Shown here: positions 1 to 64,000 of the stretch, in pieces | Position numbering within the stretch: the stretch's first letter is position 1 | How the letters are laid out: the number at the start of each line of letters is the position of its first letter | NCBI GenBank assembly: GCA_949294665.1 | Contig: CASFID010000017.1 | Coordinates: 28,471 to 92,470, forward strand | From: an uncultured Eubacteriales bacterium | Lineage (GTDB): Bacteria; Bacillota; Clostridia; Lachnospirales; Lachnospiraceae | Direction of reading: 5' to 3' | Length of the DNA stretch: 64,000 nucleotides | Notes under the pieces: model-generated | Databases searched by the model: none | Told to the model about the DNA's origin: nothing | What the model saw: the letters and a program-made list of their open reading frames with translations, nothing else | Translations under genes and position numbers: made by a program

Positions 1-2
1 AT

Positions 3-983
3 CTGTTTGACGACGACTATATGCGTATGTGCCAGAACAATACAAAATATCTGCTGGATCTGACGGATTATGCGGCAGAGGATGATCTTGAGTCACACAT
101 TATGCCGATCATCCTTGAGAAAGCAAAAGAGTGGGGCGGCGGAACACTGTACTGTATCCCTTATCAGCCGTATACAACAGGTGTGTGGTATGACAAAGAT
201 ATGTGGGAGGCAGCAGGTCTGACAGATGCGGACAAGCCGGAGACATTTGACGATCTCCTTGCAGTTTGCCAGAAACTGAAAGATTCAGGCGTGAATCCTA
301 TGACATGTAACTCTGATACAACGAACCTGCTCTACGGATTCCAGCTTGCAAGATACATCGGACAAGACGCAGTACTTGACTGCTACAATAACTCTGACTG
401 GGCAAATGTTCCGGAAGCAAAACAGGCCGCAGAAGATATCCAGACGTTGTTCGCAGAAGGATATATGTCTCCGAACGCTCCGGCACAGTATCCGGACGGA
501 CAGAACGAGATCGGTTTCGGGGAGAGCTGCATGGTTCTGAATGCATTATGGATCCCGAATGAGATCAACCAGAACACAGGTACAGAAGTTAACTTTGGAT
601 TCTTCCCGTGGCCGTCAGTTGAAGGCGGAGTAGACGGACCGGAGGCCTCCATGGTAGGCGCGCAGTCAATGGGCGTTGTTGCAGACAGTGACATGACAAA
701 AGAGGCGTATGATTTTGCGAAAATGGTTGCAACAGGAGACTATGATCTCCAGATGGCAGAGTCTGTAAGTTCAATCCCGGCTGACACAGCTAACACAGAG
801 TGGCCGGCAGCAATCGCAGAGGCTGAGCCGTACTTTAAAGAAATGACAAAGGCTTATGACTGGGCAGTTGGTCTTGAGACAAATGTAGATATCAAAGTTA
901 TCCTGAATGATAACATTATTAAACTGTGTACATCTGAGATCACACCAGATGAATTTATCAGCAACATGGCCGCAACTAAATAG
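3..983 (+). CDS. Sugar ABC transporter substrate-binding protein (5'-truncated)
   Basis: C-terminal part of an extracellular solute-binding protein of the MalE-like family 1; it captures an oligosaccharide outside the cell for the permeases that follow. The reading frame is open from the first complete codon at position 3, upstream of the first ATG at 21, so the true start and lipoprotein signal lie outside the window. Visible hallmarks are the PYQPYTTGVWYDKDMWEAAG-type strand-helix region, the GESCMVLNALW segment and a helical C-terminus. It is separated from the permease gene by a strong hairpin, an arrangement that keeps binding protein in excess. The substrate cannot be read from sequence. 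Confidence 0.9.
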   Translation: MFDDDYMRMCQNNTKYLLDLTDYAAEDDLESHIMPIILEKAKEWGGGTLYCIPYQPYTTGVWYDKDMWEAAGLTDADKPETFDDLLAVCQKLKDSGVNPMTCNSDTTNLLYGFQLARYIGQDAVLDCYNNSDWANVPEAKQAAEDIQTLFAEGYMSPNAPAQYPDGQNEIGFGESCMVLNALWIPNEINQNTGTEVNFGFFPWPSVEGGVDGPEASMVGAQSMGVVADSDMTKEAYDFAKMVATGDYDLQMAESVSSIPADTANTEWPAAIAEAEPYFKEMTKAYDWAVGLETNVDIKVILNDNIIKLCTSEITPDEFISNMAATK

Positions 984-1003
984 CAGGCTGAATTAAATCA
1001 GGA

Positions 1004-1054
1004 GGGAAGTATGGCGGGAGAGAAAGCGGCTCACCGCCGTATTTCCCTTGTTTT
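1004..1054 (+). terminator. Intercistronic terminator/attenuator after the binding protein gene
   Basis: A 14-bp stem, allowing G-U pairs (GGGAAGTATGGCGG with CCGCCGTATTTCCC), is followed by TTGTTTT. It lies between the binding protein and the first permease, so it probably lets only part of the transcription continue into the permease genes. Confidence 0.75.
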
Positions 1055-1124
1055 ATAGACAGATATAAATCCGAACAGTACAGTTGAAAGTGCTGTCCGG
1101 TACGAGAGAAAGGGGCAGGTAATC

Positions 1125-2030
1125 TTGAAACAAAATAAAAAGATGATCGTGTGTTTCCTCACCCCGGCGCTGATATTCTTTGTCCTAATGTTTCTTTATC
1201 CGATCATCAGGACGATCATTATGAGCTTTTTTAAAGTCGAAGGCGTCAGCGATGCAGTGAGCACATGGAAATTCGTGGGAATATCCAATTACCAGAAACT
1301 GTTTACCACCTCCATATTCCAGATCTCCATGGTCAATATGGGAAAGATATGGCTGATCGGCGGGATCGCCGTTATGGCGATCGCTCTGTTATTTGCAGTT
1401 ATCCTTACAAGCGGCGTAAGACTCAAGTCTTTTTGGCGGGCTGTTATCTATGTGCCTAATATTATAAATGCCGTTGCCATGGCTACGATGTGGATCCAGT
1501 ATGTATTCAATAAGAGGTTCGGTCTTCTTCACAGCATATTTGCGGCTTTGGGACTGGAAGAGCTGGCCGGCATCGACTATATGAACGGATCATGGAAGTT
1601 CTGGTCATTGCTGATCGCGTTCTGTTTCGGATCAGTCGGATACTTTATGTTGATCTATATCAGTGGGATTGAAAGAATCCCGAGAGACTACTATGAAGCG
1701 GCTACTATTGACGGAGCAAATAAACTGAAACAGTTTACATATATTACTCTGCCTCTGATCAAGGGCGTTTTCAAAACATGTATGACATTCTGGACGGTCA
1801 GTGTCGTAGGCTTTTTCGTGTGGTCACAGATGTGGGCTGCACCACAGCCATCTGATATGCAGACGATCACTCCGTTTGTTTATATGTACAACATCGTATT
1901 CGGAACAACAGGAAACGTACAGCGTGACGCAGGTATGGGCGCGGCAGTCGGTATCCTGATGGCAATTGTTGTTATGATCGTATTCTTTATCGTAAATAAA
2001 TGCGTCAAAGATGACGAGCTGGAATTCTAA
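1125..2030 (+). CDS. Sugar ABC transporter permease, MalF/UgpA type
   Basis: Inner-membrane permease of about 301 residues with six predicted membrane segments, starting with a hydrophobic helix near residues 6-30. The cytoplasmic EAA loop that contacts the ATPase is visible as YYEAATIDGANKLKQFTYITLPLIKG around residues 190-215. The start is TTG behind a GGGGCAGG-like ribosome site; no better ATG lies nearby. It is followed after 9 bases by the second permease, forming the usual MalF-MalG pair. No ATPase gene lies in the cluster, which is normal for this family because a shared MsmX-type ATPase is used. Confidence 0.9.
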   Translation: MKQNKKMIVCFLTPALIFFVLMFLYPIIRTIIMSFFKVEGVSDAVSTWKFVGISNYQKLFTTSIFQISMVNMGKIWLIGGIAVMAIALLFAVILTSGVRLKSFWRAVIYVPNIINAVAMATMWIQYVFNKRFGLLHSIFAALGLEELAGIDYMNGSWKFWSLLIAFCFGSVGYFMLIYISGIERIPRDYYEAATIDGANKLKQFTYITLPLIKGVFKTCMTFWTVSVVGFFVWSQMWAAPQPSDMQTITPFVYMYNIVFGTTGNVQRDAGMGAAVGILMAIVVMIVFFIVNKCVKDDELEF

Positions 2031-2039
2031 GGAAGGGGG

Positions 2040-2926
2040 ATGGCGAATATGTTTGGCAAGAAAAAAGAAAAAGAAAATAGAGAGCCGTTTAATCTCCGCA
2101 AAGAGATAAAACTCCTTCCGGGTTATATTCTCGTGGCCCTCTGGGTTGCGTTTACGATCTTCCTTTTAGTCTGGATCGTAGCGGCAAGCTTCTCTACGGC
2201 GCCTGAGATTATGCGCGGTGAAGTATTTAAGTTTGAGTCCGGATTTCATCCGGAGAACTATGTCAATGCGTGGACTGCAAGTAATATATCAGGGTTCTTT
2301 ATGAACTCATTATTATATTCGATTGTTACTATGGTGTGTGTGATCCTCATCAGCGCACCGGCAGCTTATGTGCTTTCTAGATTTACTTTTCTGGGGAACA
2401 GACCGATCAAATCCAGTTTTATCATAGCGATGAGTATCCCTCAGGTTATGGTAGTGCTCCCGCTGTTCTCGCTCGCGACGGCAACGCATCTGACGGGCTC
2501 AAGAATTGTGCTGATACTCCTTTATATTGGTATGCAGGTTCCCTATACGACTACATTCCTGATGACATTCTTTCAGAATCTCTCCAGGACATATGAAGAG
2601 GCGGCGGCCATTGACGGGTGCTCACCGATGATGACATTTTGGAAGATTATGTTTCCGCTGGCTCAGCCGGGTATTATTACGGTAGGAATTTTCAACTTCA
2701 TGAATATCTGGAATGAATACTTCATTTCACTGATCTTCGCTTCCTCCGCGGATACAATGCCTGTCGGTCCGGGACTTAAGAGCGTACTTACATCCATGCA
2801 GTACACAGGAGACTGGGGGGACTGTTTGCGGCTGTGGTTATCGTATTCCTGCCGACACTGGTGCTCTATATCTTCCTGTAAGAGAAGATTATTTCCGGTA
2901 TTACCGGCGGCGGAATTAAAGGATGA
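2040..2926 (+). pseudogene. Sugar ABC transporter permease, MalG type, frameshifted and with an in-frame stop
   Basis: Partner permease of the preceding gene, with membrane helices and an EAA loop (EEAAAIDGCSPMMTFWKIMFPLAQPG). Homology is intact to DWG at about residue 259. After that a run of six G at 2815-2820 is one G short of the expected frame, and the reading continues as unrelated residues to a stop at 2976-2978. In the restored frame the sequence gives GLFAAVVIVFLPTLVLYIFL, then TAA at 2879-2881, then the family-typical tail EKIISGITGGGIKG ending with TGA at 2924-2926. Two independent lesions therefore hit the C-terminus. A start at ATG 2049 is equally possible from the ribosome site spacing. 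The transporter may be dying, or lacks only its last helix. Confidence 0.8.
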
Positions 2927-2948
2927 ACATGTATTATACGGCTTGATT

Positions 2949-2974
2949 GCGGCGGAGCATTTCCGCCGCTTTTT
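2949..2974 (+). terminator. Rho-independent terminator of the MalEFG-like operon
   Basis: A perfect 8-bp stem GCGGCGGA/TCCGCCGC with a short loop is followed by TTTTT. It ends the sugar transporter operon before the DUF5107 gene. Confidence 0.85.
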
Positions 2975-3068
2975 ATGAGATATTATTCATAGTGAAAGAA
3001 AGGGCGATAAACGGGCCCTTCGGAGAAGAAGGAGCCGGAAAATATGGAAATGAAGGGAGAGACGGTGT

Positions 3069-5003
3069 ATGTGCGCACAAAGACCAGAATTGTATTTCAG
3101 CACTAAGAAGATGAGGATCGCTTCGCTTGGAGTGTCGTCTTCGCTTCCCGATCTTTCAGGGGAACATATCCTGCAGAATGATCTGGAGTTCCGGCTGGAC
3201 GAAGAGGACGAGATCTATGAGGGGTATGGGAGATGCCGGAACGCTTATCCCTACAGGCAGTATAATGCTTATGCAAGAGAATTGGAAGTAAGTGAGGTAA
3301 AGATCGCTGTCCTGGAAAACACATATGTGAAAGCAGTCTTTCTCCCGGAATATGGCGGGAGATTGTGGGAACTGTGGGATAAAGAAAGGGGAACGAATAT
3401 CCTTTATACAAATGATGTGCTGAGATTCAGTAATCTGGCTGTGAGAAACGCCTGGTTCAGCGGTGGTGTGGAATGGAATATCGGCGTTATCGGACATACG
3501 CCTCTTACGACAGAGCCGCTGTATACGGCGAAACTGACAGACGACAAGGGGAATCCGGTGCTCCGCATGTACGAGTATGAGCGGATACGCGGAGTAGTGT
3601 ATCAGATGGATTTCTGGCTGGAAGATGAGAACCGTCTGTACTGTCGTATGCGGATCGTAAACGGAAGCGGCGAGGTGATCCCCATGTACTGGTGGAGCAA
3701 CATGGCGGTACCTGAATATGAAGACGGGCAGATCCTGGTGCCCGCTGATAGTGCGTTTACCTATAAAGACGGCGTAGTGATGAAGACGGAGATTCCATTC
3801 GTAAACGGGACAGATGTGACGAAATATAAGAACATCCCGAGATCCGTCGATTACTTCTTTGATATCCCGGAAGAGATGCCGAAATTCATCGCCAATATCA
3901 ACGGAGACGGGTATGGACTTCTGCAGGTGTCTACAAAACGGCTCCGCAGCAGAAAGCTCTTTTCCTGGGGAAAATGCAATGCCTCGAATCACTGGCAGGA
4001 GTTCCTGACAGATCAGGCGGGCAGATATGTGGAGATACAGGCGGGACTTGCAAAGACGCAGTATGGATGTCTCCCGATGGCGCCACATACTGCATGGGAG
4101 TGGATAGAAAGTTACGGACCGGTGCAGATCCCTCCGGAGATGACGGATCAGTCCGGCACGGAGAAAACCGTATGGCTTGCCGGGAAACTGAAGGAAGAAA
4201 AAGTACCGGAAAGCCTGGAAATGCGCAGAGTCGCAACAAAGAGTATGGCAAAGCGCCCTGCGGAAGTGATCGGTCATGGAAGTGGATTCGGCGCGATGCG
4301 TCCATACACAAAAGGAACGGAACATCTTGCATTTGAGATAAGAGAGCCGGGGCTCCTTAGATGGAAAGAATTTCTTGAGACCGGCAGACTTGAGAGAAAA
4401 GAACCTCTGGAAAGACCGGACGAATTCTGTGTGGACCGGGAGAATTATCATCTGCTGGAGCAGGCCGTACAAAATGCAGAGTCCGGAAACTGGTATGCAT
4501 GGTATCTTCTTGGTATCGGATATTATATAGAAGACAGATGGATGGACGCATGCAGAGCATTTGAAAAGTCATGGGAACTCGATGAAAATCCATGGGCCGC
4601 TCACGGCATGGCATCCGCCTGCCTGATGCGGCAGGACAAGAATCAGGCCGCCCGGTGGATCGCCAGGGGAATCCCGATGAAAAAGGAGGACGTATCTTAT
4701 CTGAAAGAGGGCCTGAGACTGCTGCTTCAATGCGGTTCATATGACCTGCTCAGAAAGAGTTATGAAGAACTGGATGGAGGTATGCAGAGCGTCGGAAAAC
4801 TGAAATTCTTCTATATCAGCGCCCTGCATGCGCTGGGGGAAGATGAAAAGGCGTACGAGCTCCTGGAAGAAGACGGGGGACTGGAGGTGGAGGATATCCG
4901 GGAGGGAGAGGATTCCATCGCGCAGCTCTGGATGGAGCTTGACCGGTCTGTAACGGGAGAAAAGAGAGAAATCCCCTATCGCTATGATTTTAAGGCATAT
5001 TAG
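3069..5003 (+). CDS. DUF5107 domain protein with C-terminal TPR-like repeats
   Basis: A cytoplasmic protein of about 644 residues. Residues 75-340 match the DUF5107 carbohydrate-associated fold (FLPEYGGRLWELWDKERGTNILY, NAWFSGGVEWNIGVIGH, MYWWSNMAVPE). Residues 450-600 are helical pairs like tetratricopeptide repeats. Such genes usually sit beside sugar uptake or glycosidase genes, as here, and probably handle a sugar-derived substrate; no reaction is established. The start is uncertain. ATG 3069 has an AAGGGAG site, but an ATG at 3044 with AAGGAG opens another frame coding VYVRTKTRIVFQ, which resembles the family N-terminus and then meets a stop at 3104. An extra base near 3098-3110 would join the two. 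Confidence 0.75.
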   Translation: MCAQRPELYFSTKKMRIASLGVSSSLPDLSGEHILQNDLEFRLDEEDEIYEGYGRCRNAYPYRQYNAYARELEVSEVKIAVLENTYVKAVFLPEYGGRLWELWDKERGTNILYTNDVLRFSNLAVRNAWFSGGVEWNIGVIGHTPLTTEPLYTAKLTDDKGNPVLRMYEYERIRGVVYQMDFWLEDENRLYCRMRIVNGSGEVIPMYWWSNMAVPEYEDGQILVPADSAFTYKDGVVMKTEIPFVNGTDVTKYKNIPRSVDYFFDIPEEMPKFIANINGDGYGLLQVSTKRLRSRKLFSWGKCNASNHWQEFLTDQAGRYVEIQAGLAKTQYGCLPMAPHTAWEWIESYGPVQIPPEMTDQSGTEKTVWLAGKLKEEKVPESLEMRRVATKSMAKRPAEVIGHGSGFGAMRPYTKGTEHLAFEIREPGLLRWKEFLETGRLERKEPLERPDEFCVDRENYHLLEQAVQNAESGNWYAWYLLGIGYYIEDRWMDACRAFEKSWELDENPWAAHGMASACLMRQDKNQAARWIARGIPMKKEDVSYLKEGLRLLLQCGSYDLLRKSYEELDGGMQSVGKLKFFYISALHALGEDEKAYELLEEDGGLEVEDIREGEDSIAQLWMELDRSVTGEKREIPYRYDFKAY

Positions 5004-5075
5004 ACTTATCGACTTATCCCCCTTTTTATGCTATGATAGTACAGTCATTATCACAGTATAGAAAGGGGTATTTTC

Positions 5076-7832
5076 ATGGAAAATACGTCTGTAAATAGAG
5101 AGAAAGATACCGGAGGAAAGCTGCCGGGGCATATCAATATCGGTCTTGTAGCCCATGTCGACGCCGGGAAAACAACATTGTCGGAGGGGATGCTTTATTT
5201 AAGCGGAAGTATCCGGGATATGGGGCGTGTGGACCACGGCGATGCATTCCTGGATACGTACGAGATGGAACGGGAACGGGGGATCACGATCTTTTCCAAG
5301 CAGGCGGTCCTTACGTGGAAAGATCTTGAGATCACGCTTCTGGATACGCCGGGACATGTGGACTTCTCCGCAGAGATGGAGAGAGTGCTGCAGGTGCTGG
5401 ATTATGCAGTGCTCGTGGTGAGCGGAGCCGACGGCGTCCAGGGACATACGGTGACGCTGTGGAGATTACTGAAGCGGTATCATGTCCCGGTGTTTCTTTT
5501 CATTAATAAAATGGACCGGGAGGGAACGGACCGGGAAAGGCTGATGGCAGAACTCAGAGAGCGGCTGGATGAGGGGTGCGTGGATATCGAGGCGCTCGGC
5601 ATCAGAGCCGGGGGCCGGAAAAACGGACCTGGCGGAGGCGATATGGTTTCGGAACGTCTCGAGGATCTGGCAGTGTGCGACGAGAGGATGCTCTCAGAAT
5701 ACCTGGATTCGGGAACAGTGAGCACAGAGTCGGTAAGACGCGCTGTGGCAGAGCGAAAGGTCTTCCCGTGCTGGTTTGGCTCGGCGCTTCGGGCGGAAGG
5801 GCTGGAGGAATTTTTGGACGGGATCAGAGAGTATTGTATCTGTCCTGCCTATCCGGCTGCATTTGGAGCCAAGGTATATAAGATCGCGCGGGATCCGCAG
5901 GGAAACCGGCTGACTTATCTTAAGGTGACCGGAGGCAGGCTTCTGGTGAAAGAGATGCTGCCGGACACAGAAGGAAAAGTGAACCAGATCCGCATTTATT
6001 CCGGTGAGAAGTACGAACTGGTGCAAAGCGCGGATGCGGGGACAGTGTGTGCGGTCACCGGACTTGAGGGGACCTGTCCGGGGCAGGGGATCGGAGCGGA
6101 GAAAGATTCGGACATTCCGGTCCTTGAGCCGGTGCTTACATACCGCGTCGAACTGCCGGAAGGGTGCGACGTTCATAAGATGCTGGAACATCTTCGGCAG
6201 CTTGAAGAGGAAGAGCCGGAACTGCATATCGTCTGGATCGCGGAGACGAAGGAAATCCATATCCAGCTTATGGGAGACGTTCAGATAGAAGTGCTGCAGA
6301 GGATGGTAAAAGAGCGTTTCGGCGTACTGATAGAATTTGGCGAGGGAAATATCGTTTATAAAGAGACGATAGAAGATACAGTTGAAGGAGTCGGGCATTT
6401 TGAACCGCTGCGCCATTATGCCGAGGTGCATCTTATGCTTGAACCCGGCGAACGGGGCTCGGGCATGCAGTTCGCTTCGGAGTGCAGCGAGGACATACTT
6501 GACCGGAACTGGCAGAGACTCGTGCTTACTCATCTGGAAGAAAAAGAGCATAGAGGCGTTCTGACAGGTTCCGCACTCACGGATGTAAAGATCACGCTAA
6601 TGTCCGGGCGCGCTCATCAGAAGCATACAGAGGGCGGGGACTTCCGGCAGGCCACATACCGCGCAGTCCGTCAGGGACTGAGAAAAGCGAGGAGCATACT
6701 GCTGGAGCCGTACTATGAATTCCGGATGGAGCTGCCTTTGGAAAATGTCGGGCGCGCGATGACCGACATCCAGAGGATGAGCGGAAGTTTTGAGGGGCCG
6801 GAGACAGAGGGAGACTCTGCAGTCCTCACCGGACGGGCGCCTGTGTCCGAGATGCGGGGGTATCAGAAAGAATTTGCCGCATATACAGGCGGATTTGGAA
6901 GACTGTTCTGTACTCTGCAGGGATATGACGTCTGTCACGACGCCGGGGATGTGATTTCAAGGATCGGCTATGATCCTGACAGTGATGTGGAAAATACAGC
7001 AGATTCTGTATTTTGTGCGCATGGAGCCGGATTTATCGTGCCGTGGTATCAGGTGGAAGAACATATGCATCTGGAGAGTTCTTTATCTGACGGCAGATCT
7101 TCTGATGAAATACCTGTTCCGCACGTTCCGGTACGACCGGCGTCAGGGACCATCGAACTGACACAGGAAGAACTGGACGCCATCTATGTGCGCACGCCGG
7201 ATCCTGTGAGACGGAATACGGGCAGTACGCCGGTCACAGTCGGTTTCCGGCAGGAGACGTCGGAGCAGGCGGGGAAATATAGCGGACAGAACAGAAAAGA
7301 CGACAGAGAAGAGTATCTTCTCGTAGACGGCTATAATATCATCTTCTCCTGGGACGAACTCAGAGAACTCTCAGAGACCGATCTGGCGGCAGCGAGAGGA
7401 AAGCTGGCGGATATCCTGTGTAACTATCAGGGGTATCGCAAGTGTACCCTGATCCTTGTATTTGACGCTTACAAGGTAGAAGGAAGCCCCGGGGAGATCG
7501 CGAGATATCACAATATCCATATCGTCTACACGAAGGAGGCCGAGACTGCAGATCAGTATATAGAAAAAACAGTGAGGAAGATCGCCCGACGTCACAGTGT
7601 CACTGTGGCGACGTCCGATGCGCTGGAGCAGGTCATCATCCTCGGGCAGGGGGCGCGCCGGATGTCTGCGGACGGGCTGAGAGAAGAGGTGGAGCTTGCT
7701 CTGCGGGAGATACGGGGCGAACATCTGAGCAGGGAGGGCGCTCTTCGGACTTATCTTTTTGACGGCCTTGAGGAAGACCAGGCAAGAGAGATGGAGCGTA
7801 TAAGACTGGGAAAGCAAAACTGGCATGTATAA
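5076..7832 (+). CDS. TetM/EF-G-like translational GTPase fused to a YacP/Rae1-like NYN nuclease domain
   Basis: A 918-residue fusion. Residues 18-250 are a translational GTPase with G1 AHVDAGKT (26-33), G2 RGITI (68-72), G3 DTPGH (90-94) and G4 NKMD (144-147). EF-G domains II to V follow to about residue 650, resembling the ribosomal-protection family (domain IV near MSGRAHQKHTEGGDFRQAT). After a linker, residues 746-890 form an NYN/PIN-like domain of the YacP family with acidic positions D751 (VDGYN), D797 (VFDAYK), D826 (TADQYIE) and D848 (ATSDALEQ). Bacillus YacP is Rae1, an endonuclease that cuts mRNA in the ribosomal A site. The fusion suggests a factor that enters the A site and cleaves mRNA there. 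A tetracycline resistance role is not demonstrated. It is monocistronic, with an AAAGGGG ribosome site. Confidence 0.85.
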   Translation: MENTSVNREKDTGGKLPGHINIGLVAHVDAGKTTLSEGMLYLSGSIRDMGRVDHGDAFLDTYEMERERGITIFSKQAVLTWKDLEITLLDTPGHVDFSAEMERVLQVLDYAVLVVSGADGVQGHTVTLWRLLKRYHVPVFLFINKMDREGTDRERLMAELRERLDEGCVDIEALGIRAGGRKNGPGGGDMVSERLEDLAVCDERMLSEYLDSGTVSTESVRRAVAERKVFPCWFGSALRAEGLEEFLDGIREYCICPAYPAAFGAKVYKIARDPQGNRLTYLKVTGGRLLVKEMLPDTEGKVNQIRIYSGEKYELVQSADAGTVCAVTGLEGTCPGQGIGAEKDSDIPVLEPVLTYRVELPEGCDVHKMLEHLRQLEEEEPELHIVWIAETKEIHIQLMGDVQIEVLQRMVKERFGVLIEFGEGNIVYKETIEDTVEGVGHFEPLRHYAEVHLMLEPGERGSGMQFASECSEDILDRNWQRLVLTHLEEKEHRGVLTGSALTDVKITLMSGRAHQKHTEGGDFRQATYRAVRQGLRKARSILLEPYYEFRMELPLENVGRAMTDIQRMSGSFEGPETEGDSAVLTGRAPVSEMRGYQKEFAAYTGGFGRLFCTLQGYDVCHDAGDVISRIGYDPDSDVENTADSVFCAHGAGFIVPWYQVEEHMHLESSLSDGRSSDEIPVPHVPVRPASGTIELTQEELDAIYVRTPDPVRRNTGSTPVTVGFRQETSEQAGKYSGQNRKDDREEYLLVDGYNIIFSWDELRELSETDLAAARGKLADILCNYQGYRKCTLILVFDAYKVEGSPGEIARYHNIHIVYTKEAETADQYIEKTVRKIARRHSVTVATSDALEQVIILGQGARRMSADGLREEVELALREIRGEHLSREGALRTYLFDGLEEDQAREMERIRLGKQNWHV

Positions 7833-7913
7833 AAAAGATAGAACTGGACGTTTTAAAGTAACCAGTTGAGTGCTAATATACCTGTAATGAATACAGGGAA
7901 AGAGGTACTTACT

Positions 7914-8528
7914 ATGGAAAGACGAAATGAAACACTCATAAAGATCGCACAGACAGCGCTGCTGGCAGCTCTGTGTTTTGTATCATTTACATTTTTGCAG
8001 ATCAAAATACCGATGCCGGGCGGCGGAGCCACATCGTTCCATGTGGGCAATGCATTCTGCGTGCTGGCTGCTCTCATACTGGGAGGATGGTACGGAGGTC
8101 TTGCCGGAGCGATCGGTATGGGCCTTGCCGACGTCCTGGATCCGGTCTATATTACCGGAGCGCCCAAGACGTTTGTGCTCAAGCTGTGTATCGGACTGAT
8201 CGTGGGACTTGTGGCGCACCGGATCGCGAAGATTAATGAGAGTCAGGACAAGAAATATGTGTTCCGCTGGAGCGTGATCGCGTCTGTGGCGGGACTTGGA
8301 TTCAATGTGGTGGCAGATCCTCTGGCAGGGTTTTTCTATGATCAGTATATACTCGGCCAGCCGCAGCAGATGGCGGAACTGCTTGCCAAATGGAGTACGG
8401 CGACGACATTTGTGAACGCGGCTATATCGGTGGTCCTGGCGGGAGTCCTGTATAATGCGCTCAGACCGGTTCTTATGAAGACGGGGATGATCCATCCGGT
8501 AAAGGCGAAAAAATTACAAAGTTTTTAA
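7914..8528 (+). CDS. ECF transporter S-component, substrate unknown
   Basis: An integral membrane substrate-binding (S) component of an energy-coupling-factor vitamin transporter, about 204 residues with five to six hydrophobic helices. The N-terminal AALCFVSFTFLQIKIPMPGGGATSFHVGNAF region and the GGWYGGLAGAIGMGLADVLDP motif are typical of the S-component fold that docks on EcfT. ATG 7914 was chosen over an in-frame TTG at 7866 because GGGAAAGAGG lies just upstream. No EcfA or EcfT gene is nearby, so it should share the cell's common module. A small 6-bp hairpin (7881-7897) sits before the ribosome site, but I do not recognise a riboswitch. Confidence 0.85.
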   Translation: MERRNETLIKIAQTALLAALCFVSFTFLQIKIPMPGGGATSFHVGNAFCVLAALILGGWYGGLAGAIGMGLADVLDPVYITGAPKTFVLKLCIGLIVGLVAHRIAKINESQDKKYVFRWSVIASVAGLGFNVVADPLAGFFYDQYILGQPQQMAELLAKWSTATTFVNAAISVVLAGVLYNALRPVLMKTGMIHPVKAKKLQSF

Positions 8529-8576
8529 TGATTTTTCTCTCATTCAATGGTATTATTATTGCAGTACCGTAATAGG

Positions 8577-8582
8577 TATAAT
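8577..8582 (+). promoter_or_regulatory. Candidate -10 element before the zinc-ribbon protein gene
   Basis: A consensus TATAAT hexamer lies 27 bases before the start codon at 8609. The -35 region is poor, so this is a weak call. Confidence 0.35.
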
Positions 8583-8608
8583 ACGATTATGAGAGTGAGG
8601 TATGACAA

Positions 8609-9166
8609 ATGAATTGCGTGAATTGCTATCAGGAAATTCCAGATGGATCAAAATTCTGTCCGCACTGTGGAGCACAGCAGCCGGAGACAACAGGGACGGA
8701 TCCTGTGAATACACAGCCGGATACGGCAGGACAGCCGGGAGCAGAGGCACAGACAGGAACAACAGAGACGTCCTCACAGCCTGGTGCTCAGACTGTGGGA
8801 GCACAGTATCAGAATCAGTATCAGAGTGATCCGTATCAGAACGGACAGTATCAGAATGCTTCTTATCAGACTCCTCCGGTATATCAGTCGACTTATGAGC
8901 CGGCGCCGCAGGTTAACTGGGTTCCTTATCTGGTACTTTCTATTATCTCTACGGTATGTTGTTGTGTACCGTTTGGTATCGTTGCGATCGTCTATGCCGC
9001 GAAGATCAACAGTTCCGTATCGGCAGGAAATATCGAAGAGGCGCAGAGAGCGGCCAAGACTTCAAAGATATGGATCATCGCTGCATTTGCATCAGGTTTC
9101 ATCGTGCTGGTGCTCTACCTCCTGTTCTTTCTGGTGATCGGAGATACCGGGTATTATTATTACTAA
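8609..9166 (+). CDS. Zinc-ribbon and CD225/dispanin-type membrane protein
   Basis: A protein of 185 residues. Residues 1-25 form a short zinc ribbon with two CxxC knuckles (CVNC and CPHC). Residues 30-100 are a low-complexity Q/S/T/P/Y linker with repeated YQN and YQS units. The C-terminus carries two membrane helices and the CD225/dispanin signature (NWVPYLVLSIISTVCCCVPFG, then AAKINSSVSAGNIEEAQRAAKTSKIW). Proteins of this pattern are common in Clostridia; their function is unknown. The DUF2752 gene follows 25 bases later and is probably co-transcribed. Confidence 0.85.
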   Translation: MNCVNCYQEIPDGSKFCPHCGAQQPETTGTDPVNTQPDTAGQPGAEAQTGTTETSSQPGAQTVGAQYQNQYQSDPYQNGQYQNASYQTPPVYQSTYEPAPQVNWVPYLVLSIISTVCCCVPFGIVAIVYAAKINSSVSAGNIEEAQRAAKTSKIWIIAAFASGFIVLVLYLLFFLVIGDTGYYYY

Positions 9167-9191
9167 GATAGAGAGGAACTGAGACGTTACT

Positions 9192-9650
9192 ATGCTTATG
9201 GGATTAGCAGAGAAGTTCCGAAACAGCATAAAAGCGCGTATCGCCCTTGTACTTTGTGCAGGGGCGATTGCCGCTGCGGGAGCGCTGTATCTGTATTTTC
9301 ACAACCCGTATTCTTATCCTCTGCCGTGTATCTTTTATTCACTGACAGGGCTGTACTGTCCGGGATGCGGTGCGGGGAGAGCATGCTATTCGCTGCTGCA
9401 TCTCAGATTTGCAGATGCATTCAGCTACAATCCGCTTATGGCGGTCCTTCTGCCGCTTATCGGACTTTACATCGTCGCCCGGGCGCTGGACTGGATGCTC
9501 ACAGGCGGTAATCATGTCGACAGCAAGATCAGTGTAAAGCTGCTTGTGTGGATACTGGTGATAGTGCTTCTATATGGTGTCCTCAGAAATATACCGGTAT
9601 ATCCGTTTACACTGCTTGCCCCGGGAGGACTCCGGCAGCTGCTCGGCTGA
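9192..9650 (+). CDS. DUF2752 membrane protein
   Basis: A 152-residue membrane protein with about three to four hydrophobic helices. The family signature is GLYCPGCGAGRACYSLLHLRF around residues 51-71, with two cysteines in CPGCG. DUF2752 proteins are often encoded beside zinc-ribbon/CD225 proteins, as here. Function is unknown. Confidence 0.85.
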   Translation: MLMGLAEKFRNSIKARIALVLCAGAIAAAGALYLYFHNPYSYPLPCIFYSLTGLYCPGCGAGRACYSLLHLRFADAFSYNPLMAVLLPLIGLYIVARALDWMLTGGNHVDSKISVKLLVWILVIVLLYGVLRNIPVYPFTLLAPGGLRQLLG

Positions 9651-9694
9651 ACCGTGGGGCGGACGATGCGGGATCAGCGCTGGATAAGGAGACG

Positions 9695-9747
9695 AACGCC
9701 TGTATGAACTGTCGTAGAAACAGTTCACGGGCGTTTCTTTTTGTTTT
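9695..9747 (+). terminator. Rho-independent terminator after the DUF2752 gene
   Basis: A long interrupted stem (AACGCC with GGCGTT, then TGAACTG with CAGTTCA) is followed by TCTTTTTGTTTT. It insulates the pyr genes from upstream transcription. Confidence 0.8.
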
Positions 9748-9773
9748 ACTATGGTGTGGACTTATGGTATGAT
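9745..9773 (+). promoter_or_regulatory. Promoter of pyrF-pyrK-pyrD
   Basis: TTTACT (9745-9750), a 17-base spacer and TATGAT (9768-9773), sitting 38 bases before pyrF. I see no PyrR-type anti-terminator leader between it and pyrF. Confidence 0.6.
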
Positions 9774-9811
9774 AAAGGGCAGGGATATTTGAGAAAACGG
9801 AGGAAGAGCAG

Positions 9812-10732
9812 ATGATCAATAAATTAGTGAAAAAGATCAGGAAAACAGGAGCGCCGATCGTAGTAGGACTCGATCCGATGCTGAACTACATTCCTCAGCA
9901 TGTTCAGGACAGGGCGTTTGCAGAATATGGAGAGACACTCGAGGGAGCGGCAGAGGCAATCTGGCAGTTCAATAAGGAGATCGTGGACAAAACATACGAT
10001 CTGATCCCTGCCGTGAAGCCGCAGATCGCCATGTATGAGCAGTTCGGCGTACCGGGTGTTATGGCGTTTAAGAAGACGGTAGACTACTGTAAATCAAAGG
10101 ATCTCGTTGTGATCGGAGATATCAAGCGGGGAGACATCGGTTCTACTTCAGCGGCTTATGCGGCAGGTCACCTCGGCAAAGTACAGGTAGGAGACAAGGA
10201 ATATGTTCCGTTTGATGAGGATTTTGCGACGGTAAATCCTTACCTTGGCTCGGATGGCGTGAATCCGTTTATCAATGTATGCCGGGAGGAAAAGAAAGGC
10301 ATCTTTGTACTTGTCAAGACTTCCAATCCGTCCAGCGGGGAGTTTCAGGACAGGCTGATCGAGGGACGTCCGCTCTACGAGCTGGTGGGAGAGAAAGTGG
10401 CCGAGTGGGGCGCGGCATGTATGGGCGATGAGTACAGTTACGTGGGCGCTGTCGTTGGAGCGACTTACCCGGAGATGGGCAGGATACTCCGAAAGATCAT
10501 GCCGAAAGCGTATATCCTAGTACCGGGATATGGCGCACAGGGGGGACAGGGCAAAGATCTGGTCCATTTCTTCAATGAAGACGGACTTGGAGCTGTCGTT
10601 AATTCTTCCAGAGGCATTATCGCGGCTTACAAGCAGGAAGCTTATGCAAAGTACGGTGCAGAGAACTTCGGCGACGCATCCAGAGCGGCGGTGGAAGCCA
10701 TGATCGCGGACATCAGCGGAGCGCTTGGCTGA
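9812..10732 (+). CDS. pyrF: Orotidine-5'-phosphate decarboxylase (type 2)
   Basis: Converts orotidine monophosphate to UMP, the last step of pyrimidine synthesis. At 306 residues it is of the longer type 2 subfamily. Visible motifs are GLDPML near the N-terminus, KPQIAMYEQFG, and the catalytic DIKRGDIGSTS block with its Asp-Lys-Asp set around residues 104-114. It is the first gene of a pyrF-pyrK-pyrD operon with a 37-base gap to pyrK. A GGAGG-like site precedes the ATG. Confidence 0.97.
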   Translation: MINKLVKKIRKTGAPIVVGLDPMLNYIPQHVQDRAFAEYGETLEGAAEAIWQFNKEIVDKTYDLIPAVKPQIAMYEQFGVPGVMAFKKTVDYCKSKDLVVIGDIKRGDIGSTSAAYAAGHLGKVQVGDKEYVPFDEDFATVNPYLGSDGVNPFINVCREEKKGIFVLVKTSNPSSGEFQDRLIEGRPLYELVGEKVAEWGAACMGDEYSYVGAVVGATYPEMGRILRKIMPKAYILVPGYGAQGGQGKDLVHFFNEDGLGAVVNSSRGIIAAYKQEAYAKYGAENFGDASRAAVEAMIADISGALG

Positions 10733-10769
10733 ACCGCTATAAACAGACAGTTTCAAAAAAGGAGCCATT

Positions 10770-11552
10770 ATGAGTAAAAAAAGGGAAAATGCACTGGTTG
10801 TCTCTCAGGAGGAAATCGCGAAAGATATCTACAGTATGTGGATCGAGACAGCTGCGGCGTCTGAGGCGAAGCCGGGGCAGTTCATTTCAATGTACACGAA
10901 CGACAGCAGCAAGCTTCTTCCCCGTCCGATCAGTATCTGTGAGATCGACAGGGAAGCCGGAAGGCTGCGCGTGGTATACCGCGTCACAGGAAAAAATACA
11001 GGGACAGAAGAGTTTTCACATCTGAAAGCGCAGGACACGATTCCGGTGATCGGACCTCTGGGGAACGGATTCCCCGTAGACAAGGCGAAGGAGAAACGGG
11101 CGTTCCTTATCGGCGGCGGCATCGGTGTGCCTCCGATCCTGGAACTGGCAAAGCAGATGGACTGCAGGAAGAAGCAGATCATTGTGGGATACAGAGACGC
11201 AGAGACATTTCTCCGGGAGGAGTTCGAGCAGAACGGCGAAGTGTTTCTTGCGACGGAAGACGGCAGTGCGGGAACAAAGGGAAATGTGATGGACGCGATC
11301 CGGGAGAATACTCTTGAGGCGGATATCATCTATGCCTGCGGGCCGACGCCGATGCTCCGCGCGGTCAAGGCGTATGCAGAGGAGAACGGAATCGAGTGTT
11401 ATATCTCCCTTGAGGAGCGCATGGCGTGCGGGATCGGCGCCTGTCTGGCGTGTGTGTGCCGGTCAAAAGAGAAAGACAGCCATAGTAATGTAAATAATAA
11501 GAGGATCTGTAAAGACGGTCCGGTATTCCTTTCTGCGGAGGTGGAGATCTGA
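10770..11552 (+). CDS. pyrK: Dihydroorotate dehydrogenase electron transfer subunit
   Basis: An FAD- and [2Fe-2S]-containing subunit that passes electrons from PyrD to NAD+. An FAD-binding barrel (LLPRPISICEID) comes first, then an NAD-binding region (FLIGGGIGVPPILELAK). The C-terminal cluster site is CGIGACLACVC plus a further Cys in RICKDG. Its stop overlaps the pyrD start by one base (TGATG), so the two subunits are translationally coupled. Confidence 0.96.
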   Translation: MSKKRENALVVSQEEIAKDIYSMWIETAAASEAKPGQFISMYTNDSSKLLPRPISICEIDREAGRLRVVYRVTGKNTGTEEFSHLKAQDTIPVIGPLGNGFPVDKAKEKRAFLIGGGIGVPPILELAKQMDCRKKQIIVGYRDAETFLREEFEQNGEVFLATEDGSAGTKGNVMDAIRENTLEADIIYACGPTPMLRAVKAYAEENGIECYISLEERMACGIGACLACVCRSKEKDSHSNVNNKRICKDGPVFLSAEVEI

Positions 11553-12454
11553 TGGATATGAAAGTAAATATCGCCGGCGTGGAGTGGAAGAATCCTGTGA
11601 CGGTGGCTTCCGGTACATTCGGTTCGGGAGAGGAGTTCGCGGATTATGTAGATTTAAACTGCCTGGGCGCGGTGACGACGAAAGGTGTGGCAAACATTCC
11701 CTGGACCGGAAATCCGACTCCGAGAGTCGCGGAGGTCTACGGAGGGATGATGAATGCGGTAGGCCTTCAGAATCCGGGGATCGACGTGTTCTGCGAGAGG
11801 GATATCCCGTTTTTGAGAAAGTATGACACGAAGATCATCGTAAATGTGTGCGGCAAGTCTACGGAGGACTACTGCGAGGTCGTAGAGCGCCTGGCGGACG
11901 AGGACGTGGATATGCTTGAGATCAATATCTCCTGCCCTAATGTCAAAGAGGGGGGCATCGCTTTCGGACAGGATCCGAAAGCGGCCGAGGATATCACAAA
12001 AGCGGTGAAGAAGTACGCAAAGCAGCCGGTGATCATGAAACTGAGTCCGAACGTGACGAGCATTGCCGAGATGGCAAAAGCTGTGGAAGCGGGCGGCGCA
12101 GACGCGGTATCTCTGATCAATACGATCACGGGGATGAAGATAGACATCAACCGCAGGACTTTCGTACTGGCAAACAGGACCGGCGGCGTGTCCGGTCCGG
12201 CGATCCATCCGATCGCGGTGCGCATGGTATACGAGGCGGCGAATGCTGTGAATGTGCCGGTCGTCGGTATGGGAGGCATATCGACAGCAGAGGATGCTAT
12301 AGAGATGATCCTTGCGGGAGCCAGTGCGGTATCTGTCGGAACAGCGAATTTCCATGATCCGGGCGTGACGGTGAAGATCGTGGACGGAATTGAGAAATAT
12401 ATGAAACGGTATGGATTTAAGACGGTCAGCGAGATGATCGGGATCGTGAAATAA
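11552..12454 (+). CDS. pyrD: Dihydroorotate dehydrogenase, class 1B catalytic subunit
   Basis: Oxidises dihydroorotate to orotate using FMN and feeds electrons to PyrK. It is 300 residues long. The class 1 active-site cysteine is in NISCPNVKEGG around residue 130, and the FMN phosphate site is MGGISTAEDAIEMILAGASAVSVGTA. The presence of PyrK makes it NAD-dependent class 1B rather than fumarate-dependent 1A. It is followed by an imperfect hairpin (about 12463-12500) without a strong T-tract, and then by an independent promoter for pyrE. Confidence 0.97.
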   Translation: MDMKVNIAGVEWKNPVTVASGTFGSGEEFADYVDLNCLGAVTTKGVANIPWTGNPTPRVAEVYGGMMNAVGLQNPGIDVFCERDIPFLRKYDTKIIVNVCGKSTEDYCEVVERLADEDVDMLEINISCPNVKEGGIAFGQDPKAAEDITKAVKKYAKQPVIMKLSPNVTSIAEMAKAVEAGGADAVSLINTITGMKIDINRRTFVLANRTGGVSGPAIHPIAVRMVYEAANAVNVPVVGMGGISTAEDAIEMILAGASAVSVGTANFHDPGVTVKIVDGIEKYMKRYGFKTVSEMIGIVK

Positions 12455-12502
12455 TATGATGCGGGAGGAAGGACACTTCATTTTTTGAGGTGTCTTTCTC
12501 AA

Positions 12503-12531
12503 TTGAAAATACTATGGACTTGTGTTAGAAT
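12503..12531 (+). promoter_or_regulatory. Promoter of pyrE
   Basis: TTGAAA (12503-12508), a 17-base spacer and TAGAAT (12526-12531), 46 bases before pyrE. Confidence 0.7.
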
Positions 12532-12576
12532 TGTAAAGAATCAGAGATTACTATATCCTGTACAGGAGGTTATGAT

Positions 12577-13257
12577 ATGGAACAGTACAAGCAGGAATTT
12601 ATACATTTTATGGTAGACAGCGATGTGCTCAAATTCGGAGAATTTACATTAAAGAGCGGCAGGAAATCGCCGTTCTTTATGAATGCAGGAGCATATGTGA
12701 CCGGCTCGCAGCTAAAGAGACTGGGCGAATACTATGCGAAGGCCATCCACGACAGGTACGGGGATGATTTCGACGTCTTGTTCGGACCGGCCTACAAAGG
12801 CATCCCCCTCAGTGTTGTGACTGCCATCGCTTACAGCGAGCTGTATGGCAAGGAAGTGAGGTACTGTTCTGACCGCAAGGAAGAGAAGGATCACGGCGCG
12901 GACAAGGGCAGTTTCCTTGGCAGCAGTCTAAGAGACGGGGACCGGGTGATCATGATCGAAGATGTGACCACATCCGGCAAGTCTATGGAAGAGACGGTGC
13001 CAAAGGTAAGAGGAGCGGCTGACGTGACGATCGTCGGGCTCATCGTATCCCTGGACAGGATGGAAGTGGGAAAAGGCGGCGCAAAATGTGCGCTGGATGA
13101 GATCAGGGAGCTCTACGGATTTGATACGGCGGCGATCGTTACGATGGAGGAAGTGGTCGAATGTCTGTACAATAAAGAATATAACGGAAAAGTTATCATC
13201 GATGATACATTAAAGGCGGCGATCGATACATACTATGAAACATACGGTGCAAAGTAA
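12577..13257 (+). CDS. pyrE: Orotate phosphoribosyltransferase
   Basis: Joins orotate to PRPP to make orotidine monophosphate, the substrate of the nearby PyrF. It has 226 residues. The conserved FTLKSGRKSPFF substrate region, FGPAYKGIPLS loop and PRPP-binding MIEDVTTSGKSM motif are all present. It is expressed from its own promoter and preceded by CAGGAGG. A 49-codon membrane gene follows after 13 bases. Confidence 0.97.
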   Translation: MEQYKQEFIHFMVDSDVLKFGEFTLKSGRKSPFFMNAGAYVTGSQLKRLGEYYAKAIHDRYGDDFDVLFGPAYKGIPLSVVTAIAYSELYGKEVRYCSDRKEEKDHGADKGSFLGSSLRDGDRVIMIEDVTTSGKSMEETVPKVRGAADVTIVGLIVSLDRMEVGKGGAKCALDEIRELYGFDTAAIVTMEEVVECLYNKEYNGKVIIDDTLKAAIDTYYETYGAK

Positions 13258-13270
13258 GGAGGCGCGTGAT

Positions 13271-13420
13271 ATGGAAAAGGCATATACAGCGATGAAAAGC
13301 AGCGGCGCGGGCAATATAGCAGTCGGGATCATTATCCTTGTCGTCGGGATCACGGCGGGAGTCCTTTCCATCGTAAGCGGCGCGAATCTGCTGAAGCATA
13401 AAAAGGAAATAACTTTTTAA
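13271..13420 (+). CDS. Small single-pass membrane protein downstream of pyrE
   Basis: A 49-residue ORF with an AAGGAGG site seven bases before its ATG. It has a polar N-terminus, one glycine-rich membrane helix (IAVGIIILVVGITAGVLSIVSGANLL) and a short basic tail. The strong ribosome site and tight spacing behind pyrE support a real gene. Function unknown; I do not recognise the family. Confidence 0.6.
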   Translation: MEKAYTAMKSSGAGNIAVGIIILVVGITAGVLSIVSGANLLKHKKEITF

Positions 13421-13500
13421 ACAGATATATTATTTGCAACAGCAGCATAAGGGGGCGGCGGAAATGGCCGGTCCCTTTTCAAAGTGTCAGGGGAATCATT

Positions 13501-14043
13501 TTGGGTATCAAGAAGGTGAATGTCATCAGGACTCTCGGTAAAGTCCTGTTTATATTATATGTCGGTTTTCTGATCTATTTTCTGTTCGTGGCAGAGTGGT
13601 ACGGGAGGACAGAGGTTTCGGAGAATTACCGGTATAATCTGGAACTTTTCAAGGAGATCAGGCGTTTTATCACATACAGGGAACAATTGGGTACGTTTAC
13701 GGTGTTTGCCAACCTGTTCGGCAATATACTCATCTTTGTCCCGTATGGTTTTTTTATCTCTATAGCGGGCAGGTCGCGGGGATTTTTTAAAACTTTTTTC
13801 TTCAGCATGGGGCTTAGCCTGTGCGTGGAGACAGTACAGCTCTTTACGAGAGTGGGGAGCTTTGACGTGGACGATATCCTGCTGAACACGATCGGCGGTG
13901 TGGTAGGATATATTTTATTTGCGGTATGCAATGGGATAAGGAGAAAGCATCATGTTCGGAGTCGGAAAGAGTTCTGCGGAGCGTCAGAAGGAAAGAGAGA
14001 GGAAGAAGAGGGGAACGAGGAAATACGGGCAGGCAAATCTTAA
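13501..14043 (+). CDS. VanZ-like family membrane protein
   Basis: A 180-residue membrane protein. Residues 1-140 hold the VanZ-like pattern of helices, with NLFGNILIFVPYGFF and FDVDDILLNTIGGVVGYILF. In resistance clusters VanZ gives low-level teicoplanin tolerance, but chromosomal members have no known role. The start is TTG. The last 30 residues are highly charged and overlap the next gene by 92 bases, so the natural stop may have been lost and the tail acquired by read-through in this frame. Confidence 0.8.
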   Translation: MGIKKVNVIRTLGKVLFILYVGFLIYFLFVAEWYGRTEVSENYRYNLELFKEIRRFITYREQLGTFTVFANLFGNILIFVPYGFFISIAGRSRGFFKTFFFSMGLSLCVETVQLFTRVGSFDVDDILLNTIGGVVGYILFAVCNGIRRKHHVRSRKEFCGASEGKREEEEGNEEIRAGKS

Positions 14044-14323
14044 GCATTCCCGTAAGGGGATTGCGTCCTGTTTCAGCGGATTTGCAGGGCTGCTCATCCT
14101 TCTCTGGTGTATTCTCTATGCATTTATGGAGCGGGGAAACGCCCACGGGATCATCGGCGGACTTGCGATCGTATCGCTGTTCCTCTCTGTCAACGGAGTG
14201 CGTCTTGCGATCCGTGGCTTCTATGAGCGGGAACGCAGATATCTGACGTGTAAGATCGGGCTTCCGGTCAGTTTCGTATCAGTGATTTTTTTTCTCGCGA
14301 TATTCATAGGCGGCTTAAGTTGA
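13952..14323 (+). CDS. Uncharacterised membrane protein (DUF6142-like)
   Basis: A protein of 123 residues. The first 35 are strongly basic and charged, followed by three hydrophobic segments. It resembles the small Lachnospiraceae family that I associate with DUF6142, but I cannot confirm this. The start at 13952 is set by AAGGAG eight bases upstream, inside the tail of the VanZ-like gene. The M29-like gene follows after 19 bases, so the three are probably one transcript. Confidence 0.7.
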   Translation: MFGVGKSSAERQKERERKKRGTRKYGQANLKHSRKGIASCFSGFAGLLILLWCILYAFMERGNAHGIIGGLAIVSLFLSVNGVRLAIRGFYERERRYLTCKIGLPVSFVSVIFFLAIFIGGLS

Positions 14324-14342
14324 ATAAAGGAGGTCTTATCAG

Positions 14343-16454
14343 ATGAATATAAGAGAGATACAGGCAGAAAAGAACGCGCAGTATGAAGAACGCCATGCTC
14401 TGGCAGTAGGCAGGCTCCGGGGGATCGTCTCAGAGGAGACGGTGCCGGAACGGTTTCTGGCTTATTTCCAGGATGTGGCGATCTTTTTATTAGAACTTGA
14501 GAATGTCAGGCGGAAAGTGGAAAGCGGCGAGTGGGAGAGATACAGTGTTGAGGAGATGAAGAGTCTGAACGAGATCCTCTACCGTGATGTTATGGAAGAG
14601 CAGTACGTCAGGAGCTTTGCCAATCCTGCGTATGCGGCGGAAAGATTCGGACTGGAAATGGGGCGGCTCCTCAGTATGCTCTATGCGGAGATGCGCTCCG
14701 GCATTCCGTACTGTTTTGAAAATCACACGGACTATCTGACGATACTTTTTGAACTGTTTATCGAGGTATACAATGCGTTTGAAAGTGCATGCCGGCAGGA
14801 GAAAGATATGCCCGGAGGAGAGGAAGGACCCGGGGCCGGCGCGGTCCGGGATATCCTCTACTGGTATGCCAGCGATTACTGTGACGTCTTTCTGGCGGAC
14901 CGCATCCTCGAACAGATCGATCCTGAATACTCCTTTGCGGTGGATATCATAGAGCACGAGGACCTTGACAGCGACCGCTATCTGTACCGGTTCGGGGAAT
15001 ACATCACGGAGAATGAACTGGGTACCGCCCGGCATCTCAGGACGCTTCCGGAGGAGACGCTGCGCAAGATGGCGGATGTGTACACGGAAGGGTACCGCAT
15101 CGGATTTATCAATACGGGCAAGGATCTGTCGAAGAAATCAGTAGTCAACATCCGTTATACTCTGGGATTCGAGAAAGTCATCCGTATTGCCATGGAGAAC
15201 TTCCGTAAAATGGGGCTTGAGCCTGTCATTTACCGCGCTGCTTCTGGAATTGTCACAAAGCGGGAACACCATAAGATCGGATATCACGGGGCTGTCGCCA
15301 ACTGGCAGTACGAGTATGACCATCGCCAGGATCAGGCGCTTATCATGGACAAACGTTATATCGAGCGGCGGCTTGAGGTGATGCGGACCGTTTATGAACA
15401 GCACAGGGATCAGGCGGCGCAGTTTGCAGGTCCGGCGGTCATGGAGACCTTCGGGGAGAAGCCGTTCTCGCCCGGGACAGTGCCGGAAGCCCCCCGCTAT
15501 GACGAAGAGCAGAAAGAACTTGCGGTCAGCTACGACAGCCGTTCGGGACAACTTACCAATGAATATATCAAGGGGGAGGAGCGCAGTTTTACCATCGTCG
15601 CATATCCGGTACCGGAGATCGGAGAGGATTATCCCGAGATATTTAACGAAGTGATCCGCATCAATACACTGGACGCCGGCCTCTATGAAAATGTGCAGCA
15701 GACGATGATCGACGCTCTGGATCAGGGCGACTATGTCCATGTGACGGGAAAAGGAGATAACCGGACGGATATTCGGGTGAAGCTGTACCGTCTGAACAAT
15801 CCTGAGAGAGAGACGGTCTTCGAGAACTGCGTGGCGGACGTCAACATCCCGGTGGGAGAAGTGTTCACATCTCCCGTGCTTGAGGGGACAAATGGGACTC
15901 TCCATGTAAGCCGCGTTTATCTGGAAGGGCTTGAGTATAGAGATCTGGAGCTGATTTTTAAAGACGGCATGATCGCAGACTATCGCTGCGGAAATTTTGA
16001 CGATACGGAGGAAGGCCGAAGATATATAGCAGACAATGTATTAAAAGGGCACAGAACGCTGCCTCTCGGGGAGTTTGCCATCGGCACGAACACAACCGCC
16101 TATGTTGTGGGCAAAAAGTACGGCATTGAAGACAAACTGCCCATACTCATTGCCGAGAAGACGGGACCGCATTTTGCAGTGGGAGATACCTGCTACTCGC
16201 TAAGTGAGGATATCCGGGTGTATAATCCGAACGGCAAGGAGATCGTGGCGAAAGAGAACTCTGTCTCAGCCAGACGAAGAGAGGATATGTCGAGGGCCTA
16301 TTTTCACTGTCATACAGATATAACCATACCTTATGAAGAGTTAGAAGAAATATGTGTAGTGACAAAAGAAGGGAAACACATTATACTATTAAAAGACGGT
16401 AGATTCGTTCTGCCGGGAACGGAAATCCTGAACGAGCCGTTCCGTGAATTATGA
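14343..16454 (+). CDS. M29-like aminopeptidase with a long N-terminal extension
   Basis: A 703-residue protein. About 370 N-terminal residues are helical and unfamiliar. The C-terminal half resembles M29 (AmpS/aminopeptidase T) peptidases, with candidate metal ligands in the expected order: Glu in VGEVFTSP, Glu in LGEFAIGTN, His in GPHFAVGDTCYS and the His-His-Asp set in AYFHCHTDITIPYEE. Ordinary M29 enzymes are about 370-410 residues, so this is nearly twice the usual length. It probably trims peptides in the cytosol, but activity is not certain. A perfect AAAGGAGG site precedes the ATG. purE follows. Confidence 0.7.
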   Translation: MNIREIQAEKNAQYEERHALAVGRLRGIVSEETVPERFLAYFQDVAIFLLELENVRRKVESGEWERYSVEEMKSLNEILYRDVMEEQYVRSFANPAYAAERFGLEMGRLLSMLYAEMRSGIPYCFENHTDYLTILFELFIEVYNAFESACRQEKDMPGGEEGPGAGAVRDILYWYASDYCDVFLADRILEQIDPEYSFAVDIIEHEDLDSDRYLYRFGEYITENELGTARHLRTLPEETLRKMADVYTEGYRIGFINTGKDLSKKSVVNIRYTLGFEKVIRIAMENFRKMGLEPVIYRAASGIVTKREHHKIGYHGAVANWQYEYDHRQDQALIMDKRYIERRLEVMRTVYEQHRDQAAQFAGPAVMETFGEKPFSPGTVPEAPRYDEEQKELAVSYDSRSGQLTNEYIKGEERSFTIVAYPVPEIGEDYPEIFNEVIRINTLDAGLYENVQQTMIDALDQGDYVHVTGKGDNRTDIRVKLYRLNNPERETVFENCVADVNIPVGEVFTSPVLEGTNGTLHVSRVYLEGLEYRDLELIFKDGMIADYRCGNFDDTEEGRRYIADNVLKGHRTLPLGEFAIGTNTTAYVVGKKYGIEDKLPILIAEKTGPHFAVGDTCYSLSEDIRVYNPNGKEIVAKENSVSARRREDMSRAYFHCHTDITIPYEELEEICVVTKEGKHIILLKDGRFVLPGTEILNEPFREL

Positions 16455-16518
16455 TTCGACCGCGGATGTATGCGGTCTGAGACGCGAAAAACAAATGCAG
16501 GATCAAGGAGGAGCAAAG

Positions 16519-17031
16519 ATGCCAAGAGCAGCAATCGTAATGGGCAGTGATTCAGACCTGAAAGTCATGAGCAAGGCTGCGTCAATGCTTGAAAAACTGG
16601 GAATCGACTATGAAATGACGATTATTTCGGCGCACAGGATGCCGGAGACATTTTTTGAATGGGCGAAGGGCGCCGAGGACAGAGGAGTCAAAGTGATCAT
16701 TGCAGGAGCAGGGATGGCTGCCCACCTTCCGGGAATGTGCGCGGCGCTTTTCCCCATGCCGGTGATCGGCGTGCCGATGTCCGGCAAGAATCTTGACGGT
16801 ATGGACGCGCTTTATTCAATCGTGCAGATGCCGCCGGGAATTCCGGTAGCAACAGTTGCCATCGACGGAGGCATGAATGCGGCGATCCTCGCGGCGAAGA
16901 TTCTCGCTGTGTCTGATCCGGCGCTTCTTCAGAAACTTAAAGACTACTCCGAAGAGATGAAGGCGGGCGTCCAGGCAAAAGCGGACAAGCTGCATGAGAT
17001 CGGATACGAGGCTTATCTGAACGAGAAATAA
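16519..17031 (+). CDS. purE: N5-carboxyaminoimidazole ribonucleotide mutase
   Basis: Rearranges N5-CAIR to CAIR in purine synthesis. It has 170 residues, the class I length. Motifs GSDSDLKVM, SAHRMPE and AGMAAHLPGM line the active site. ATG 16519 is chosen because AAGGAGGAG lies just upstream; the open frame reaches further back without a start context. A GACCGC/GCGGTC hairpin lies upstream, but I see no purine riboswitch aptamer. It begins the purE-purM-purN-purD operon. Confidence 0.96.
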   Translation: MPRAAIVMGSDSDLKVMSKAASMLEKLGIDYEMTIISAHRMPETFFEWAKGAEDRGVKVIIAGAGMAAHLPGMCAALFPMPVIGVPMSGKNLDGMDALYSIVQMPPGIPVATVAIDGGMNAAILAAKILAVSDPALLQKLKDYSEEMKAGVQAKADKLHEIGYEAYLNEK

Positions 17032-17075
17032 GTGAGCACGCTCAGACATGATCACAGTAGATAGGAGATTAAAGC

Positions 17076-18101
17076 ATGGATTATAAAAAAGCAGGCGTTG
17101 ATATCGAAGCCGGTTACAGATCAGTGGAACTGATGAAAGAGCATGTGAAGAAGACTATGCGCCCCGAGGTGCTCGGCGGCCTTGGCGGATTTTCAGGCGC
17201 TTTTTCGCTTGCCGGCATCAAAAAGATGGAAGAACCGGTGCTTCTGTCCGGCACGGACGGATGTGGGACGAAAGTGAAACTTGCCATGATCCTTGATAAG
17301 CATGACACCATAGGGATCGACGCAGTTGCGATGTGCGTCAATGACATCGCATGCGCGGGAGGGGAGCCTCTTTTCTTTCTGGATTACATTGCATGCGGCA
17401 GAAACGAGCCGGAGAAGATCGCGGATATCGTAAAAGGCGTGTCGGAGGGCTGTATTCAGGCAGGAGCGGCTCTGATCGGCGGAGAGACCGCCGAGCATCC
17501 GGGACTTATGGCGCCGGACGAGTATGATCTTGCCGGTTTCGCAGTAGGCGTCTGCGACAGAAAAGATATGATCACGGGTGAGACTCTCAAACCGGGAGAC
17601 GTGCTTATCGGCATGGCTTCCACCGGCATACACAGCAATGGTTATTCTCTTGTGAGACAGGTATTCAGCATGAAGCGTGAAGCGCTGGATACATATTATG
17701 AGAGTCTTGGGTGTACTCTGGGAGAGGCGCTCCTTACACCGACAAGGATCTATGTAAAAGCGTTAAAGAGCATCTGTAAGGCCGGTGTGACGGTTAAGGC
17801 GTGCAGCCATATAACAGGCGGCGGCTTCTATGAGAATGTGCCCCGTATGTTAAAAGACGGCACAAGAGCAGTGATCCGCAAAGGAAGCTATCCGATCCCG
17901 CCGATCTTTGACATGCTTTCCGTAGACGGCGATATAGAAGAACAGATGATGTACAATACATTCAATATGGGACTCGGCATGATCGTGGCCGTCGACGAGG
18001 CGGATGTGGACCGGACGATGGAAGCGATCCGTGCTGCCGGGGATACTCCGTATGTGGCGGGAAGTATTGAGGCAGGAGACAAAGGAGTAGAGTTATGCTA
18101 G
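17076..18101 (+). CDS. purM: Phosphoribosylformylglycinamidine cyclo-ligase
   Basis: An ATP-dependent enzyme that closes the imidazole ring to give AIR. Its 341 residues match the family. The N-terminal GVDIEAGYRSVELMK region, DGCGTKVKLA and GGETAEHPG are conserved. It overlaps the purN start by seven bases, indicating coupled translation. Confidence 0.97.
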   Translation: MDYKKAGVDIEAGYRSVELMKEHVKKTMRPEVLGGLGGFSGAFSLAGIKKMEEPVLLSGTDGCGTKVKLAMILDKHDTIGIDAVAMCVNDIACAGGEPLFFLDYIACGRNEPEKIADIVKGVSEGCIQAGAALIGGETAEHPGLMAPDEYDLAGFAVGVCDRKDMITGETLKPGDVLIGMASTGIHSNGYSLVRQVFSMKREALDTYYESLGCTLGEALLTPTRIYVKALKSICKAGVTVKACSHITGGGFYENVPRMLKDGTRAVIRKGSYPIPPIFDMLSVDGDIEEQMMYNTFNMGLGMIVAVDEADVDRTMEAIRAAGDTPYVAGSIEAGDKGVELC

Positions 18102-18811
18102 ATGGGCAGACCGGCATAAATAACGGCAAAAAGGGCAGTGCAGACGAGTGGAGCGGATCATGCCGCAGCGGAGCCGGGAAAGGGCCTCTGCGTATTGTGG
18201 TAATGGTATCCGGCGGAGGAACGAACCTGCAGGCTGTTATTGACAGTATAAAGGAAGGGACGATCACGAATACGCAGATTGTAGGAGTGATCAGCAATAA
18301 CAGAAATGCATATGCGCTGAAGCGGGCGGCTGAGAATGGTATCCCGTCTGTGTGCGTATCCCCGAAGGACTTTGAGACACGGGATATCTTTAATGAGAAG
18401 CTCCTGGAAGCGGTGGACGGCTATGAGCCGGATCTCGTTGTGCTGGCGGGATTCCTTGTAGTGATTCCACCGGAGATGATCAAAAAATATGAAAACCGTA
18501 TGATCAATATCCACCCGTCTCTTATCCCGTCGTTCTGCGGGAAAGGATATTATGGTCTTAAGGTCCATGAAGCGGCGCTGGCGCGGGGCGTAAAGGTAGC
18601 AGGAGCTACGGTCCATTTTGTGGACGAAGGGACGGACACGGGCCCGATCATCCTGCAGAAGGCTGTAGAAGTAGAGCAGGGAGATACTCCTGAAACACTT
18701 CAGCGCAGAGTGATGGAGCAGGCGGAATGGAAGATCCTGCCCCGGGCGATCGATCTGATCGCAAACGGAAAGGTCAGTGTCAAGGGCAGAAGGACAGTGG
18801 TCCTGCCATAG
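18095..18811 (+). CDS. purN: Phosphoribosylglycinamide formyltransferase
   Basis: Transfers a formyl group from 10-formyl-THF to GAR. The catalytic Asn-His-Asp set is visible in NIHPSLIPSFCG and VDEGTDTGPI, and SGGGTNLQA binds substrate. The protein is 238 residues, about 30 longer than usual, because of a Gly/Ser/Lys-rich N-terminal extension before LRIVVMVSGGG. The start at 18095 has AGGAGT upstream inside purM and no ATG lies nearer the conserved core, so the extension is probably real. Confidence 0.95.
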   Translation: MLDGQTGINNGKKGSADEWSGSCRSGAGKGPLRIVVMVSGGGTNLQAVIDSIKEGTITNTQIVGVISNNRNAYALKRAAENGIPSVCVSPKDFETRDIFNEKLLEAVDGYEPDLVVLAGFLVVIPPEMIKKYENRMINIHPSLIPSFCGKGYYGLKVHEAALARGVKVAGATVHFVDEGTDTGPIILQKAVEVEQGDTPETLQRRVMEQAEWKILPRAIDLIANGKVSVKGRRTVVLP

Positions 18812-18865
18812 TGCAGTTGACGCGAAGCAATAAGAGAAGAGAAAACCGGTTGAGGAGGTTATTAC

Positions 18866-20137
18866 ATGAAAGTACTGATCGTAGGCAGCGGGGGAAGAGA
18901 GCATGCAATCGCAGCGAGCGTTGCGAAAAGTCCCAAAGCGGACAAGATATACTGCGCTCCGGGCAATGCCGGCATTGCAGAATATGCCGAGTGCGTGGAT
19001 ATCGGAGCAATGGAGTTTGATAAACTGGCTGCATTTGCAAAGGAACATGAGATCGATCTGTGTATCGTCGGCATGGATGATCCGCTGGTAGGCGGTCTGG
19101 TGGATGTGATGGAAGAGGCGGGGATACGCACATTCGGTCCGAAGAAAAATGCGGCTATTCTTGAAGGATCGAAAGCATTTTCAAAGGATCTTATGAAGAA
19201 ATATCATATCCCGACGGCGGCTTATGAGAATTTCACGGATCCCGATAAGGCGCTTGCATATCTTGAGACGGCGAAATTCCCCATTGTCCTGAAAGCGGAC
19301 GGTCTCGCTCTGGGCAAAGGCGTACTTATCTGCCAGGATCTTGAAGAGGCGAAAGAAGGCGTGAAGACGATCATGCTGGATAAGAAGTTCGGATCGGCAG
19401 GAAACGAGATGGTCATTGAAGAATTTATGACCGGACGCGAGGTATCCGTGCTCTCTTTTGTTGATGGAAAGACGATCAGGACCATGACGAGCGCCCAGGA
19501 TCACAAACGCGCAGGCGACGGAGATACCGGCCTGAATACAGGCGGTATGGGAACATTCTCCCCAAGCCCGTTCTATACGAAAGATGTAGAAGAATTCTGT
19601 GAGAAATATATCTATCAGCCGACGGTAGACGCTATGGCGGCGGAGGGACGTCCGTTTAAAGGGGTGATCTTCTTCGGGTTGATGCTGACGGAGGACGGAC
19701 CGAAAGTGCTGGAGTACAATGCGCGGTTCGGAGATCCGGAGGCACAGGTTGTCCTGCCCCGTATGAAAAATGATATCATCGACGTAGTCGAGGCGTGCAT
19801 CGACGGCACTCTGGACCAGATCGATCTTCAGTTCGAGGATAATGCGGCTGTGTGTGTCGTGCTTGCATCTGACGGGTATCCGGTGAAATACGAGAAAGGG
19901 TTTCCGATCAGAGGGCTGGATGAGTTCCGCAAGCATGACGGCTGTTACTGCTTCCATGCGGGAACGAAGTTCGACAACGGACAGATCGTGACGAACGGAG
20001 GACGCGTCCTCGGTGTGACAGCCAAGGGAAAAGACCTCAAGGAGGCGAGAAAGAACGCCTATGCAGCCACAGAGTGGGTAGAATTCGAGAATAAATACAT
20101 GAGACACGATATCGGAAAAGCGATCGATGAAGCGTAG
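18866..20137 (+). CDS. purD: Phosphoribosylamine-glycine ligase
   Basis: An ATP-grasp enzyme that makes GAR. It has 423 residues and begins VLIVGSGGREHAIA. The ATP-grasp core includes LKADGLALGKGV, GLNTGGMGTFSPSPF and EYNARFGDPEAQ. It is the last gene of the purine operon and is followed by a terminator. GAGGAGG precedes the ATG. Confidence 0.97.
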   Translation: MKVLIVGSGGREHAIAASVAKSPKADKIYCAPGNAGIAEYAECVDIGAMEFDKLAAFAKEHEIDLCIVGMDDPLVGGLVDVMEEAGIRTFGPKKNAAILEGSKAFSKDLMKKYHIPTAAYENFTDPDKALAYLETAKFPIVLKADGLALGKGVLICQDLEEAKEGVKTIMLDKKFGSAGNEMVIEEFMTGREVSVLSFVDGKTIRTMTSAQDHKRAGDGDTGLNTGGMGTFSPSPFYTKDVEEFCEKYIYQPTVDAMAAEGRPFKGVIFFGLMLTEDGPKVLEYNARFGDPEAQVVLPRMKNDIIDVVEACIDGTLDQIDLQFEDNAAVCVVLASDGYPVKYEKGFPIRGLDEFRKHDGCYCFHAGTKFDNGQIVTNGGRVLGVTAKGKDLKEARKNAYAATEWVEFENKYMRHDIGKAIDEA

Positions 20138-20163
20138 GATCTTCCGATCATCCTGTCTGTCGG

Positions 20164-20191
20164 AAAAGAGACCGGTGGCCGGTCTCTTTTT
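20164..20191 (+). terminator. Rho-independent terminator of the purine operon
   Basis: A perfect stem AAAGAGACC/GGTCTCTTT with a seven-base loop runs into TTTT. Confidence 0.85.
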
Positions 20192-20265
20192 CTGTAGTGT
20201 CTTCACAATATGAAACGTCTCTTCATCTGAAAGCCAGGAAAAGGCACATTGACATTCAGAAAGTA

Positions 20266-20294
20266 TTGACGCATATATTAATTGCGCATACAAT
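20266..20294 (+). promoter_or_regulatory. Promoter of the ABC exporter/MarR operon
   Basis: TTGACG (20266-20271), a 17-base spacer and TACAAT (20289-20294), 37 bases before the first ABC gene. The -10 box overlaps the palindrome described next. Confidence 0.8.
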
Positions 20295-20312
20295 AGTTGT
20301 ATCTACAACTAT
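20293..20312 (+). promoter_or_regulatory. Probable MarR operator
   Basis: ATAGTTGTATCTACAACTAT is a perfect inverted repeat of two 9-bp arms around a 2-bp centre. It sits on the -10 end and transcription start of the promoter, where a bound repressor would block RNA polymerase. The arm shape is typical of MarR-family sites, and a MarR gene lies in the same operon. Confidence 0.75.
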
Positions 20313-20330
20313 GGAAAGGCGGCGTCAAAT

Positions 20331-22058
20331 ATGCTGAGAAGGATCTTCTCCTATTCCGGGAAATATAAAAAATATCTTGTGTTTGCGGCTTTGTGTATCA
20401 CGGCAGAGTCGCTTTTTGAGCTCCTGATCCCTCTGATTATGGCGGATATCGTGGATATCGGAGTCGCGAACGGCGATAAAGCCTACATTTTCCGACAGGG
20501 CGGATGGATGCTCATATGTGCGGCAGCAGCGTTTCTGCTCGGTGTCGGCAGCGCGCAGTTCTCCGCGATAGCGGGGCAGGGACTGGGCGCGAATTTAAGA
20601 GAAGCGGAGTACGCCAAACTGCAGCAGTTTTCCTTTGCAAATGTAGACCATTTCCAGCTGTCATCTCTTGTGACCCGCATGACGAGTGATGTGACGAATA
20701 TCCAGAACAGCATCTCGAGCGGTATGCGCCCTGCCTGCAGGGGACCGGTCATGCTGATCGCAGCCACAGCCGTCGCATTTTCCATCAACGCGAAGCTGGC
20801 GCTTGTGTTTATGGTGGCCCTTCCAACGCTGGCTGTCTGCCTGTGGCTGATCATTAAAAATGTGCGGCCGCTCTACGGACGGATGCAGGAGGCAATCGAT
20901 CTGGTGAACCGCATCATTCAGGAAAATCTTACTGCCGTCCGTGTAGTGAAGGCATATGTGCGGGGCGAATATGAAATCGGAAAATTCAATGAAGTCAATG
21001 CAAACCTGCAGACGCAGTCTGAGCGGGCATTCAGGCTTGCCACGACCAATATGGCAGCCATGCAGTTCGTCATGTACGGAACGATCATCAGCATCCTCTG
21101 GTTCGGGGGCGGTATGATCCGGATCGGAACCATGCAGGTGGGCGAGCTGACCGGTTTCCTGAGTTATGTCCTGCAGATCCTGAATTCCCTCATGATGATC
21201 TCAAATATCTTTCTTATGCTGACCAGATCTCTGGCTTCGGGAAAGCGTATCATAGAGATCATGGATGAGGAGATTGACATCAAGGAGGATCGGGCAGAGA
21301 ACATTTCGGTCAGCCGCGGAGAGATTGAATTTTCCCATGTATATTTTAAATACAGAAAAGATGCGAAGGAATATGTCCTTTCTGATATTAATCTCCATAT
21401 CAGTGCCGGACAGACGGTAGGTATCGTGGGGCAGACCGGATCTGCCAAGACAACCCTTGTACAGCTCATTCCCAGATTATATGACGTAACAAAAGGAGAG
21501 CTGCTGATCGACGGGAGACCGGTAGAACAGTATCCGCTGCGGCATCTCCGGGATTCCATCGCCATGGTGCTCCAGAAGAATACGCTCTTTTCCGGTACAT
21601 TGCGGGAGAATCTCCTTTGGGGGAATAAGGACGCCACGCAGGAGGAGATCGAGGAGGCCTGCCGGATCGCCGGGGCGGATGAATTTATCGGAAGGCTGGA
21701 AAAGGGATATGACACGGAGATGGGACAGGGCGGTGTGAATGTCTCGGGCGGGCAGAAGCAGCGTCTCTGCATTGCAAGAGCCATACTGAAAAAGCCTAAG
21801 GTAATGATACTGGATGATTCTACCAGCGCGGTGGACACAGCGACCGAGGCGCGGATCCGGACCATGCTGCAGGAAAAGCTGCCCCGTATGACGAAGATCA
21901 TCATTGCACAGAGAATCTCTTCCGTGCGCCATGCTGATATGATCGTAGTGCTTGACGACGGCAGGATCAAAGGCTGCGGCACTCATGAGGAACTGCTGGA
22001 AAGCAACAGGATATATCAGGAAATCTATGAGTCTCAGAAGGAAGGAGCTGATCTGTAA
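20331..22058 (+). CDS. ABC exporter half-transporter with a degenerate ATP site (heterodimer subunit 1)
   Basis: A type IV ABC exporter of 575 residues: a six-helix membrane domain (1-310) and a nucleotide-binding domain (330-575). Walker A reads GQTGSAKTT, with Ala in place of the last Gly. Walker B ends ILDDSTSAVD, with Asp where the catalytic Glu is usual. These are marks of the non-hydrolysing site in heterodimeric exporters such as TM287/288 and BmrCD. Its stop overlaps the partner start (TAATG). It probably exports drugs or other amphipathic compounds under MarR control. Confidence 0.9.
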   Translation: MLRRIFSYSGKYKKYLVFAALCITAESLFELLIPLIMADIVDIGVANGDKAYIFRQGGWMLICAAAAFLLGVGSAQFSAIAGQGLGANLREAEYAKLQQFSFANVDHFQLSSLVTRMTSDVTNIQNSISSGMRPACRGPVMLIAATAVAFSINAKLALVFMVALPTLAVCLWLIIKNVRPLYGRMQEAIDLVNRIIQENLTAVRVVKAYVRGEYEIGKFNEVNANLQTQSERAFRLATTNMAAMQFVMYGTIISILWFGGGMIRIGTMQVGELTGFLSYVLQILNSLMMISNIFLMLTRSLASGKRIIEIMDEEIDIKEDRAENISVSRGEIEFSHVYFKYRKDAKEYVLSDINLHISAGQTVGIVGQTGSAKTTLVQLIPRLYDVTKGELLIDGRPVEQYPLRHLRDSIAMVLQKNTLFSGTLRENLLWGNKDATQEEIEEACRIAGADEFIGRLEKGYDTEMGQGGVNVSGGQKQRLCIARAILKKPKVMILDDSTSAVDTATEARIRTMLQEKLPRMTKIIIAQRISSVRHADMIVVLDDGRIKGCGTHEELLESNRIYQEIYESQKEGADL

Positions 22059-23938
22059 TGGCAAGATATACGGGGTATAAGCGTCCGAAAAATACGCTGA
22101 AAGCATTGCGCCAGCTGTTTCACTATATGGGATATCACAGATGGCTGCTTCTTGTAGTGGCTGTTCTCGTTTTGATCAGTACCGGCGCCAGTGTGGCGGG
22201 AACCTATCTCCTCAAACCGGTGATCAATGATTTTATCCTTCCGGGAGATGTAAAAGGACTGATCCTTGCGCTGATCGGAATGGGGATCATGTATCTGTGC
22301 GGCGCCCTGTCCACGTTCGGCTATAACCGGCTGATGGTAAAGACGTCGCAGAAGGTAGTAGGTGATATCCGTCGGGATCTGTTTGCACATGTGCAGACAC
22401 TGCCTCTGAAATACTTTGACGCCCATACCCATGGAGAACTGATGAGCCGGTTTACCAACGATGTGGATACGATACAGGAGGCGCTCAACAACAGCTTCAC
22501 CATGGTGATCCAGAGCTCTCTTACCCTGACCGGAACGGTCGTTATGCTTCTTGTGCTGAATGTGAGGATGGCTCTTATCGTGATCGTATTCCTTCTGATC
22601 ATGTTCTGGTTTATCAAATGGAACGGAAAGCGGAGCAAAGCGTATTTCGACCGGCAGCAGGAGTATCTGGCCGCGATCAACGGATTCACTGAGGAAATGG
22701 TGGCAGGCCAGAAAGTAGAGAAGATCTTTAATCACGAAGAGGAAGACATGAAAGTGTTCCGTAAGAAAAACGAGGACCTCAGGGCAGCGTCCACAAAAGC
22801 ACTCGCCTATTCCTCCATGATGATCCCCAGCATTGTCAGCCTTTCCTACGGCTGCTACGCTGTCTCGGCCTGTGCGGGAGGCCTCCTGGCGATTGCGGGG
22901 CTGATGGATCTGGGAAGCCTTGCGGCCTATCTCGTCTATGTGCGGCAGAGCGCCATGCCTCTCAACCAATTCACACAGCAGGTCAATTTTATCCTGTCTG
23001 CGTTAGCCGGAGCGGAGCGCATCTTTGATATGATGGAAGAACCATCAGAGATCGATGAGGGCACTGTCACGTTGGTCCGTGTACATGAGAATGAGGAAGG
23101 TACGCTTACGGAGGCCGAAGATGGAAGAAATGAAGAGACAGATGTAATACACCCGGGAAAGACAGAGTACGCATGGAAGGACGCACAGGGAAATCTGACT
23201 CTTCTTCGCGGGGATGTCAGGTTTGAAAACGTCGTGTTCGGCTATGTTCCCGGAAGAAAAGTGTTATCCGGCATCAGTCTCTATGCAAAGCCGGGACAGA
23301 AGATCGCTTTCGTGGGCTCTACCGGCGCCGGCAAGACGACCATCATTAATCTGATCAACCGGTTCTATGAGATACAGGGGGGACGGATCCTCTATGATGG
23401 TATCGATGTCCGGGATATCAGAAAAGATGATCTGAGACGCTCCCTCGGAATGGTCATTCAGGATACGCACTTGTTTACGGGAACCATTGCCGACAATATA
23501 CGGTATGGAAAACTGGACGCAGCGGATGAGGAAGTGATAAGAGCTGCGGAGCTTGCCAATGCGGACTCCTTTATCCGGAGGCTCCCGGACGGATATGATA
23601 CAATGCTGTACAGTGACGGAAGCAATCTGTCACAGGGACAGAGGCAGCTTCTCGCCATCGCCCGGGCGGCCGTCGCACAGCCCCCGGTACTGATCCTTGA
23701 CGAGGCTACATCCTCTATCGACACAAGGACAGAGCGGTTGATTGAAAAGGGGATGGATGCTATCATGGATGGCAGGACAGTATTTGTGATCGCCCACCGT
23801 CTGTCAACCGTGAGAAATTCAAAAGCAATCATGGTGCTTGAGCATGGCAGTATTATAGAGCGCGGAAGCCATGAAGAACTGCTGGAACAGAAAGGCAGAT
23901 ACTATCAGCTCTATACGGGGATGTATGAGCTGGAGTAA
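22058..23938 (+). CDS. ABC exporter half-transporter with the canonical ATP site (heterodimer subunit 2)
   Basis: Partner of the preceding gene, 626 residues. The membrane domain spans about 1-320, then a 50-residue acidic insert (MEEPSEIDEGTVTLV to DVIHPGKTEYAW) precedes the nucleotide-binding domain. Walker A GSTGAGKTT and Walker B ILDEATSSID with the catalytic Glu are normal. The signature is NLSQGQRQLL. Together with subunit 1 it forms an asymmetric exporter. Confidence 0.92.
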   Translation: MARYTGYKRPKNTLKALRQLFHYMGYHRWLLLVVAVLVLISTGASVAGTYLLKPVINDFILPGDVKGLILALIGMGIMYLCGALSTFGYNRLMVKTSQKVVGDIRRDLFAHVQTLPLKYFDAHTHGELMSRFTNDVDTIQEALNNSFTMVIQSSLTLTGTVVMLLVLNVRMALIVIVFLLIMFWFIKWNGKRSKAYFDRQQEYLAAINGFTEEMVAGQKVEKIFNHEEEDMKVFRKKNEDLRAASTKALAYSSMMIPSIVSLSYGCYAVSACAGGLLAIAGLMDLGSLAAYLVYVRQSAMPLNQFTQQVNFILSALAGAERIFDMMEEPSEIDEGTVTLVRVHENEEGTLTEAEDGRNEETDVIHPGKTEYAWKDAQGNLTLLRGDVRFENVVFGYVPGRKVLSGISLYAKPGQKIAFVGSTGAGKTTIINLINRFYEIQGGRILYDGIDVRDIRKDDLRRSLGMVIQDTHLFTGTIADNIRYGKLDAADEEVIRAAELANADSFIRRLPDGYDTMLYSDGSNLSQGQRQLLAIARAAVAQPPVLILDEATSSIDTRTERLIEKGMDAIMDGRTVFVIAHRLSTVRNSKAIMVLEHGSIIERGSHEELLEQKGRYYQLYTGMYELE

Positions 23939-24006
23939 GCGCGCTGCTGTACGGCCTTCGGCGCATACTGCGCTGGCGGAGATGAGACGGAATGTGGAAA
24001 TGAGGT

Positions 24007-24456
24007 GTGAAGATCGTGAAACAGAGACTGAGACGGCTTCTGTTTGAGATAGAGCAGCTTAAGCGGAATAAGGTACAGGATTTCCTTCTCAGTATCGGGC
24101 TTACGCCGGGACAGGGGCAGGCAAGGATCCTGGTGTCTCTGGCGTCTTCGGAGCACGTTTCTCAGAGAAAACTGGCGGACGAATGCATGCTTGATGTGAC
24201 GACGATGTCACGGACGCTGGACAGACTGGAGAAGAAGGGGCTGATCGAGAGAAAAAGGGATCCCGGCTGCCGGAGAGCTTATCAGATCAGTCTGACAGAT
24301 GCAGGCCGGATGAAAGCGGAAGAGGTAAAAGAAGGATTTGCAAGGCTGGAGGAGATGCTTTTTGACGGATTCGGACAGACGGAAATGAGAGAGCTGTCTG
24401 TAAAACTGGAGAAGATAAAGGATAATCTGGAGGGGAAAATGTATGAAAAACAGTGA
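24007..24456 (+). CDS. MarR-family transcriptional regulator
   Basis: A protein of about 149 residues with a winged-helix core: VSQRKLADECMLDVTTMSRTLDRLEKKGLIERKRDPGCRRAYQISLTDAGR. The start is GTG at 24007, or GTG at 24016, which fits the GAGGTG site better. It lies behind the two ABC genes it probably represses through the palindrome at 20293-20312, rather than in the more usual first position. It overlaps the histidine kinase start by 14 bases, which links the exporter operon physically to the sugar-sensing genes. Confidence 0.88.
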   Translation: MKIVKQRLRRLLFEIEQLKRNKVQDFLLSIGLTPGQGQARILVSLASSEHVSQRKLADECMLDVTTMSRTLDRLEKKGLIERKRDPGCRRAYQISLTDAGRMKAEEVKEGFARLEEMLFDGFGQTEMRELSVKLEKIKDNLEGKMYEKQ

Positions 24457-25993
24457 CCGGCCGGACATCAGAAAACAAAAGGGACATATGCGGTTTTCGG
24501 TCAGAACGAAGATACTGATGCTTGCAGCTATGGTCGTGTTTCCGTTCCTGCTTGCAATCTTCTATCTGCTCGCGTCCATGAGTAATTACAGCCGGGTCTA
24601 TGAGCGGATCGTAAGTGATATCACCGTGGCAAACAACTATAATCTCAATTTTAAGGAAGAGATGGATGAAAGTATGTATAAACTGGTTGTGGGCTACGTC
24701 ACATTTGACAATATTTCAGAGGCGGAGACGCTGGAAGATCCTTACGAGCTGATCGATGAGCTGAGAAGTGAATTTACTGACCTGATGGATGTAACGACCG
24801 AGAGCGAGAGCAGAGTGTGGCTCCAGAGCCTTCTGAATAATCTGGACACGCTGGAAGACAGGGTGGATGACATTGTCGAGACTACGTCTTCTGACGGACA
24901 GTATGACGATAATATCAAAAGGCTGGACAATAACATTTATGTCCTTACAGAACTGATTCAGGATGACATTCAGTATTATATCTATTACCAGATTCGGAAT
25001 ATGGAGGAAGTGACCGCAGACCTGAACGACCAGATCAGGGATTTTATTGTGCTGTTCGGAAGTCTCATTGGCGTTCTTGTGCTTGTCGTCACGGTGACGG
25101 CAGTCCTGATCGCCTCAGGTATCATAAAGCCTGTGCGCGAGCTGTATAATGCAACCCAGAAAGTTGCGCAGGGAGACTTTACCGCGCGGGCCCGGATCAA
25201 TACGAGGGATGAAATCGCGGAACTGGCGGACGGATTTAATAATATGGCCGGAAATATGCAGGGGATGATCCGGCAGATCAAAGAGGATGAACAGAAACTC
25301 AGACGGACGGACCTGCGGCTTTTGCAGGAACAGATCAATCCTCATTTTCTCTACAATACGCTGGATACGATCGTATGGCTGATTGAGGGAAATGAGCCGG
25401 ATCAGGCCGTCAATATGGTAGTCACTTTGTCCGGTTTTTTCCGGCAGGTTCTCAGCAAGGGAAAAGAACTGATCACCATACGGGAGGAAGAGCAGCATAT
25501 CAGGAGCTATCTTGAGATCCAGTCTGTGAGATACCATGATATTCTCGAATATGACATACAGATCGATCAGGTGCTTTACGATTATCAGATCCTTAAGCTT
25601 ACCCTCCAGCCTGTAGTGGAAAATGCACTCTATCACGGAATTAAATATAAGCGCGCAAAAGGATACATCCATGTCAACGGGGAGAAGGCGGGGGAGCTCA
25701 TCCGCCTGACTGTCAGGGACAATGGAGCCGGAATGGAAGAAAAAGAGCTTGAGGAGCTGCGCAAGGAGATCAGCCGTCCCTGCAAGGAGACAGAGAAAGG
25801 TTTCGGACTCGCCAATGTAAACGAGCGGATCCATATGTATTTCGGGGAACAGTACGGGCTTTCAATCCAGTCGGTAAAAGATAGGGGAACCATCGTGGAA
25901 ATCCTGATCCCGGCGATAAAAGCGGGTGCCGGGATATCAGGCCAGATTGAGACGTCTCAGCAGAATCATTTAGAGGGAAAGGAAGAATTATGA
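24443..25993 (+). CDS. Sensor histidine kinase, YesM/LytS type
   Basis: A membrane kinase of 516 residues: a membrane helix at about 20-45, an extracellular helical region, a second helix at about 193-217, a HAMP domain, and the His-kinase core with LLQEQINPHFLYNTLDT (phospho-accepting His near residue 300). The ATPase has LQPVVENALYHGIKYK and DNGAGMEEKEL. Its extracellular part is not a sugar-binding fold. The next gene, overlapping by four bases, encodes a sugar-binding lipoprotein that is the likely ligand sensor. The response regulator is the gene after that. Confidence 0.92.
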   Translation: MKNSDRPDIRKQKGHMRFSVRTKILMLAAMVVFPFLLAIFYLLASMSNYSRVYERIVSDITVANNYNLNFKEEMDESMYKLVVGYVTFDNISEAETLEDPYELIDELRSEFTDLMDVTTESESRVWLQSLLNNLDTLEDRVDDIVETTSSDGQYDDNIKRLDNNIYVLTELIQDDIQYYIYYQIRNMEEVTADLNDQIRDFIVLFGSLIGVLVLVVTVTAVLIASGIIKPVRELYNATQKVAQGDFTARARINTRDEIAELADGFNNMAGNMQGMIRQIKEDEQKLRRTDLRLLQEQINPHFLYNTLDTIVWLIEGNEPDQAVNMVVTLSGFFRQVLSKGKELITIREEEQHIRSYLEIQSVRYHDILEYDIQIDQVLYDYQILKLTLQPVVENALYHGIKYKRAKGYIHVNGEKAGELIRLTVRDNGAGMEEKELEELRKEISRPCKETEKGFGLANVNERIHMYFGEQYGLSIQSVKDRGTIVEILIPAIKAGAGISGQIETSQQNHLEGKEEL

Positions 25994-27027
25994 CAGCATG
26001 GATGACGGGCTTTGCACAGAAGGCGGGGAAGGCGGCCTGTGCGGTAATACTGCTGATCCTGCTTCTTGCAGGGTGCGGCAAGCAGTTTGATGTCGGAAGT
26101 TCAGAGCGGGATAAGGCAGAAGATGAGGATCTGATCGTGGTAGGCGTATCCCAGATCGGCAGTGAGTCAGTGTGGAGGACAGCCAATACTGCTTCGATAC
26201 AGAACGTATTTACAAGAGAAAACGGATATCTGCTGATCTTTGACAATGCGAGGCAGAAACAGGAGAACCAGATAAAGGCGATCCGGAATTTTATCTCCCA
26301 GCAGGCAGACTATATCGTATTTTCTCCTATTGAGGAGGACGGCTGGGATGATGTTCTCTATGAGGCAAAAGAAGCAGGGATACCGGTTATCCTCATGGAC
26401 CGTATGGTGCAGACAGAAGATGAGTCGCTGTTTACCGCGTGGATCGGTTCGGATTTCTTTCAGGAGGGAGTGAATGCCGGGAACTGGCTGGCCGGTTATC
26501 TGGAAGAACAAAAACGCGCGGAAGAAGAGATCAATATTGTAGTGCTCCAGGGGACGGACGGCGGTACATCTACTATCGGACGCACGAACGGCTTCAATGA
26601 TGTGGCAGCCCGGCATGATAACTGGAAGATACTGGAACAGACCGGCGGAGATTTTACAACCGCCAAGGCGAGGGAAGAGATGAAAAGGCTTCTGGATACA
26701 TACGGGGATATCGATGTGGTCGTATCCCAGAATGACGATATGACTTTCGGAGTGCTGGAGGAACTCGAAAATGCGGGGATATCTACAGGTACAGACGGCG
26801 ATGTTATCGTGATCTCCTTTGATGCGGTGAGGTCTGCCCTTGAGAAAGTTCAGGCAGGATTGATCAACGTGGATATTGAGTGTAATCCGGAACAGGGACC
26901 GTATATCGAGCAGGTGATCCGGAAACTGGAAGACGGGGAGCAGGCAGAGAAGTATTCTTACGTGCCGGAACAGATATTTACCCGGGATAACGTAACACAG
27001 GAATTGATTGACAACAGAAGTTACTGA
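25990..27027 (+). CDS. Sugar-binding lipoprotein, probable sensor partner of the histidine kinase
   Basis: A type I periplasmic binding protein of 345 residues with a lipobox at LLAGC (Cys near residue 29). It resembles YtfQ and RbsB: VVGVSQIGSESVWRTA, QKQENQIKAIRNFI, ADYIVFSPIEEDGWDDVL, and a conserved Asp-Arg pair in VILMDRMV. It has no adjacent permease and is sandwiched between kinase and response regulator. This matches the XylFII-LytS-YesN type of three-component sugar sensing. It is a diverged paralogue of the transport binding protein at 30198, so both probably see the same sugar. Confidence 0.85.
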   Translation: MTAWMTGFAQKAGKAACAVILLILLLAGCGKQFDVGSSERDKAEDEDLIVVGVSQIGSESVWRTANTASIQNVFTRENGYLLIFDNARQKQENQIKAIRNFISQQADYIVFSPIEEDGWDDVLYEAKEAGIPVILMDRMVQTEDESLFTAWIGSDFFQEGVNAGNWLAGYLEEQKRAEEEINIVVLQGTDGGTSTIGRTNGFNDVAARHDNWKILEQTGGDFTTAKAREEMKRLLDTYGDIDVVVSQNDDMTFGVLEELENAGISTGTDGDVIVISFDAVRSALEKVQAGLINVDIECNPEQGPYIEQVIRKLEDGEQAEKYSYVPEQIFTRDNVTQELIDNRSY

Positions 27028-27044
27028 CGATATAGGAGATTGGT

Positions 27045-28670
27045 ATGTTAAAAGTATTTCTTGTAGAAGATGAAAGTGTAATAAGAGACGGACTCAGGGA
27101 CAACATTCCGTGGGAGCAGTACGGATTCCGCTTTGTGGGAGAAGCGGCGGACGGAGAGATGGCTCTGCCGCTGCTCCGCAAGGCCCGGCCGGATGTGCTC
27201 ATTACGGATATCAAGATGCCTTTTATGGACGGGCTGTCCCTGAGCAGGATCGTGAGCAAGGAATTTCCGAAGATGAAGATCATTATTATCAGCGGGTATG
27301 ATGATTTTGAATATGCGAGGCAGGCGATCGAAGTCGGAGTCGACCAGTTCCTGCTGAAGCCGATCACCAGACTTACCCTGAAAAAGACACTTCTGGAGCT
27401 CCGAGATAAGATCGAACAGGAGAGGGATAAAAACGACTATCAGATCCAGTACCAGACAGAGATGCATGTCTATGAACAGTTTTCCAGAAGAAGGTTTATG
27501 GAGAAGGTGCTGACAGGAGAACTTCCGGTCAATGAGATCTATGAGGAGGCGGCGAAGCTCTCTCTTGAGATCGCGGCGCCCTGCTATAATCTGCTGCTGT
27601 TCTACCTGCAGGAGAAGAATCCGGATTTTTCAGGAGAAGGAATGGAAGAATTTATGAGAAATCAGGATGAAGTGATCCTGTATTTCCTGCGGCACCCGGA
27701 GTATCTGCTGTTCCGGTGGAATGCCAGCTCCTACGGGGTACTCATCCGCGGGGAAAAGGCGCAGATCGGAGAATTTACGGAAAAAGGACTGGCGCATATC
27801 CGGGAGTTCTGTGTGCGGCAGGAACATCTGGAGTGGTATGTGGCCGTGGGCAGTCCGGTGGAAAGACTGAGCCTTCTGCCGGAATGTTACCGGCAGGTGA
27901 ACCACTATTTTGCCTATCGCTTTATAATGCCGGATCTCCATGTGCTGTCCGGGGTGACGCTTGAGGACTATATCAATGCTCAGGAGGAGCAGAATATAGA
28001 CAGTGTCGATCCGGCTACGATGGCGCAGGAAGTGATCCGGGATTTTCTGGAACATGGAAATGAGGGCGAGATCCATGACTTTGTAGAGTCTTATCTCCAG
28101 AGTATCAGCAAAGCGCTGAAGTCCAGAATGTTCCGGGCTTATGTTGTTCTCAATATCCGGTTTACGACGATTGCATATGTAGAGTCTCTGGGGGCTTCCA
28201 AAGAAGAGTATATGGACAAGATCGGCGATTACGCTCAGGAGATGAATATAGAAACGGACGAGGTGCCTGCCTATTTTGTCCACATGCTTCAGGCCGCTTT
28301 TGAGATCAGGGAAAAGGCCAGCAGCAGACAGAACAAAAAGATGATCAGCCGGGCGCTGGCATACATTGATGAAAATTATATGCATGACAGTCTGTCTCTT
28401 AATACGGTCGCCGCAGAGGCAGAGGTGAGTGCGAATTATCTGAGCGCCGTATTCAGTCAGAGCATGGATAAGACATTTGTGGAGTATGTGACGGAGAAGA
28501 GGATGGAGAGCGCAAGGAAACTCCTAAAGAGCACAGATCTTCCATCCGGGGAGATCGCCGCCCGGGTGGGATATAAAGACGCTCATTACTTTAGTTTTGT
28601 ATTCCGGAAAACACAGGGTATGAGCCCGAGGGAATATCGTTCCGGCAGCAAAGAGGGGGCGACGGAATAG
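27045..28670 (+). CDS. Response regulator with AraC-type DNA-binding domain, YesN type
   Basis: A protein of 541 residues. An N-terminal receiver domain (1-120) has the phospho-acceptor Asp in LITDIKMPFMDG (about residue 54) and Lys in LLKPI. A long middle domain is of unknown fold. The C-terminal AraC/XylS double helix-turn-helix lies at about 435-535 (LNTVAAEAEVSANYLSAVFSQ, then SSGEIAARVGYKDAHYFSFVFRKTQGMSPREYR without the first residue certain). It probably activates the sugar ABC operon at 30198 in response to the kinase. It converges with the AraR-like gene on the other strand. Confidence 0.92.
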   Translation: MLKVFLVEDESVIRDGLRDNIPWEQYGFRFVGEAADGEMALPLLRKARPDVLITDIKMPFMDGLSLSRIVSKEFPKMKIIIISGYDDFEYARQAIEVGVDQFLLKPITRLTLKKTLLELRDKIEQERDKNDYQIQYQTEMHVYEQFSRRRFMEKVLTGELPVNEIYEEAAKLSLEIAAPCYNLLLFYLQEKNPDFSGEGMEEFMRNQDEVILYFLRHPEYLLFRWNASSYGVLIRGEKAQIGEFTEKGLAHIREFCVRQEHLEWYVAVGSPVERLSLLPECYRQVNHYFAYRFIMPDLHVLSGVTLEDYINAQEEQNIDSVDPATMAQEVIRDFLEHGNEGEIHDFVESYLQSISKALKSRMFRAYVVLNIRFTTIAYVESLGASKEEYMDKIGDYAQEMNIETDEVPAYFVHMLQAAFEIREKASSRQNKKMISRALAYIDENYMHDSLSLNTVAAEAEVSANYLSAVFSQSMDKTFVEYVTEKRMESARKLLKSTDLPSGEIAARVGYKDAHYFSFVFRKTQGMSPREYRSGSKEGATE

Positions 28671-28704
28671 CCCTGTTTGCTGTATCGGACGCGACGGCAG
28701 ATGG

Positions 28705-29787
28705 CTATATCATATGATTCGTACTTTCTTTCAGATTGAGCTTCCATGGGACTTCCTGCGAACCTGCGGGAAGTCCCTTTAAGCGCCGGATCAGTGTCTT
28801 AGCAGCCAGAGTACCCATTTCGTGGGGCTTGTGGGAAAGTGTAGTGACAGAGACGGGGCCGTAATTGCTCAGGTAAGTGTTGTCGAAGGCCGTGACAGCC
28901 ATATCTTCCGGAAGCCGGTAACCGGCCCGCCCGAGTTCCTGCATCAGATAGAATGCGATCATATCGTTATAGCAGACGACAGCAGTGCAGGAACACAGAG
29001 CATTTTTTGCGATTTCTCTGAGAAACGAGGTGTCCCTTGCAGATTCCAGGGCATATTGGTCACGGGAATCAAACCAGCCGATCCTTTCATCTGCTATGTT
29101 AAGGTGCAGGGCGCGCATTGTCTCCACAAATCCCTGATAGCGTTCGATACTCTGCAGATCATCGGTTTTAAAAATGCCGCCGATGGAGATATGTCCCCGC
29201 TCAGCCAGATGCCGCACAAGTATGGCGCTTCCGCCGGCGTTATCGTCTTTTACATACAGGCTGTCCGCCAGCGCAGGATAATAATTGTGGAGAAACACAA
29301 CAGAAGTTCCTTTTTTGATGAGACGGCGGTACAGATCAAGATTAGGGCTGGGAAGAGCGCTTTTACATCCTTCTGCAATGACTCCGCGGGGAGGAGCATC
29401 GAGCAGATCAAGCAGGACCTGATACTCAATCTCTGTCCGGTTCCCGGTAATATAGACGCGGCTGGAAAATCCGTTCTCGTCCAGTTCGGTCCGGATATCT
29501 GAAAGAACGCCCGGATAAATGTATTCCTGATCGGCGGAAATCAGGACTGCCACCGTGTTGCGGGAAGGATCAGAAGAAAGTCCCGTTATGTAAGAGCCGC
29601 TCCCCTGCTTCCTTACAATAAGCCGGCTGTTCTCCAGAAGGGACAGCGCCTGCCGTACTGTCTGGCGGCTCACATGATATCTGGAACACAGTTCATGTTC
29701 TGTGGGCAGTTTTTCTATTCCGGCTTTTCTGTATTTCTCTGTCATTTCTTTCAGCTTTCCGGCGAGCCATTTGTACTTGATCGACAT
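28705..29787 (-). CDS. AraR-like GntR/LacI hybrid transcriptional repressor
   Basis: A repressor of 360 residues. Residues 1-70 are a GntR winged helix (LPTEHELCSRYHVSRQTVRQ, then LIVRKQGSGSYI). The rest is a LacI-like sugar-binding domain with AVLISADQEYIYPGVLSDI, GVIAEGC and DMAVTAFDNTYLSNYGPVSVTT. This is the AraR architecture of Bacillus. The start at 29787 is fixed by AAAGGAGG; the open frame extends 29 codons further back without a ribosome site. It is divergent from the YtfQ-like transporter and the 410-base space between contains several palindromes. L-arabinose or a related pentose is the likely effector, by analogy only. Confidence 0.85.
   Translation of the reverse strand: MSIKYKWLAGKLKEMTEKYRKAGIEKLPTEHELCSRYHVSRQTVRQALSLLENSRLIVRKQGSGSYITGLSSDPSRNTVAVLISADQEYIYPGVLSDIRTELDENGFSSRVYITGNRTEIEYQVLLDLLDAPPRGVIAEGCKSALPSPNLDLYRRLIKKGTSVVFLHNYYPALADSLYVKDDNAGGSAILVRHLAERGHISIGGIFKTDDLQSIERYQGFVETMRALHLNIADERIGWFDSRDQYALESARDTSFLREIAKNALCSCTAVVCYNDMIAFYLMQELGRAGYRLPEDMAVTAFDNTYLSNYGPVSVTTLSHKPHEMGTLAAKTLIRRLKGLPAGSQEVPWKLNLKESTNHMI
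28748..28777. repeat. 12-bp stem inverted repeat inside the 3' end of the AraR-like gene
   Basis: GGGACTTCCTGC and GCGGGAAGTCCC face each other around six bases, within the last codons of the repressor gene. On the + strand TTTAA follows, so it could weakly end the response-regulator transcript from inside the opposing gene. Coding constraint alone does not explain it. Confidence 0.5.
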
Positions 29788-30197
29788 GGCAAAATCCTCC
29801 TTTAATTTTCGACTTTTTAATTCCCCTAAAGTAAAAAATCTTATATAAGAAACAGAAGAGTAAATAATTATCAAACTTTATTCTTATCAGTATTCATTGT
29901 GCACAGTATATAAAAAAGAAACGAACCGTTTCAAAAAATTGTGCAAAACAGTACAAATATAAAAATATTATACTTGAATCTGAAAATAATTCCCCTTCTG
30001 ATTAGATTTGTATTTAAAGATTATAATATCACGCAAAATTTGTATTGTAAATATGTTATAAACCTTGATAAAACGGGCGTTTTCGGATTGAAATGAAAAT
30101 TTCGGAATGGTATCGTATAGACACAGGGATGAGACATCCCGGAACAGACGGTCCGCGAAAGAGCGGGAGAATAACTTATCAAAAGGGAGGAACAAAA
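29788..30197. promoter_or_regulatory. Divergent regulatory region between the AraR-like gene and the sugar ABC operon
   Basis: An A+T-rich region of about 410 bases without a gene. Candidate operators include TGTGCACA (29898-29905) in an ATTGTGCACAGT context, GAAACG-AAC-CGTTTC (29918-29932), half-sites ATTGTGC and GTACAAAT (29938-29958), and AAAACG-GG-CGTTTT (30070-30083). The TTGT/ACAA half-sites recall AraR boxes. TATAAT at 30022-30027 is a possible -10. Which site serves which regulator cannot be decided by eye. Confidence 0.55.
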
Positions 30198-31214
30198 ATG
30201 AAAAGAAGAATTGCAGCATTATTAATGTCAGCAGCAATGGTAGCAAGTCTTGCAGGATGCGGCGGAGGAAGTGCAGATACTTCATCTTCTGGATCAGATG
30301 ACACAGCAGCGACAGCAGAAGATTCCGGGAGCGGAGATCTGATTAATGTCGGCATCATCAACAATGATCCGAACGAGTCGGGATACCGCACGGCAAATGA
30401 CAATGACATGAAAGCGATGTTCACAGAAGAGAACGGCTATAATGCCTCATTTGCATACAGCTTAAAGAATGATGAGCAGATCACAGCGGCTCAGCAGTTT
30501 ATCCAGGACGGTGTTGATTATCTTCTCCTCTCTGCGGCAGATACGGCAGGATGGGATACAGTACTTCAGGATGCACAGAACGCAGGAACAAGAGTTATCC
30601 TTTTCGATCGTGTCATCGATGCAGACGAGAGCCTTTACGAGGCAGCGATCATCTCCGATATGGATAAAGAAGGCGAGACAGCAGTTAACTGGCTGAGAGA
30701 TCAGGGGCTTGATGAGTACAATATCATCCACATCCAGGGTGTTATGGGATCAGCAGCTCAGCAGGGACGTACAGGTGCTCTTAATGATGCAGTTGAGTCC
30801 GACGGCTGGAATCTGGTAACACAGCAGGCAGCTGACTGGAACGCTGAGACTGCACAGCAGATCGTTCAGTCTGTAATCGACTCCGGGGAGGACTTCAATG
30901 TAATCTATGCTGAGAATGACGATATGGCCAGAGGCGCGGTTGCAGCACTCGATCAGGCGAACATTTCACACGGTGTTGAAGGCGACGTTATCATCATGGG
31001 ATTCGATACAAACACATGGGCTCTGGAAGAACTGCTTAAAGGAAACTGGAACTATGACGGACAGTGTAACCCGTATCAGGCTTCCTATATCGACGAAGTA
31101 ATCCAGACGATCGAGAGCGGCGGAACAGTTGAAGAGAAGACGATCTACCTTGAGGAGCAGGGCTTCGACGCAACAACGATCACACAGGAAGATATCGATA
31201 ACTACGGTATCTAA
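30198..31214 (+). CDS. Sugar ABC transporter substrate-binding lipoprotein, YtfQ-like
   Basis: A type I periplasmic binding protein of 338 residues with a lipobox (SLAGC, Cys near residue 22) and a Ser/Thr/Asp linker. It resembles galactofuranose-binding YtfQ: NDPNESGYRTANDNDMKAM, QFIQDGVDYLLLSAADTAGWDTVL, VILFDRVI, IYAENDDMARGAVAALDQA. The start is set by AAGGGAGG before ATG 30198. It is the first gene of a four-gene transporter and is separated from the ATPase gene by a terminator-like hairpin. Substrate is probably a pentose or galactofuranose-like sugar. Confidence 0.9.
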   Translation: MKRRIAALLMSAAMVASLAGCGGGSADTSSSGSDDTAATAEDSGSGDLINVGIINNDPNESGYRTANDNDMKAMFTEENGYNASFAYSLKNDEQITAAQQFIQDGVDYLLLSAADTAGWDTVLQDAQNAGTRVILFDRVIDADESLYEAAIISDMDKEGETAVNWLRDQGLDEYNIIHIQGVMGSAAQQGRTGALNDAVESDGWNLVTQQAADWNAETAQQIVQSVIDSGEDFNVIYAENDDMARGAVAALDQANISHGVEGDVIIMGFDTNTWALEELLKGNWNYDGQCNPYQASYIDEVIQTIESGGTVEEKTIYLEEQGFDATTITQEDIDNYGI

Positions 31215-31262
31215 GTACCGGACGGTCACAGACGCCGGGAATACATAAAGGTATAAAAGCAC

Positions 31263-31308
31263 GCGGCGCGGCGGAACAAAAAGAAGTACGTCTGCGCCGC
31301 ATTTTTTC
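31263..31308 (+). terminator. Intercistronic terminator/attenuator after the YtfQ-like gene
   Basis: GCGGCGC (31263-31269) pairs with GCGCCGC (31294-31300), and ATTTTTTCT follows. It probably reduces expression of the ATPase and permeases relative to the binding protein, as in the first ABC operon of this window. Confidence 0.7.
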
Positions 31309-31336
31309 TAAAAAAGGTTGAGAGGTGAATATACTG

Positions 31337-32854
31337 GTGAAAGAAAAATCTGTACTCGAAATGAGAGGCATATGCAAATACTTTCCCGGAGTGCGCGCCC
31401 TGCACAAAGTGGATTTTACACTGTGCGAGGGTGAAATCCATGCTCTGATGGGAGAAAACGGCGCCGGAAAATCAACACTGATCAAAGTTCTTACAGGAGT
31501 ATATGAGAAAGACGAAGGAGAAATCTACCTGAAAGGTCTGGATAAACCTGCAGTGATCCATTCTCCGCAGGATGCACAGAATCTGGGAATCAGTACCGTA
31601 TATCAGGAGATCACGCTCTGCCCGAACCTGACGGTTGCCGAGAATATGTACATCGGACGTACCAAAGGAGTGGGACAGAAATGGAAGAAGATGAACAGGG
31701 ATGCAGACAAGATCCTGAAGTCTCTTGGCATCCCGGCAGAGGCGACACAGCAGCTCTCCAGCTGTTCGATCGCGGTACAGCAGATGGTAGCCATTGCGCG
31801 GGCCGTGGATATGGAATGTAAGGTGCTCATTCTGGATGAACCTACATCCTCCCTGGATGACAATGAAGTTGAGAAGCTGTTCGGTCTGATGCGGGATCTG
31901 AAGGCAAAAGGTGTAGGTATTATATTTGTTACTCACTTCCTTGATCAGGTGTATGAAGTCTGCGATAAGATCACTGTTTTAAGAGATGGACAGCTCGTAG
32001 GCGAATATGAGATCGAGAATCTGCCCAGAGTCCAGCTTGTAGCGAAGATGCTCGGAAAAGAACTCGATGATATGTCAGAAATCCGCGACGAGAGTCTTGT
32101 ATATCACGGCGCAGATGAATCTGAGTATGTAATTGAAGCAGAAGGTCTTCAGAGTGACGCCGGCATCAAACCGTTTAACTTCCATATCAAGAAAGGCGAA
32201 GTTAACGGTTTTGCAGGACTGCTCGGTTCCGGCCGAAGCGAATGTGTTCGTGCGATCTTTGGCGCGGATCACGTTACTGCCGGTTCTGTAAAAGTGAAAG
32301 GAAAGAAAGTAAAGATATCAAAACCGATCGATGCGATGAAGCACGGAATCGCATATCTTCCGGAAGACCGCAAAGTGGACGGTATTGTCGGAGATCTTTC
32401 TGTGCGGGACAACATCATTCTTGCCCAGCAGGTACTGCGCGGATTCTTCCGTCCATATTCAAAGGCGGAGGCGAACAAGATCGCGGAGGAGTATATCAAA
32501 CTTCTTGACATTAAGACAGCCTCTACCGATACTCCGATCAAATCGCTCTCCGGTGGCAATCAGCAGAAAGTTATCCTTGCACGGTGGCTGTTGACACATC
32601 CGGACTATCTCATTTTGGATGAGCCTACCAGAGGTATTGACGTCGGTACAAAAGTGGAGATCCAGAAACTGGTACTCAAGCTGGCGTCTGAGGGAATGAG
32701 CGTTACGTTCATTTCTTCAGAGACAGACGAGATGCTCCGTACATGTTCGCGTCTTATCATTATGAGAGACCGCAAAGTTGTGGGCGAGATATCAGGGAAT
32801 GAGCTGACACAGAACAGCATCATGAGTACGATCGCCGGAGGTGATATAAAATAA
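31337..32854 (+). CDS. Sugar ABC transporter ATP-binding protein, two-domain RbsA/YtfR type
   Basis: A double ATPase of about 505 residues that drives the two permeases. The first domain has Walker A GENGAGKST and Walker B ILDEPTSSLDD. The second has the degenerate Walker A GLLGSGRSE usual in RbsA-type proteins, signature LSGGNQQKV and DEPTRGIDVG. GTG 31337 fits the GAGAGGTG site; an in-frame GTG at 31325 is an alternative start. Its stop overlaps the first permease start (TAATGG). Confidence 0.92.
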   Translation: MKEKSVLEMRGICKYFPGVRALHKVDFTLCEGEIHALMGENGAGKSTLIKVLTGVYEKDEGEIYLKGLDKPAVIHSPQDAQNLGISTVYQEITLCPNLTVAENMYIGRTKGVGQKWKKMNRDADKILKSLGIPAEATQQLSSCSIAVQQMVAIARAVDMECKVLILDEPTSSLDDNEVEKLFGLMRDLKAKGVGIIFVTHFLDQVYEVCDKITVLRDGQLVGEYEIENLPRVQLVAKMLGKELDDMSEIRDESLVYHGADESEYVIEAEGLQSDAGIKPFNFHIKKGEVNGFAGLLGSGRSECVRAIFGADHVTAGSVKVKGKKVKISKPIDAMKHGIAYLPEDRKVDGIVGDLSVRDNIILAQQVLRGFFRPYSKAEANKIAEEYIKLLDIKTASTDTPIKSLSGGNQQKVILARWLLTHPDYLILDEPTRGIDVGTKVEIQKLVLKLASEGMSVTFISSETDEMLRTCSRLIIMRDRKVVGEISGNELTQNSIMSTIAGGDIK

Positions 32855-33951
32855 TGGAAAAGACAAATATGAACAAAAAAAGTGCAGGTCAGATGTTAAA
32901 AAATCTGACGAGAAAACAGATATTTATCCCGATCGTGGCACTTCTGCTGCTGGCTTTGTTCAATCTGATCATGGATCCGGGGTTCTATCAGATCAAATTC
33001 GGCTACAACAGTGCGGGAAGTCCGGTACTGTCGGGATATATCATCACGATCCTTGACAATGGTTCAGAACTCGCGATCCTTGCCATCGGTATGACGCTTG
33101 TCACAGCGGCGACCGGCGGACAGGATATCAGTGTGGGCGCGGCGATCGCGATCGCCGGAAGTGTGATCCTGCGTGTACTCTGCGGCACAGAGGCGAGACC
33201 GGCAGAGCTTCAGGCGCCGATCATCGTTGCTTTTCTCGTGGCCTGTGTGGTGGCAATGCTGTTTGGCGCGTTTAATGGCATCCTTGTAGCTCAGTTCAAG
33301 ATCCAGCCTATGGTCGCAACGCTGATCCTCTATACAGCAGGGCGGAACATCGCCGCATGGATCAACCAGAATCAGCTTCCGATCGTCAGTGACGCTACAT
33401 TCGGATACTTTGGAGGAATGATTCCGGGAATCCCGATTCCGACGCCGGTATTTATTGCGATCGCATGTATTGTTATCACTGCTCTGGCACTGAAATTTAC
33501 GAATCTCGGACTTTATACACAGTCAGTCGGAATCAATGAGAGTTCCTCCAGACTGAACGGACTGAACCCGAAATTCATCAAGTTTATCACTTTCGTCATT
33601 CTGGGACTTTGTGTTGCAGTTGTCGGACTGATCAAAGTAAGCCGTCTGTCTACGATCAACTATTCAGTCATCGCGAAAGATATTGAAATGGATGCCATCC
33701 TGGCAGTCGCACTTGGCGGAAATGCACTGAGCGGCGGTAAGTTCAATATGCCGGCTTCGATCATGGGTGCGTATACGATCCAGTTCCTGACGACGACTCT
33801 GTATAAGTTTAAAGTCGCATCAGAAGCCCTTCCGGCATATAAGGCCGTAGTCGTGATCATTCTGGTGGTTATGAGTGCACCGATCGTAAAAGAGCGTCTT
33901 GCTTCTCTCGGAAAGAAGTTAAGAGCGCACAATGCAAAGGAGGTCGGCTGA
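32854..33951 (+). CDS. Sugar ABC transporter permease, YtfT-like
   Basis: A BPD_transp_2 permease of 365 residues with eight to ten hydrophobic helices. The family block GMTLVTAATGGQDISVGAAIAIAG and the domain ALGGNALSGGKFN are visible. It starts inside the ATPase stop codon and is followed after one base by the second permease, so this is the first half of a heterodimeric channel. Confidence 0.92.
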   Translation: MEKTNMNKKSAGQMLKNLTRKQIFIPIVALLLLALFNLIMDPGFYQIKFGYNSAGSPVLSGYIITILDNGSELAILAIGMTLVTAATGGQDISVGAAIAIAGSVILRVLCGTEARPAELQAPIIVAFLVACVVAMLFGAFNGILVAQFKIQPMVATLILYTAGRNIAAWINQNQLPIVSDATFGYFGGMIPGIPIPTPVFIAIACIVITALALKFTNLGLYTQSVGINESSSRLNGLNPKFIKFITFVILGLCVAVVGLIKVSRLSTINYSVIAKDIEMDAILAVALGGNALSGGKFNMPASIMGAYTIQFLTTTLYKFKVASEALPAYKAVVVIILVVMSAPIVKERLASLGKKLRAHNAKEVG

Positions 33952-33952
33952 T

Positions 33953-34999
33953 ATGGCATTATCTACGAAAAAATCTGCAGCTGCCGGTCAGGTGCAGAAG
34001 AAAAAGAAGATTACAGATGCAAATCTGCTTTTGATCATAACAATAGCAATATTCCTTATTATGTATATCGGAGCCATGATATTCCTTGGAGGAGGCTTCT
34101 TAAACGCACAGAATCTGTTTAATATCCTGATGCAGCAGTCTGCGCTGATCATTACAGCCTGCGGCATGAGCCTTGTTATGATCACAGGCGGTATCGATAT
34201 CTCTGTCGGCGGTGTAGTGGCACTTGTCTGCATGAGCTGTGCAGTCAGCCTCGACTATATGAACTGGAATGTGCCGATGTCTATCCTTCTGGCTCTCGGT
34301 ATCGGTCTTGCATATGGTATCGTTCAGGGATTCCTTGTTGCGTACCTTGAGATCCAGCCGTTTATCATCTCTCTTGCAGGTATGTTCTTTGCAAGAGGTA
34401 TGACGACGATCGTACATACAGAGCCGTTCAACGTACAGAACGAAGCATTTACAGCACTGAAAAACACACGTATCATCGTTCCGGGGATGGGAAATGTAAA
34501 CCGTCTCGGCAATTACATAGATGCTTACATCAATATCGGAGTTATCGTGGCGCTCGTTATCGTGATCGGACTGTTCGTCATGCTCCGCTGGACGAAGCTC
34601 GGACGTTCTTTCTACGCGGTGGGAGGCAACAGCCAGAGCGCGTTGATGCTTGGTATCAATGTAAGACGAACGAAATTCATTGCACATCTGATGTGTAGTG
34701 TCCTGGCAGGAATTGCCGGTTATGTATATTTCCTGTATGTAGGTTCCGGTTCCGCATCCCATGCATCCGGTATGGAGATGGATGCCATCGCATCCTCCAT
34801 CATCGGCGGTACTCTGCTGACAGGCGGTGTCGGAAACATTATCGGTACATTCGTGGGCGTGCTGTCTTTAAGTACGATCCAGAACATCGTATCCTCCGTC
34901 GGACTGGACGAGGCATGGTGGACAGGTATCACTGTAGCGGCTATGCTGTGTCTGTTCCTCGTGATCCAGAGCGTGATCACATCACGGAAGAGAGATTAA
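33953..34999 (+). CDS. Sugar ABC transporter permease, YjfF-like
   Basis: Second permease, 348 residues, with the same fold: GMSLVMITGGIDISVGGVVAL, IQPFIISLAGMFFARGMTTI and IIGGTLLTGGVGNIIGT. The start at 33953 follows AAAGGAGG, and a frame-extending ATG at 33932 lies before that site. With YtfT-like and YtfR-like partners it makes the YtfQ-R-T-YjfF arrangement. A terminator follows. Confidence 0.92.
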   Translation: MALSTKKSAAAGQVQKKKKITDANLLLIITIAIFLIMYIGAMIFLGGGFLNAQNLFNILMQQSALIITACGMSLVMITGGIDISVGGVVALVCMSCAVSLDYMNWNVPMSILLALGIGLAYGIVQGFLVAYLEIQPFIISLAGMFFARGMTTIVHTEPFNVQNEAFTALKNTRIIVPGMGNVNRLGNYIDAYINIGVIVALVIVIGLFVMLRWTKLGRSFYAVGGNSQSALMLGINVRRTKFIAHLMCSVLAGIAGYVYFLYVGSGSASHASGMEMDAIASSIIGGTLLTGGVGNIIGTFVGVLSLSTIQNIVSSVGLDEAWWTGITVAAMLCLFLVIQSVITSRKRD

Positions 35000-35019
35000 G
35001 TATTTTAAGATTAAATGAA

Positions 35020-35049
35020 GAAAAAGCAGTCTATGCAGGCTGCTTTTTC
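35020..35049 (+). terminator. Rho-independent terminator of the YtfQ-like operon
   Basis: A perfect stem GAAAAAGCAG/CTGCTTTTTC around ten bases, with the T-tract inside the 3' arm. Confidence 0.8.
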
Positions 35050-35095
35050 TGTTTCAGAAAATTTTACCTGAATTATAAAATCATTCCTCTATCGA

Positions 35096-35123
35096 TTGAC
35101 ATCCCTGTCAGATAGTATATATT
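35096..35123 (+). promoter_or_regulatory. Promoter of rhaM
   Basis: TTGACA (35096-35101), a 16-base spacer and TATATT (35118-35123), 36 bases before rhaM. Confidence 0.7.
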
Positions 35124-35159
35124 ATAGAAAATAAAATCAGGAAAGGCAGGAAAAGCGAT

Positions 35160-35474
35160 ATGGTAAGAAAAGGATTTAAGATGAAACTCTATCCGGGGAT
35201 GGAAGAAGAGTATGAGAAACGCCACAACGAGCTGTGGCCGGAGATGCAGGAGATGATCCATGAATACGGCGGAAAGAATTACACGATCTTTCTCGACAGA
35301 GAGACGCTGGTCCTGTACGGGTACATAGAATTGGAAGATCCTGCGAAGTGGGATGAGAGCGCAGATACTGCTATCAACCGCAAGTGGTGGGACTTTATGG
35401 CGGATATCATGGAGACGAACCCGGATAACAGCCCGGTGTCCGCAGATCTGCACGAGGTGTTCCACTTAGATTAG
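35160..35474 (+). CDS. rhaM: L-rhamnose mutarotase
   Basis: Interconverts the alpha and beta anomers of L-rhamnose in the cytosol, helping rhamnose isomerase. It has 104 residues, the family length. Tyr18 and His22 (YEKRHNELWPEM) match the catalytic residues of E. coli RhaM, and the conserved RKWWDFM is near residue 80. It has its own promoter and no other rhamnose genes are nearby. Confidence 0.92.
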   Translation: MVRKGFKMKLYPGMEEEYEKRHNELWPEMQEMIHEYGGKNYTIFLDRETLVLYGYIELEDPAKWDESADTAINRKWWDFMADIMETNPDNSPVSADLHEVFHLD

Positions 35475-35664
35475 GAACAGTAAAAAGAGAAATTCTGATT
35501 TATGGTTTTCAAAAGTTAAGCCTGCAATGCCGGACAGACCATGCATATTGACAGGAGCATATATAATATAATATGGAAAGAGATCCGTAAGTTCGGATCC
35601 GACAACAGATATTTTGCCGCAGATGTGATATAGACAAGTCACGGCACAGGAGTGGAATGGATTA

Positions 35665-36441
35665 ATGAAGTGGAGCAGCAACACGTTTAAGCGATATATG
35701 GAAGCAGGACTTGCAGTTCTTATTGTGCTCACGCTCGGACTGGCCGGGGCCGCGGGACTCTTTTCGCCCGGCGCGGCCGGGAACGACCAGACAGAAACCG
35801 CAGCGGCAGCCGGCGGTGACGGCGAACAGACTGGTGGAGAGAGTGCAAGTGACAGCGGCGGGGAGCCGTCTGAGCCCGGGGATGCAGAGGTGCAGGAGGC
35901 AATCGCGGACGGGCAGTATCCGATCATGGGGAAGAGCGATATCACGGTTCAGGAGATGGTCGATTATTTTAATGCGTCCGGCGAGACGTATCCGGCGAAA
36001 GAACTTTCCGAGGGCGGTGCAGATTCCATCGAGACATTCTGCCAGATGTATTACGATGAGGCGGCGGCAGAGGGAGTGCGTCCGGAAGTGGCGTTCGCCC
36101 AGACGATGAAGGAGACGGGATTTCTGCAGTTTGGCGGTGACGCATCGATCGAGCAGTTCAACTTTGCGGGACTTGGTACGACCGGAAACGGAGTGCCTGG
36201 AAATTCTTATCCGGACGTACAGACAGGGATACGGGCGCAGATTCAGCACCTCAAGGCATACGCCACATCAGACGCTCTGAACGGGGAGTGCGTGGACGAC
36301 AGGTATGAGTACGTCAGGAAAGGTTCCGCGCCTTATGTGCAGTGGCTCGGACAGCAGGAAAATCCGGAGGGATTCGGATGGGCGACAGGTGATAACTACG
36401 GATACGATATCGTGGGGATGATCGAAGATATGATGGAATGA
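35665..36441 (+). CDS. Membrane-anchored glucosaminidase-domain protein
   Basis: A cell-wall hydrolase candidate of 258 residues. A membrane anchor or signal helix lies at 10-35 and a Gly/Ala/Glu-rich linker at 36-85. The C-terminal domain of the LytG/FlgJ glucosaminidase type has the catalytic Glu in AFAQTMKETGFLQFGG. It should cleave N-acetylglucosaminyl bonds of peptidoglycan outside the membrane. AGGAGTGG precedes the ATG. It is monocistronic. Confidence 0.85.
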   Translation: MKWSSNTFKRYMEAGLAVLIVLTLGLAGAAGLFSPGAAGNDQTETAAAAGGDGEQTGGESASDSGGEPSEPGDAEVQEAIADGQYPIMGKSDITVQEMVDYFNASGETYPAKELSEGGADSIETFCQMYYDEAAAEGVRPEVAFAQTMKETGFLQFGGDASIEQFNFAGLGTTGNGVPGNSYPDVQTGIRAQIQHLKAYATSDALNGECVDDRYEYVRKGSAPYVQWLGQQENPEGFGWATGDNYGYDIVGMIEDMME

Positions 36442-36469
36442 ACTGATATCTTAAGATTTACTAAATATC

Positions 36470-36498
36470 TTGACAAATCTTCCTCTTGCGACTATAGT
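36470..36498 (+). promoter_or_regulatory. Promoter of the T-box/valS transcript
   Basis: TTGACA (36470-36475), a 17-base spacer and TATAGT (36493-36498): a near-consensus promoter directly before the T-box leader. Confidence 0.85.
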
Positions 36499-36504
36499 AT
36501 TTGA

Positions 36505-36830
36505 TAGTTAATTTTTAGTTAATACTATTGTAACAAAGGTGACGAGGAAGAGGAGTACGCTGTTGCTTCCGTCAGAGAGGACCGCCCTCAGGCTGAAAGG
36601 CGGTTTCGGGTAAGGACAGTGGAAGGTAGCTTTTGAACCGGACAGCCGAAGAGCATCTGTGCAGGGCGTGCAGCCCGACATGCGGGTAAGCTGTCCCGGA
36701 GTGGTCCACGTTACAGGACTTCAGAGATATATTTCAGATACAGGAGGAAACTCCGGCAGTATGGGAATATGTGAAATAAGGTGGTACCGCGGAATCCTCG
36801 CCCTTTACGTTCTGTAAAGGGCGTTTCTTT
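36505..36830 (+). ncRNA. T-box leader of valS
   Basis: A leader RNA that senses uncharged tRNA-Val and allows read-through into valS. The diagnostic T-box AGGTGGTACCGCGG is at 36779-36792, just before the terminator. Upstream, Stem I shows GAGGAGTA (specifier-loop side), the AGAGAGGA bulge and a CCGCC/GGCGG apical stem at about 36580-36605. A GUA triplet lies in GGAAGGTAGC at 36621-36630, on the side where the specifier should be, and would fit valine. I have not folded it, so this assignment is tentative. Confidence 0.92.
36799..36830 (+). terminator. T-box terminator
   Basis: The stem CGCCCTTTAC/GTAAAGGGCG is followed by TTTCTTT. The competing anti-terminator is formed by the T-box sequence just before it. 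Confidence 0.88.
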
Positions 36831-36926
36831 ATGCAGCTGTGAAAATTCCGTGAACACCGGATGCACACAGCGCGGGGATAAGGGGCGGACGCAGGAATTC
36901 AATGAGGGAGAGACAAGGAGAGCACA

Positions 36927-39578
36927 ATGAGTAAAGAATTGGCAAAAACTTATGATCCGAAAGCGATCGAGGAGAAACTGTATGACAAGTGGTGTGAAAA
37001 TAAATATTTTCATGCCGAGGTAGACCGCAGCAGAAAACCGTTTACAACAGTGATGCCGCCTCCGAACATTACGGGAAAACTTCATATGGGTCATGCCCTT
37101 GACAACACGCTCCAGGATATCCTTATCCGTTATAAGCGGATGGAGGGGTACAATGCGCTGTGGATCCCGGGAACAGACCATGCGGCTATCTCTACAGAGG
37201 TAAAAGTGACAAACCAGCTGAAAGAAGAAGGAATTGATAAGAAAGAGCTGGGACGTGAGGGATTCCTTAAAAGGACCTGGCAGTGGAAAGAAGAATATGC
37301 AGGGACCATAGAAGCCCAGCTTAAGAAGCTTGGCGTCTCCTGTGACTGGGACAGAGAGCGTTTCACTATGGACGAGGGATGTTCCAGGGCGGTTGAGGAA
37401 GTATTTATCAGCCTGTATAACAAGGGATACATCTATAAAGGTTCCAGGATCATCAACTGGTGCCCGAAGTGTAAGACTTCCCTTTCCGACGCAGAGGTAG
37501 AGCATGAGGATCAGGAAGGACATTTCTGGCATATCAAATATCCGATCGTCGGGACGGACAGGTTCCTGGAGATCGCGACGACACGCCCGGAGACGATGCT
37601 GGGCGATACGGCCATTGCCGTACACCCGGATGACGAGCGTTATAAGGACATCGTAGGAAAGAACGTGATCCTGCCGCTTGTAGGACGCGAGATCCCGATC
37701 GTGGCGGATTACTATGTAGACAAAGAGTTCGGTACAGGTGCGGTGAAGATCACGCCGGCGCATGATCCGAATGACTTCGAGGTAGGCAAACGCCATAACC
37801 TGCCGGAGATCAACATCATGAACGATGACGCCACCATCAACGAAAACGGCGGAAAATATGCAGGCATGGACCGCTACGAGGCGAGAGAGGCCATCGTAAA
37901 AGAACTGGATGAGCAGGGATACCTTGTGAAAGTTGTTCCGCACACGCACGCAGTGGGAACTCATGACCGCTGCGGTACGACAGTAGAGCCGCTCATCAAA
38001 CAGCAGTGGTTCGTGAAGATGGAGGAGCTGGCAAAGCCTGCCATCAATGCGTTAAAGACCGGCGAGCTTAAATTTGTGCCGGAACGTTTTGACAAGATTT
38101 ATCTCCACTGGCTGGAGAATATCAAAGACTGGTGCATTTCCCGCCAGATCTGGTGGGGGCACAGGATCCCTGCATATTACTGTGACGAGTGCGGTGAAGT
38201 TGTCGTTGACCGTCATGCGCCTGAGAAGTGCCCGCACTGTGGATGCACACATTTCACACAGGATGAGGACACTCTGGATACATGGTTCTCGTCAGCGCTG
38301 TGGCCGTTCTCCACACTGGGATGGCCGGAGAAGACGGAGGATCTGGACTATTTCTATCCGACGGATGTGCTTGTGACAGGATACGATATCATTTTCTTCT
38401 GGGTAATCCGTATGGTATTCTCAGGTTATGCGCACACAGGAAAATCGCCGTTCCACACGGTGCTCATCCACGGGCTGGTGCGCGACTCCCAGGGACGCAA
38501 GATGAGCAAATCCCTCGGAAACGGTATCGATCCGCTGGAGATCATCGATAAGTACGGCGCTGACGCCCTGAGACTGACGCTTGTCACCGGAAATGCGCCG
38601 GGAAATGATATGCGTTTCTACAACGAGAGAGTGGAGGCAAGCCGCAATTTCGCCAACAAGGTATGGAACGCCTCCCGTTTCATCCTTATGAATATGAAGG
38701 ATGACGCAGTCATTGAGAAACCGGACGACGCGCTGCTTACGCCGGCTGACCGCTGGATTCTTTCCACAGTGAACACACTGGCAAAAGACGTGACAGAGAA
38801 CATGGATAAATACGAACTCGGAATCGCAGTACAGAAAGTCTACGACTTTATCTGGGACGAGTTCTGTGACTGGTATGTGGAGCTGGCAAAAGACCGCATC
38901 TATCATGCGGAGGAAGATCCGAAATCGGCAGACTGTGTTCTGTGGGTGCTGAAGACTGTACTTAGCCAGGCGCTGAAACTGCTCCATCCGTTCATGCCGT
39001 TTATCACGGAGGAAATCTACAGCGCTCTTGTGCCTGAGGAAGAGTCTCTGATGATGTCAGAGTGGCCGAAGTACAGAGACGAGTGGAATTTCCCTGCGGA
39101 CGAGAATGTGATGGAACATGTGAAAGCAATCATCAGAGGCATCCGCAACATCCGTTCTGAGATGGATGTGCCGAACAGCAGAAAGACGAAAGTGTATCTC
39201 GTATCCACGGACGGGGATGTGTGTGAAGGCATTGCGGCTCTTGAGGGTTCCGTGAAGCCTCTCATGATGGCAAATGAGATCATCATCCAGCCGGACAGGG
39301 AAGGAATCGCGGACAGCGCGGTATCTGTTGTAGTTCCGGATGCGGTCGTATATATGCCTCTTGAGGATCTTGTGGATTTTGAACAGGAGAAAGAGAGACT
39401 GGCCAAAGAAGAAGTCAGACTGAATAAAGAGATAAAGAGAGCACAGGGAATGCTCTCCAACGAGAAGTTTGTGAACAAGGCTCCGGCGGATAAGGTCCAG
39501 GCGGAGAGGGACAAACTGGAGAAATATACTCAGATGCTCGAGCAGGTAAAAGAGAGAATGGCGGGGCTTGGAAAATAA
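36927..39578 (+). CDS. valS: Valyl-tRNA synthetase
   Basis: Charges tRNA-Val. It has 883 residues, the usual length. The class I signatures are [15 protein letters not shown] (residues about 48-62) and KMSKS. A zinc-binding CDECG...CPHCG segment lies in the catalytic insertion. The editing domain sits between, and the C-terminal coiled-coil arm begins near [16 protein letters not shown]-box control upstream agrees with a valine enzyme rather than isoleucine. Confidence 0.98.
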
Positions 39579-39624
39579 ACTTGCAGAGCTCTCCTCCCGG
39601 AGAAGAAAGGATGTAAGATCATAC

Positions 39625-41850
39625 ATGAAACGCATTCATATCAGAAAACCTGATATCAAAGGATTTTTTACAAAAATCAGAAATCTGAAAAAAGAAGATA
39701 TCAAACGGCATTTCAAAGAGAAGAAAGAGCGGAGACAGCGCATACTGGAAGAACGGCGCAACAGCAGGTTCGCAAGAAAGATGCAGCCTGTCTATAAGTG
39801 GATGAACAGACTCTCGTTGCCGCTCCACTTCCTCCTGGCATGTGTGATCAACTTCCTTATTGAAACGGTATCCCGCCTGTCGTTTTTTGAGGCGTGGGAT
39901 TACATGACCAAGACGCCGCTGGTGTTTCTGTACAATGCATTTATGATATTCGCAACCTTTTCTGTCGTTTATCTTGTCAGAAGGCGGATGTTTGCACGTA
40001 TTCTTATCGGGGTGTTCTGGCTGTTCCTGGGGGTATGCAACGGCTATCTTCTCACCAAAAGGGTGACGCCGTTCAATGCCCAGGATCTGAAAGTGCTCTC
40101 CGACGCACTTGAACTGACGGGAAACTATTTTAACACTTTCGAGCTTATCATGATCATCATCGGGATAGTGGCTCTCGTGTTCTGGATCGTCTCCATGTGG
40201 AGAAGAGGCGGACAGTTTACAGGGAAAATGCACCGGATCCTTGCGCTTTGCGGAGTGGGAGTATCGTTTGGAGCATGCCTGTGGCTTACGGACGCGGCGA
40301 TCGATAAGCGGGTGATATCGAATTATTTCGGGAACATCGCTTTCGCCTATGAAGATTACGGATTTCCATACTGTTTCTCGGCCAGTCTGTTTAATACCGG
40401 CATCAATGAACCGGCCGGATACAGCGAAGAGACGATGGACAATATCAACAGAGACGGAACTCTGACGAAGAGCGAGACGGGACTTTCAGCGGATGAGATG
40501 CCCAATATCGTATTTGTCCAGCTTGAGTCTTTCTTTGATCCGACCGAAGTAGAGTGGCTGAGATTCTCGGAAGATCCGATCCCTAATCTCCGCAGGCTCT
40601 TTAAGGAGTATTCGACGGGATATTTTAAAGTACCTTCCGTGGGAGCCGGTACAGCCAATACGGAGTTCGAGGTTCTCACAGGTATGAGCATGCGTTTCTT
40701 CGGCCCGGGAGAATATCCCTATAAGACCTATGCAAAGTATAATCCCCTTGAGAGCGCGGCGAGCGCATTGAAAGAACTCGGGTACGGCGCGGAAGCGCTC
40801 CACAATAACGGCGGTAATTTCTACAGCCGGGCTCAGGTATTTAACAACATGGGGTTCGATCATTATACGAGTAAAGAGTTCATGAACATCCTTCAGACTA
40901 CCCCGAAGGGCTGGGCGACGGACGATATCCTCGTGCCCAATATCATGGAATCTATGGATACGACAGAGGGGCAGGATTTTGTCTTTACAGTAAGTGTTGA
41001 GGGACACGGCGATTACCCGACGGAGAAAGTGCTCGAAGATCCGGAGATTGTCGTCAGCGGCGTTGAGGATGAGGGAGAGAGGAATGCGTGGGAGTATTAT
41101 GTCAATCTTGTCCATGAAATGGATAAGTTCGCCGGCGATCTCATCGAGGCGATCGAGGAGAGAAACGAGCCGACAGTCGTTGTGTTTTACGGAGATCATC
41201 TCCCGACGATGGACCTGGAGGCAAAGGACTTAAAGAGCCGGTATCTGTATAATACGAACTATGTGATCTGGGATAATATCGGACTGGAGAAGAAGGATGA
41301 TAATCTGGCGGCGTACCAGATCATGGCGGAAGTTTTCGACCGTCTTGACATCCATACAGGGACAGTCTTTAACTATCATCAGGAGCGCCGACAGACGAAA
41401 GATTATCTCGCCGACCTGGAACTTCTGCAGTATGATATTATGTACGGCAGCCAGTATGTATATAAGGAGTGCGGCGCGCCGATCACAGAAGGTCATATGG
41501 TCATGGGCGTAAAGGATGCGGAGATATCCCAGCTTGTCGTTCAGGCGGACGGTACGACTTATTCAATCTACGGAGAGAATTTCACGAAGCAGAGCAAAGT
41601 CTATATAAATGGCGAGAAGCAGACGACCACCTTCCTGAACAATACAAGGCTTGACCTGAAAGAGTCTGAGATAGAGGCAGGAGATACAGTCATGGTAGCT
41701 CAGGTGGGATCAAGCAATACGATCTTCAGGGAGTCTAAGACTTATGAATACAATGACGACGGCACGCTGACAGAAGTGCCTGCAGATCCGGCAGCGCCGG
41801 AAAACGGCCGTCAGGCGTTTGTCAGCCAGGAAGAAGAACAGAAAGAATGA
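39625..41850 (+). CDS. LTA synthase family phosphoglycerol transferase-like protein
   Basis: A membrane sulfatase-fold enzyme of 741 residues. The N-terminus is strongly basic, and several membrane helices follow (about 70-260). The extracellular alkaline-phosphatase-like domain has the catalytic-Thr region GAGTANTEFEVLTGMSM, the FYGDHLP metal motif and an EVLHNNGGNFY-like segment. A C-terminal beta domain follows. It probably transfers glycerol phosphate to a glycolipid or wall polymer. ATG 39625 with AAAGG upstream is preferred over a TTG that would overlap valS. It overlaps folC by four bases. Confidence 0.85.
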   Translation: MKRIHIRKPDIKGFFTKIRNLKKEDIKRHFKEKKERRQRILEERRNSRFARKMQPVYKWMNRLSLPLHFLLACVINFLIETVSRLSFFEAWDYMTKTPLVFLYNAFMIFATFSVVYLVRRRMFARILIGVFWLFLGVCNGYLLTKRVTPFNAQDLKVLSDALELTGNYFNTFELIMIIIGIVALVFWIVSMWRRGGQFTGKMHRILALCGVGVSFGACLWLTDAAIDKRVISNYFGNIAFAYEDYGFPYCFSASLFNTGINEPAGYSEETMDNINRDGTLTKSETGLSADEMPNIVFVQLESFFDPTEVEWLRFSEDPIPNLRRLFKEYSTGYFKVPSVGAGTANTEFEVLTGMSMRFFGPGEYPYKTYAKYNPLESAASALKELGYGAEALHNNGGNFYSRAQVFNNMGFDHYTSKEFMNILQTTPKGWATDDILVPNIMESMDTTEGQDFVFTVSVEGHGDYPTEKVLEDPEIVVSGVEDEGERNAWEYYVNLVHEMDKFAGDLIEAIEERNEPTVVVFYGDHLPTMDLEAKDLKSRYLYNTNYVIWDNIGLEKKDDNLAAYQIMAEVFDRLDIHTGTVFNYHQERRQTKDYLADLELLQYDIMYGSQYVYKECGAPITEGHMVMGVKDAEISQLVVQADGTTYSIYGENFTKQSKVYINGEKQTTTFLNNTRLDLKESEIEAGDTVMVAQVGSSNTIFRESKTYEYNDDGTLTEVPADPAAPENGRQAFVSQEEEQKE

Positions 41851-43265
41851 AATACACGGAGGCAGTAGATTATATACTGAATATCCCCAGGTTTACGAAG
41901 AAGAACGATGCGCTGCACACGAAACTTTTTCTGGAGCATCTGGGCAGCCCGCAGGCGGGAATGAAAGTGATCCACGTGGCCGGGACGAACGGGAAAGGCT
42001 CTGTGTGCGCGTACCTTGACGGAATGCTCCGTTCGGAGGACAGGCGGACGGGGCTTTTTACTTCCCCGCATCTTGTGAAGATCAATGAGCGCATTGCTGT
42101 GGACGGGCATCCGGTCAGCGACGAGGAGTTCTGTACAGCCTTTGACGCAGCTCTTTCAGCAGTGAAAGAGATGGAGAGAGAAGGACTGGCCCATCCTACG
42201 TTTTTTGAATTTCTGCTCGGCATGGCGCTGTATGCCTTTCGCAGAGCGGGTATAGAATATGCGGTGCTGGAGACGGGGATTGGCGGCAGGCTGGACGCTA
42301 CGAGCGCGGTGGAGCCGCCGCTTGTCTGCGTTATCACATCGATAGGATATGATCATATGCAGTATCTCGGCGATACGCTCGAAGAGATCGCGTCCGAGAA
42401 AGCGGGGATCATTCGTCCGGGTGTGCCTGTGTTTTATACCCAGTCCTCACAGGAAAGCGACAGGGTAATCGAAAAGACGGCTGAGAAAAACAAAAGTTTC
42501 TGTAAAAAAATCGGGAAAGACGCGTACGAAATTCTTGGAATACAGGACAAACATATTGCATTTTCCTGCTCCAGTGATTATTATGGAAATACCACGTGGA
42601 AACTGAACAATACCGGCATATACCAGCCGGGCAACGCGATGCTTGCCATGGAAGTGATGCGTTATCTGTTTGCGGAGAAAGCGCATCCGCAGAGATGGCG
42701 GGAAGTCCTTGCAGACCTTAAATGGGAGGGCAGGATGGAGGAAGTGATGCCGGGGGTATACGTGGACGGCGCCCATAATATCAGCGCTGTCGAGGGATTT
42801 GTACAGAGTATCCCGAAAGATGAGACGGAGAATATCATACTGTTTTCCGCGGTAAAAGACAAGGAATATGAGAAAATGGCGGCCTGCCTCTGCAGCGGCC
42901 TTACAGCCGGTCTGTATATCGTGACGCAGATCGGAGGAAGCAGAGGGACAGAGGCAAAGCTGCTTGGCGATATTTTCAGGAAATATACAGATCAGCCTGT
43001 CATAGCTGCAGAGTCGGCGGCGGAGGCGCTTAAGTATGCTTTCGTTCACAGAAGAGGACGCAGGATATACTGCGTGGGATCTCTCTACCTGACAGGGATG
43101 ATCAAAGGATGGATTCAGGAGGTCAGACAGATGCTGGATTATGAAGAGGAATTAAAGAAGTTTAAACCGAGTCTCGAAGTGGAAGAGATCGAAGACGCTG
43201 TGTATCAGGAGGATCTTTCCGACATGACAGATCTGTTGAAGCAAGTGATGGATCAGAAGAAATAG
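41847..43265 (+). CDS. folC: Bifunctional folylpolyglutamate/dihydrofolate synthase
   Basis: Adds glutamate to folates, and makes dihydrofolate in the bifunctional form. It has 472 residues. The Mur-ligase P-loop is HVAGTNGKGSV, followed by GLFTSPHLVKINERI and ETGIGGRLDATSAV. About 35 residues at the C-terminus (LKKFKPSLEVEEIEDAVYQ) extend past the usual fold. ATGA overlap couples it to the preceding gene. Confidence 0.95.
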   Translation: MKYTEAVDYILNIPRFTKKNDALHTKLFLEHLGSPQAGMKVIHVAGTNGKGSVCAYLDGMLRSEDRRTGLFTSPHLVKINERIAVDGHPVSDEEFCTAFDAALSAVKEMEREGLAHPTFFEFLLGMALYAFRRAGIEYAVLETGIGGRLDATSAVEPPLVCVITSIGYDHMQYLGDTLEEIASEKAGIIRPGVPVFYTQSSQESDRVIEKTAEKNKSFCKKIGKDAYEILGIQDKHIAFSCSSDYYGNTTWKLNNTGIYQPGNAMLAMEVMRYLFAEKAHPQRWREVLADLKWEGRMEEVMPGVYVDGAHNISAVEGFVQSIPKDETENIILFSAVKDKEYEKMAACLCSGLTAGLYIVTQIGGSRGTEAKLLGDIFRKYTDQPVIAAESAAEALKYAFVHRRGRRIYCVGSLYLTGMIKGWIQEVRQMLDYEEELKKFKPSLEVEEIEDAVYQEDLSDMTDLLKQVMDQKK

Positions 43266-43318
43266 CATATACAGTGTCATACGATATCGGAAACACAGAA
43301 AGTTAATGGTGGAGACAG

Positions 43319-44740
43319 ATGGATTACACGAAAAAAATCGTATACCAGTCCAACTACTGGTATAATGACGGATTGCGTAAAGCGCAGATCCGCGATATGT
43401 CGGGCGCGATCGTCTCTCTGCGGCGAAGTCTGCAGTTTAACCGGGAGAACATCGCCGCGAGGAATCTCCTGGGACTTGTCTATTACGGAATAGGCGAAGT
43501 GCCGGAAGCGCTGGTAGAGTGGATCATCAGCAAGAATCTGCGCCGCCGCGACAATATCGCAGATTATTATATCAATACCGTACAGGCATCAGCGAAGGAA
43601 CTTGAGACGATCAATCTCGCCATCAAGAAGTATAATCAGTGCCTGGGATACTGCCGGCAGAACGGAGAGGATCTTGCCATTATTCAACTCAAACAGGTGG
43701 TGGCGTCGCACCCGTCGTTTCTGAAAGCGCATCAGCTCCTGGCGCTCCTCTATCTGCAGACCGGGCAGTACACCCGTGCCCGTCAGATGATACGGCAGGC
43801 AAGGAAGCTGGATACGGGCAATGAGATCACGATGAAATATATGCATGAGCTCACGCATCAGAGAGGGAAGCAGAGGCGGCGTGCGGCGAAGAAGAAAGAG
43901 GATGCCGTGGAGTACAGTCTCGGGAACGAGACGATCATTCAGCCGAAGCATTCGAGGATAAAAGAAATGGCAAGTCATCTGGCTGTGGCCAATATTTTTA
44001 TCGGAGCGGCGATCGGAGCGGCGATCATATGGTTTCTCGTGGCTCCGGCTGTGAATCAGTCGGAGAATAACCGTATGAATGACCAGATGAGGGAGTACAG
44101 TGATCAGGTGAAGTCGCTCGAGGCGCAGGTCAGCGCCCAGACAAGGACGCTCGACAACTACAGGGCATCCGGGGAAGAAGTGGAGGCGGATGCCAATCAG
44201 GCGCAGTCTACAATGGAGAGCTATGAGAGTCTTATGACAGTGATAGATCAGTACAGCTCAGGCGGATACAGTTACTCAACGATGGCTGAGTCGCTGGTCG
44301 GCATTGACAGGGACGTTCTCGGTGAGAATGCGCAGTCCCGCTATGATGAGTTGACGGAACAGATCTATCCCAGCGCATGCGACGCAGAATTCCTGACAGG
44401 CACAGAGGCGCTTAACGTGGCGAATTACCAGACAGCTATAGACTCATTCTATAAAGTAGTGCAGATGAATGCAGGGTACAATAACGGGCAGGCGCTTTTT
44501 AATCTTGCGCAGGCCTATATGGGAAATGGCGACAATGACAAAGCCATCCGGTTTTTCCAGAAAGTCGTCGACGATTATGGGAATTCAGAATATGCCGGGG
44601 AGGCACAGACAAATCTGGATACACTTCAGTCCGCCTCGGGCGAGGAAGACGGTCAGAGCGACGGCGATCAGAACAGCGATGGCGACCAGAACAGTGGCGG
44701 CGGTCAGAACAGCGGTGACGACCAGGGGAGCGGAGAGTAG
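43319..44740 (+). CDS. TPR-repeat membrane protein with acidic repetitive tail
   Basis: A protein of 473 residues. Tetratricopeptide-like repeats (about 15-170) precede a basic stretch (RGKQRRRAAKKK), one membrane helix near 225-245, a coiled coil (SDQVKSLEAQVSAQTRTLDNY) and a second TPR pair (380-440). It ends in a Gln/Asp/Asn/Ser/Gly tail made of short repeats. It is probably a scaffold with TPR modules on both sides of the membrane. I recognise no specific family. A terminator follows. Confidence 0.75.
   Translation: MDYTKKIVYQSNYWYNDGLRKAQIRDMSGAIVSLRRSLQFNRENIAARNLLGLVYYGIGEVPEALVEWIISKNLRRRDNIADYYINTVQASAKELETINLAIKKYNQCLGYCRQNGEDLAIIQLKQVVASHPSFLKAHQLLALLYLQTGQYTRARQMIRQARKLDTGNEITMKYMHELTHQRGKQRRRAAKKKEDAVEYSLGNETIIQPKHSRIKEMASHLAVANIFIGAAIGAAIIWFLVAPAVNQSENNRMNDQMREYSDQVKSLEAQVSAQTRTLDNYRASGEEVEADANQAQSTMESYESLMTVIDQYSSGGYSYSTMAESLVGIDRDVLGENAQSRYDELTEQIYPSACDAEFLTGTEALNVANYQTAIDSFYKVVQMNAGYNNGQALFNLAQAYMGNGDNDKAIRFFQKVVDDYGNSEYAGEAQTNLDTLQSASGEEDGQSDGDQNSDGDQNSGGGQNSGDDQGSGE
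44651..44733 (+). repeat. Short in-frame repeats encoding a D/Q/N/S/G tail
   Basis: About five imperfect copies of a 15-18 base unit reading GAyCAGAACAGyGrygGC. They code DQNSDG/GQNSGG-type units at the end of the TPR protein. Such tracts change length by slippage. Confidence 0.65.
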
Positions 44741-44787
44741 GTCGGATCATACATAACGGATAAAAGGGCGAAAGACAGACACGTAAG

Positions 44788-44818
44788 AAAAGGATATGCG
44801 GGACCGCATATCCTTTTT
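44788..44818 (+). terminator. Rho-independent terminator after the TPR gene
   Basis: GGATATGCG (44792-44800) pairs with CGCATATCC (44805-44813), with A's before and TTTTT after. It insulates the sporulation operon. Confidence 0.85.
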
Positions 44819-44846
44819 GATTTTGTATAGACGAGGAGGAGTAGAC

Positions 44847-45161
44847 ATGAAATATCAGGTGCAGGAGAATTGTCTGACAATTTATCTGCCCCGCGAGGTC
44901 GATCATCACAATGCGGAGGAGATGAGAAGAGAGGCGGATGCGGTGATCGACAGGAATCATATCAAATATGTGATATTTGATTTTGAGAAGACAGATTTTA
45001 TGGACAGTTCCGGGATAGGCGTGATCATGGGGAGATATAAAACGATCAGCCTGATCGGAGGCGAAGTGTGGGCGGTCCACACAAATGACAGGATCAAGAA
45101 GATACTGACATTGTCGGGAGTGACGAAAATAATGCAGATATATGAGGAGGAAGTGATATGA
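44847..45161 (+). CDS. spoIIAA: Anti-sigma-F factor antagonist SpoIIAA
   Basis: A STAS-domain protein of 104 residues that, when dephosphorylated by SpoIIE, displaces sigma F from SpoIIAB in the forespore. The phosphorylated Ser lies in KTDFMDSSGIGVIMGRY near residue 57. The ATG follows GAGGAGGAG. It is the first gene of spoIIAA-spoIIAB-sigF and overlaps spoIIAB by four bases. Confidence 0.96.
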   Translation: MKYQVQENCLTIYLPREVDHHNAEEMRREADAVIDRNHIKYVIFDFEKTDFMDSSGIGVIMGRYKTISLIGGEVWAVHTNDRIKKILTLSGVTKIMQIYEEEVI

Positions 45162-45613
45162 GACATACGAATGAGATGGAGATCAGATTCGAGAGCCGTT
45201 CGGAGAACGAAGGCTTTGCCAGGGTTGCCGTTGCATCCTTTATGACGCAGCTGAACCCTACGGTAGAAGAGGTGGCTGATGTGAAAACAGCGGTTTCGGA
45301 GGCTGTGACAAATGCCATTATCCATGGATATGAGAATGAGATACATAAGGTAAGCATCCGCTGCACGATCTTTGAGAATGTGTTTACGGTAGAAGTATGC
45401 GATAAGGGCAAAGGGATCGAGAATGTGCAGGAGGCGATGCAGCCTATGTATACGACGAAGCCGGAACAGGACCGTTCAGGTATGGGATTTGCTTTTATGG
45501 AAGCCTTCATGGACAGTGTAGAGGTGGAATCCGAGCCGGGAAAGGGCACCCGTGTGAAGATGAAAAAGACCGTCGGAAAAGGAAGGGAGATATGGACCAC
45601 ACGATCGCTTTGA
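45158..45613 (+). CDS. spoIIAB: Anti-sigma-F factor SpoIIAB (serine kinase)
   Basis: A GHKL-fold kinase of 151 residues that holds sigma F inactive and phosphorylates SpoIIAA. Motifs are EAVTNAIIHGYEN (N box), CDKGKGIENV (G1) and RSGMGFAFMEAFMD (G2). Its 3' end overlaps the sigF start by 22 bases. Confidence 0.96.
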   Translation: MRHTNEMEIRFESRSENEGFARVAVASFMTQLNPTVEEVADVKTAVSEAVTNAIIHGYENEIHKVSIRCTIFENVFTVEVCDKGKGIENVQEAMQPMYTTKPEQDRSGMGFAFMEAFMDSVEVESEPGKGTRVKMKKTVGKGREIWTTRSL

Positions 45614-46308
45614 TAAAGAAATCACACGACGGGGATAAAGAAGCGAGAGAACAGCTTGTAGAGGAAAATGTAGGGCTTATATGGTGTGTTGTGAAACGTT
45701 TTTACGGGAGAGGGACAGAGAAAGAAGACCTGTTCCAGATCGGAAGCATAGGACTTTTGAAAGCGATAGACAAATTTGATCTGTCTTATGATGTGAAATT
45801 CTCGACCTATGCCATTCCGATGATCTCCGGCGAGATCAAAAGATTTCTGCGAGACGACGGTATGATCAAAGTGAGCAGAACGCTCAAAGAACTCTCCTAC
45901 AAAAGTCTTCAGGCCAAGGAGAGACTGACCGGGGAACTGGGAAGAGAGCCTACGGTGGAAGAACTCTCTGATGAACTCGGAGTGGAGAAAGAAGAACTGG
46001 TACAGGCGATGGAAGCCGGTACGGAAGTGGATTCCATCTATCGTCCGATCCATCAGAAAGAAGGAAGCGAGATACGTCTTCTTGACAAGATAGAGGAGAA
46101 AGAAAGAAGGGAAGAGAAGATTCTTGACCGCATTGTATTGAGACAGTTGCTGGAGTCTCTGAACGCAGAGGAAAGACAGCTGATCTATCTGAGATATTTT
46201 GCAGACAAGACACAGACAGAGGTGGGCAGGATGATGGGCATCTCGCAGGTACAGGTCTCAAGAATGGAAAAGCGTATCATGGCCGAATTAAGACGAAGAG
46301 GATCCTAG
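45592..46308 (+). CDS. sigF: Sporulation sigma factor SigF
   Basis: A forespore-specific sigma-70 family factor of 238 residues. Region 2 has DLFQIGSIGLLKAIDKFDLSYDVKFSTYAIPMI split over the core helix and -10 recognition helix. Region 3 is ELGREPTVEELSDELG and region 4 is TQTEVGRMMGISQVQVSRMEKR. It directs early forespore genes, which in many species include sigG and spoVA genes. Confidence 0.97.
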   Translation: MDHTIALIKKSHDGDKEAREQLVEENVGLIWCVVKRFYGRGTEKEDLFQIGSIGLLKAIDKFDLSYDVKFSTYAIPMISGEIKRFLRDDGMIKVSRTLKELSYKSLQAKERLTGELGREPTVEELSDELGVEKEELVQAMEAGTEVDSIYRPIHQKEGSEIRLLDKIEEKERREEKILDRIVLRQLLESLNAEERQLIYLRYFADKTQTEVGRMMGISQVQVSRMEKRIMAELRRRGS

Positions 46309-46386
46309 ATTCTGTTTCGGCGCGTATGATTTCTTCAAGTCATGTATAATTCCTGTCCCACAGCGGATACTAGCATATGAGAAGAT

Positions 46387-46626
46387 ATGAAAGGACAGGT
46401 AAATGTGATGGAAGACGGGAAGAAAAAGATATGGCTGTGTCTCATTGTTGTCGTACTTGCGGCGGTCGTGATCGGTCTTCTCTATGAACTGAGTACATCG
46501 CGGGGGCAGGCAGGAGAGGGATTCCTCATAGAAAACAGCCGGCAGAGGGCGGCAGCATGCCCGGTATATCAGGAAAATACAGACGCGGCGGTCGTCAGGA
46601 CAGGAGCGTGCGGCAATGGCATCTGA
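46387..46626 (+). CDS. Small membrane protein between sigF and spoVAA
   Basis: A 79-residue ORF with one membrane helix (IWLCLIVVVLAAVVIGLLYEL) and a polar tail. ATG 46408 is an alternative start, with AAAGGACAGG upstream. It overlaps spoVAA by 11 bases, which suggests co-translation within the sporulation cluster. I recognise no family; it may be a forespore membrane protein. Confidence 0.6.
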   Translation: MKGQVNVMEDGKKKIWLCLIVVVLAAVVIGLLYELSTSRGQAGEGFLIENSRQRAAACPVYQENTDAAVVRTGACGNGI

Positions 46627-47290
46627 AAAGGATACTCTCTATATCAAAGGCAGCCGGGACGTTGAAGTCACAAAGCCGGATGTAACGCTTGGGGATCTGC
46701 TGAGTATGGAGTGTGCGGACAAGTCCGTCCTCCCCAGGATCAAGTCGCTAAAGCTGCTGAAATTTAAAGATTCAGGAAGACAGAGATGCGTGGTGTCGAT
46801 ACTGAAGATCATCGAGCGCATCCATGAGGTATGTCCCGCCCTGGATATCCAGAACATGGGCGAGCAGGATATCATTGTGACATACGAGGATCAGAAGACG
46901 CCGGCGTTTGTGTGGCATATCGTAAAGACAGTATTTGTGGCGGCTGTCACATTTTTTGGAGCGGCGTTCTCGATCATGGCGTTTAATAATGACGTGGATG
47001 TGACAAAGCTTTTCGGGCAGATATACGAGTTCGTCACCGGAGATGAGTCAAGCGGGTTTACTGTACTTGAGATCACGTATTCCGTGGGAGTGACTGCGGG
47101 CATACTGATCTTCTTCAATCACTTCGGAAGAAAACGGTTCACAGTCGATCCGACTCCGATGGAGATCCAGATGCGGCTGTATGAGAATGATATACAGACA
47201 ACGCTTGTCGAAGATTCGGAGAGGAAAGGAGAGGAGATCGATGCTGGGAGATCTGGCGCGGCAAATATTTCTGGGGATCGTCGGCCTTAG
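46616..47290 (+). CDS. spoVAA: Stage V sporulation protein AA
   Basis: A protein of 224 residues matching SpoVAA: an N-terminal soluble domain beginning LYIKGSRDVEVTKPDVTLGDL, and two membrane helices near 105-125 and 155-175. SpoVA proteins move dipicolinic acid into the forespore; SpoVAA is an accessory member. It overlaps spoVAB by 50 bases. The spoVAC, AD and AE core genes are not in this cluster. Confidence 0.9.
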   Translation: MASEKDTLYIKGSRDVEVTKPDVTLGDLLSMECADKSVLPRIKSLKLLKFKDSGRQRCVVSILKIIERIHEVCPALDIQNMGEQDIIVTYEDQKTPAFVWHIVKTVFVAAVTFFGAAFSIMAFNNDVDVTKLFGQIYEFVTGDESSGFTVLEITYSVGVTAGILIFFNHFGRKRFTVDPTPMEIQMRLYENDIQTTLVEDSERKGEEIDAGRSGAANISGDRRP

Positions 47291-47666
47291 CGCAGGAGTC
47301 GCCGTGGCGGGCGGTCTCTTTGCGTTCATAGTAGAGCTTGGTGTGATCGCAGATTTTGCGGACAGGACACACACAGGGGAGAAGATACTCCTGTATGAAG
47401 ACAGTACGGCGCTGGGAGGCATCCTGGGCAATCTGGTGTATGTGTTCAGTATCGGAATTCCGGCGGGGATTCCCGCCCTCGGCATATTCGGGCTGTTTGC
47501 AGGGATATTTACCGGCTGCTGGGCGATGGCTCTGGCAGAGATCTTGAATGTATTCCCTGTGTTTATGAGACGCGCGAAGATTGTCAGATATATGACGGCT
47601 TTTATCCTGAGTCTCGCGCTAGGCAAAGGGCTGGGCGCGGGCCTGTTTTTCTTTAGAGGTTGGTAG
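47241..47666 (+). CDS. spoVAB: Stage V sporulation protein AB
   Basis: An integral membrane protein of 141 residues with four hydrophobic helices, matching SpoVAB (GIVGLSAGVAVAGGLFAFI, GNLVYVFSIGIPAGIPALG, ALAEILNVFPVFMRR). ATG 47241 follows AAGGAGAGGAG. It is encoded inside the 3' end of spoVAA and is the last gene of the sporulation cluster here. Confidence 0.9.
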   Translation: MLGDLARQIFLGIVGLSAGVAVAGGLFAFIVELGVIADFADRTHTGEKILLYEDSTALGGILGNLVYVFSIGIPAGIPALGIFGLFAGIFTGCWAMALAEILNVFPVFMRRAKIVRYMTAFILSLALGKGLGAGLFFFRGW

Positions 47667-47756
47667 GAAGCTTTGATGCTTATGCGGGCATAAATCTGTC
47701 TCCTTACGTCAGACGGATGAACTGTCACAGGTTATATGCACAATTTTTTTTGTACG

Positions 47757-47785
47757 GTGACAAATGTGATATTTTTCGTTATAAT
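47757..47785 (+). promoter_or_regulatory. Promoter of the MacB/FtsX-like gene
   Basis: GTGACA (47757-47762), a 17-base spacer and TATAAT (47780-47785). TGTCAC at 47723-47728 is the inverted copy of the -35 region and might be a regulator half-site. Confidence 0.75.
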
Positions 47786-47832
47786 ATCAACGTTGAGGGA
47801 GGAAGGTGTGATTACGGAAAGGGGATGCATCA

Positions 47833-50800
47833 ATGCTTCAGATCAAAAATATCTGTAAGGAATACCGCACCGGCAGCCTGGTGCAAAAAGCACTGGACCA
47901 TGTAAGCCTGAACCTGAGAGATAACGAATTTGTAGCTGTCTTAGGGCCAAGCGGATCGGGAAAGACGACACTTTTGAATATCATCGGAGGTCTGGACCGC
48001 TATGACAGCGGCGATCTTATTATAAACGGAATATCAACAAAAAAATACAGGGACAGGGACTGGGATTCCTACCGTAATCATACGATCGGATTCGTGTTCC
48101 AGAGTTATAACCTGATCCCTCATCAGACGATCCTGGCCAATGTCGAGCTGGCTCTGACGATATCAGGCGTCGGAAAGGCAGAACGAAAAGAGAGGGCGCA
48201 AAGAGCGCTCGAGGAGGTGGGACTGGGAGAGCAGGCACACAAGAGACCGAATCAGCTCTCAGGCGGACAGATGCAGAGAGTCGCTATCGCCCGCGCACTT
48301 GTCAATGATCCGGAGATACTGCTTGCAGACGAGCCGACCGGAGCGCTGGACAGCGATACAAGCGTGCAGGTGATGGAACTGCTCAAAGACGTGGCGAGAG
48401 ACCGTCTGGTCGTCATGGTCACTCACAATCCGGAGCTTGCCCATTCCTATGCGACGCGTATCGTAAATCTGAAAGACGGGCGGATCAGATCGGACAGTGA
48501 TCCATATGATATAAATGAAGAAAAACTTGACGAGCCGGAACACAGAAATATGGGAAGGGCTTCCATGTCCTTTCTGACAGCTCTGTCTCTGAGCTTTAAC
48601 AATCTTAGGACAAAGAAAGCAAGGACACTGCTCACATCGTTCGCCGGATCGATCGGTATCATCGGTATTGCTCTTATCCTGTCTCTGTCAACGGGAGTAA
48701 ATAATTATATCGGTCAGATCGAAGAAGAGACGCTCTCCGAATATCCGCTCCAGATACAGAGTACGGGATTTGATTTTACTTCCGCCATGATGAGCGGAAG
48801 CGCGGCGGCGGAGAAGAAACCGGAAGGGGAAATCTATGTAGTGGAGATGGTGACCGACATGTTCTCCACGATGGATTCCAACGACCTGGAATCTTTGAAG
48901 TCTTACCTGGACAGCGGCGAGAGCAAAATCGAGGAATACACGAACGCCATAGAGTATTCTTATAATACGGAACCTCAGATATACAGTGAGAATACAGACG
49001 AGATACGTCAGGTCCACCCGGATCATTCATTTGACTCCATGGGACTTGGTTCATCCTCGGGATCCGGCATTATGTCCACGATGATGAGTACCAATGTATT
49101 CTACAAGATGCCTGAGAATGAGCAGCTTTACAGGGAACAATACGATGTAAAGGCGGGAAGATGGCCGGAGGCTTACAATGAGTGTGTGCTCGTGCTGACG
49201 TCAGGAGGCGGTATGAGCGACTTTATGCTTTACACGCTTGGCCTGAGAGATCCCCTTGAGCTGGACGAGATGGTGCGGCAGTTTATAAACGAAGAGAATA
49301 TCGATGTACCGGACGATATGGGGACCTATGATTATGACGATATCATCGGTATCACTTTCAAACTGGTGAACAGCGCCGATTACTACGAGTATGATGAACA
49401 GTACGGCGTCTGGACGGATAAGTCCGGGGATAAGGACTATATGAAGAAACTGGTGGAGAACGGAGAAGATATTACTGTCGTCGGAGTGGTGCAGCCGTCA
49501 GAGGATGCTAATGCCGCGGCTTTGAGCGCCGGAATCAATTATCCCGCATCTCTGACAGAGCATATGGCAGAGTACGCGGCGGATGCCGAGATCGTAAAAC
49601 AGCAGCTCTCAGATCCTTCAGTCAATGTATTTACCGGTGAACCGTTCGGAACGGAGGACGGAAGCGGATTTGATATGACATCGCTTGTCACTGTGGATGA
49701 GGAGAAACTGCAGCAAGCTTTCGGGTTTGACGAAAGCGCGTTTTCCAAACTGTCAGACTCTTTTGATTTCTCCAGCGTGTTCGGAAATGCCGGTGATTCG
49801 ATCGACCTTTCGGATATGATCGACCTCAGCGCGATCGATGTGGATCTGCCGGATATGGATGCGGTAAATCTGGAAGATATGATGGGTGATCTGAACATTT
49901 CGGTATCTTCTGAAGACTTTTCCCGGATAGCGGGAAGCCTTCTGGAGGGATATCAGGAATATACGCGGAAGCATCCTGAGGCGGACTACTCCGCTCTGCA
50001 GGAAAATATTCAGAAATATCTGCAGACAGACGCCGCCCAGGCCGTCATGAAAGCGACGATCCTGGATATCATCCAGGGAGAAGGAAAGAACGGGTTTGCC
50101 GTGACCGACAGCCAGATCGCTTCTCTGATGAGCAGCCTTAAGCAGGGATTTCTGGACTACGTATCAGACAAAAATATATCGGCAGAGGAATTTTACGCTG
50201 AATTGACAGCGTACATGCAGACGGAATCTGCACGTGAGAGGATCAACGACTGGCTGAACGGCATCTTCACTGCCAGACTGGCGTCTGTCTCTGTCAGCGA
50301 CTCGCAGATGGCGGCACTGGCGGGAGGCCTGGCGGCCGGGTATGAGCAGTATGCGAGCGAAACCGGCGGACCGGATCCGGCCCGGATGGGACAGTATTTT
50401 ATGGAGTATCTGGGGACACAGGATGCACAGCGAAGACTGTCGGAGGGACTTGCCGCATCGGTAGATATGACCGGGATCGAGAGACAGCTTACCTCCTCCG
50501 TGGAGAACTATATGAGAAGCGCTGCGGGTTCTTACGGAAGCGCCGTCAGCCGGGCTCTGGAGAGTCAGATATCTTCCGCTGTGCAGCAGATGATGGGCCA
50601 GATATCGTCGGGCATGCAGGATGCGATAAGCCGGGCAATGTCGGATGTGGGCAGCGCCCTCGAGGATGCGATGGATATTGATGCGGAGGCGTTTGCCGAT
50701 GCATTTCAGATGAACATGACGGGGGAAGAACTGACGGAACTTATGATGTCCATGAATTCAGGACAGAGCGCTTCTTATGAGAGCAATCTGACGTCGCTGG

Positions 50801-51396
50801 GATATGTGGATTTCGACGTCCCCAGCGGTATCGATATCTATCCGAAAGATTTCGAGAGCAAGGAAATGGTCGTGAATATCCTGGATAAGTATAACAGCAG
50901 GATGGAAGCAGAGGGGAAAGACGAGCAGGTCATCACCTATACGGATGTTGTGGGAACGCTGATGTCGTCTGTGACGGAGATCATAGATATCATAAGTTAC
51001 GTGCTGATCGCATTTGTCGCGATCTCTCTTGTCGTCTCGTCCATCATGATCGGAGTCATCACATATATCAGTGTACTTGAACGAAAGAAAGAAATAGGGA
51101 TACTGCGGGCGATCGGCGCATCCAAAGGCAACATCTCCCAGGTATTTAACGCTGAAACGTTCATTATCGGTTTCTGTGCGGGGGCTCTCGGGATCATTAT
51201 CTCTTCTTTGCTGCTGATACCGGGAAATGCACTGATACACTATCTGGCAGGGACAAATGACGTCAGCGCCAAGCTTCCGGCCGGCCCTGCTTTGATCCTG
51301 ATCATCTTAAGCATCGTGCTGACGCTGTTAGGAGGACTGATTCCCTCAAGGAAAGCGGCCAAGAGTGACCCGGTGACCGCGCTTCGCACGGAGTAA
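47833..51396 (+). CDS. Giant MacB/FtsX-type ABC protein (ATPase fused to permease)
   Basis: A protein of 1187 residues. Residues 1-225 are a LolD/MacB-like ATPase (Walker A GPSGSGKTT; signature QLSGGQMQRVAIARAL; Walker B LLADEPTGALD). A membrane helix follows near 270-290. Then comes an extracellular region of more than 700 residues, and finally three FtsX-family helices at about 1050-1180 (SYVLIAFVAISLVVSSIMIGVITYISVLERKKEIGILRAIGASKG in part). Such proteins use ATP for mechanical work across the membrane, in peptide resistance or export, not sugar uptake. The extracellular region has three related helical repeats (about 695-880) and a coiled-coil Ser/Gln/Met-rich stretch, far beyond the usual insert. 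Confidence 0.88.
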   Translation: MLQIKNICKEYRTGSLVQKALDHVSLNLRDNEFVAVLGPSGSGKTTLLNIIGGLDRYDSGDLIINGISTKKYRDRDWDSYRNHTIGFVFQSYNLIPHQTILANVELALTISGVGKAERKERAQRALEEVGLGEQAHKRPNQLSGGQMQRVAIARALVNDPEILLADEPTGALDSDTSVQVMELLKDVARDRLVVMVTHNPELAHSYATRIVNLKDGRIRSDSDPYDINEEKLDEPEHRNMGRASMSFLTALSLSFNNLRTKKARTLLTSFAGSIGIIGIALILSLSTGVNNYIGQIEEETLSEYPLQIQSTGFDFTSAMMSGSAAAEKKPEGEIYVVEMVTDMFSTMDSNDLESLKSYLDSGESKIEEYTNAIEYSYNTEPQIYSENTDEIRQVHPDHSFDSMGLGSSSGSGIMSTMMSTNVFYKMPENEQLYREQYDVKAGRWPEAYNECVLVLTSGGGMSDFMLYTLGLRDPLELDEMVRQFINEENIDVPDDMGTYDYDDIIGITFKLVNSADYYEYDEQYGVWTDKSGDKDYMKKLVENGEDITVVGVVQPSEDANAAALSAGINYPASLTEHMAEYAADAEIVKQQLSDPSVNVFTGEPFGTEDGSGFDMTSLVTVDEEKLQQAFGFDESAFSKLSDSFDFSSVFGNAGDSIDLSDMIDLSAIDVDLPDMDAVNLEDMMGDLNISVSSEDFSRIAGSLLEGYQEYTRKHPEADYSALQENIQKYLQTDAAQAVMKATILDIIQGEGKNGFAVTDSQIASLMSSLKQGFLDYVSDKNISAEEFYAELTAYMQTESARERINDWLNGIFTARLASVSVSDSQMAALAGGLAAGYEQYASETGGPDPARMGQYFMEYLGTQDAQRRLSEGLAASVDMTGIERQLTSSVENYMRSAAGSYGSAVSRALESQISSAVQQMMGQISSGMQDAISRAMSDVGSALEDAMDIDAEAFADAFQMNMTGEELTELMMSMNSGQSASYESNLTSLGYVDFDVPSGIDIYPKDFESKEMVVNILDKYNSRMEAEGKDEQVITYTDVVGTLMSSVTEIIDIISYVLIAFVAISLVVSSIMIGVITYISVLERKKEIGILRAIGASKGNISQVFNAETFIIGFCAGALGIIISSLLLIPGNALIHYLAGTNDVSAKLPAGPALILIILSIVLTLLGGLIPSRKAAKSDPVTALRTE
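49918..50470 (+). repeat. Three diverged protein repeats in the extracellular part of the ABC protein
   Basis: Each unit of about 52-55 residues has the pattern of a small-residue helix, G(Y/F)xxY, a charged loop, a Y(L/M)xT(D/E)-type helix and a final amphipathic helix. Examples are LLEGYQEY...YLQTDAAQ, LKQGFLDY...YMQTESAR and LAAGYEQY...YLGTQDAQ. They start near 49918, 50110 and 50305. Confidence 0.65.
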
Positions 51397-51443
51397 AAGA
51401 AATATAATATGACAAAAGATCGCATGCTTCTTAGAGAAAACAA

Positions 51444-51471
51444 TTGTATGTCGATGATATATACATAAGAT
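51444..51471 (+). promoter_or_regulatory. Candidate promoter of the EAL-domain gene
   Basis: TTGTAT, a 16-base spacer and TAAGAT, 20 bases before the ATG. Weak match. Confidence 0.35.
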
Positions 51472-51491
51472 AGAAGCTCAGGAGAGACATC

Positions 51492-53072
51492 ATGGATGAA
51501 AATTCTTTAAGAAAACACTTAAACCGTCTGACAGTTGTGGTGGGCGCCATCAGCATTGCCCTTCTCGCTGCGGGAAGTATTGCTTCCCATTATCTGAGAA
51601 ACATACTGGATGATACGTTCGTCAGCCAAATGGAGGGAGATACGCTCGAGAGTGTGAGCGAGAGCATCTATCAGCTTATGACATATATTCGTATCGTTAC
51701 GGTCGTAGTGCTTTTTGTGCTGCTCATTATTATTATCTACGGATACAGGATGATCTACACAAGCAACCGGCGTCTGATAAAGAGCGTTTATTATGATCCT
51801 CTGACCGGGGCGTATAACATGCCGAGATTCGAGCATAAGATATCAAAGATCATTGAGACTACACAGAGGTACAGCCTGGTCGCGGTGAATGTCCGTCAGT
51901 TTAAATTTATCAATGAGATATTCGGGAACAGACAGGCAGACATGCTTTTATGCCATATCAAAGAAGTGATAGAGAACAACGTCCTGGAGAACGAGTATTT
52001 CTGCAGGAGCTCGGAAGATATGTTCTATCTCTTTTTAAGAGAGACAGACCGTGAGATTATCAGAAACAGGCTTGAGAAGATCCTTCACGAGGTCAGCCGG
52101 TTCACTGTAGGCAAGAACCAGAACTATCAGATCCTCCTCTACTGCGGTATTTTTATCGGTACGGACGTAAACGATGCCGAGCCGTCGGTACAGAAGAGCA
52201 TGACGCATGTCAGATTTGCCCTCAACACTGCGAGGCAGTCTCTTAAGAACAATATTTGGTTCTATGATGCGCGCCTCCACGAAGTCGAGAAACTGGAAAA
52301 TTACGTGGAGAGTCATATGTATCAGGCTCTGGAAAACGGTGAGTTCAAGCTCTACCTTCAGCCCAAGATCGATCTGGAGACCGGAGAAGTAGGCGGCGCG
52401 GAAGCTTTGGTCCGCTGGAAACGGGAGTCCGGCAGCGTGATCCTTCCCGGGCAGTTCATACCGATGTTTGAAAATAACGGGTTCTGCATTAATCTGGATA
52501 TGTACATGGTGGAGCAGGTATGCCGGCAGATCCGTCAGTGGATCGATGAGGGGCGGGATCCGATACCGTTATCCGTCAATCAGTCAAAGCTTCTTTTTTA
52601 CGAGGCGGACTATATAGATAACATGAAAGCGCTGCTGAAAAAATATCAGATCCCGGCGAATCTTGTCACGCTGGAGATCCTTGAAGGGCTTGCCATGAAA
52701 AATATAGACGAGCTGAATGAAAAGATCCTCCGGCTTAAAGAGATCGGATTTAAAATATCTCTGGATGATTTTGGAAGCGGTTATTCGTCTCTGAATACTC
52801 TGGCAATTCTGAAGATAGACGAGCTGAAACTAGATCGGGGATTTCTTCTCAAGATGAGAAACCCGGGAGAAGACTACGACCGCCAGCTCATCATAATGAA
52901 CGAGATCGTAGATCTGACGAAGAAACTTAAGATCAGCACAGTTGTTGAAGGGATCGAGACAAAAGAAAACGAGGATCTCGTGAAGGAACTCGGCTGTGAA
53001 TACGGGCAGGGTTATTACTACAGCAGACCGGTGAGCATAAAGGAGTTCTCCGCAAAATATATAAAGGCGTGA
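51492..53072 (+). CDS. Membrane cyclic-di-GMP phosphodiesterase with degenerate GGDEF domain
   Basis: A protein of 526 residues with two membrane helices (about 15-35 and 60-80). A GGDEF-type domain (95-245) begins YDPLTGAYNMPRF, but the catalytic loop reads SSEDMF instead of GGDEF, so it should not make c-di-GMP. The EAL domain (275-520) keeps its key residues: EAL(VRW), the Asn in SVNQS, LEILE, LDDFGSGYSSL, ELKLDRGF, VVEGIET and QGYYYSRP. It probably degrades c-di-GMP. The signal sensed is unknown, since the extracellular loop is only about 30 residues. Confidence 0.9.
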   Translation: MDENSLRKHLNRLTVVVGAISIALLAAGSIASHYLRNILDDTFVSQMEGDTLESVSESIYQLMTYIRIVTVVVLFVLLIIIIYGYRMIYTSNRRLIKSVYYDPLTGAYNMPRFEHKISKIIETTQRYSLVAVNVRQFKFINEIFGNRQADMLLCHIKEVIENNVLENEYFCRSSEDMFYLFLRETDREIIRNRLEKILHEVSRFTVGKNQNYQILLYCGIFIGTDVNDAEPSVQKSMTHVRFALNTARQSLKNNIWFYDARLHEVEKLENYVESHMYQALENGEFKLYLQPKIDLETGEVGGAEALVRWKRESGSVILPGQFIPMFENNGFCINLDMYMVEQVCRQIRQWIDEGRDPIPLSVNQSKLLFYEADYIDNMKALLKKYQIPANLVTLEILEGLAMKNIDELNEKILRLKEIGFKISLDDFGSGYSSLNTLAILKIDELKLDRGFLLKMRNPGEDYDRQLIIMNEIVDLTKKLKISTVVEGIETKENEDLVKELGCEYGQGYYYSRPVSIKEFSAKYIKA

Positions 53073-53141
53073 GATTGCTGATGCGCCGGTCAGTCACTGA
53101 CTGCTCAAAGACAGTATGACAAAATCTGTTCCAATACAGGA

Positions 53142-53187
53142 AAGCGCCGTCGGAAGAGAGATGGATTACTCTTCCGGCGGCGCTTTT
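53142..53187 (+). terminator. Rho-independent terminator after the EAL gene
   Basis: A 17-bp stem, nearly perfect (AAGCGCCGTCGGAAGAG with CTCTTCCGGCGGCGCTT), ends in TTTT. It is the last feature with host-like base composition before the mobile segment. Confidence 0.88.
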
Positions 53188-53190
53188 CAC

Positions 53191-53211
53191 TGGAGTATAC
53201 GGGATTCGAAC
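53191..53211 (-). other. tRNA 3'-end fragment, candidate attachment site of an integrative element
   Basis: Read on the minus strand, this is a T-loop plus acceptor arm: GTTCGAATCC, then CGT, ATACTCC and the discriminator A. The remaining tRNA body is absent to the right, where the sequence becomes A+T-rich. Tyrosine-integrase elements leave exactly such a 3' fragment at one junction and the full tRNA at the other. The full gene would therefore lie beyond the right edge of the window, also on the minus strand. Confidence 0.7.
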
Positions 53212-53265
53212 ACTTATACACAGCGCCGCAAATGCCCATAAAATCAGGCTTTTTTGAGAATTGGG

Positions 53266-53305
53266 ATGATTACTTTTGATTACCTCTAAGAGAAAAAGTA
53301 ATCAT
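53266..53305. repeat. 12-bp perfect inverted repeat near the attachment site
   Basis: ATGATTACTTTT (53266-53277) and AAAAGTAATCAT (53294-53305) are separated by 16 bases, about 55 bases inside the attachment fragment. The position suits an integrase arm or excisionase site. Confidence 0.5.
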
Positions 53306-53338
53306 AGATACATAACTAGAGAAAGGAGAAGTTCCGGT

Positions 53339-53395
53339 ATGTATGCTAAAATGATACAAAGTTTTGAAAATATAGAAAAAGGAGAGGTGCAGTGA
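53339..53395 (+). CDS. Short ORF (18 residues) at the element end
   Basis: MYAKMIQSFENIEKGEVQ, preceded by AAAGGAG at normal spacing. Its stop overlaps the GTG of the next short ORF (GTGA). It may be a leader peptide or the remnant of a deleted operon. Function unknown. Confidence 0.35.
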   Translation: MYAKMIQSFENIEKGEVQ

Positions 53396-53445
53396 ACTGG
53401 AACACTGACTATTTGCGTAAAAAGTTCTTTTTCGATATATATTGA
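53392..53445 (+). CDS. Short ORF (17 residues) coupled to the preceding one
   Basis: It starts at GTG inside the previous stop, behind AAGGAGAGGTG, and codes for a short Trp/Phe/Lys-containing peptide ending FFFDIY. It could be the first codons of a lost recombinase or similar gene. Low confidence. Confidence 0.3.
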   Translation: MNWNTDYLRKKFFFDIY

Positions 53446-53470
53446 ATCAGTCAAATTGATATGGTATTAT
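53442..53470 (+). promoter_or_regulatory. Promoter of the two-gene A+T-rich operon
   Basis: TTGAAT (53442-53447), a 17-base spacer and TATTAT (53465-53470). Transcription would begin around 53477, directly at the base of the next hairpin. Confidence 0.7.
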
Positions 53471-53480
53471 ATATCTAGAT

Positions 53481-53525
53481 GGTGGTGAAATTTCTTGGAT
53501 AAGAGAAATTTTACCACCTTTTTTA
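53481..53525 (+). terminator. Terminator-like hairpin in the 5' leader of the two-gene operon
   Basis: GGTGG...GAAATTTCTT pairs with AAGAGAAATTT...CCACC and is followed by TTTTTT. It lies between the promoter and the first gene, about 25 bases before the ATG, so it looks like an attenuator rather than an end-of-gene terminator. Confidence 0.7.
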
Positions 53526-53552
53526 CTTTTTTAGAGGGAGAAGTGTATATTT

Positions 53553-54194
53553 ATGAAAAACGAAAGAGCAATTAATTTTATTTTGAATGCTATGGCTATA
53601 ATAGGTTTTTTGTGTTCATTAGTAGATAGAATACCAGAGTTAATTAGCAAAATTTTATTTATATTAGCTTGGCTTTGCCTTTTAATTTTAATTTATGCAA
53701 ATTGGAATAGGCGCACAGTTAGTAGAAAAAAGATGATTAAAGAAGGAAATAACATTTTACAAAATGTTGAGTCCAAAGCAGTTCTTTTTGGTGGAGATTT
53801 GAGTTGGTGTGATGATTATTGGGAAACGCTAAAAAAACTTTTGGATGACAATAAAATTGTGGAGGTATACTTCCCATCGACTAAGTTTTATAATGCACCA
53901 AATAGCTTCGCAGAAGAGAAGTTAATTAATCGTATTGATAAATTAGCACGTATAGGAGTAAACATATATACGATAGATAATGATTATCGTATGAGATGTA
54001 TAATAACAGATCCTGAAGGCATTGGAAATCATGAAAAAACGAAAGTATTATTAGCTGATAGAAGAAAAATAAAAAGAAATAAAGAAAAAAGTAGGTATAA
54101 AATAGAGCATGTTACATATAAAGAAAACCAAGAGGTCTGTAAAATGATTATTACGGTTTATAATCTTATTAAAGTGGATGCAACGCTTTTTTAA
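53553..54194 (+). CDS. Two-TM protein with a PLD-like soluble domain lacking HKD
   Basis: A 213-residue protein I do not recognise by name. Two membrane helices lie at about 6-24 and 31-52 with a short turn between, then a basic stretch. The soluble domain (about 65-213) begins AVLFGGDLSW and continues VEVYFPSTKF, LARIGVNIYTIDNDYRMRCIITD. That pattern resembles one half of a phospholipase-D-like fold, but the HxK motif is missing. It is A+T-rich with codon use unlike the host genes, so probably acquired. It is followed 20 bases later by a P-loop kinase-like gene, probably in the same operon. A membrane effector role is possible but unproven. Confidence 0.6.
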   Translation: MKNERAINFILNAMAIIGFLCSLVDRIPELISKILFILAWLCLLILIYANWNRRTVSRKKMIKEGNNILQNVESKAVLFGGDLSWCDDYWETLKKLLDDNKIVEVYFPSTKFYNAPNSFAEEKLINRIDKLARIGVNIYTIDNDYRMRCIITDPEGIGNHEKTKVLLADRRKIKRNKEKSRYKIEHVTYKENQEVCKMIITVYNLIKVDATLF

Positions 54195-54214
54195 AGTAAG
54201 AAGAGGTGTTTGGT

Positions 54215-54904
54215 ATGAGTTCAAGGGTTGAGAATAAGCAATTAGTTGATGAATTGTATGATAGAATTACACGGCAACAAGCTATAGCAACTACATTTAT
54301 TGTTGAAATTAGTGGTACACCTAATTCTGGTAAAACCACATCCGTTTTAAAATTTGAAAACATATTCAATAGAAAAAAGATGGGGTTTAAATTTATTCAT
54401 GAGATGGCAACAAAATGCCCAATTAATGATAAATTACTTCCAGAATTTAATTATTGGACTGGAACGAGTACTATGACAAAATTTTGGGAATTATTGTATA
54501 AAAAACCCACAGTCATTATATGCGAAAGAGGAATTTTTGACGCCTTGTGTTGGTTAGAATTTCATTATAAGAGAAAAAGTATTAGTGAATTTCAGTTAAA
54601 AAAAATGGCTGATTTTTATTTGAATGATAGTTTAACAAAGTATAAAAAATATGTTTTAGAATTAGTTTGTTCGCCAAAATGTGCCGTTGACAGAGAGTAT
54701 ATGATTAATGATTATCATATCCCAGGTACTATCGTTAATAAAGAAATAGTTCAACAGATTAATCAATCAATAAAAACGTCTTCGGACAAATATAATGATT
54801 ATTTTGATAGAATCGAAACTGTTGATAGTACAAATATGGATATGGAGTCAACTGTCACAACAGTTTTTAATAAAATTTTACGTTATTTACTTGACAATAT
54901 TTAA
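54215..54904 (+). CDS. P-loop NTPase, nucleoside/nucleotide kinase-like
   Basis: A 229-residue protein. Walker A is GTPNSGKT (34-41). A second motif, IICERGIFDALCWLEFHYKR (101-120), resembles the ERG/DRS-x-D element of deoxynucleoside and thymidylate kinases. The rest is helical, with lid-like basic residues near CAVDREYM. ATG 54215 follows GAGGTG. It is A+T-rich like the gene before it and probably co-transcribed. A nucleotide-modifying or sensing role is inferred; an unrelated AAA-like function is possible. Confidence 0.65.
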   Translation: MSSRVENKQLVDELYDRITRQQAIATTFIVEISGTPNSGKTTSVLKFENIFNRKKMGFKFIHEMATKCPINDKLLPEFNYWTGTSTMTKFWELLYKKPTVIICERGIFDALCWLEFHYKRKSISEFQLKKMADFYLNDSLTKYKKYVLELVCSPKCAVDREYMINDYHIPGTIVNKEIVQQINQSIKTSSDKYNDYFDRIETVDSTNMDMESTVTTVFNKILRYLLDNI

Positions 54905-55005
54905 AATATAGTTATTTTCCCTCTAGTTCAGGAGAAGGATATTGAATTAAATAGCATCGAAAGGGTAAGAAAAAATAGGGGTTGAAATTTGAGCAAACCT
55001 CATAA

Positions 55006-55080
55006 TGATCCTTAGCTCAGTTGGTAAAGCATTCGGCTGTTAACCAACCGAAGTGCCGTTGGCTCAAGTCTGTGAAGTTT
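55006..55080 (+). pseudogene. Degenerate tRNA-Asn-like sequence
   Basis: TTAGCTCAGTTGGTAAAGC forms a normal D-arm. It is followed by TTCGG, CTGTTAACCAA and CCGAA, an anticodon arm with GTT but an 11-base instead of 7-base loop. A GTTGG/CTCAAGT T-arm start then fails to close, because CTGTG stands where CCAAC is expected. The last bases do not pair with the first seven (TGATCCT). It looks like a tRNA-Asn gene with an insertion in the anticodon loop and a replaced 3' end. Confidence 0.65.
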
Positions 55081-55183
55081 TATTTCTCCAAATTAAGTAA
55101 CAGTTCAAGGAAATATATATCTATGGGATACATGAACTTGTACTAATCTTCCGATCAGAAAAAACTCTATATAGAATTATAAG

Positions 55184-55211
55184 ACGCTTGTATAGATTTG
55201 CAGGCGTTTTT
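55184..55211 (+). terminator. Terminator-like hairpin downstream of the tRNA relic
   Basis: ACGCTTG (55184-55190) pairs with CAGGCGT (55201-55207) with one G-U, then TTTT. Confidence 0.5.
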
Positions 55212-55263
55212 GATATAGAATTGAATAGTATGGAAATAGAATTAATGGATTTTAAAATGTCAA

Positions 55264-55292
55264 TTGTTTATCCGTATAGATTATATTATACT
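55264..55292 (+). promoter_or_regulatory. Promoter of the GHKL/nuclease gene
   Basis: TTGTTT (55264-55269), a 17-base spacer and TATACT (55287-55292), 36 bases before the ATG. Confidence 0.65.
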
Positions 55293-55328
55293 TAGTACAG
55301 TACCATAAATGAGCAAGAAGGTGAAAAA

Positions 55329-57341
55329 ATGAAAAGTGTTCTTATTACACCCGAAGGAATACAAAAAAATTTAAAAAATATAAAACCCTTGGATGCTATA
55401 TGCGAATATATTTGGAATGGTTTTGATGCAGAGGCTACTGAGATTAAAATTACTTTACATGAAAATGGTCTTGGAATCATTAATATGATCACAGTAGAAG
55501 ATAATGGAATAGGAATAGATTATGACGAATTAAAATATAAATTCCAGCCATTTAATGATTCAAAAAAGGCAGATTTATCGGCTAAGACGAATCATTCTTT
55601 GCCACATGGACGCAAAGGAATCGGCAGACTTACATTTTTTGCTTTTGCCCAAAATGCTCGTTGGGAAACTATATATGAAAAAGGCGGTAAGCGATATAAA
55701 TATTTTATTGCGATGAATAAGGATTCATTAAACCAATATGATGATAATGGAGAAAAACCACCAGAACAAGTTTATGATATAGGTACGGGAACTAAGGTGA
55801 TTTTTACCCAATTGGAATCCTTAGACAAGAAGGAGATTATAACAAGAATTAAAGAAGAATTTTTTTGGTTTTTGGAATTAAATGAAGAAAATGGATTCTC
55901 TATTATTGTTGATAATGACCGTATTGACTATGCAGATTATATTATAAAAAAGGAAAATATCGCTCCTCCCGTTGAATGTAAGCAGGAGTATGAAATTCGC
56001 TTTGTACAATGGAAAGTAAAATTAGGAAATGAATATTCAAGAATATATTATATAGGTTCAGATAACAATGAGAAATACAAGGAAACAACGAAATTAAATA
56101 AACAGGCTGATCATTTTTTCCATAGCGTGTTTATAAAAAGCAGTTATTTTGATAAGTTTTGTTTTAAGCAGAGTGAAATTGAAGGACAAGGAAATTTCTT
56201 CCCTGATAAGTCAGATGATGAATATAAATTAGTAATGAGAGGAATTAATGATTTCTTGCTTAAATACAGAAGAGAATATTTAAAAACTGCCTCTGACAAA
56301 TATATTGCACAGTTAGTAGATGAAAATGTTTATCCTGAATTTGATACTGCTAGTGTGATTGGAGCGTATCAAAAGAAAGAATTGGACAATCTTGTTGGAA
56401 CTTTGTATGCAGCACAACCTAAAATTTTTACAAATTTGAATGTGGACAATAAAAAAATTACATTACAGCTTTTAAAGTTGATAATGGATAATGGAAATAA
56501 ATATGAATTGTTTAATATATTACAAAATATTGTGGATTTAGATGAAGATGAGATGAAAGAACTGTCGGATATTTTGCAATATACCACGCTGAATAATATT
56601 ACACGAACTATTAAATTTTTATGTGACAGACAGAAAGTAATTCAGGCATTAAAGGAGGTTGTTTATACAAAGCCTTTTGATGCGTATGAGGTTGCTCACG
56701 TCCAAAAATTAGTAGAAAATCACTACTGGATTTTCGGCGAGCAATATAATTTAATTTCATCAGCAGAGCCGGATTTTGAGCTGGCATTGAAAGGATTAAT
56801 TTTAAAAACAGCAGGTGTGGAAGAAGATGTTGATATAGATCATATAGATAAAAATAAAGAAATGGATTTATATATGATCCGTCAAGATAGGCAAGGAAAA
56901 GTTACAGAAAATGTTGTTGTTGAATTAAAGCGCCCCAAAATACCATTAGGAGAAAAGCATATTTCACAAATCAAAAGATATATGCGTGTGATTAAGTCTG
57001 ACACAAGATTTAATGCGGGCAATGTAAAGTGGACATTTTATTTAGTTGGAAATAAATTTGATTCAACTGGTTATATCGAGGATGAAATAGAAAGCCATAT
57101 GAACTATGGAGAACAACATCTTATTCATTGTCAAGATAAAGGATTAACAAAAATATACGCTTTTAAATGGAGCGAAATTTTTGAAGATTATTCAAGGCGG
57201 CACGACTTTTTAATGGAGCGATTAAAGTTAGAAGAAAAACTTTGGCTTGAAACACATAGTTCAGCAGACGATGCGGTCAATTCTGTCATAGATAATAGTG
57301 CGATAATGCCAGAGCCTGTAATTCCTAAAAGGCAGAATTAA
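55329..57341 (+). CDS. GHKL ATPase with C-terminal PD-(D/E)XK-like domain, candidate defence protein
   Basis: A protein of 670 residues. Residues 1-200 are a MORC/Hsp90-like GHKL ATPase: N box CEYIWNGFDA (Asn30), G1 EDNGIGI (58-62) and G2 GRKGIG (94-99). The middle is mixed helical and unfamiliar. At about 471-560 there is a nuclease-like pattern: Glu in FGEQY, Asp513 in KEMDLYMI, and Glu532-Leu-Lys534 in VVVELKRP, followed by HISQIKRYM. This is the order of a PD-(D/E)XK core and recalls Shedu (DUF4263)-type domains. It is A+T-rich, has its own promoter and terminator, and sits as single-gene cargo beside mobile-element genes. ATP-gated DNA cleavage against phage or plasmids is the leading inference. 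Confidence 0.75.
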   Translation: MKSVLITPEGIQKNLKNIKPLDAICEYIWNGFDAEATEIKITLHENGLGIINMITVEDNGIGIDYDELKYKFQPFNDSKKADLSAKTNHSLPHGRKGIGRLTFFAFAQNARWETIYEKGGKRYKYFIAMNKDSLNQYDDNGEKPPEQVYDIGTGTKVIFTQLESLDKKEIITRIKEEFFWFLELNEENGFSIIVDNDRIDYADYIIKKENIAPPVECKQEYEIRFVQWKVKLGNEYSRIYYIGSDNNEKYKETTKLNKQADHFFHSVFIKSSYFDKFCFKQSEIEGQGNFFPDKSDDEYKLVMRGINDFLLKYRREYLKTASDKYIAQLVDENVYPEFDTASVIGAYQKKELDNLVGTLYAAQPKIFTNLNVDNKKITLQLLKLIMDNGNKYELFNILQNIVDLDEDEMKELSDILQYTTLNNITRTIKFLCDRQKVIQALKEVVYTKPFDAYEVAHVQKLVENHYWIFGEQYNLISSAEPDFELALKGLILKTAGVEEDVDIDHIDKNKEMDLYMIRQDRQGKVTENVVVELKRPKIPLGEKHISQIKRYMRVIKSDTRFNAGNVKWTFYLVGNKFDSTGYIEDEIESHMNYGEQHLIHCQDKGLTKIYAFKWSEIFEDYSRRHDFLMERLKLEEKLWLETHSSADDAVNSVIDNSAIMPEPVIPKRQN

Positions 57342-57366
57342 AATTGATTAGATAAATCATACATAG

Positions 57367-57405
57367 CCGATTGATTTTCATATGAGAGTCAATCGGTTTT
57401 TACTT
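57367..57405 (+). terminator. Terminator of the GHKL gene
   Basis: CCGATTGA (57367-57374) pairs with TCAATCGG (57389-57396), followed by TTTTTACTTTT. Confidence 0.8.
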
Positions 57406-57410
57406 TTACA

Positions 57411-57438
57411 TAGCCATTCCCCTCAAAAGGAGTGGCTA
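57411..57438 (+). promoter_or_regulatory. Hairpin in the leader of parA
   Basis: TAGCCATTCC and GGAGTGGCTA pair with one G-U around CCTCAAAA, 35 bases before the parA ATG. There is no T-tract, so a regulatory or protein-binding role is more likely than termination. Confidence 0.45.
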
Positions 57439-57472
57439 TTACTATATCCGCGAAAGGAGGGAACTATTTACA

Positions 57473-58297
57473 ATGCAGAAATGCAAGGTGATTGCGATTG
57501 CCAATCAGAAAGGGGGAACAGGAAAGACCACAACAACAGTGAACTTAGGCATTGGACTTGCCAATGAAGGGAAGAGAGTCCTTCTTGTGGACTGTGATCC
57601 GCAGTCCGATCTTACAACATCTTTAGGATGGCAGGGAGAAGACATTTCGGTTACATTGTCTGTACTTATGGAGCAGATGATACGTGATGAACCGGTAGAT
57701 GTGCATAAGGCAATTTTACATCATGCAGAGGGAGTCGATTTGATTCCTTCAAACATTGAGTTGTCTGGCATGGAAGTTATGTTGGTGAATACTATGAGTT
57801 GGGAGTTTACACTAAAATCCTGTCTGTCAGAGGTGCAGAAAGACTATGACTATATCCTGATAGACTGTATGCCGAGTTTAGGTATGCTGACAATCAATGC
57901 TCTTGCAGCGGCAGACAGTGTGATTGTTCCGGTACAGGCTCATTATCTCCCGCTCAAGGGAATGACGCAGTTAGTAAAAACCATCCGAAAAGTACAAAGA
58001 CAGATCAATCCACAGCTAAAAGTGGACGGCGTGGTCCTGACACTGGCTGACATGAGGACGAATCTGGCAAAAACGACTGCAGAGTGCCTGAAAGAAAACT
58101 ACGGGAAAATGCTGAAGATTTATGACACGATTATTCCCGTAGGAATTAAAGCGGCAGAGACCAGTACGGCGGGGAAGAGTATTTATGCGTATGACAGAAG
58201 AAGTACCATTGCGAAAGCATATCAGGAGTTTACGCGGGAGGTGATACAGAGTGACGAAAAGAAACGCCATAGAGATGAACCTGCCCACAACAGATGA
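57473..58297 (+). CDS. parA: ParA/Soj-family partition ATPase
   Basis: A 274-residue deviant Walker ATPase that, with ParB, positions or stabilises a replicon or integrated element. The deviant Walker A is KGGTGKTTTTVN, with DCDPQSDLTTSLG and DYILIDCMPSLGMLT following. Base composition is closer to the host than in the preceding A+T-rich genes, which suggests that the element backbone begins here. It overlaps parB by 47 bases. AAAGGAGG lies before the ATG. Confidence 0.93.
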   Translation: MQKCKVIAIANQKGGTGKTTTTVNLGIGLANEGKRVLLVDCDPQSDLTTSLGWQGEDISVTLSVLMEQMIRDEPVDVHKAILHHAEGVDLIPSNIELSGMEVMLVNTMSWEFTLKSCLSEVQKDYDYILIDCMPSLGMLTINALAAADSVIVPVQAHYLPLKGMTQLVKTIRKVQRQINPQLKVDGVVLTLADMRTNLAKTTAECLKENYGKMLKIYDTIIPVGIKAAETSTAGKSIYAYDRRSTIAKAYQEFTREVIQSDEKKRHRDEPAHNR

Positions 58298-59186
58298 TCT
58301 GTTCAGTACGCAGGAAGAAAGAGATAATGAGAAACGAGAGTATGTAAAAGCAATTCCACTAGATCAGATCAGCGATTTTCCGAATCATCCGTTTAAGGTA
58401 CGGATGGATGAAAAGATGATGGAAATGATCGAGAGTGTGCGGGAATACGGCGTTCTAGCTCCGGCAGTCGTCAGACCAAAAGAGGGCGGCACCTATGAGA
58501 TGATTGCCGGACACCGCAGAAAACTGGCAAGCCAAATGGCAGATCGCTCAGAGATGCCTTGTATTGTACGGAATCTGACAGATGAAGAGGCAACAATTAT
58601 CATGGTTGACCCCAATCTTCAGCGTAAAGAGATATTGCCGTCTGAGAAAGCCTTTGCTTATAAGATGAAACTGGATGCAATGAAAAGACAGGCAGGGCGA
58701 CCTAGCAAAAATTTGTCGCCACTGGCGACAGATTTAATCGGCAAGCGATTAGATGAGATTTTAGGAGCGCAAGTAGGTGAAAGTAAAGATCAGATTCGCA
58801 GATATATCCGACTTACGGAACTTATCAAGCCAATCCTTGACATGGTGGATGATAAACAGATTGCTTTACGGCCTGCTGTGGAGTTGTCTTATCTCTCTCA
58901 GGACCAACAGGAGATGCTGTTGGATACCATGCAGTTACAGGATTGCACACCGAGCCATGCGCAGGCAATTAAATTGCGTAAGTTTGCAGAAGAGGGCAGA
59001 CTGAATGAAGATGTGATTTTATCAATCATGTCGGAAGAAAAAGGAAACCAAAAAGAACAGTTCCGTATACCAAGAGAACGTATCAGTAAATATTTTTCTC
59101 CGGGGGCGTCTGCCAAGCAGATCGAAGATACGATTATCAAAGCATTGGAACTGTACCGGAAAAGGGAGCGGAGCAGGGAACGTTAA
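58251..59186 (+). CDS. parB: ParB/Spo0J-family partition protein
   Basis: A 311-residue ParB-type protein. The N-terminal ParB/Srx domain contains PNHPFKVRMDEKMMEMIESVREYGVLAPAVVR and MIAGHRRKLASQM (split reading of the motif order). A helix-turn-helix follows at about 175-195. The start is GTG 58251, fixed by GGGAGGTGAT inside parA. With ParA it forms the maintenance pair of the element. No parS site was identified by eye. Confidence 0.92.
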   Translation: MTKRNAIEMNLPTTDDLFSTQEERDNEKREYVKAIPLDQISDFPNHPFKVRMDEKMMEMIESVREYGVLAPAVVRPKEGGTYEMIAGHRRKLASQMADRSEMPCIVRNLTDEEATIIMVDPNLQRKEILPSEKAFAYKMKLDAMKRQAGRPSKNLSPLATDLIGKRLDEILGAQVGESKDQIRRYIRLTELIKPILDMVDDKQIALRPAVELSYLSQDQQEMLLDTMQLQDCTPSHAQAIKLRKFAEEGRLNEDVILSIMSEEKGNQKEQFRIPRERISKYFSPGASAKQIEDTIIKALELYRKRERSRER

Positions 59187-59360
59187 GGGTTTTCCGCCGA
59201 GGGAGAAGTCTCTCCATCGGCAGGGAAGCCTTTTGTCGTTCTCCCCCTTCCCACACCCTACCCCCTCTGGATTACCAGCCCATACCAGCCGAAAAGAGAA
59301 GGGTATCGCTGTACAGTAAATCATTCAGAGAGTGGAATTTCAGAGAAAAGGAAAAAAGTG

Positions 59361-62300
59361 ATGAAAGAAAAGAAGAAACATGGAAGAAGAGTGACAGCAT
59401 TCCTGTTAAGTGTGGTCACGGCTTTGACGACGATATTCTCGTCCGGGCTGCCTGTGCTGGCGGCTGATGGAACGATTCAGTTCAATTCGGGAGAGAACAT
59501 CTATTACGGGGATTATGTCACGGCTAAGATGACGTTTGACGGGGATAACGTGGCATATTGTGTGGAACCTTTGAAGAAAACTCCGCAGGCAGGAACTTAT
59601 TCCTATAACCTGCTGTCAACGGATTCCCCGGTGAGGAAAGCACTGTATTACCTTCCCGGTGGATACGGCTATGATGCCAATATCAAAGGTCAGTATTTGA
59701 CTGGCTGGTCAGAGGATCATGCTTATGTGATCGGACATCTGACCGTGGCTTACATTTATTCCGGGTATGACGCGGAAAGCGGGGCATTTTATGGTGCGCC
59801 ACAGGACTATATCGACAAGGCGATTACAGTTGCAAATGCGATCAGTGCACTGCCGAACCCGCCCAGTCTTTCCGGGCGTTTATCGTACCATCAAATAACG
59901 ATCAGACCATTGCCGGAAGCTGGTATCAGAAACCCTATGGTTATATTGAAATCCGTAAGTCCACGGCGAATGAGGGAATCTCTGGTGGAAACGGGAATTA
60001 CAGTCTTGCCGGAGCAGAGTATGGCGTGTTCAACGGGGAGGTACAGGTAACATCTTTAGTGACAGACGAAAACGGCTATGCAACGTCCGGAGAGCTGGAG
60101 AGTGGAAGTTATACGATCCGTGAGCTGAAAGCCTCACCGGGCTATGCTGTTGATACGCAAAGTTATAACGTGACTGTGGAATCAGACGCGACAGTTTCTG
60201 TGGAGGTAACAGAAGTTCCGCAGAGCAATCCTCTGAGCCTGCTGGTACAGAAGATTGATTCTGAGACCGGAGAGGGAACAGCACAGGGAAACGCATCTCT
60301 TACCGGGGCGGAGTTTACCGTGAAATATTATACTGTACAGTCAGACGATGATCCGGCGGCATCCGGTACAGAGCCTGAGAGGACATGGGTTTTCCGGACA
60401 GATGAAGAGGGCAGGATCGAGTTTACGAGCGAATATCTGGTATCCGGGGATGTGTTTTATTATCAGATGGACGGAACAACACCCTGTGTGCCTCTGGGAA
60501 CGGTAACGGTGCAGGAGACAAAAGCGCCGGAAGGGTATCTGTTAAATGAATCTGTCTTTGTACAGAAGATTGTGGCAGGGGGAACGCTGGAGACAGTAGA
60601 GTGCTACCAGACCACGACTGTTGCCGATCAGGTCTACAGGGGAGATCTGGAGTTTGTGAAAGTATCAGATGGAGACCTGAACCGTCGGCAAATGTTCCAT
60701 TTTCCATTACGTCAAAAACGACAGGCGAAAGCCATGTGATCGTAACGGATCGGAACGGGTATGCCAGTACATCTGCTGACTGGACGCCCCATACATCCAA
60801 TACAAACCGCGGGGAGAGCTCATCTGATGGTATCTGGTTCGGAACAAGCGAGCCGGATGATACAAAGGGAGCGCTGCCTTATGATACTTATGTGATCGAA
60901 GAGCAGCGGTGCGAGGCGAATGAGGAAATGAACCTGCTTAAGATCGAAGTGACAGTGTACCGGGATTCTATGATAATTGATCTGGGAACGTTGACGGACG
61001 ACCGGATCGAGATTGGAACGACCGCACTGGATAAAGAGACCGGCTCTCATCTCTCTAATCCGGATCAGGAAGTTACCCTAATTGATACGGTGGAATACGA
61101 GGGATTAAAAAAAGGAGAGGAATACAGGCTGACCGGGATACTGATAGATCAGGAGACAGGAGAGCCGATCCTTGTGGACGGAAAGGAAGTGACCGCAGAG
61201 ACAACGTTTACGGCGAAGAAATCCAGCGGCAGTGTTGAGGTGAAATTTACCTTTGATGGAAGTGGACTGCAGGGCAAAACGATTGTTGTGTTTGAGGAAC
61301 TGTATCAGGAAGACTTAAAATTAGCGGTCCATGCGGATCTGGAAGATAAAGACCAGACCATCTATTTCCCGAAAGTGGGTACAAAAGTAGCGGATACAGA
61401 GACCGGGGAGCAGATCGCCAATGCTGGAAAGAAAGTAAAACTGACGGATACCGTTTCTTATGAAAATCTTGTAGCAGGGGAGAAATACCGGCTGATTGGC
61501 ACTCTGCTGGATCAGGAGACGGGAGAGCCAATCTTAGTGGATGGAAAAGAAATGATCGGAGAGACTGAATTTACGGCAGAGGAATCTTACGGTACAGCCG
61601 AAGTCATCTTTTCTTTTGATGGCAGTACATTGGCAGGTAAGACTGTAGTGGTGTTCGAGAAACTCTGGTATGGGGAGGAGCAGATCGGTTCCCATGAAGA
61701 TCTGGACAGCAAAGAGCAGACGCTCGTATTCCCTGAGATTAAGACCGAGGCAAAGAACCCGGCAACAGATAGTCAGGTGGGAACTGCGGAGCAGGAAACC
61801 ACAATCCTTGATACAGTGTCTTATCATAATCTGATCCCCGGGAAGGAGTACACACTGAAAGGTGTCTTGATGGATCGGGAGACTGGGGAAGAATTTCTGG
61901 TCAATGGAGAGCCGGTGACATCGGAAGTTGTATTTACGCCGTCCGAACCGGATGGAAGTGTGGAGATGACATTTACTTTTGACGGAAGCGCGCTGACAGG
62001 AAAGACACTGGTGGTATTTGAGGATATTTATTACAAAGAAAAAACCGTAGCCAGTCATGCAGAGATCGAGTCTGATCCACAGAGTATTTATTATCCGGAA
62101 ATCGGAACACAGGCAAAGGATGGTGAAGACGGAGATCAGGAGGCAAAAGCAGATAAAGAGGTAACGATTATCGATACAGTCTCTTATAAAAACCTTACAC
62201 TAGGGCTGACCTATCAGGTATCCGGTGTACTCATGGATAAAAGTACCGGTTCGGAGTTGTTGATCAACGGAGAAACTGTAACAGGACAGACAGAGTTTGT

Positions 62301-62640
62301 GCCGGAGAGTGCAGAGGGAACCGTAGACGTGACCTTTACATTCAATGCCGAGGGGCTTGCAGGGAAAGAGGTTGTCGTATTCGAGAAACTGCATCTTATG
62401 TTAGATGGGAAAGCAATCCCGGTTATATCCCATGAAGATCTCTCTGATCAGGGGCAGACTGTAAAGCTGGTGGAGGAAGAAACACCGAAGACACCGGAAA
62501 CGCCAACGACGAACCCACCGCAGACTGGAGATACTACAAGCCCGGTTTTGTGGATAGCCATAGCGTTGCTGTCAGTCGCAGGAATCGGATGTGGCATTTG
62601 GAAAATCCGCAGGAAAAAAAGAACGGAGGATAAAGTCTGA
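59361..62640 (+). pseudogene. VaFE-repeat, thioester-domain surface adhesin split by two frameshifts
   Basis: One long cell-wall protein gene (about 1,090 codons) in three frames. Part 1 (59361 to about 59864) gives a signal peptide (cleaved near VLAAD) and a thioester-type adhesion domain with Cys67 in AYCVEP. A missing base in the C run at 59862-59864 shifts the frame. Part 2 (about 59865-60690) gives SpaA/Cna-like domains (SNNDQTIAGSWYQKPYGYIEI). A second missing base near 60684-60687 shifts it again. Part 3 gives four VaFE repeats, then a PPQTG sortase motif, a membrane helix and a KIRRKKR tail. The family forms covalent host-surface links and isopeptide-stabilised stalks. It may be phase-off, decayed, or a sequencing artefact. 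Confidence 0.82.
61003..62478 (+). repeat. Four tandem VaFE protein repeats
   Basis: Units of about 120 residues start near 61003, 61375, 61738 and 62101. Each carries a xxDTVxYxxL segment, YxLxGxLxDxxTGxxxLV, a TFTFDGSxLxGKTxVVFE-type strand and a final H(A/E)xLxxxxQ(S/T)(I/L)xxP. DNA identity between units is moderate. Confidence 0.8.
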
Positions 62641-62756
62641 TGATTATGTGTGAAACAGAGAATGGTAGTATAACAGATTTAAAAGCGATGGTAGAGCAGA
62701 TGGCAGAAAACGATCTTCTTGTTATAGAGTTTCAGGAGGACAAAAATGAAGAATGA
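62640..62756 (+). CDS. Small acidic protein (38 residues) coupled to adhesin and radC
   Basis: It starts at ATG overlapping the adhesin stop (TGATG) and ends inside the start of the RadC gene. The product is acidic, with LKAMVEQMAENDLLVIEF. The overlap on both sides suggests translational coupling. Function unknown. Confidence 0.5.
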   Translation: MIMCETENGSITDLKAMVEQMAENDLLVIEFQEDKNEE

Positions 62757-63222
62757 ATTAGATGTTGTGAATATACGCTTAGTAAAAGAGCCGTCGCTAT
62801 ATAGCACAAAACCATTGAATTCCCCGGAGGCTGTGCTGGAACTGATGGCAGAAGAAATGTCCTCATATGATAGGGAGGTTTTATGTATCCTCAATCTGAA
62901 AGCAAACAGTCAGGTGATCAATATGAATATTGTGAGTGTTGGCACAATTAATTCTGCTCTGGTTAATCCAAGGGAGATTTTCAAGAGCAGCATTTTATCA
63001 AATGCGTGTGCTATCATTGCAATCCATAATCATCCGAGTGGAAATATAATGCCTTCAAGGGAAGACGTAAATATTACCAAACGGCTGAAAATGAGCGGGG
63101 CTATTTTGGGAATCGATCTCTTGGATCATATCATTATCGGAGGCACCAGCGGGGAGATGTATAGTTTCAAATCGAAAAGGAAAGATCTGTTCGCAGAACA
63201 GTATCATGACCACGAAAGATAG
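62746..63222 (+). CDS. RadC-like JAB/JAMM domain protein
   Basis: A 158-residue RadC-family protein with the metal-binding pattern IIAIHNHPSGNIMPSREDV. The N-terminal DNA-binding half of long RadC is absent. This short form is common on plasmids and conjugative elements. A role in DNA repair is not established and a deubiquitinase-like metalloprotease function has been suggested for the fold. CAGGAGG precedes the ATG. Confidence 0.88.
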   Translation: MKNELDVVNIRLVKEPSLYSTKPLNSPEAVLELMAEEMSSYDREVLCILNLKANSQVINMNIVSVGTINSALVNPREIFKSSILSNACAIIAIHNHPSGNIMPSREDVNITKRLKMSGAILGIDLLDHIIIGGTSGEMYSFKSKRKDLFAEQYHDHER

Positions 63223-63231
63223 CATTTCAAT

Positions 63232-63255
63232 ACGGTATCGGGCGACTGATACCGT
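63232..63255 (+). repeat. 8-bp inverted repeat after the RadC gene
   Basis: ACGGTATC and GATACCGT flank eight bases, with no T-tract after. It may be a transcript-stability hairpin or a protein site. Confidence 0.4.
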
Positions 63256-63366
63256 CTACATAGCCGGCAGTTCTGTCGGCAGAATCACCTTTATATGTAT
63301 TTGCACAGTGGAAAGCACACCTTCTCTCTGCTATATTTTCAAAAAATACAGCGAGGAGATGAAAAG

Positions 63367-63549
63367 ATGGGAAACATATTTGAGAACAGAAAGTGCCGAC
63401 AATCAAGAAGGATAGGTTCATTTTGCCAGATCCAAAGATTGCAAGAGTACCGTAGGGAATATCGTAAGGTACGGGTAAGAGCAAAAAATATGCGTTGCCT
63501 GAAATATTTCTTGAAAATTGGGGCGGTGATGCAACGTGCAAATCAGTGA
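63367..63549 (+). CDS. Small basic protein of the element
   Basis: A 60-residue, strongly Arg/Lys-rich ORF with GAGGAG before ATG 63367. It overlaps the next gene by 14 bases. An overlapping ORF in another frame (63206-63415) lacks a comparable ribosome site. A nucleic-acid-binding role would fit the charge but is a guess. Confidence 0.45.
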   Translation: MGNIFENRKCRQSRRIGSFCQIQRLQEYRREYRKVRVRAKNMRCLKYFLKIGAVMQRANQ

Positions 63550-63880
63550 GATCGATCTGTATCATCTTCCCGGCTGGATGAACGCTGTCTTTGAGCAAGT
63601 GGAAAAGCAATGCGAAGAAGAATTGAAGCGGGAGTCAGAGACATACCGGGAGATCATAAAAGAAGAGCATACCCTGTTAGATCAATACTTGTTTCTATCT
63701 ATGTTTACAGCTGGGGACGAGATTACTGAGGATATGAAACTGACGGTGGAAGAGGCGAGAGCACTGTCTCGTTTTCTGGCATTGGAGGATGATCGGAGAG
63801 AAATTGAGGCGGTGAAGTATTATCTGTTGGGAGGAAGGGGAGCAGTGGAGATGATGGAGTTGCGTGAATTGAAAAAGTAA
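63536..63880 (+). CDS. Uncharacterised helical protein of the element
   Basis: A 114-residue protein with a GTG start behind GGGGCGG. It is all-helical and acidic (QVEKQCEEELKRESETYREI, then DEITEDMKLTVEEARALSRFLAL). It resembles small helical proteins that recur in Lachnospiraceae conjugative elements, but I cannot name the family. It is probably coupled to the small basic gene before it and followed by a terminator. Confidence 0.6.
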   Translation: MQISEIDLYHLPGWMNAVFEQVEKQCEEELKRESETYREIIKEEHTLLDQYLFLSMFTAGDEITEDMKLTVEEARALSRFLALEDDRREIEAVKYYLLGGRGAVEMMELRELKK

Positions 63881-63890
63881 ATTCGGTATG

Positions 63891-63943
63891 AAAGAGTTAA
63901 TTCTATGAATCTCTAAAAAGGTGCATAAAATTAGCTCTTTTTT
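63891..63943 (+). terminator. Rho-independent terminator at the right end of the window
   Basis: AAAGAGTTAATT (63891-63902) pairs with AATTAGCTCTTT (63929-63940), with one G-U, followed by TTT. The last 57 bases show no supported gene. Confidence 0.75.
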
Positions 63944-64000
63944 GTGGATAGACAGAGGATTTTGTGGTAAACTGAATTCAAATTTATAGGAAAGTCCATA

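Follow-up and report, generated by a model that had tools for sequence, protein, structure and literature searches.

A probable anti-phage ATPase–nuclease of the paraMORC3 type, carried as cargo in a variable slot of an integrative element from a Lachnospiraceae bacterium

Introduction

The paraMORC3 proteins were named by Iyer, Abhiman and Aravind in 2008, and are described in the text cited as combining a GHKL ATPase and an S5 domain with a C-terminal restriction-fold domain that carries an E-D-ExK motif; a subset of them stand alone, and their sporadic distribution was taken by the authors as lateral mobility (PMC2292703). A 2025 study reported VcSduA, the product of a single gene in which GHKL and PD-(D/E)XK domains are joined in one protein, and its authors assigned it to Shedu type I-D, with DUF4263 (PMC12137116). 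VcSduA protects E. coli against T1-like phages and its own host against X29 (PMC12137116; also PMC12409362), and the substitutions E27A and K557A each abolish its protection in E. coli (PMC12137116). Protection was robust at every multiplicity tested, which the authors interpret as a sign that the phage is targeted directly and the host preserved, and homologues were present in about 1.2% of genomes (PMC12137116). The same report puts forward the hypothesis that the nuclease is under the control of the GHKL domain, and gives a tetramer model of VcSduA as not well supported (PMC12137116); for EcSduA, an N-terminal domain that senses DNA ends and a tetramer are reported (PMC12904381).

Here we describe a gene on a 64,000-nucleotide stretch of DNA from an uncultured Eubacteriales bacterium (the window) that a first-pass annotation had put forward as a candidate single-gene defence system of an architecture it could not put a name to. 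That architecture does have a name, since it is the paraMORC3 of 2008 (PMC2292703), and VcSduA of 2025 is built alike (PMC12137116); the window gene adds a member to an architecture already known, and it places an ATPase–nuclease built like VcSduA in a Clostridia-type bacterium, where an integrative element carries it. We consider it very probable that the gene encodes a single-gene, DNA-cutting anti-phage protein, in which an ATP clamp—a ring closing around DNA—is joined to a PD-(D/E)XK nuclease.

Results

The gene and its predicted protein

The open reading frame at 55329–57341 (+) encodes 670 amino acids and is a GHKL ATPase–nuclease gene of the paraMORC3 type, as judged by the reading frame, Pfam and residue conservation; its start, stop and strand are those first given. 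The GHKL ATP-binding domain occupies residues 19–135 (55383–55733, +) and includes E26, N30, DNGIG at 58–62 and GRKGIG at 94–99, an assignment made from the sequence, Pfam, conservation and a structural model. Pfam HATPase_c_3 matches residues 22–135 (E 5e-19), and the intact ATP site that had been claimed is upheld. An S5-like transducer domain lies at about residues 146–276 (55764–56156, +; limits by eye), placed by the secondary structure of the model and by matches to TRAP1, MutL and MORC that are longer than the GHKL domain, and the model gives a helical middle region at about residues 297–446 (56217–56666, +). The predicted PD-(D/E)XK nuclease domain, at about residues 447–640 (56667–57248, +), contains E454, D513, E532-x-K534 and Q547xxxY551 and is placed by Pfam, conservation, the model and a profile match; the last of these motifs resembles the QxxxY motif of RecB/Cas4-type nucleases. 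Pfam HSDR_N_2, the N-terminus of type I restriction R-proteins, falls just below its cut-off of 25 bits at residues 498–557 (24.2 bits, E 3.7e-5), and it was seen in all nine members of our first alignment when matches with E up to 10 were admitted. Motifs, Pfam and conservation agree on the fusion of the two domains in a single gene, as first proposed, and judging from its residues the window protein has both sites, ATPase and nuclease, intact.

The gene is A+T-rich, as had been noted, with a G+C content of 0.28–0.32 in 1-kb steps over 54001–57000 against about 0.45–0.53 across most of the window. The promoter attributed to it earlier was not recovered: none stands out, the 27 promoter-like sites comparing with 23.9 (sd 5.2) in shuffles. 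The attributed terminator is there as a structure—a terminator-like hairpin with a 15-pair stem at 57365–57398 (+), between the gene and parA, found by a hairpin scan that gave four such hairpins in the region compared with 1.7 (sd 1.6) for shuffled sequence, and with copies in related elements. Since it also adjoins parA in elements that lack the gene, it may belong to the element and its ownership by the gene is doubtful. In a related genome (G029) the hairpin (L187:815–856) precedes the cargo, near the junction, and that of the window (57360–57401) stands between the gene and parA.

Structure predictions

The full-length protein was modelled as a monomer with AlphaFold2 from an alignment of 129 rows reduced to 100 at under 85% identity, giving a mean pLDDT of 91.3 and a pTM of 0.71. 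Compared with the PDB by Foldseek, this model matches TRAP1 (2e-12), MutL (1.8e-11) and MORC4 (6e-11), and the MutL, TRAP1 and MORC matches span more than 300 columns, and so take in the S5 domain too, with TM-scores by query length that are low (about 0.26). The C-terminal 224 residues modelled alone, from 93 of these rows, gave a pLDDT of 91.4 and a pTM of 0.88; the first 11 PDB matches are to EcoO109I (the best, E 0.027), Can2, MspJI, McrBC and Bse634I, which share the PD-(D/E)XK fold. Though consistent, these matches are individually weak, none reaching E 0.001 and TM-scores by query length being about 0.2–0.36, and the lower matches are a mixture of restriction nucleases, CRISPR-associated nucleases and unrelated folds. 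The profile of the domain found two matches only among PDB sequences (E 0.81 and 1.1). Such a structural comparison had been suggested with the first-pass annotation, and its restriction-enzyme-like part came out in the leading matches; no Shedu structure appears among the 50 fold matches listed, although the PDB contains Shedu structures. The models make a C-terminal PD-(D/E)XK fold likely, short of proof.

Relatives and conservation of residues

Relatives were found in at least 581 bacterial and archaeal genome stretches (the best 80 being retained), in 65 viral contigs, in 45 plasmid records (32 of them covering at least 80%) and in two phage records, both from Pasteurella. The plasmid relatives are about 40% identical in Deinococcus and Paenibacillus and about 22–28% identical in the others listed, and the nearest relatives among the best 80 of the at least 581 genome matches come from Lachnospiraceae. 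Within the phylum the family is rare, with matches of E 1e-30 or better in five of 299 genomes, its own included. Twenty-two of 61 related genomes, again counting its own, show a match; only G029 has, besides the window gene itself, a near-identical copy, which is cut by a contig end and is identical to the window protein over the 99 residues present. Most other matches in these genomes are short, N-terminal and at about E 1e-4, and we take them for MutL. A DNA search with a relative of 76% identity found a single plasmid record, which covered 6% of the query. In a tree made by a quick method from 100 rows, 41 of them without an assigned group, phylum changes 12 times (minimum possible 9, shuffled mean 25.8), so that rows of one phylum largely group together and the tree gives little support for transfer between phyla.

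Conservation was scored on 138 complete proteins of at least 600 amino acids, which remained from 159 matching loci after removal of the gene of the window itself and of 20 others that were short, broken or incomplete; the set includes near-copies and two weak relatives (L004 and L005). In the ATPase domain N30, D33, D58, G60, G62, G94, G97 and G99 are invariant in all 138 and E26 is kept in 137, figures that are partly built in, since the search patterns spanned residues 26–34 and, for viral contigs, also 93–100. The nuclease residues lie outside these patterns and were therefore free to vary; D513, E532, K534, Q547 and Y551 are nonetheless present in every one of the 138, and E454 in 136. 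The nuclease pattern read from the sequence at the outset thus stands, and the glutamate then left without a position is most likely E454.

A shorter form without the nuclease occurs in four genomes of Pedobacter and in one bin of Sphingobacteriales (L091, L094, L096, L097 and L103, at about 7992–9263). These proteins, of 417–423 amino acids, are 38–39% identical to the window protein over residues 3–416 and end before the nuclease; the genes downstream look conserved and ordinary, and by eye no nuclease reading frame is seen nearby. Other Pedobacter loci (L080, L083 and L090) carry the full-length form. The nuclease-free form is possibly a domesticated ATPase, and its occurrence at five loci indicates that the ATPase half can have another role.

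Relationship to Shedu

The Pfam signature of Shedu, SduA_C (DUF4263), gives no match in the window protein or in the nine members of the first alignment with E up to 10; in a whole-genome search it was not found at the window gene, and relatives in the 30 genomes searched all lie below its cut-off. One relative, from Parabacteroides (L173, which is the gene of L059), scores 16.8 bits (E 0.02), under the cut-off. Canonical Shedu membership was considered and rejected for the window protein, which does not reach the SduA_C cut-off.

Two short GHKL proteins come closer to the signature: one of 584 amino acids (L264:181–1935) passes it with 28.1 bits against the cut-off of 27, and one of 597 amino acids (L171:142–1935) just misses it at 24.4 bits. 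They were aligned with three plasmid relatives of the former (L266–L268), the last two rows being cut at the start of the match and a Rhizobium relative (L265), whose match falls in two pieces, being left out. By hhalign, with E-values that are those of single comparisons, the window-family profile matches this alignment end to end (probability 99.9, E 7.3e-34, 537 columns), and the same alignment matches nine Shedu proteins (probability 92, E 5.4e-7). The direct match of the window nuclease domain to Shedu is weak (probability 59, E 9.1e-5, also for a single comparison), with the ExK and Q region in register. Because the intermediate profile matches on both sides, we regard the window nuclease as probably related to Shedu through intermediate GHKL proteins: the likeness to Shedu suggested in the first-pass annotation holds as probable kinship and fails as signature. 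Having missed the Pfam signature, the window protein is filed as a paraMORC3 protein that would work like VcSduA. As the nine first-alignment members and the relatives in 30 genomes all lie below the signature, surveys based on it may undercount a family that extends to the 581 or more genome stretches and 65 viral contigs given above.

Residues E27 and K557 of VcSduA are probably the counterparts of E26 and K534 here. The spacing between this Glu and Lys is 497–538 in the window family (median 507.5, with two of 138 rows at 525–535) and 476–479 in five short GHKL proteins. In the published numbering VcSduA has a spacing of 530, which is inside the window-family range, in its upper tail, and outside that of the short proteins; this comparison of residue spacing suggests, and does no more than suggest, that VcSduA belongs to the window family.

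The integrative element and its cargo slot

The probable left junction of the integrative element is marked by a fragment of the 3′ end of tRNA-Ala at 53190–53211 (−). A second copy of this 22-mer, the only other one in the genome, is part of an intact tRNA-Ala(CGC) on a different contig; that tRNA is flanked on one side by an integrase-like gene (named by eye) and on the other by tRNA-Val and a tmRNA gene, and the two contig ends would be those of one element. The integrase-like gene at the probable other end (L217:329–1410) consists of two overlapping frames and may be broken. Stretches around relatives of the flanking EAL-domain gene were examined in five related genomes for an uninterrupted site: in one (G031) tRNA-Ala(CGC) and the tmRNA gene lie about 1.6 kb from the EAL-domain relative, and in the other four no tRNA is found beside it. 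On the far side of the gene are parA (57473–58297, +) and parB (58251–59186, +), both identified by Pfam, and the gene thus lies next to parA and to a probable integration junction, as had been described.

Two further cargo genes precede it. One (53553–54194, +) encodes 213 amino acids with a hydrophobic N-terminus by eye and no family; the other (54206–54904, +; possible ATG start at 54221) encodes a P-loop NTPase of 232 amino acids, with AAA_28 below cut-off at 7e-4. Neither has a plasmid match, and at E 1e-8 neither finds a match in 149 further genomes of the family; together (53553–54904) they perhaps form a second, unknown system.

The region from the left end to parA varies among related elements. 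In G010 and G030, whose parA genes are 95% and 93% identical, parA lies less than 300 bases from tRNA-Glu with no cargo between; in G025 and G027 (parA 72% and 68% identical) the same slot is filled by other genes; and in G029 tRNA-Glu is followed by an intact tRNA-Asn and then the start of the same gene. In a genome bin of Roseburia (L024) the 76% relative is succeeded by one reading frame and then by a stretch 70% identical to the start of the parA region. From these empty, refilled and occupied slots we conclude that the gene is cargo of a variable slot. Near two related elements (L211:3830–10418 and L212:9185–12882) there are reading frames with a resemblance to a Wadjet-like system of the SMC type and to a CRISPR region.

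A decayed tRNA-Asn-like stretch lies ahead of the gene at 55009–55071 (+), where ARAGORN makes no call; it was compared by eye with the intact tRNA-Asn(GTT) of G029 (L187:587–660), which is about 0.3 kb upstream of the gene there. The same tRNA lies 0.4 kb upstream in L025 (421–493) and 3.9 kb upstream in L027 (245–316), and is absent upstream in eight other near relatives scanned. This tRNA could be a relic of an integration site or be linked to the system.

The decay of this stretch, together with the lack of any promoter that stands out, would suit a gene that is an inactive passenger, intact yet unexpressed or without function in this genome, and such a state is compatible with a defence function of the family at large. 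The open frame, the retention of every invariant residue and the identity of the G029 copy over the 99 residues present speak against it, and we rate the chance that the gene is such a passenger as very slim. We take the window copy to be active and expressed.

Neighbourhoods of relatives elsewhere

Several relatives adjoin defence-related genes. That of Psychrobacter is next to the antiviral reverse transcriptase Drt2 and a methyltransferase/LlaMI pair, that of Phaeobacter is next to a type ISP restriction-modification gene, and that of Deinococcus adjoins a ParA gene and lies near a DNA methyltransferase; the Pasteurella phage relatives sit among tail genes. Annotation shows no equally clear defence system beside the gene in Mesorhizobium, Streptomyces, Salmonella or Paenibacillus, the Paenibacillus neighbourhood having HEPN and TIGR02391 genes within 6 kb. 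By eye, the 11 annotated neighbourhoods (two of E. coli being alike and one, from Paenibacillus, sparsely annotated) show a standalone gene without a conserved neighbourhood. A 98% copy of the Salmonella relative is present in 11 of 5426 E. coli genomes. Two of these loci were viewed, and each is a P4-like satellite in which the copy is flanked by psu and the integrase, the interval between these two being described as an anti-phage hotspot of such satellites that holds varied defence genes (PMC9122126).

Neighbouring reading frames were also compared with PADLOC models at 1e-10. The neighbour set, made up of 132 of 224 reading frames from 61 loci, gave matches to 521 models, those listed including type I restriction genes, GajA and PtuA; the control set, made up of 140 of 256 reading frames from the 30 existing stretches among 40 fixed positions in 22 relative-carrying genomes, gave matches to 66, with mad3 in five reading frames, mad8 in three, AriA in three and the others listed in one each. 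These counts are of models, inflated by redundancy, and not of proteins, and the sets were chosen by different rules, so that the size of the enrichment is rough. The search for homologues and their neighbours proposed earlier favours the defence setting then supposed, with a variable slot here and relatives on plasmids, in phages and in P4-like satellites.

Methyltransferase or restriction-modification genes near the Deinococcus, Psychrobacter and Phaeobacter relatives would also suit a restriction-modification system of the BbrUII/HgiDII kind, of which the window protein would be the nuclease half, dependent on a methyltransferase and cutting unmethylated sites. Residues 24–203 match NCBIfam BbrUII/HgiDII (NF050001) with E 5e-19, and the same N-terminal region matches PADLOC REase_II with E 6.6e-9. 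The NCBIfam match scores 68 bits where the cut-off is 550, and aligns the ATPase part alone, and on this ground membership in BbrUII/HgiDII was rejected. No methyltransferase family occurs among the genes from the left junction to parA, and none is annotated in the viewed stretches of two Pasteurella phages and two E. coli satellites. We find a restriction-modification role quite improbable.

The par genes beside the window gene, and the ParA gene beside the Deinococcus relative, raise a different thought, that the protein maintains or recombines mobile elements, by MutL-like processing of strands or exclusion of plasmids, and is not an anti-phage defence. The ATPase is related to MutL, and nuclease-free relatives exist, which would fit. 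Against this, the G010 and G030 elements lack the gene in the slot, with only a short match of E 1e-4 elsewhere, in G030; relatives are found in phages as well and at the satellite position where varied defence genes are described (PMC9122126), and VcSduA protects against phages (PMC12137116). A maintenance function seems to us hardly probable. Carriage as mobile cargo, taken with the plasmid, phage and satellite-hotspot settings, leaves a defence role well supported.

Discussion

If the window gene encodes a DNA-cutting anti-phage protein, as we think very probable, its action can be pictured as follows. Two copies would bind ATP through their N-terminal GHKL domains and then close in the manner of MutL, MORC and Hsp90, the closed dimer forming a ring of the S5 domains and helical middle regions around DNA. 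Closure might be triggered by a feature of incoming phage DNA, such as an end, a crossing or an unusual topology, and would release the C-terminal PD-(D/E)XK domain, in which D513, E532 and K534 with a metal ion would cut the phage DNA. The phage challenge of ATPase and nuclease mutants suggested with the first-pass annotation has its equivalent in the E27A and K557A experiments on a different protein, VcSduA (PMC12137116).

More speculatively, the window family and the short GHKL proteins with SduA_C could form a single lineage with clamps of the MutL/MORC type joined to Shedu nucleases, in which case most ATP-driven Shedu-like proteins would escape the present signature. The form of the DNA—its ends, crossings or topology—would then be sensed by ATP-driven closure of a ring and not by a fixed clamp that binds ends, and Pedobacter would have lost the nuclease and kept the clamp as a chromosomal gene. 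We offer this as a tentative proposal and think it rather less than even in its chances.

Among known systems, paraMORC3 shares with the window protein the intact GHKL ATP motifs, the S5 domain and the C-terminal restriction-fold E-D-ExK (PMC2292703), the last represented here by E454, D513 and E532-x-K534. It was described, in the text cited, as prevalent in proteobacteria and Bacteroidetes (PMC2292703), whereas the window copy lies on an integrative element and has its nearest relatives in Lachnospiraceae. The BbrUII/HgiDII type II restriction enzymes have the GHKL N-terminus in common with the window protein, the match being confined to residues 24–203. Canonical Shedu SduA (PDB 8ti8, found with L169) has a weak profile match to the nuclease domain of the window protein, and no GHKL family was found in the two canonical proteins scanned, whereas the window protein has one. 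The short GHKL proteins, of about 580–600 amino acids, match the window family in profile from end to end and differ in having a shorter middle. VcSduA, with GHKL and PD-(D/E)XK domains in one protein as here, was assigned DUF4263 by its authors (PMC12137116), whereas the window protein does not reach Pfam SduA_C.
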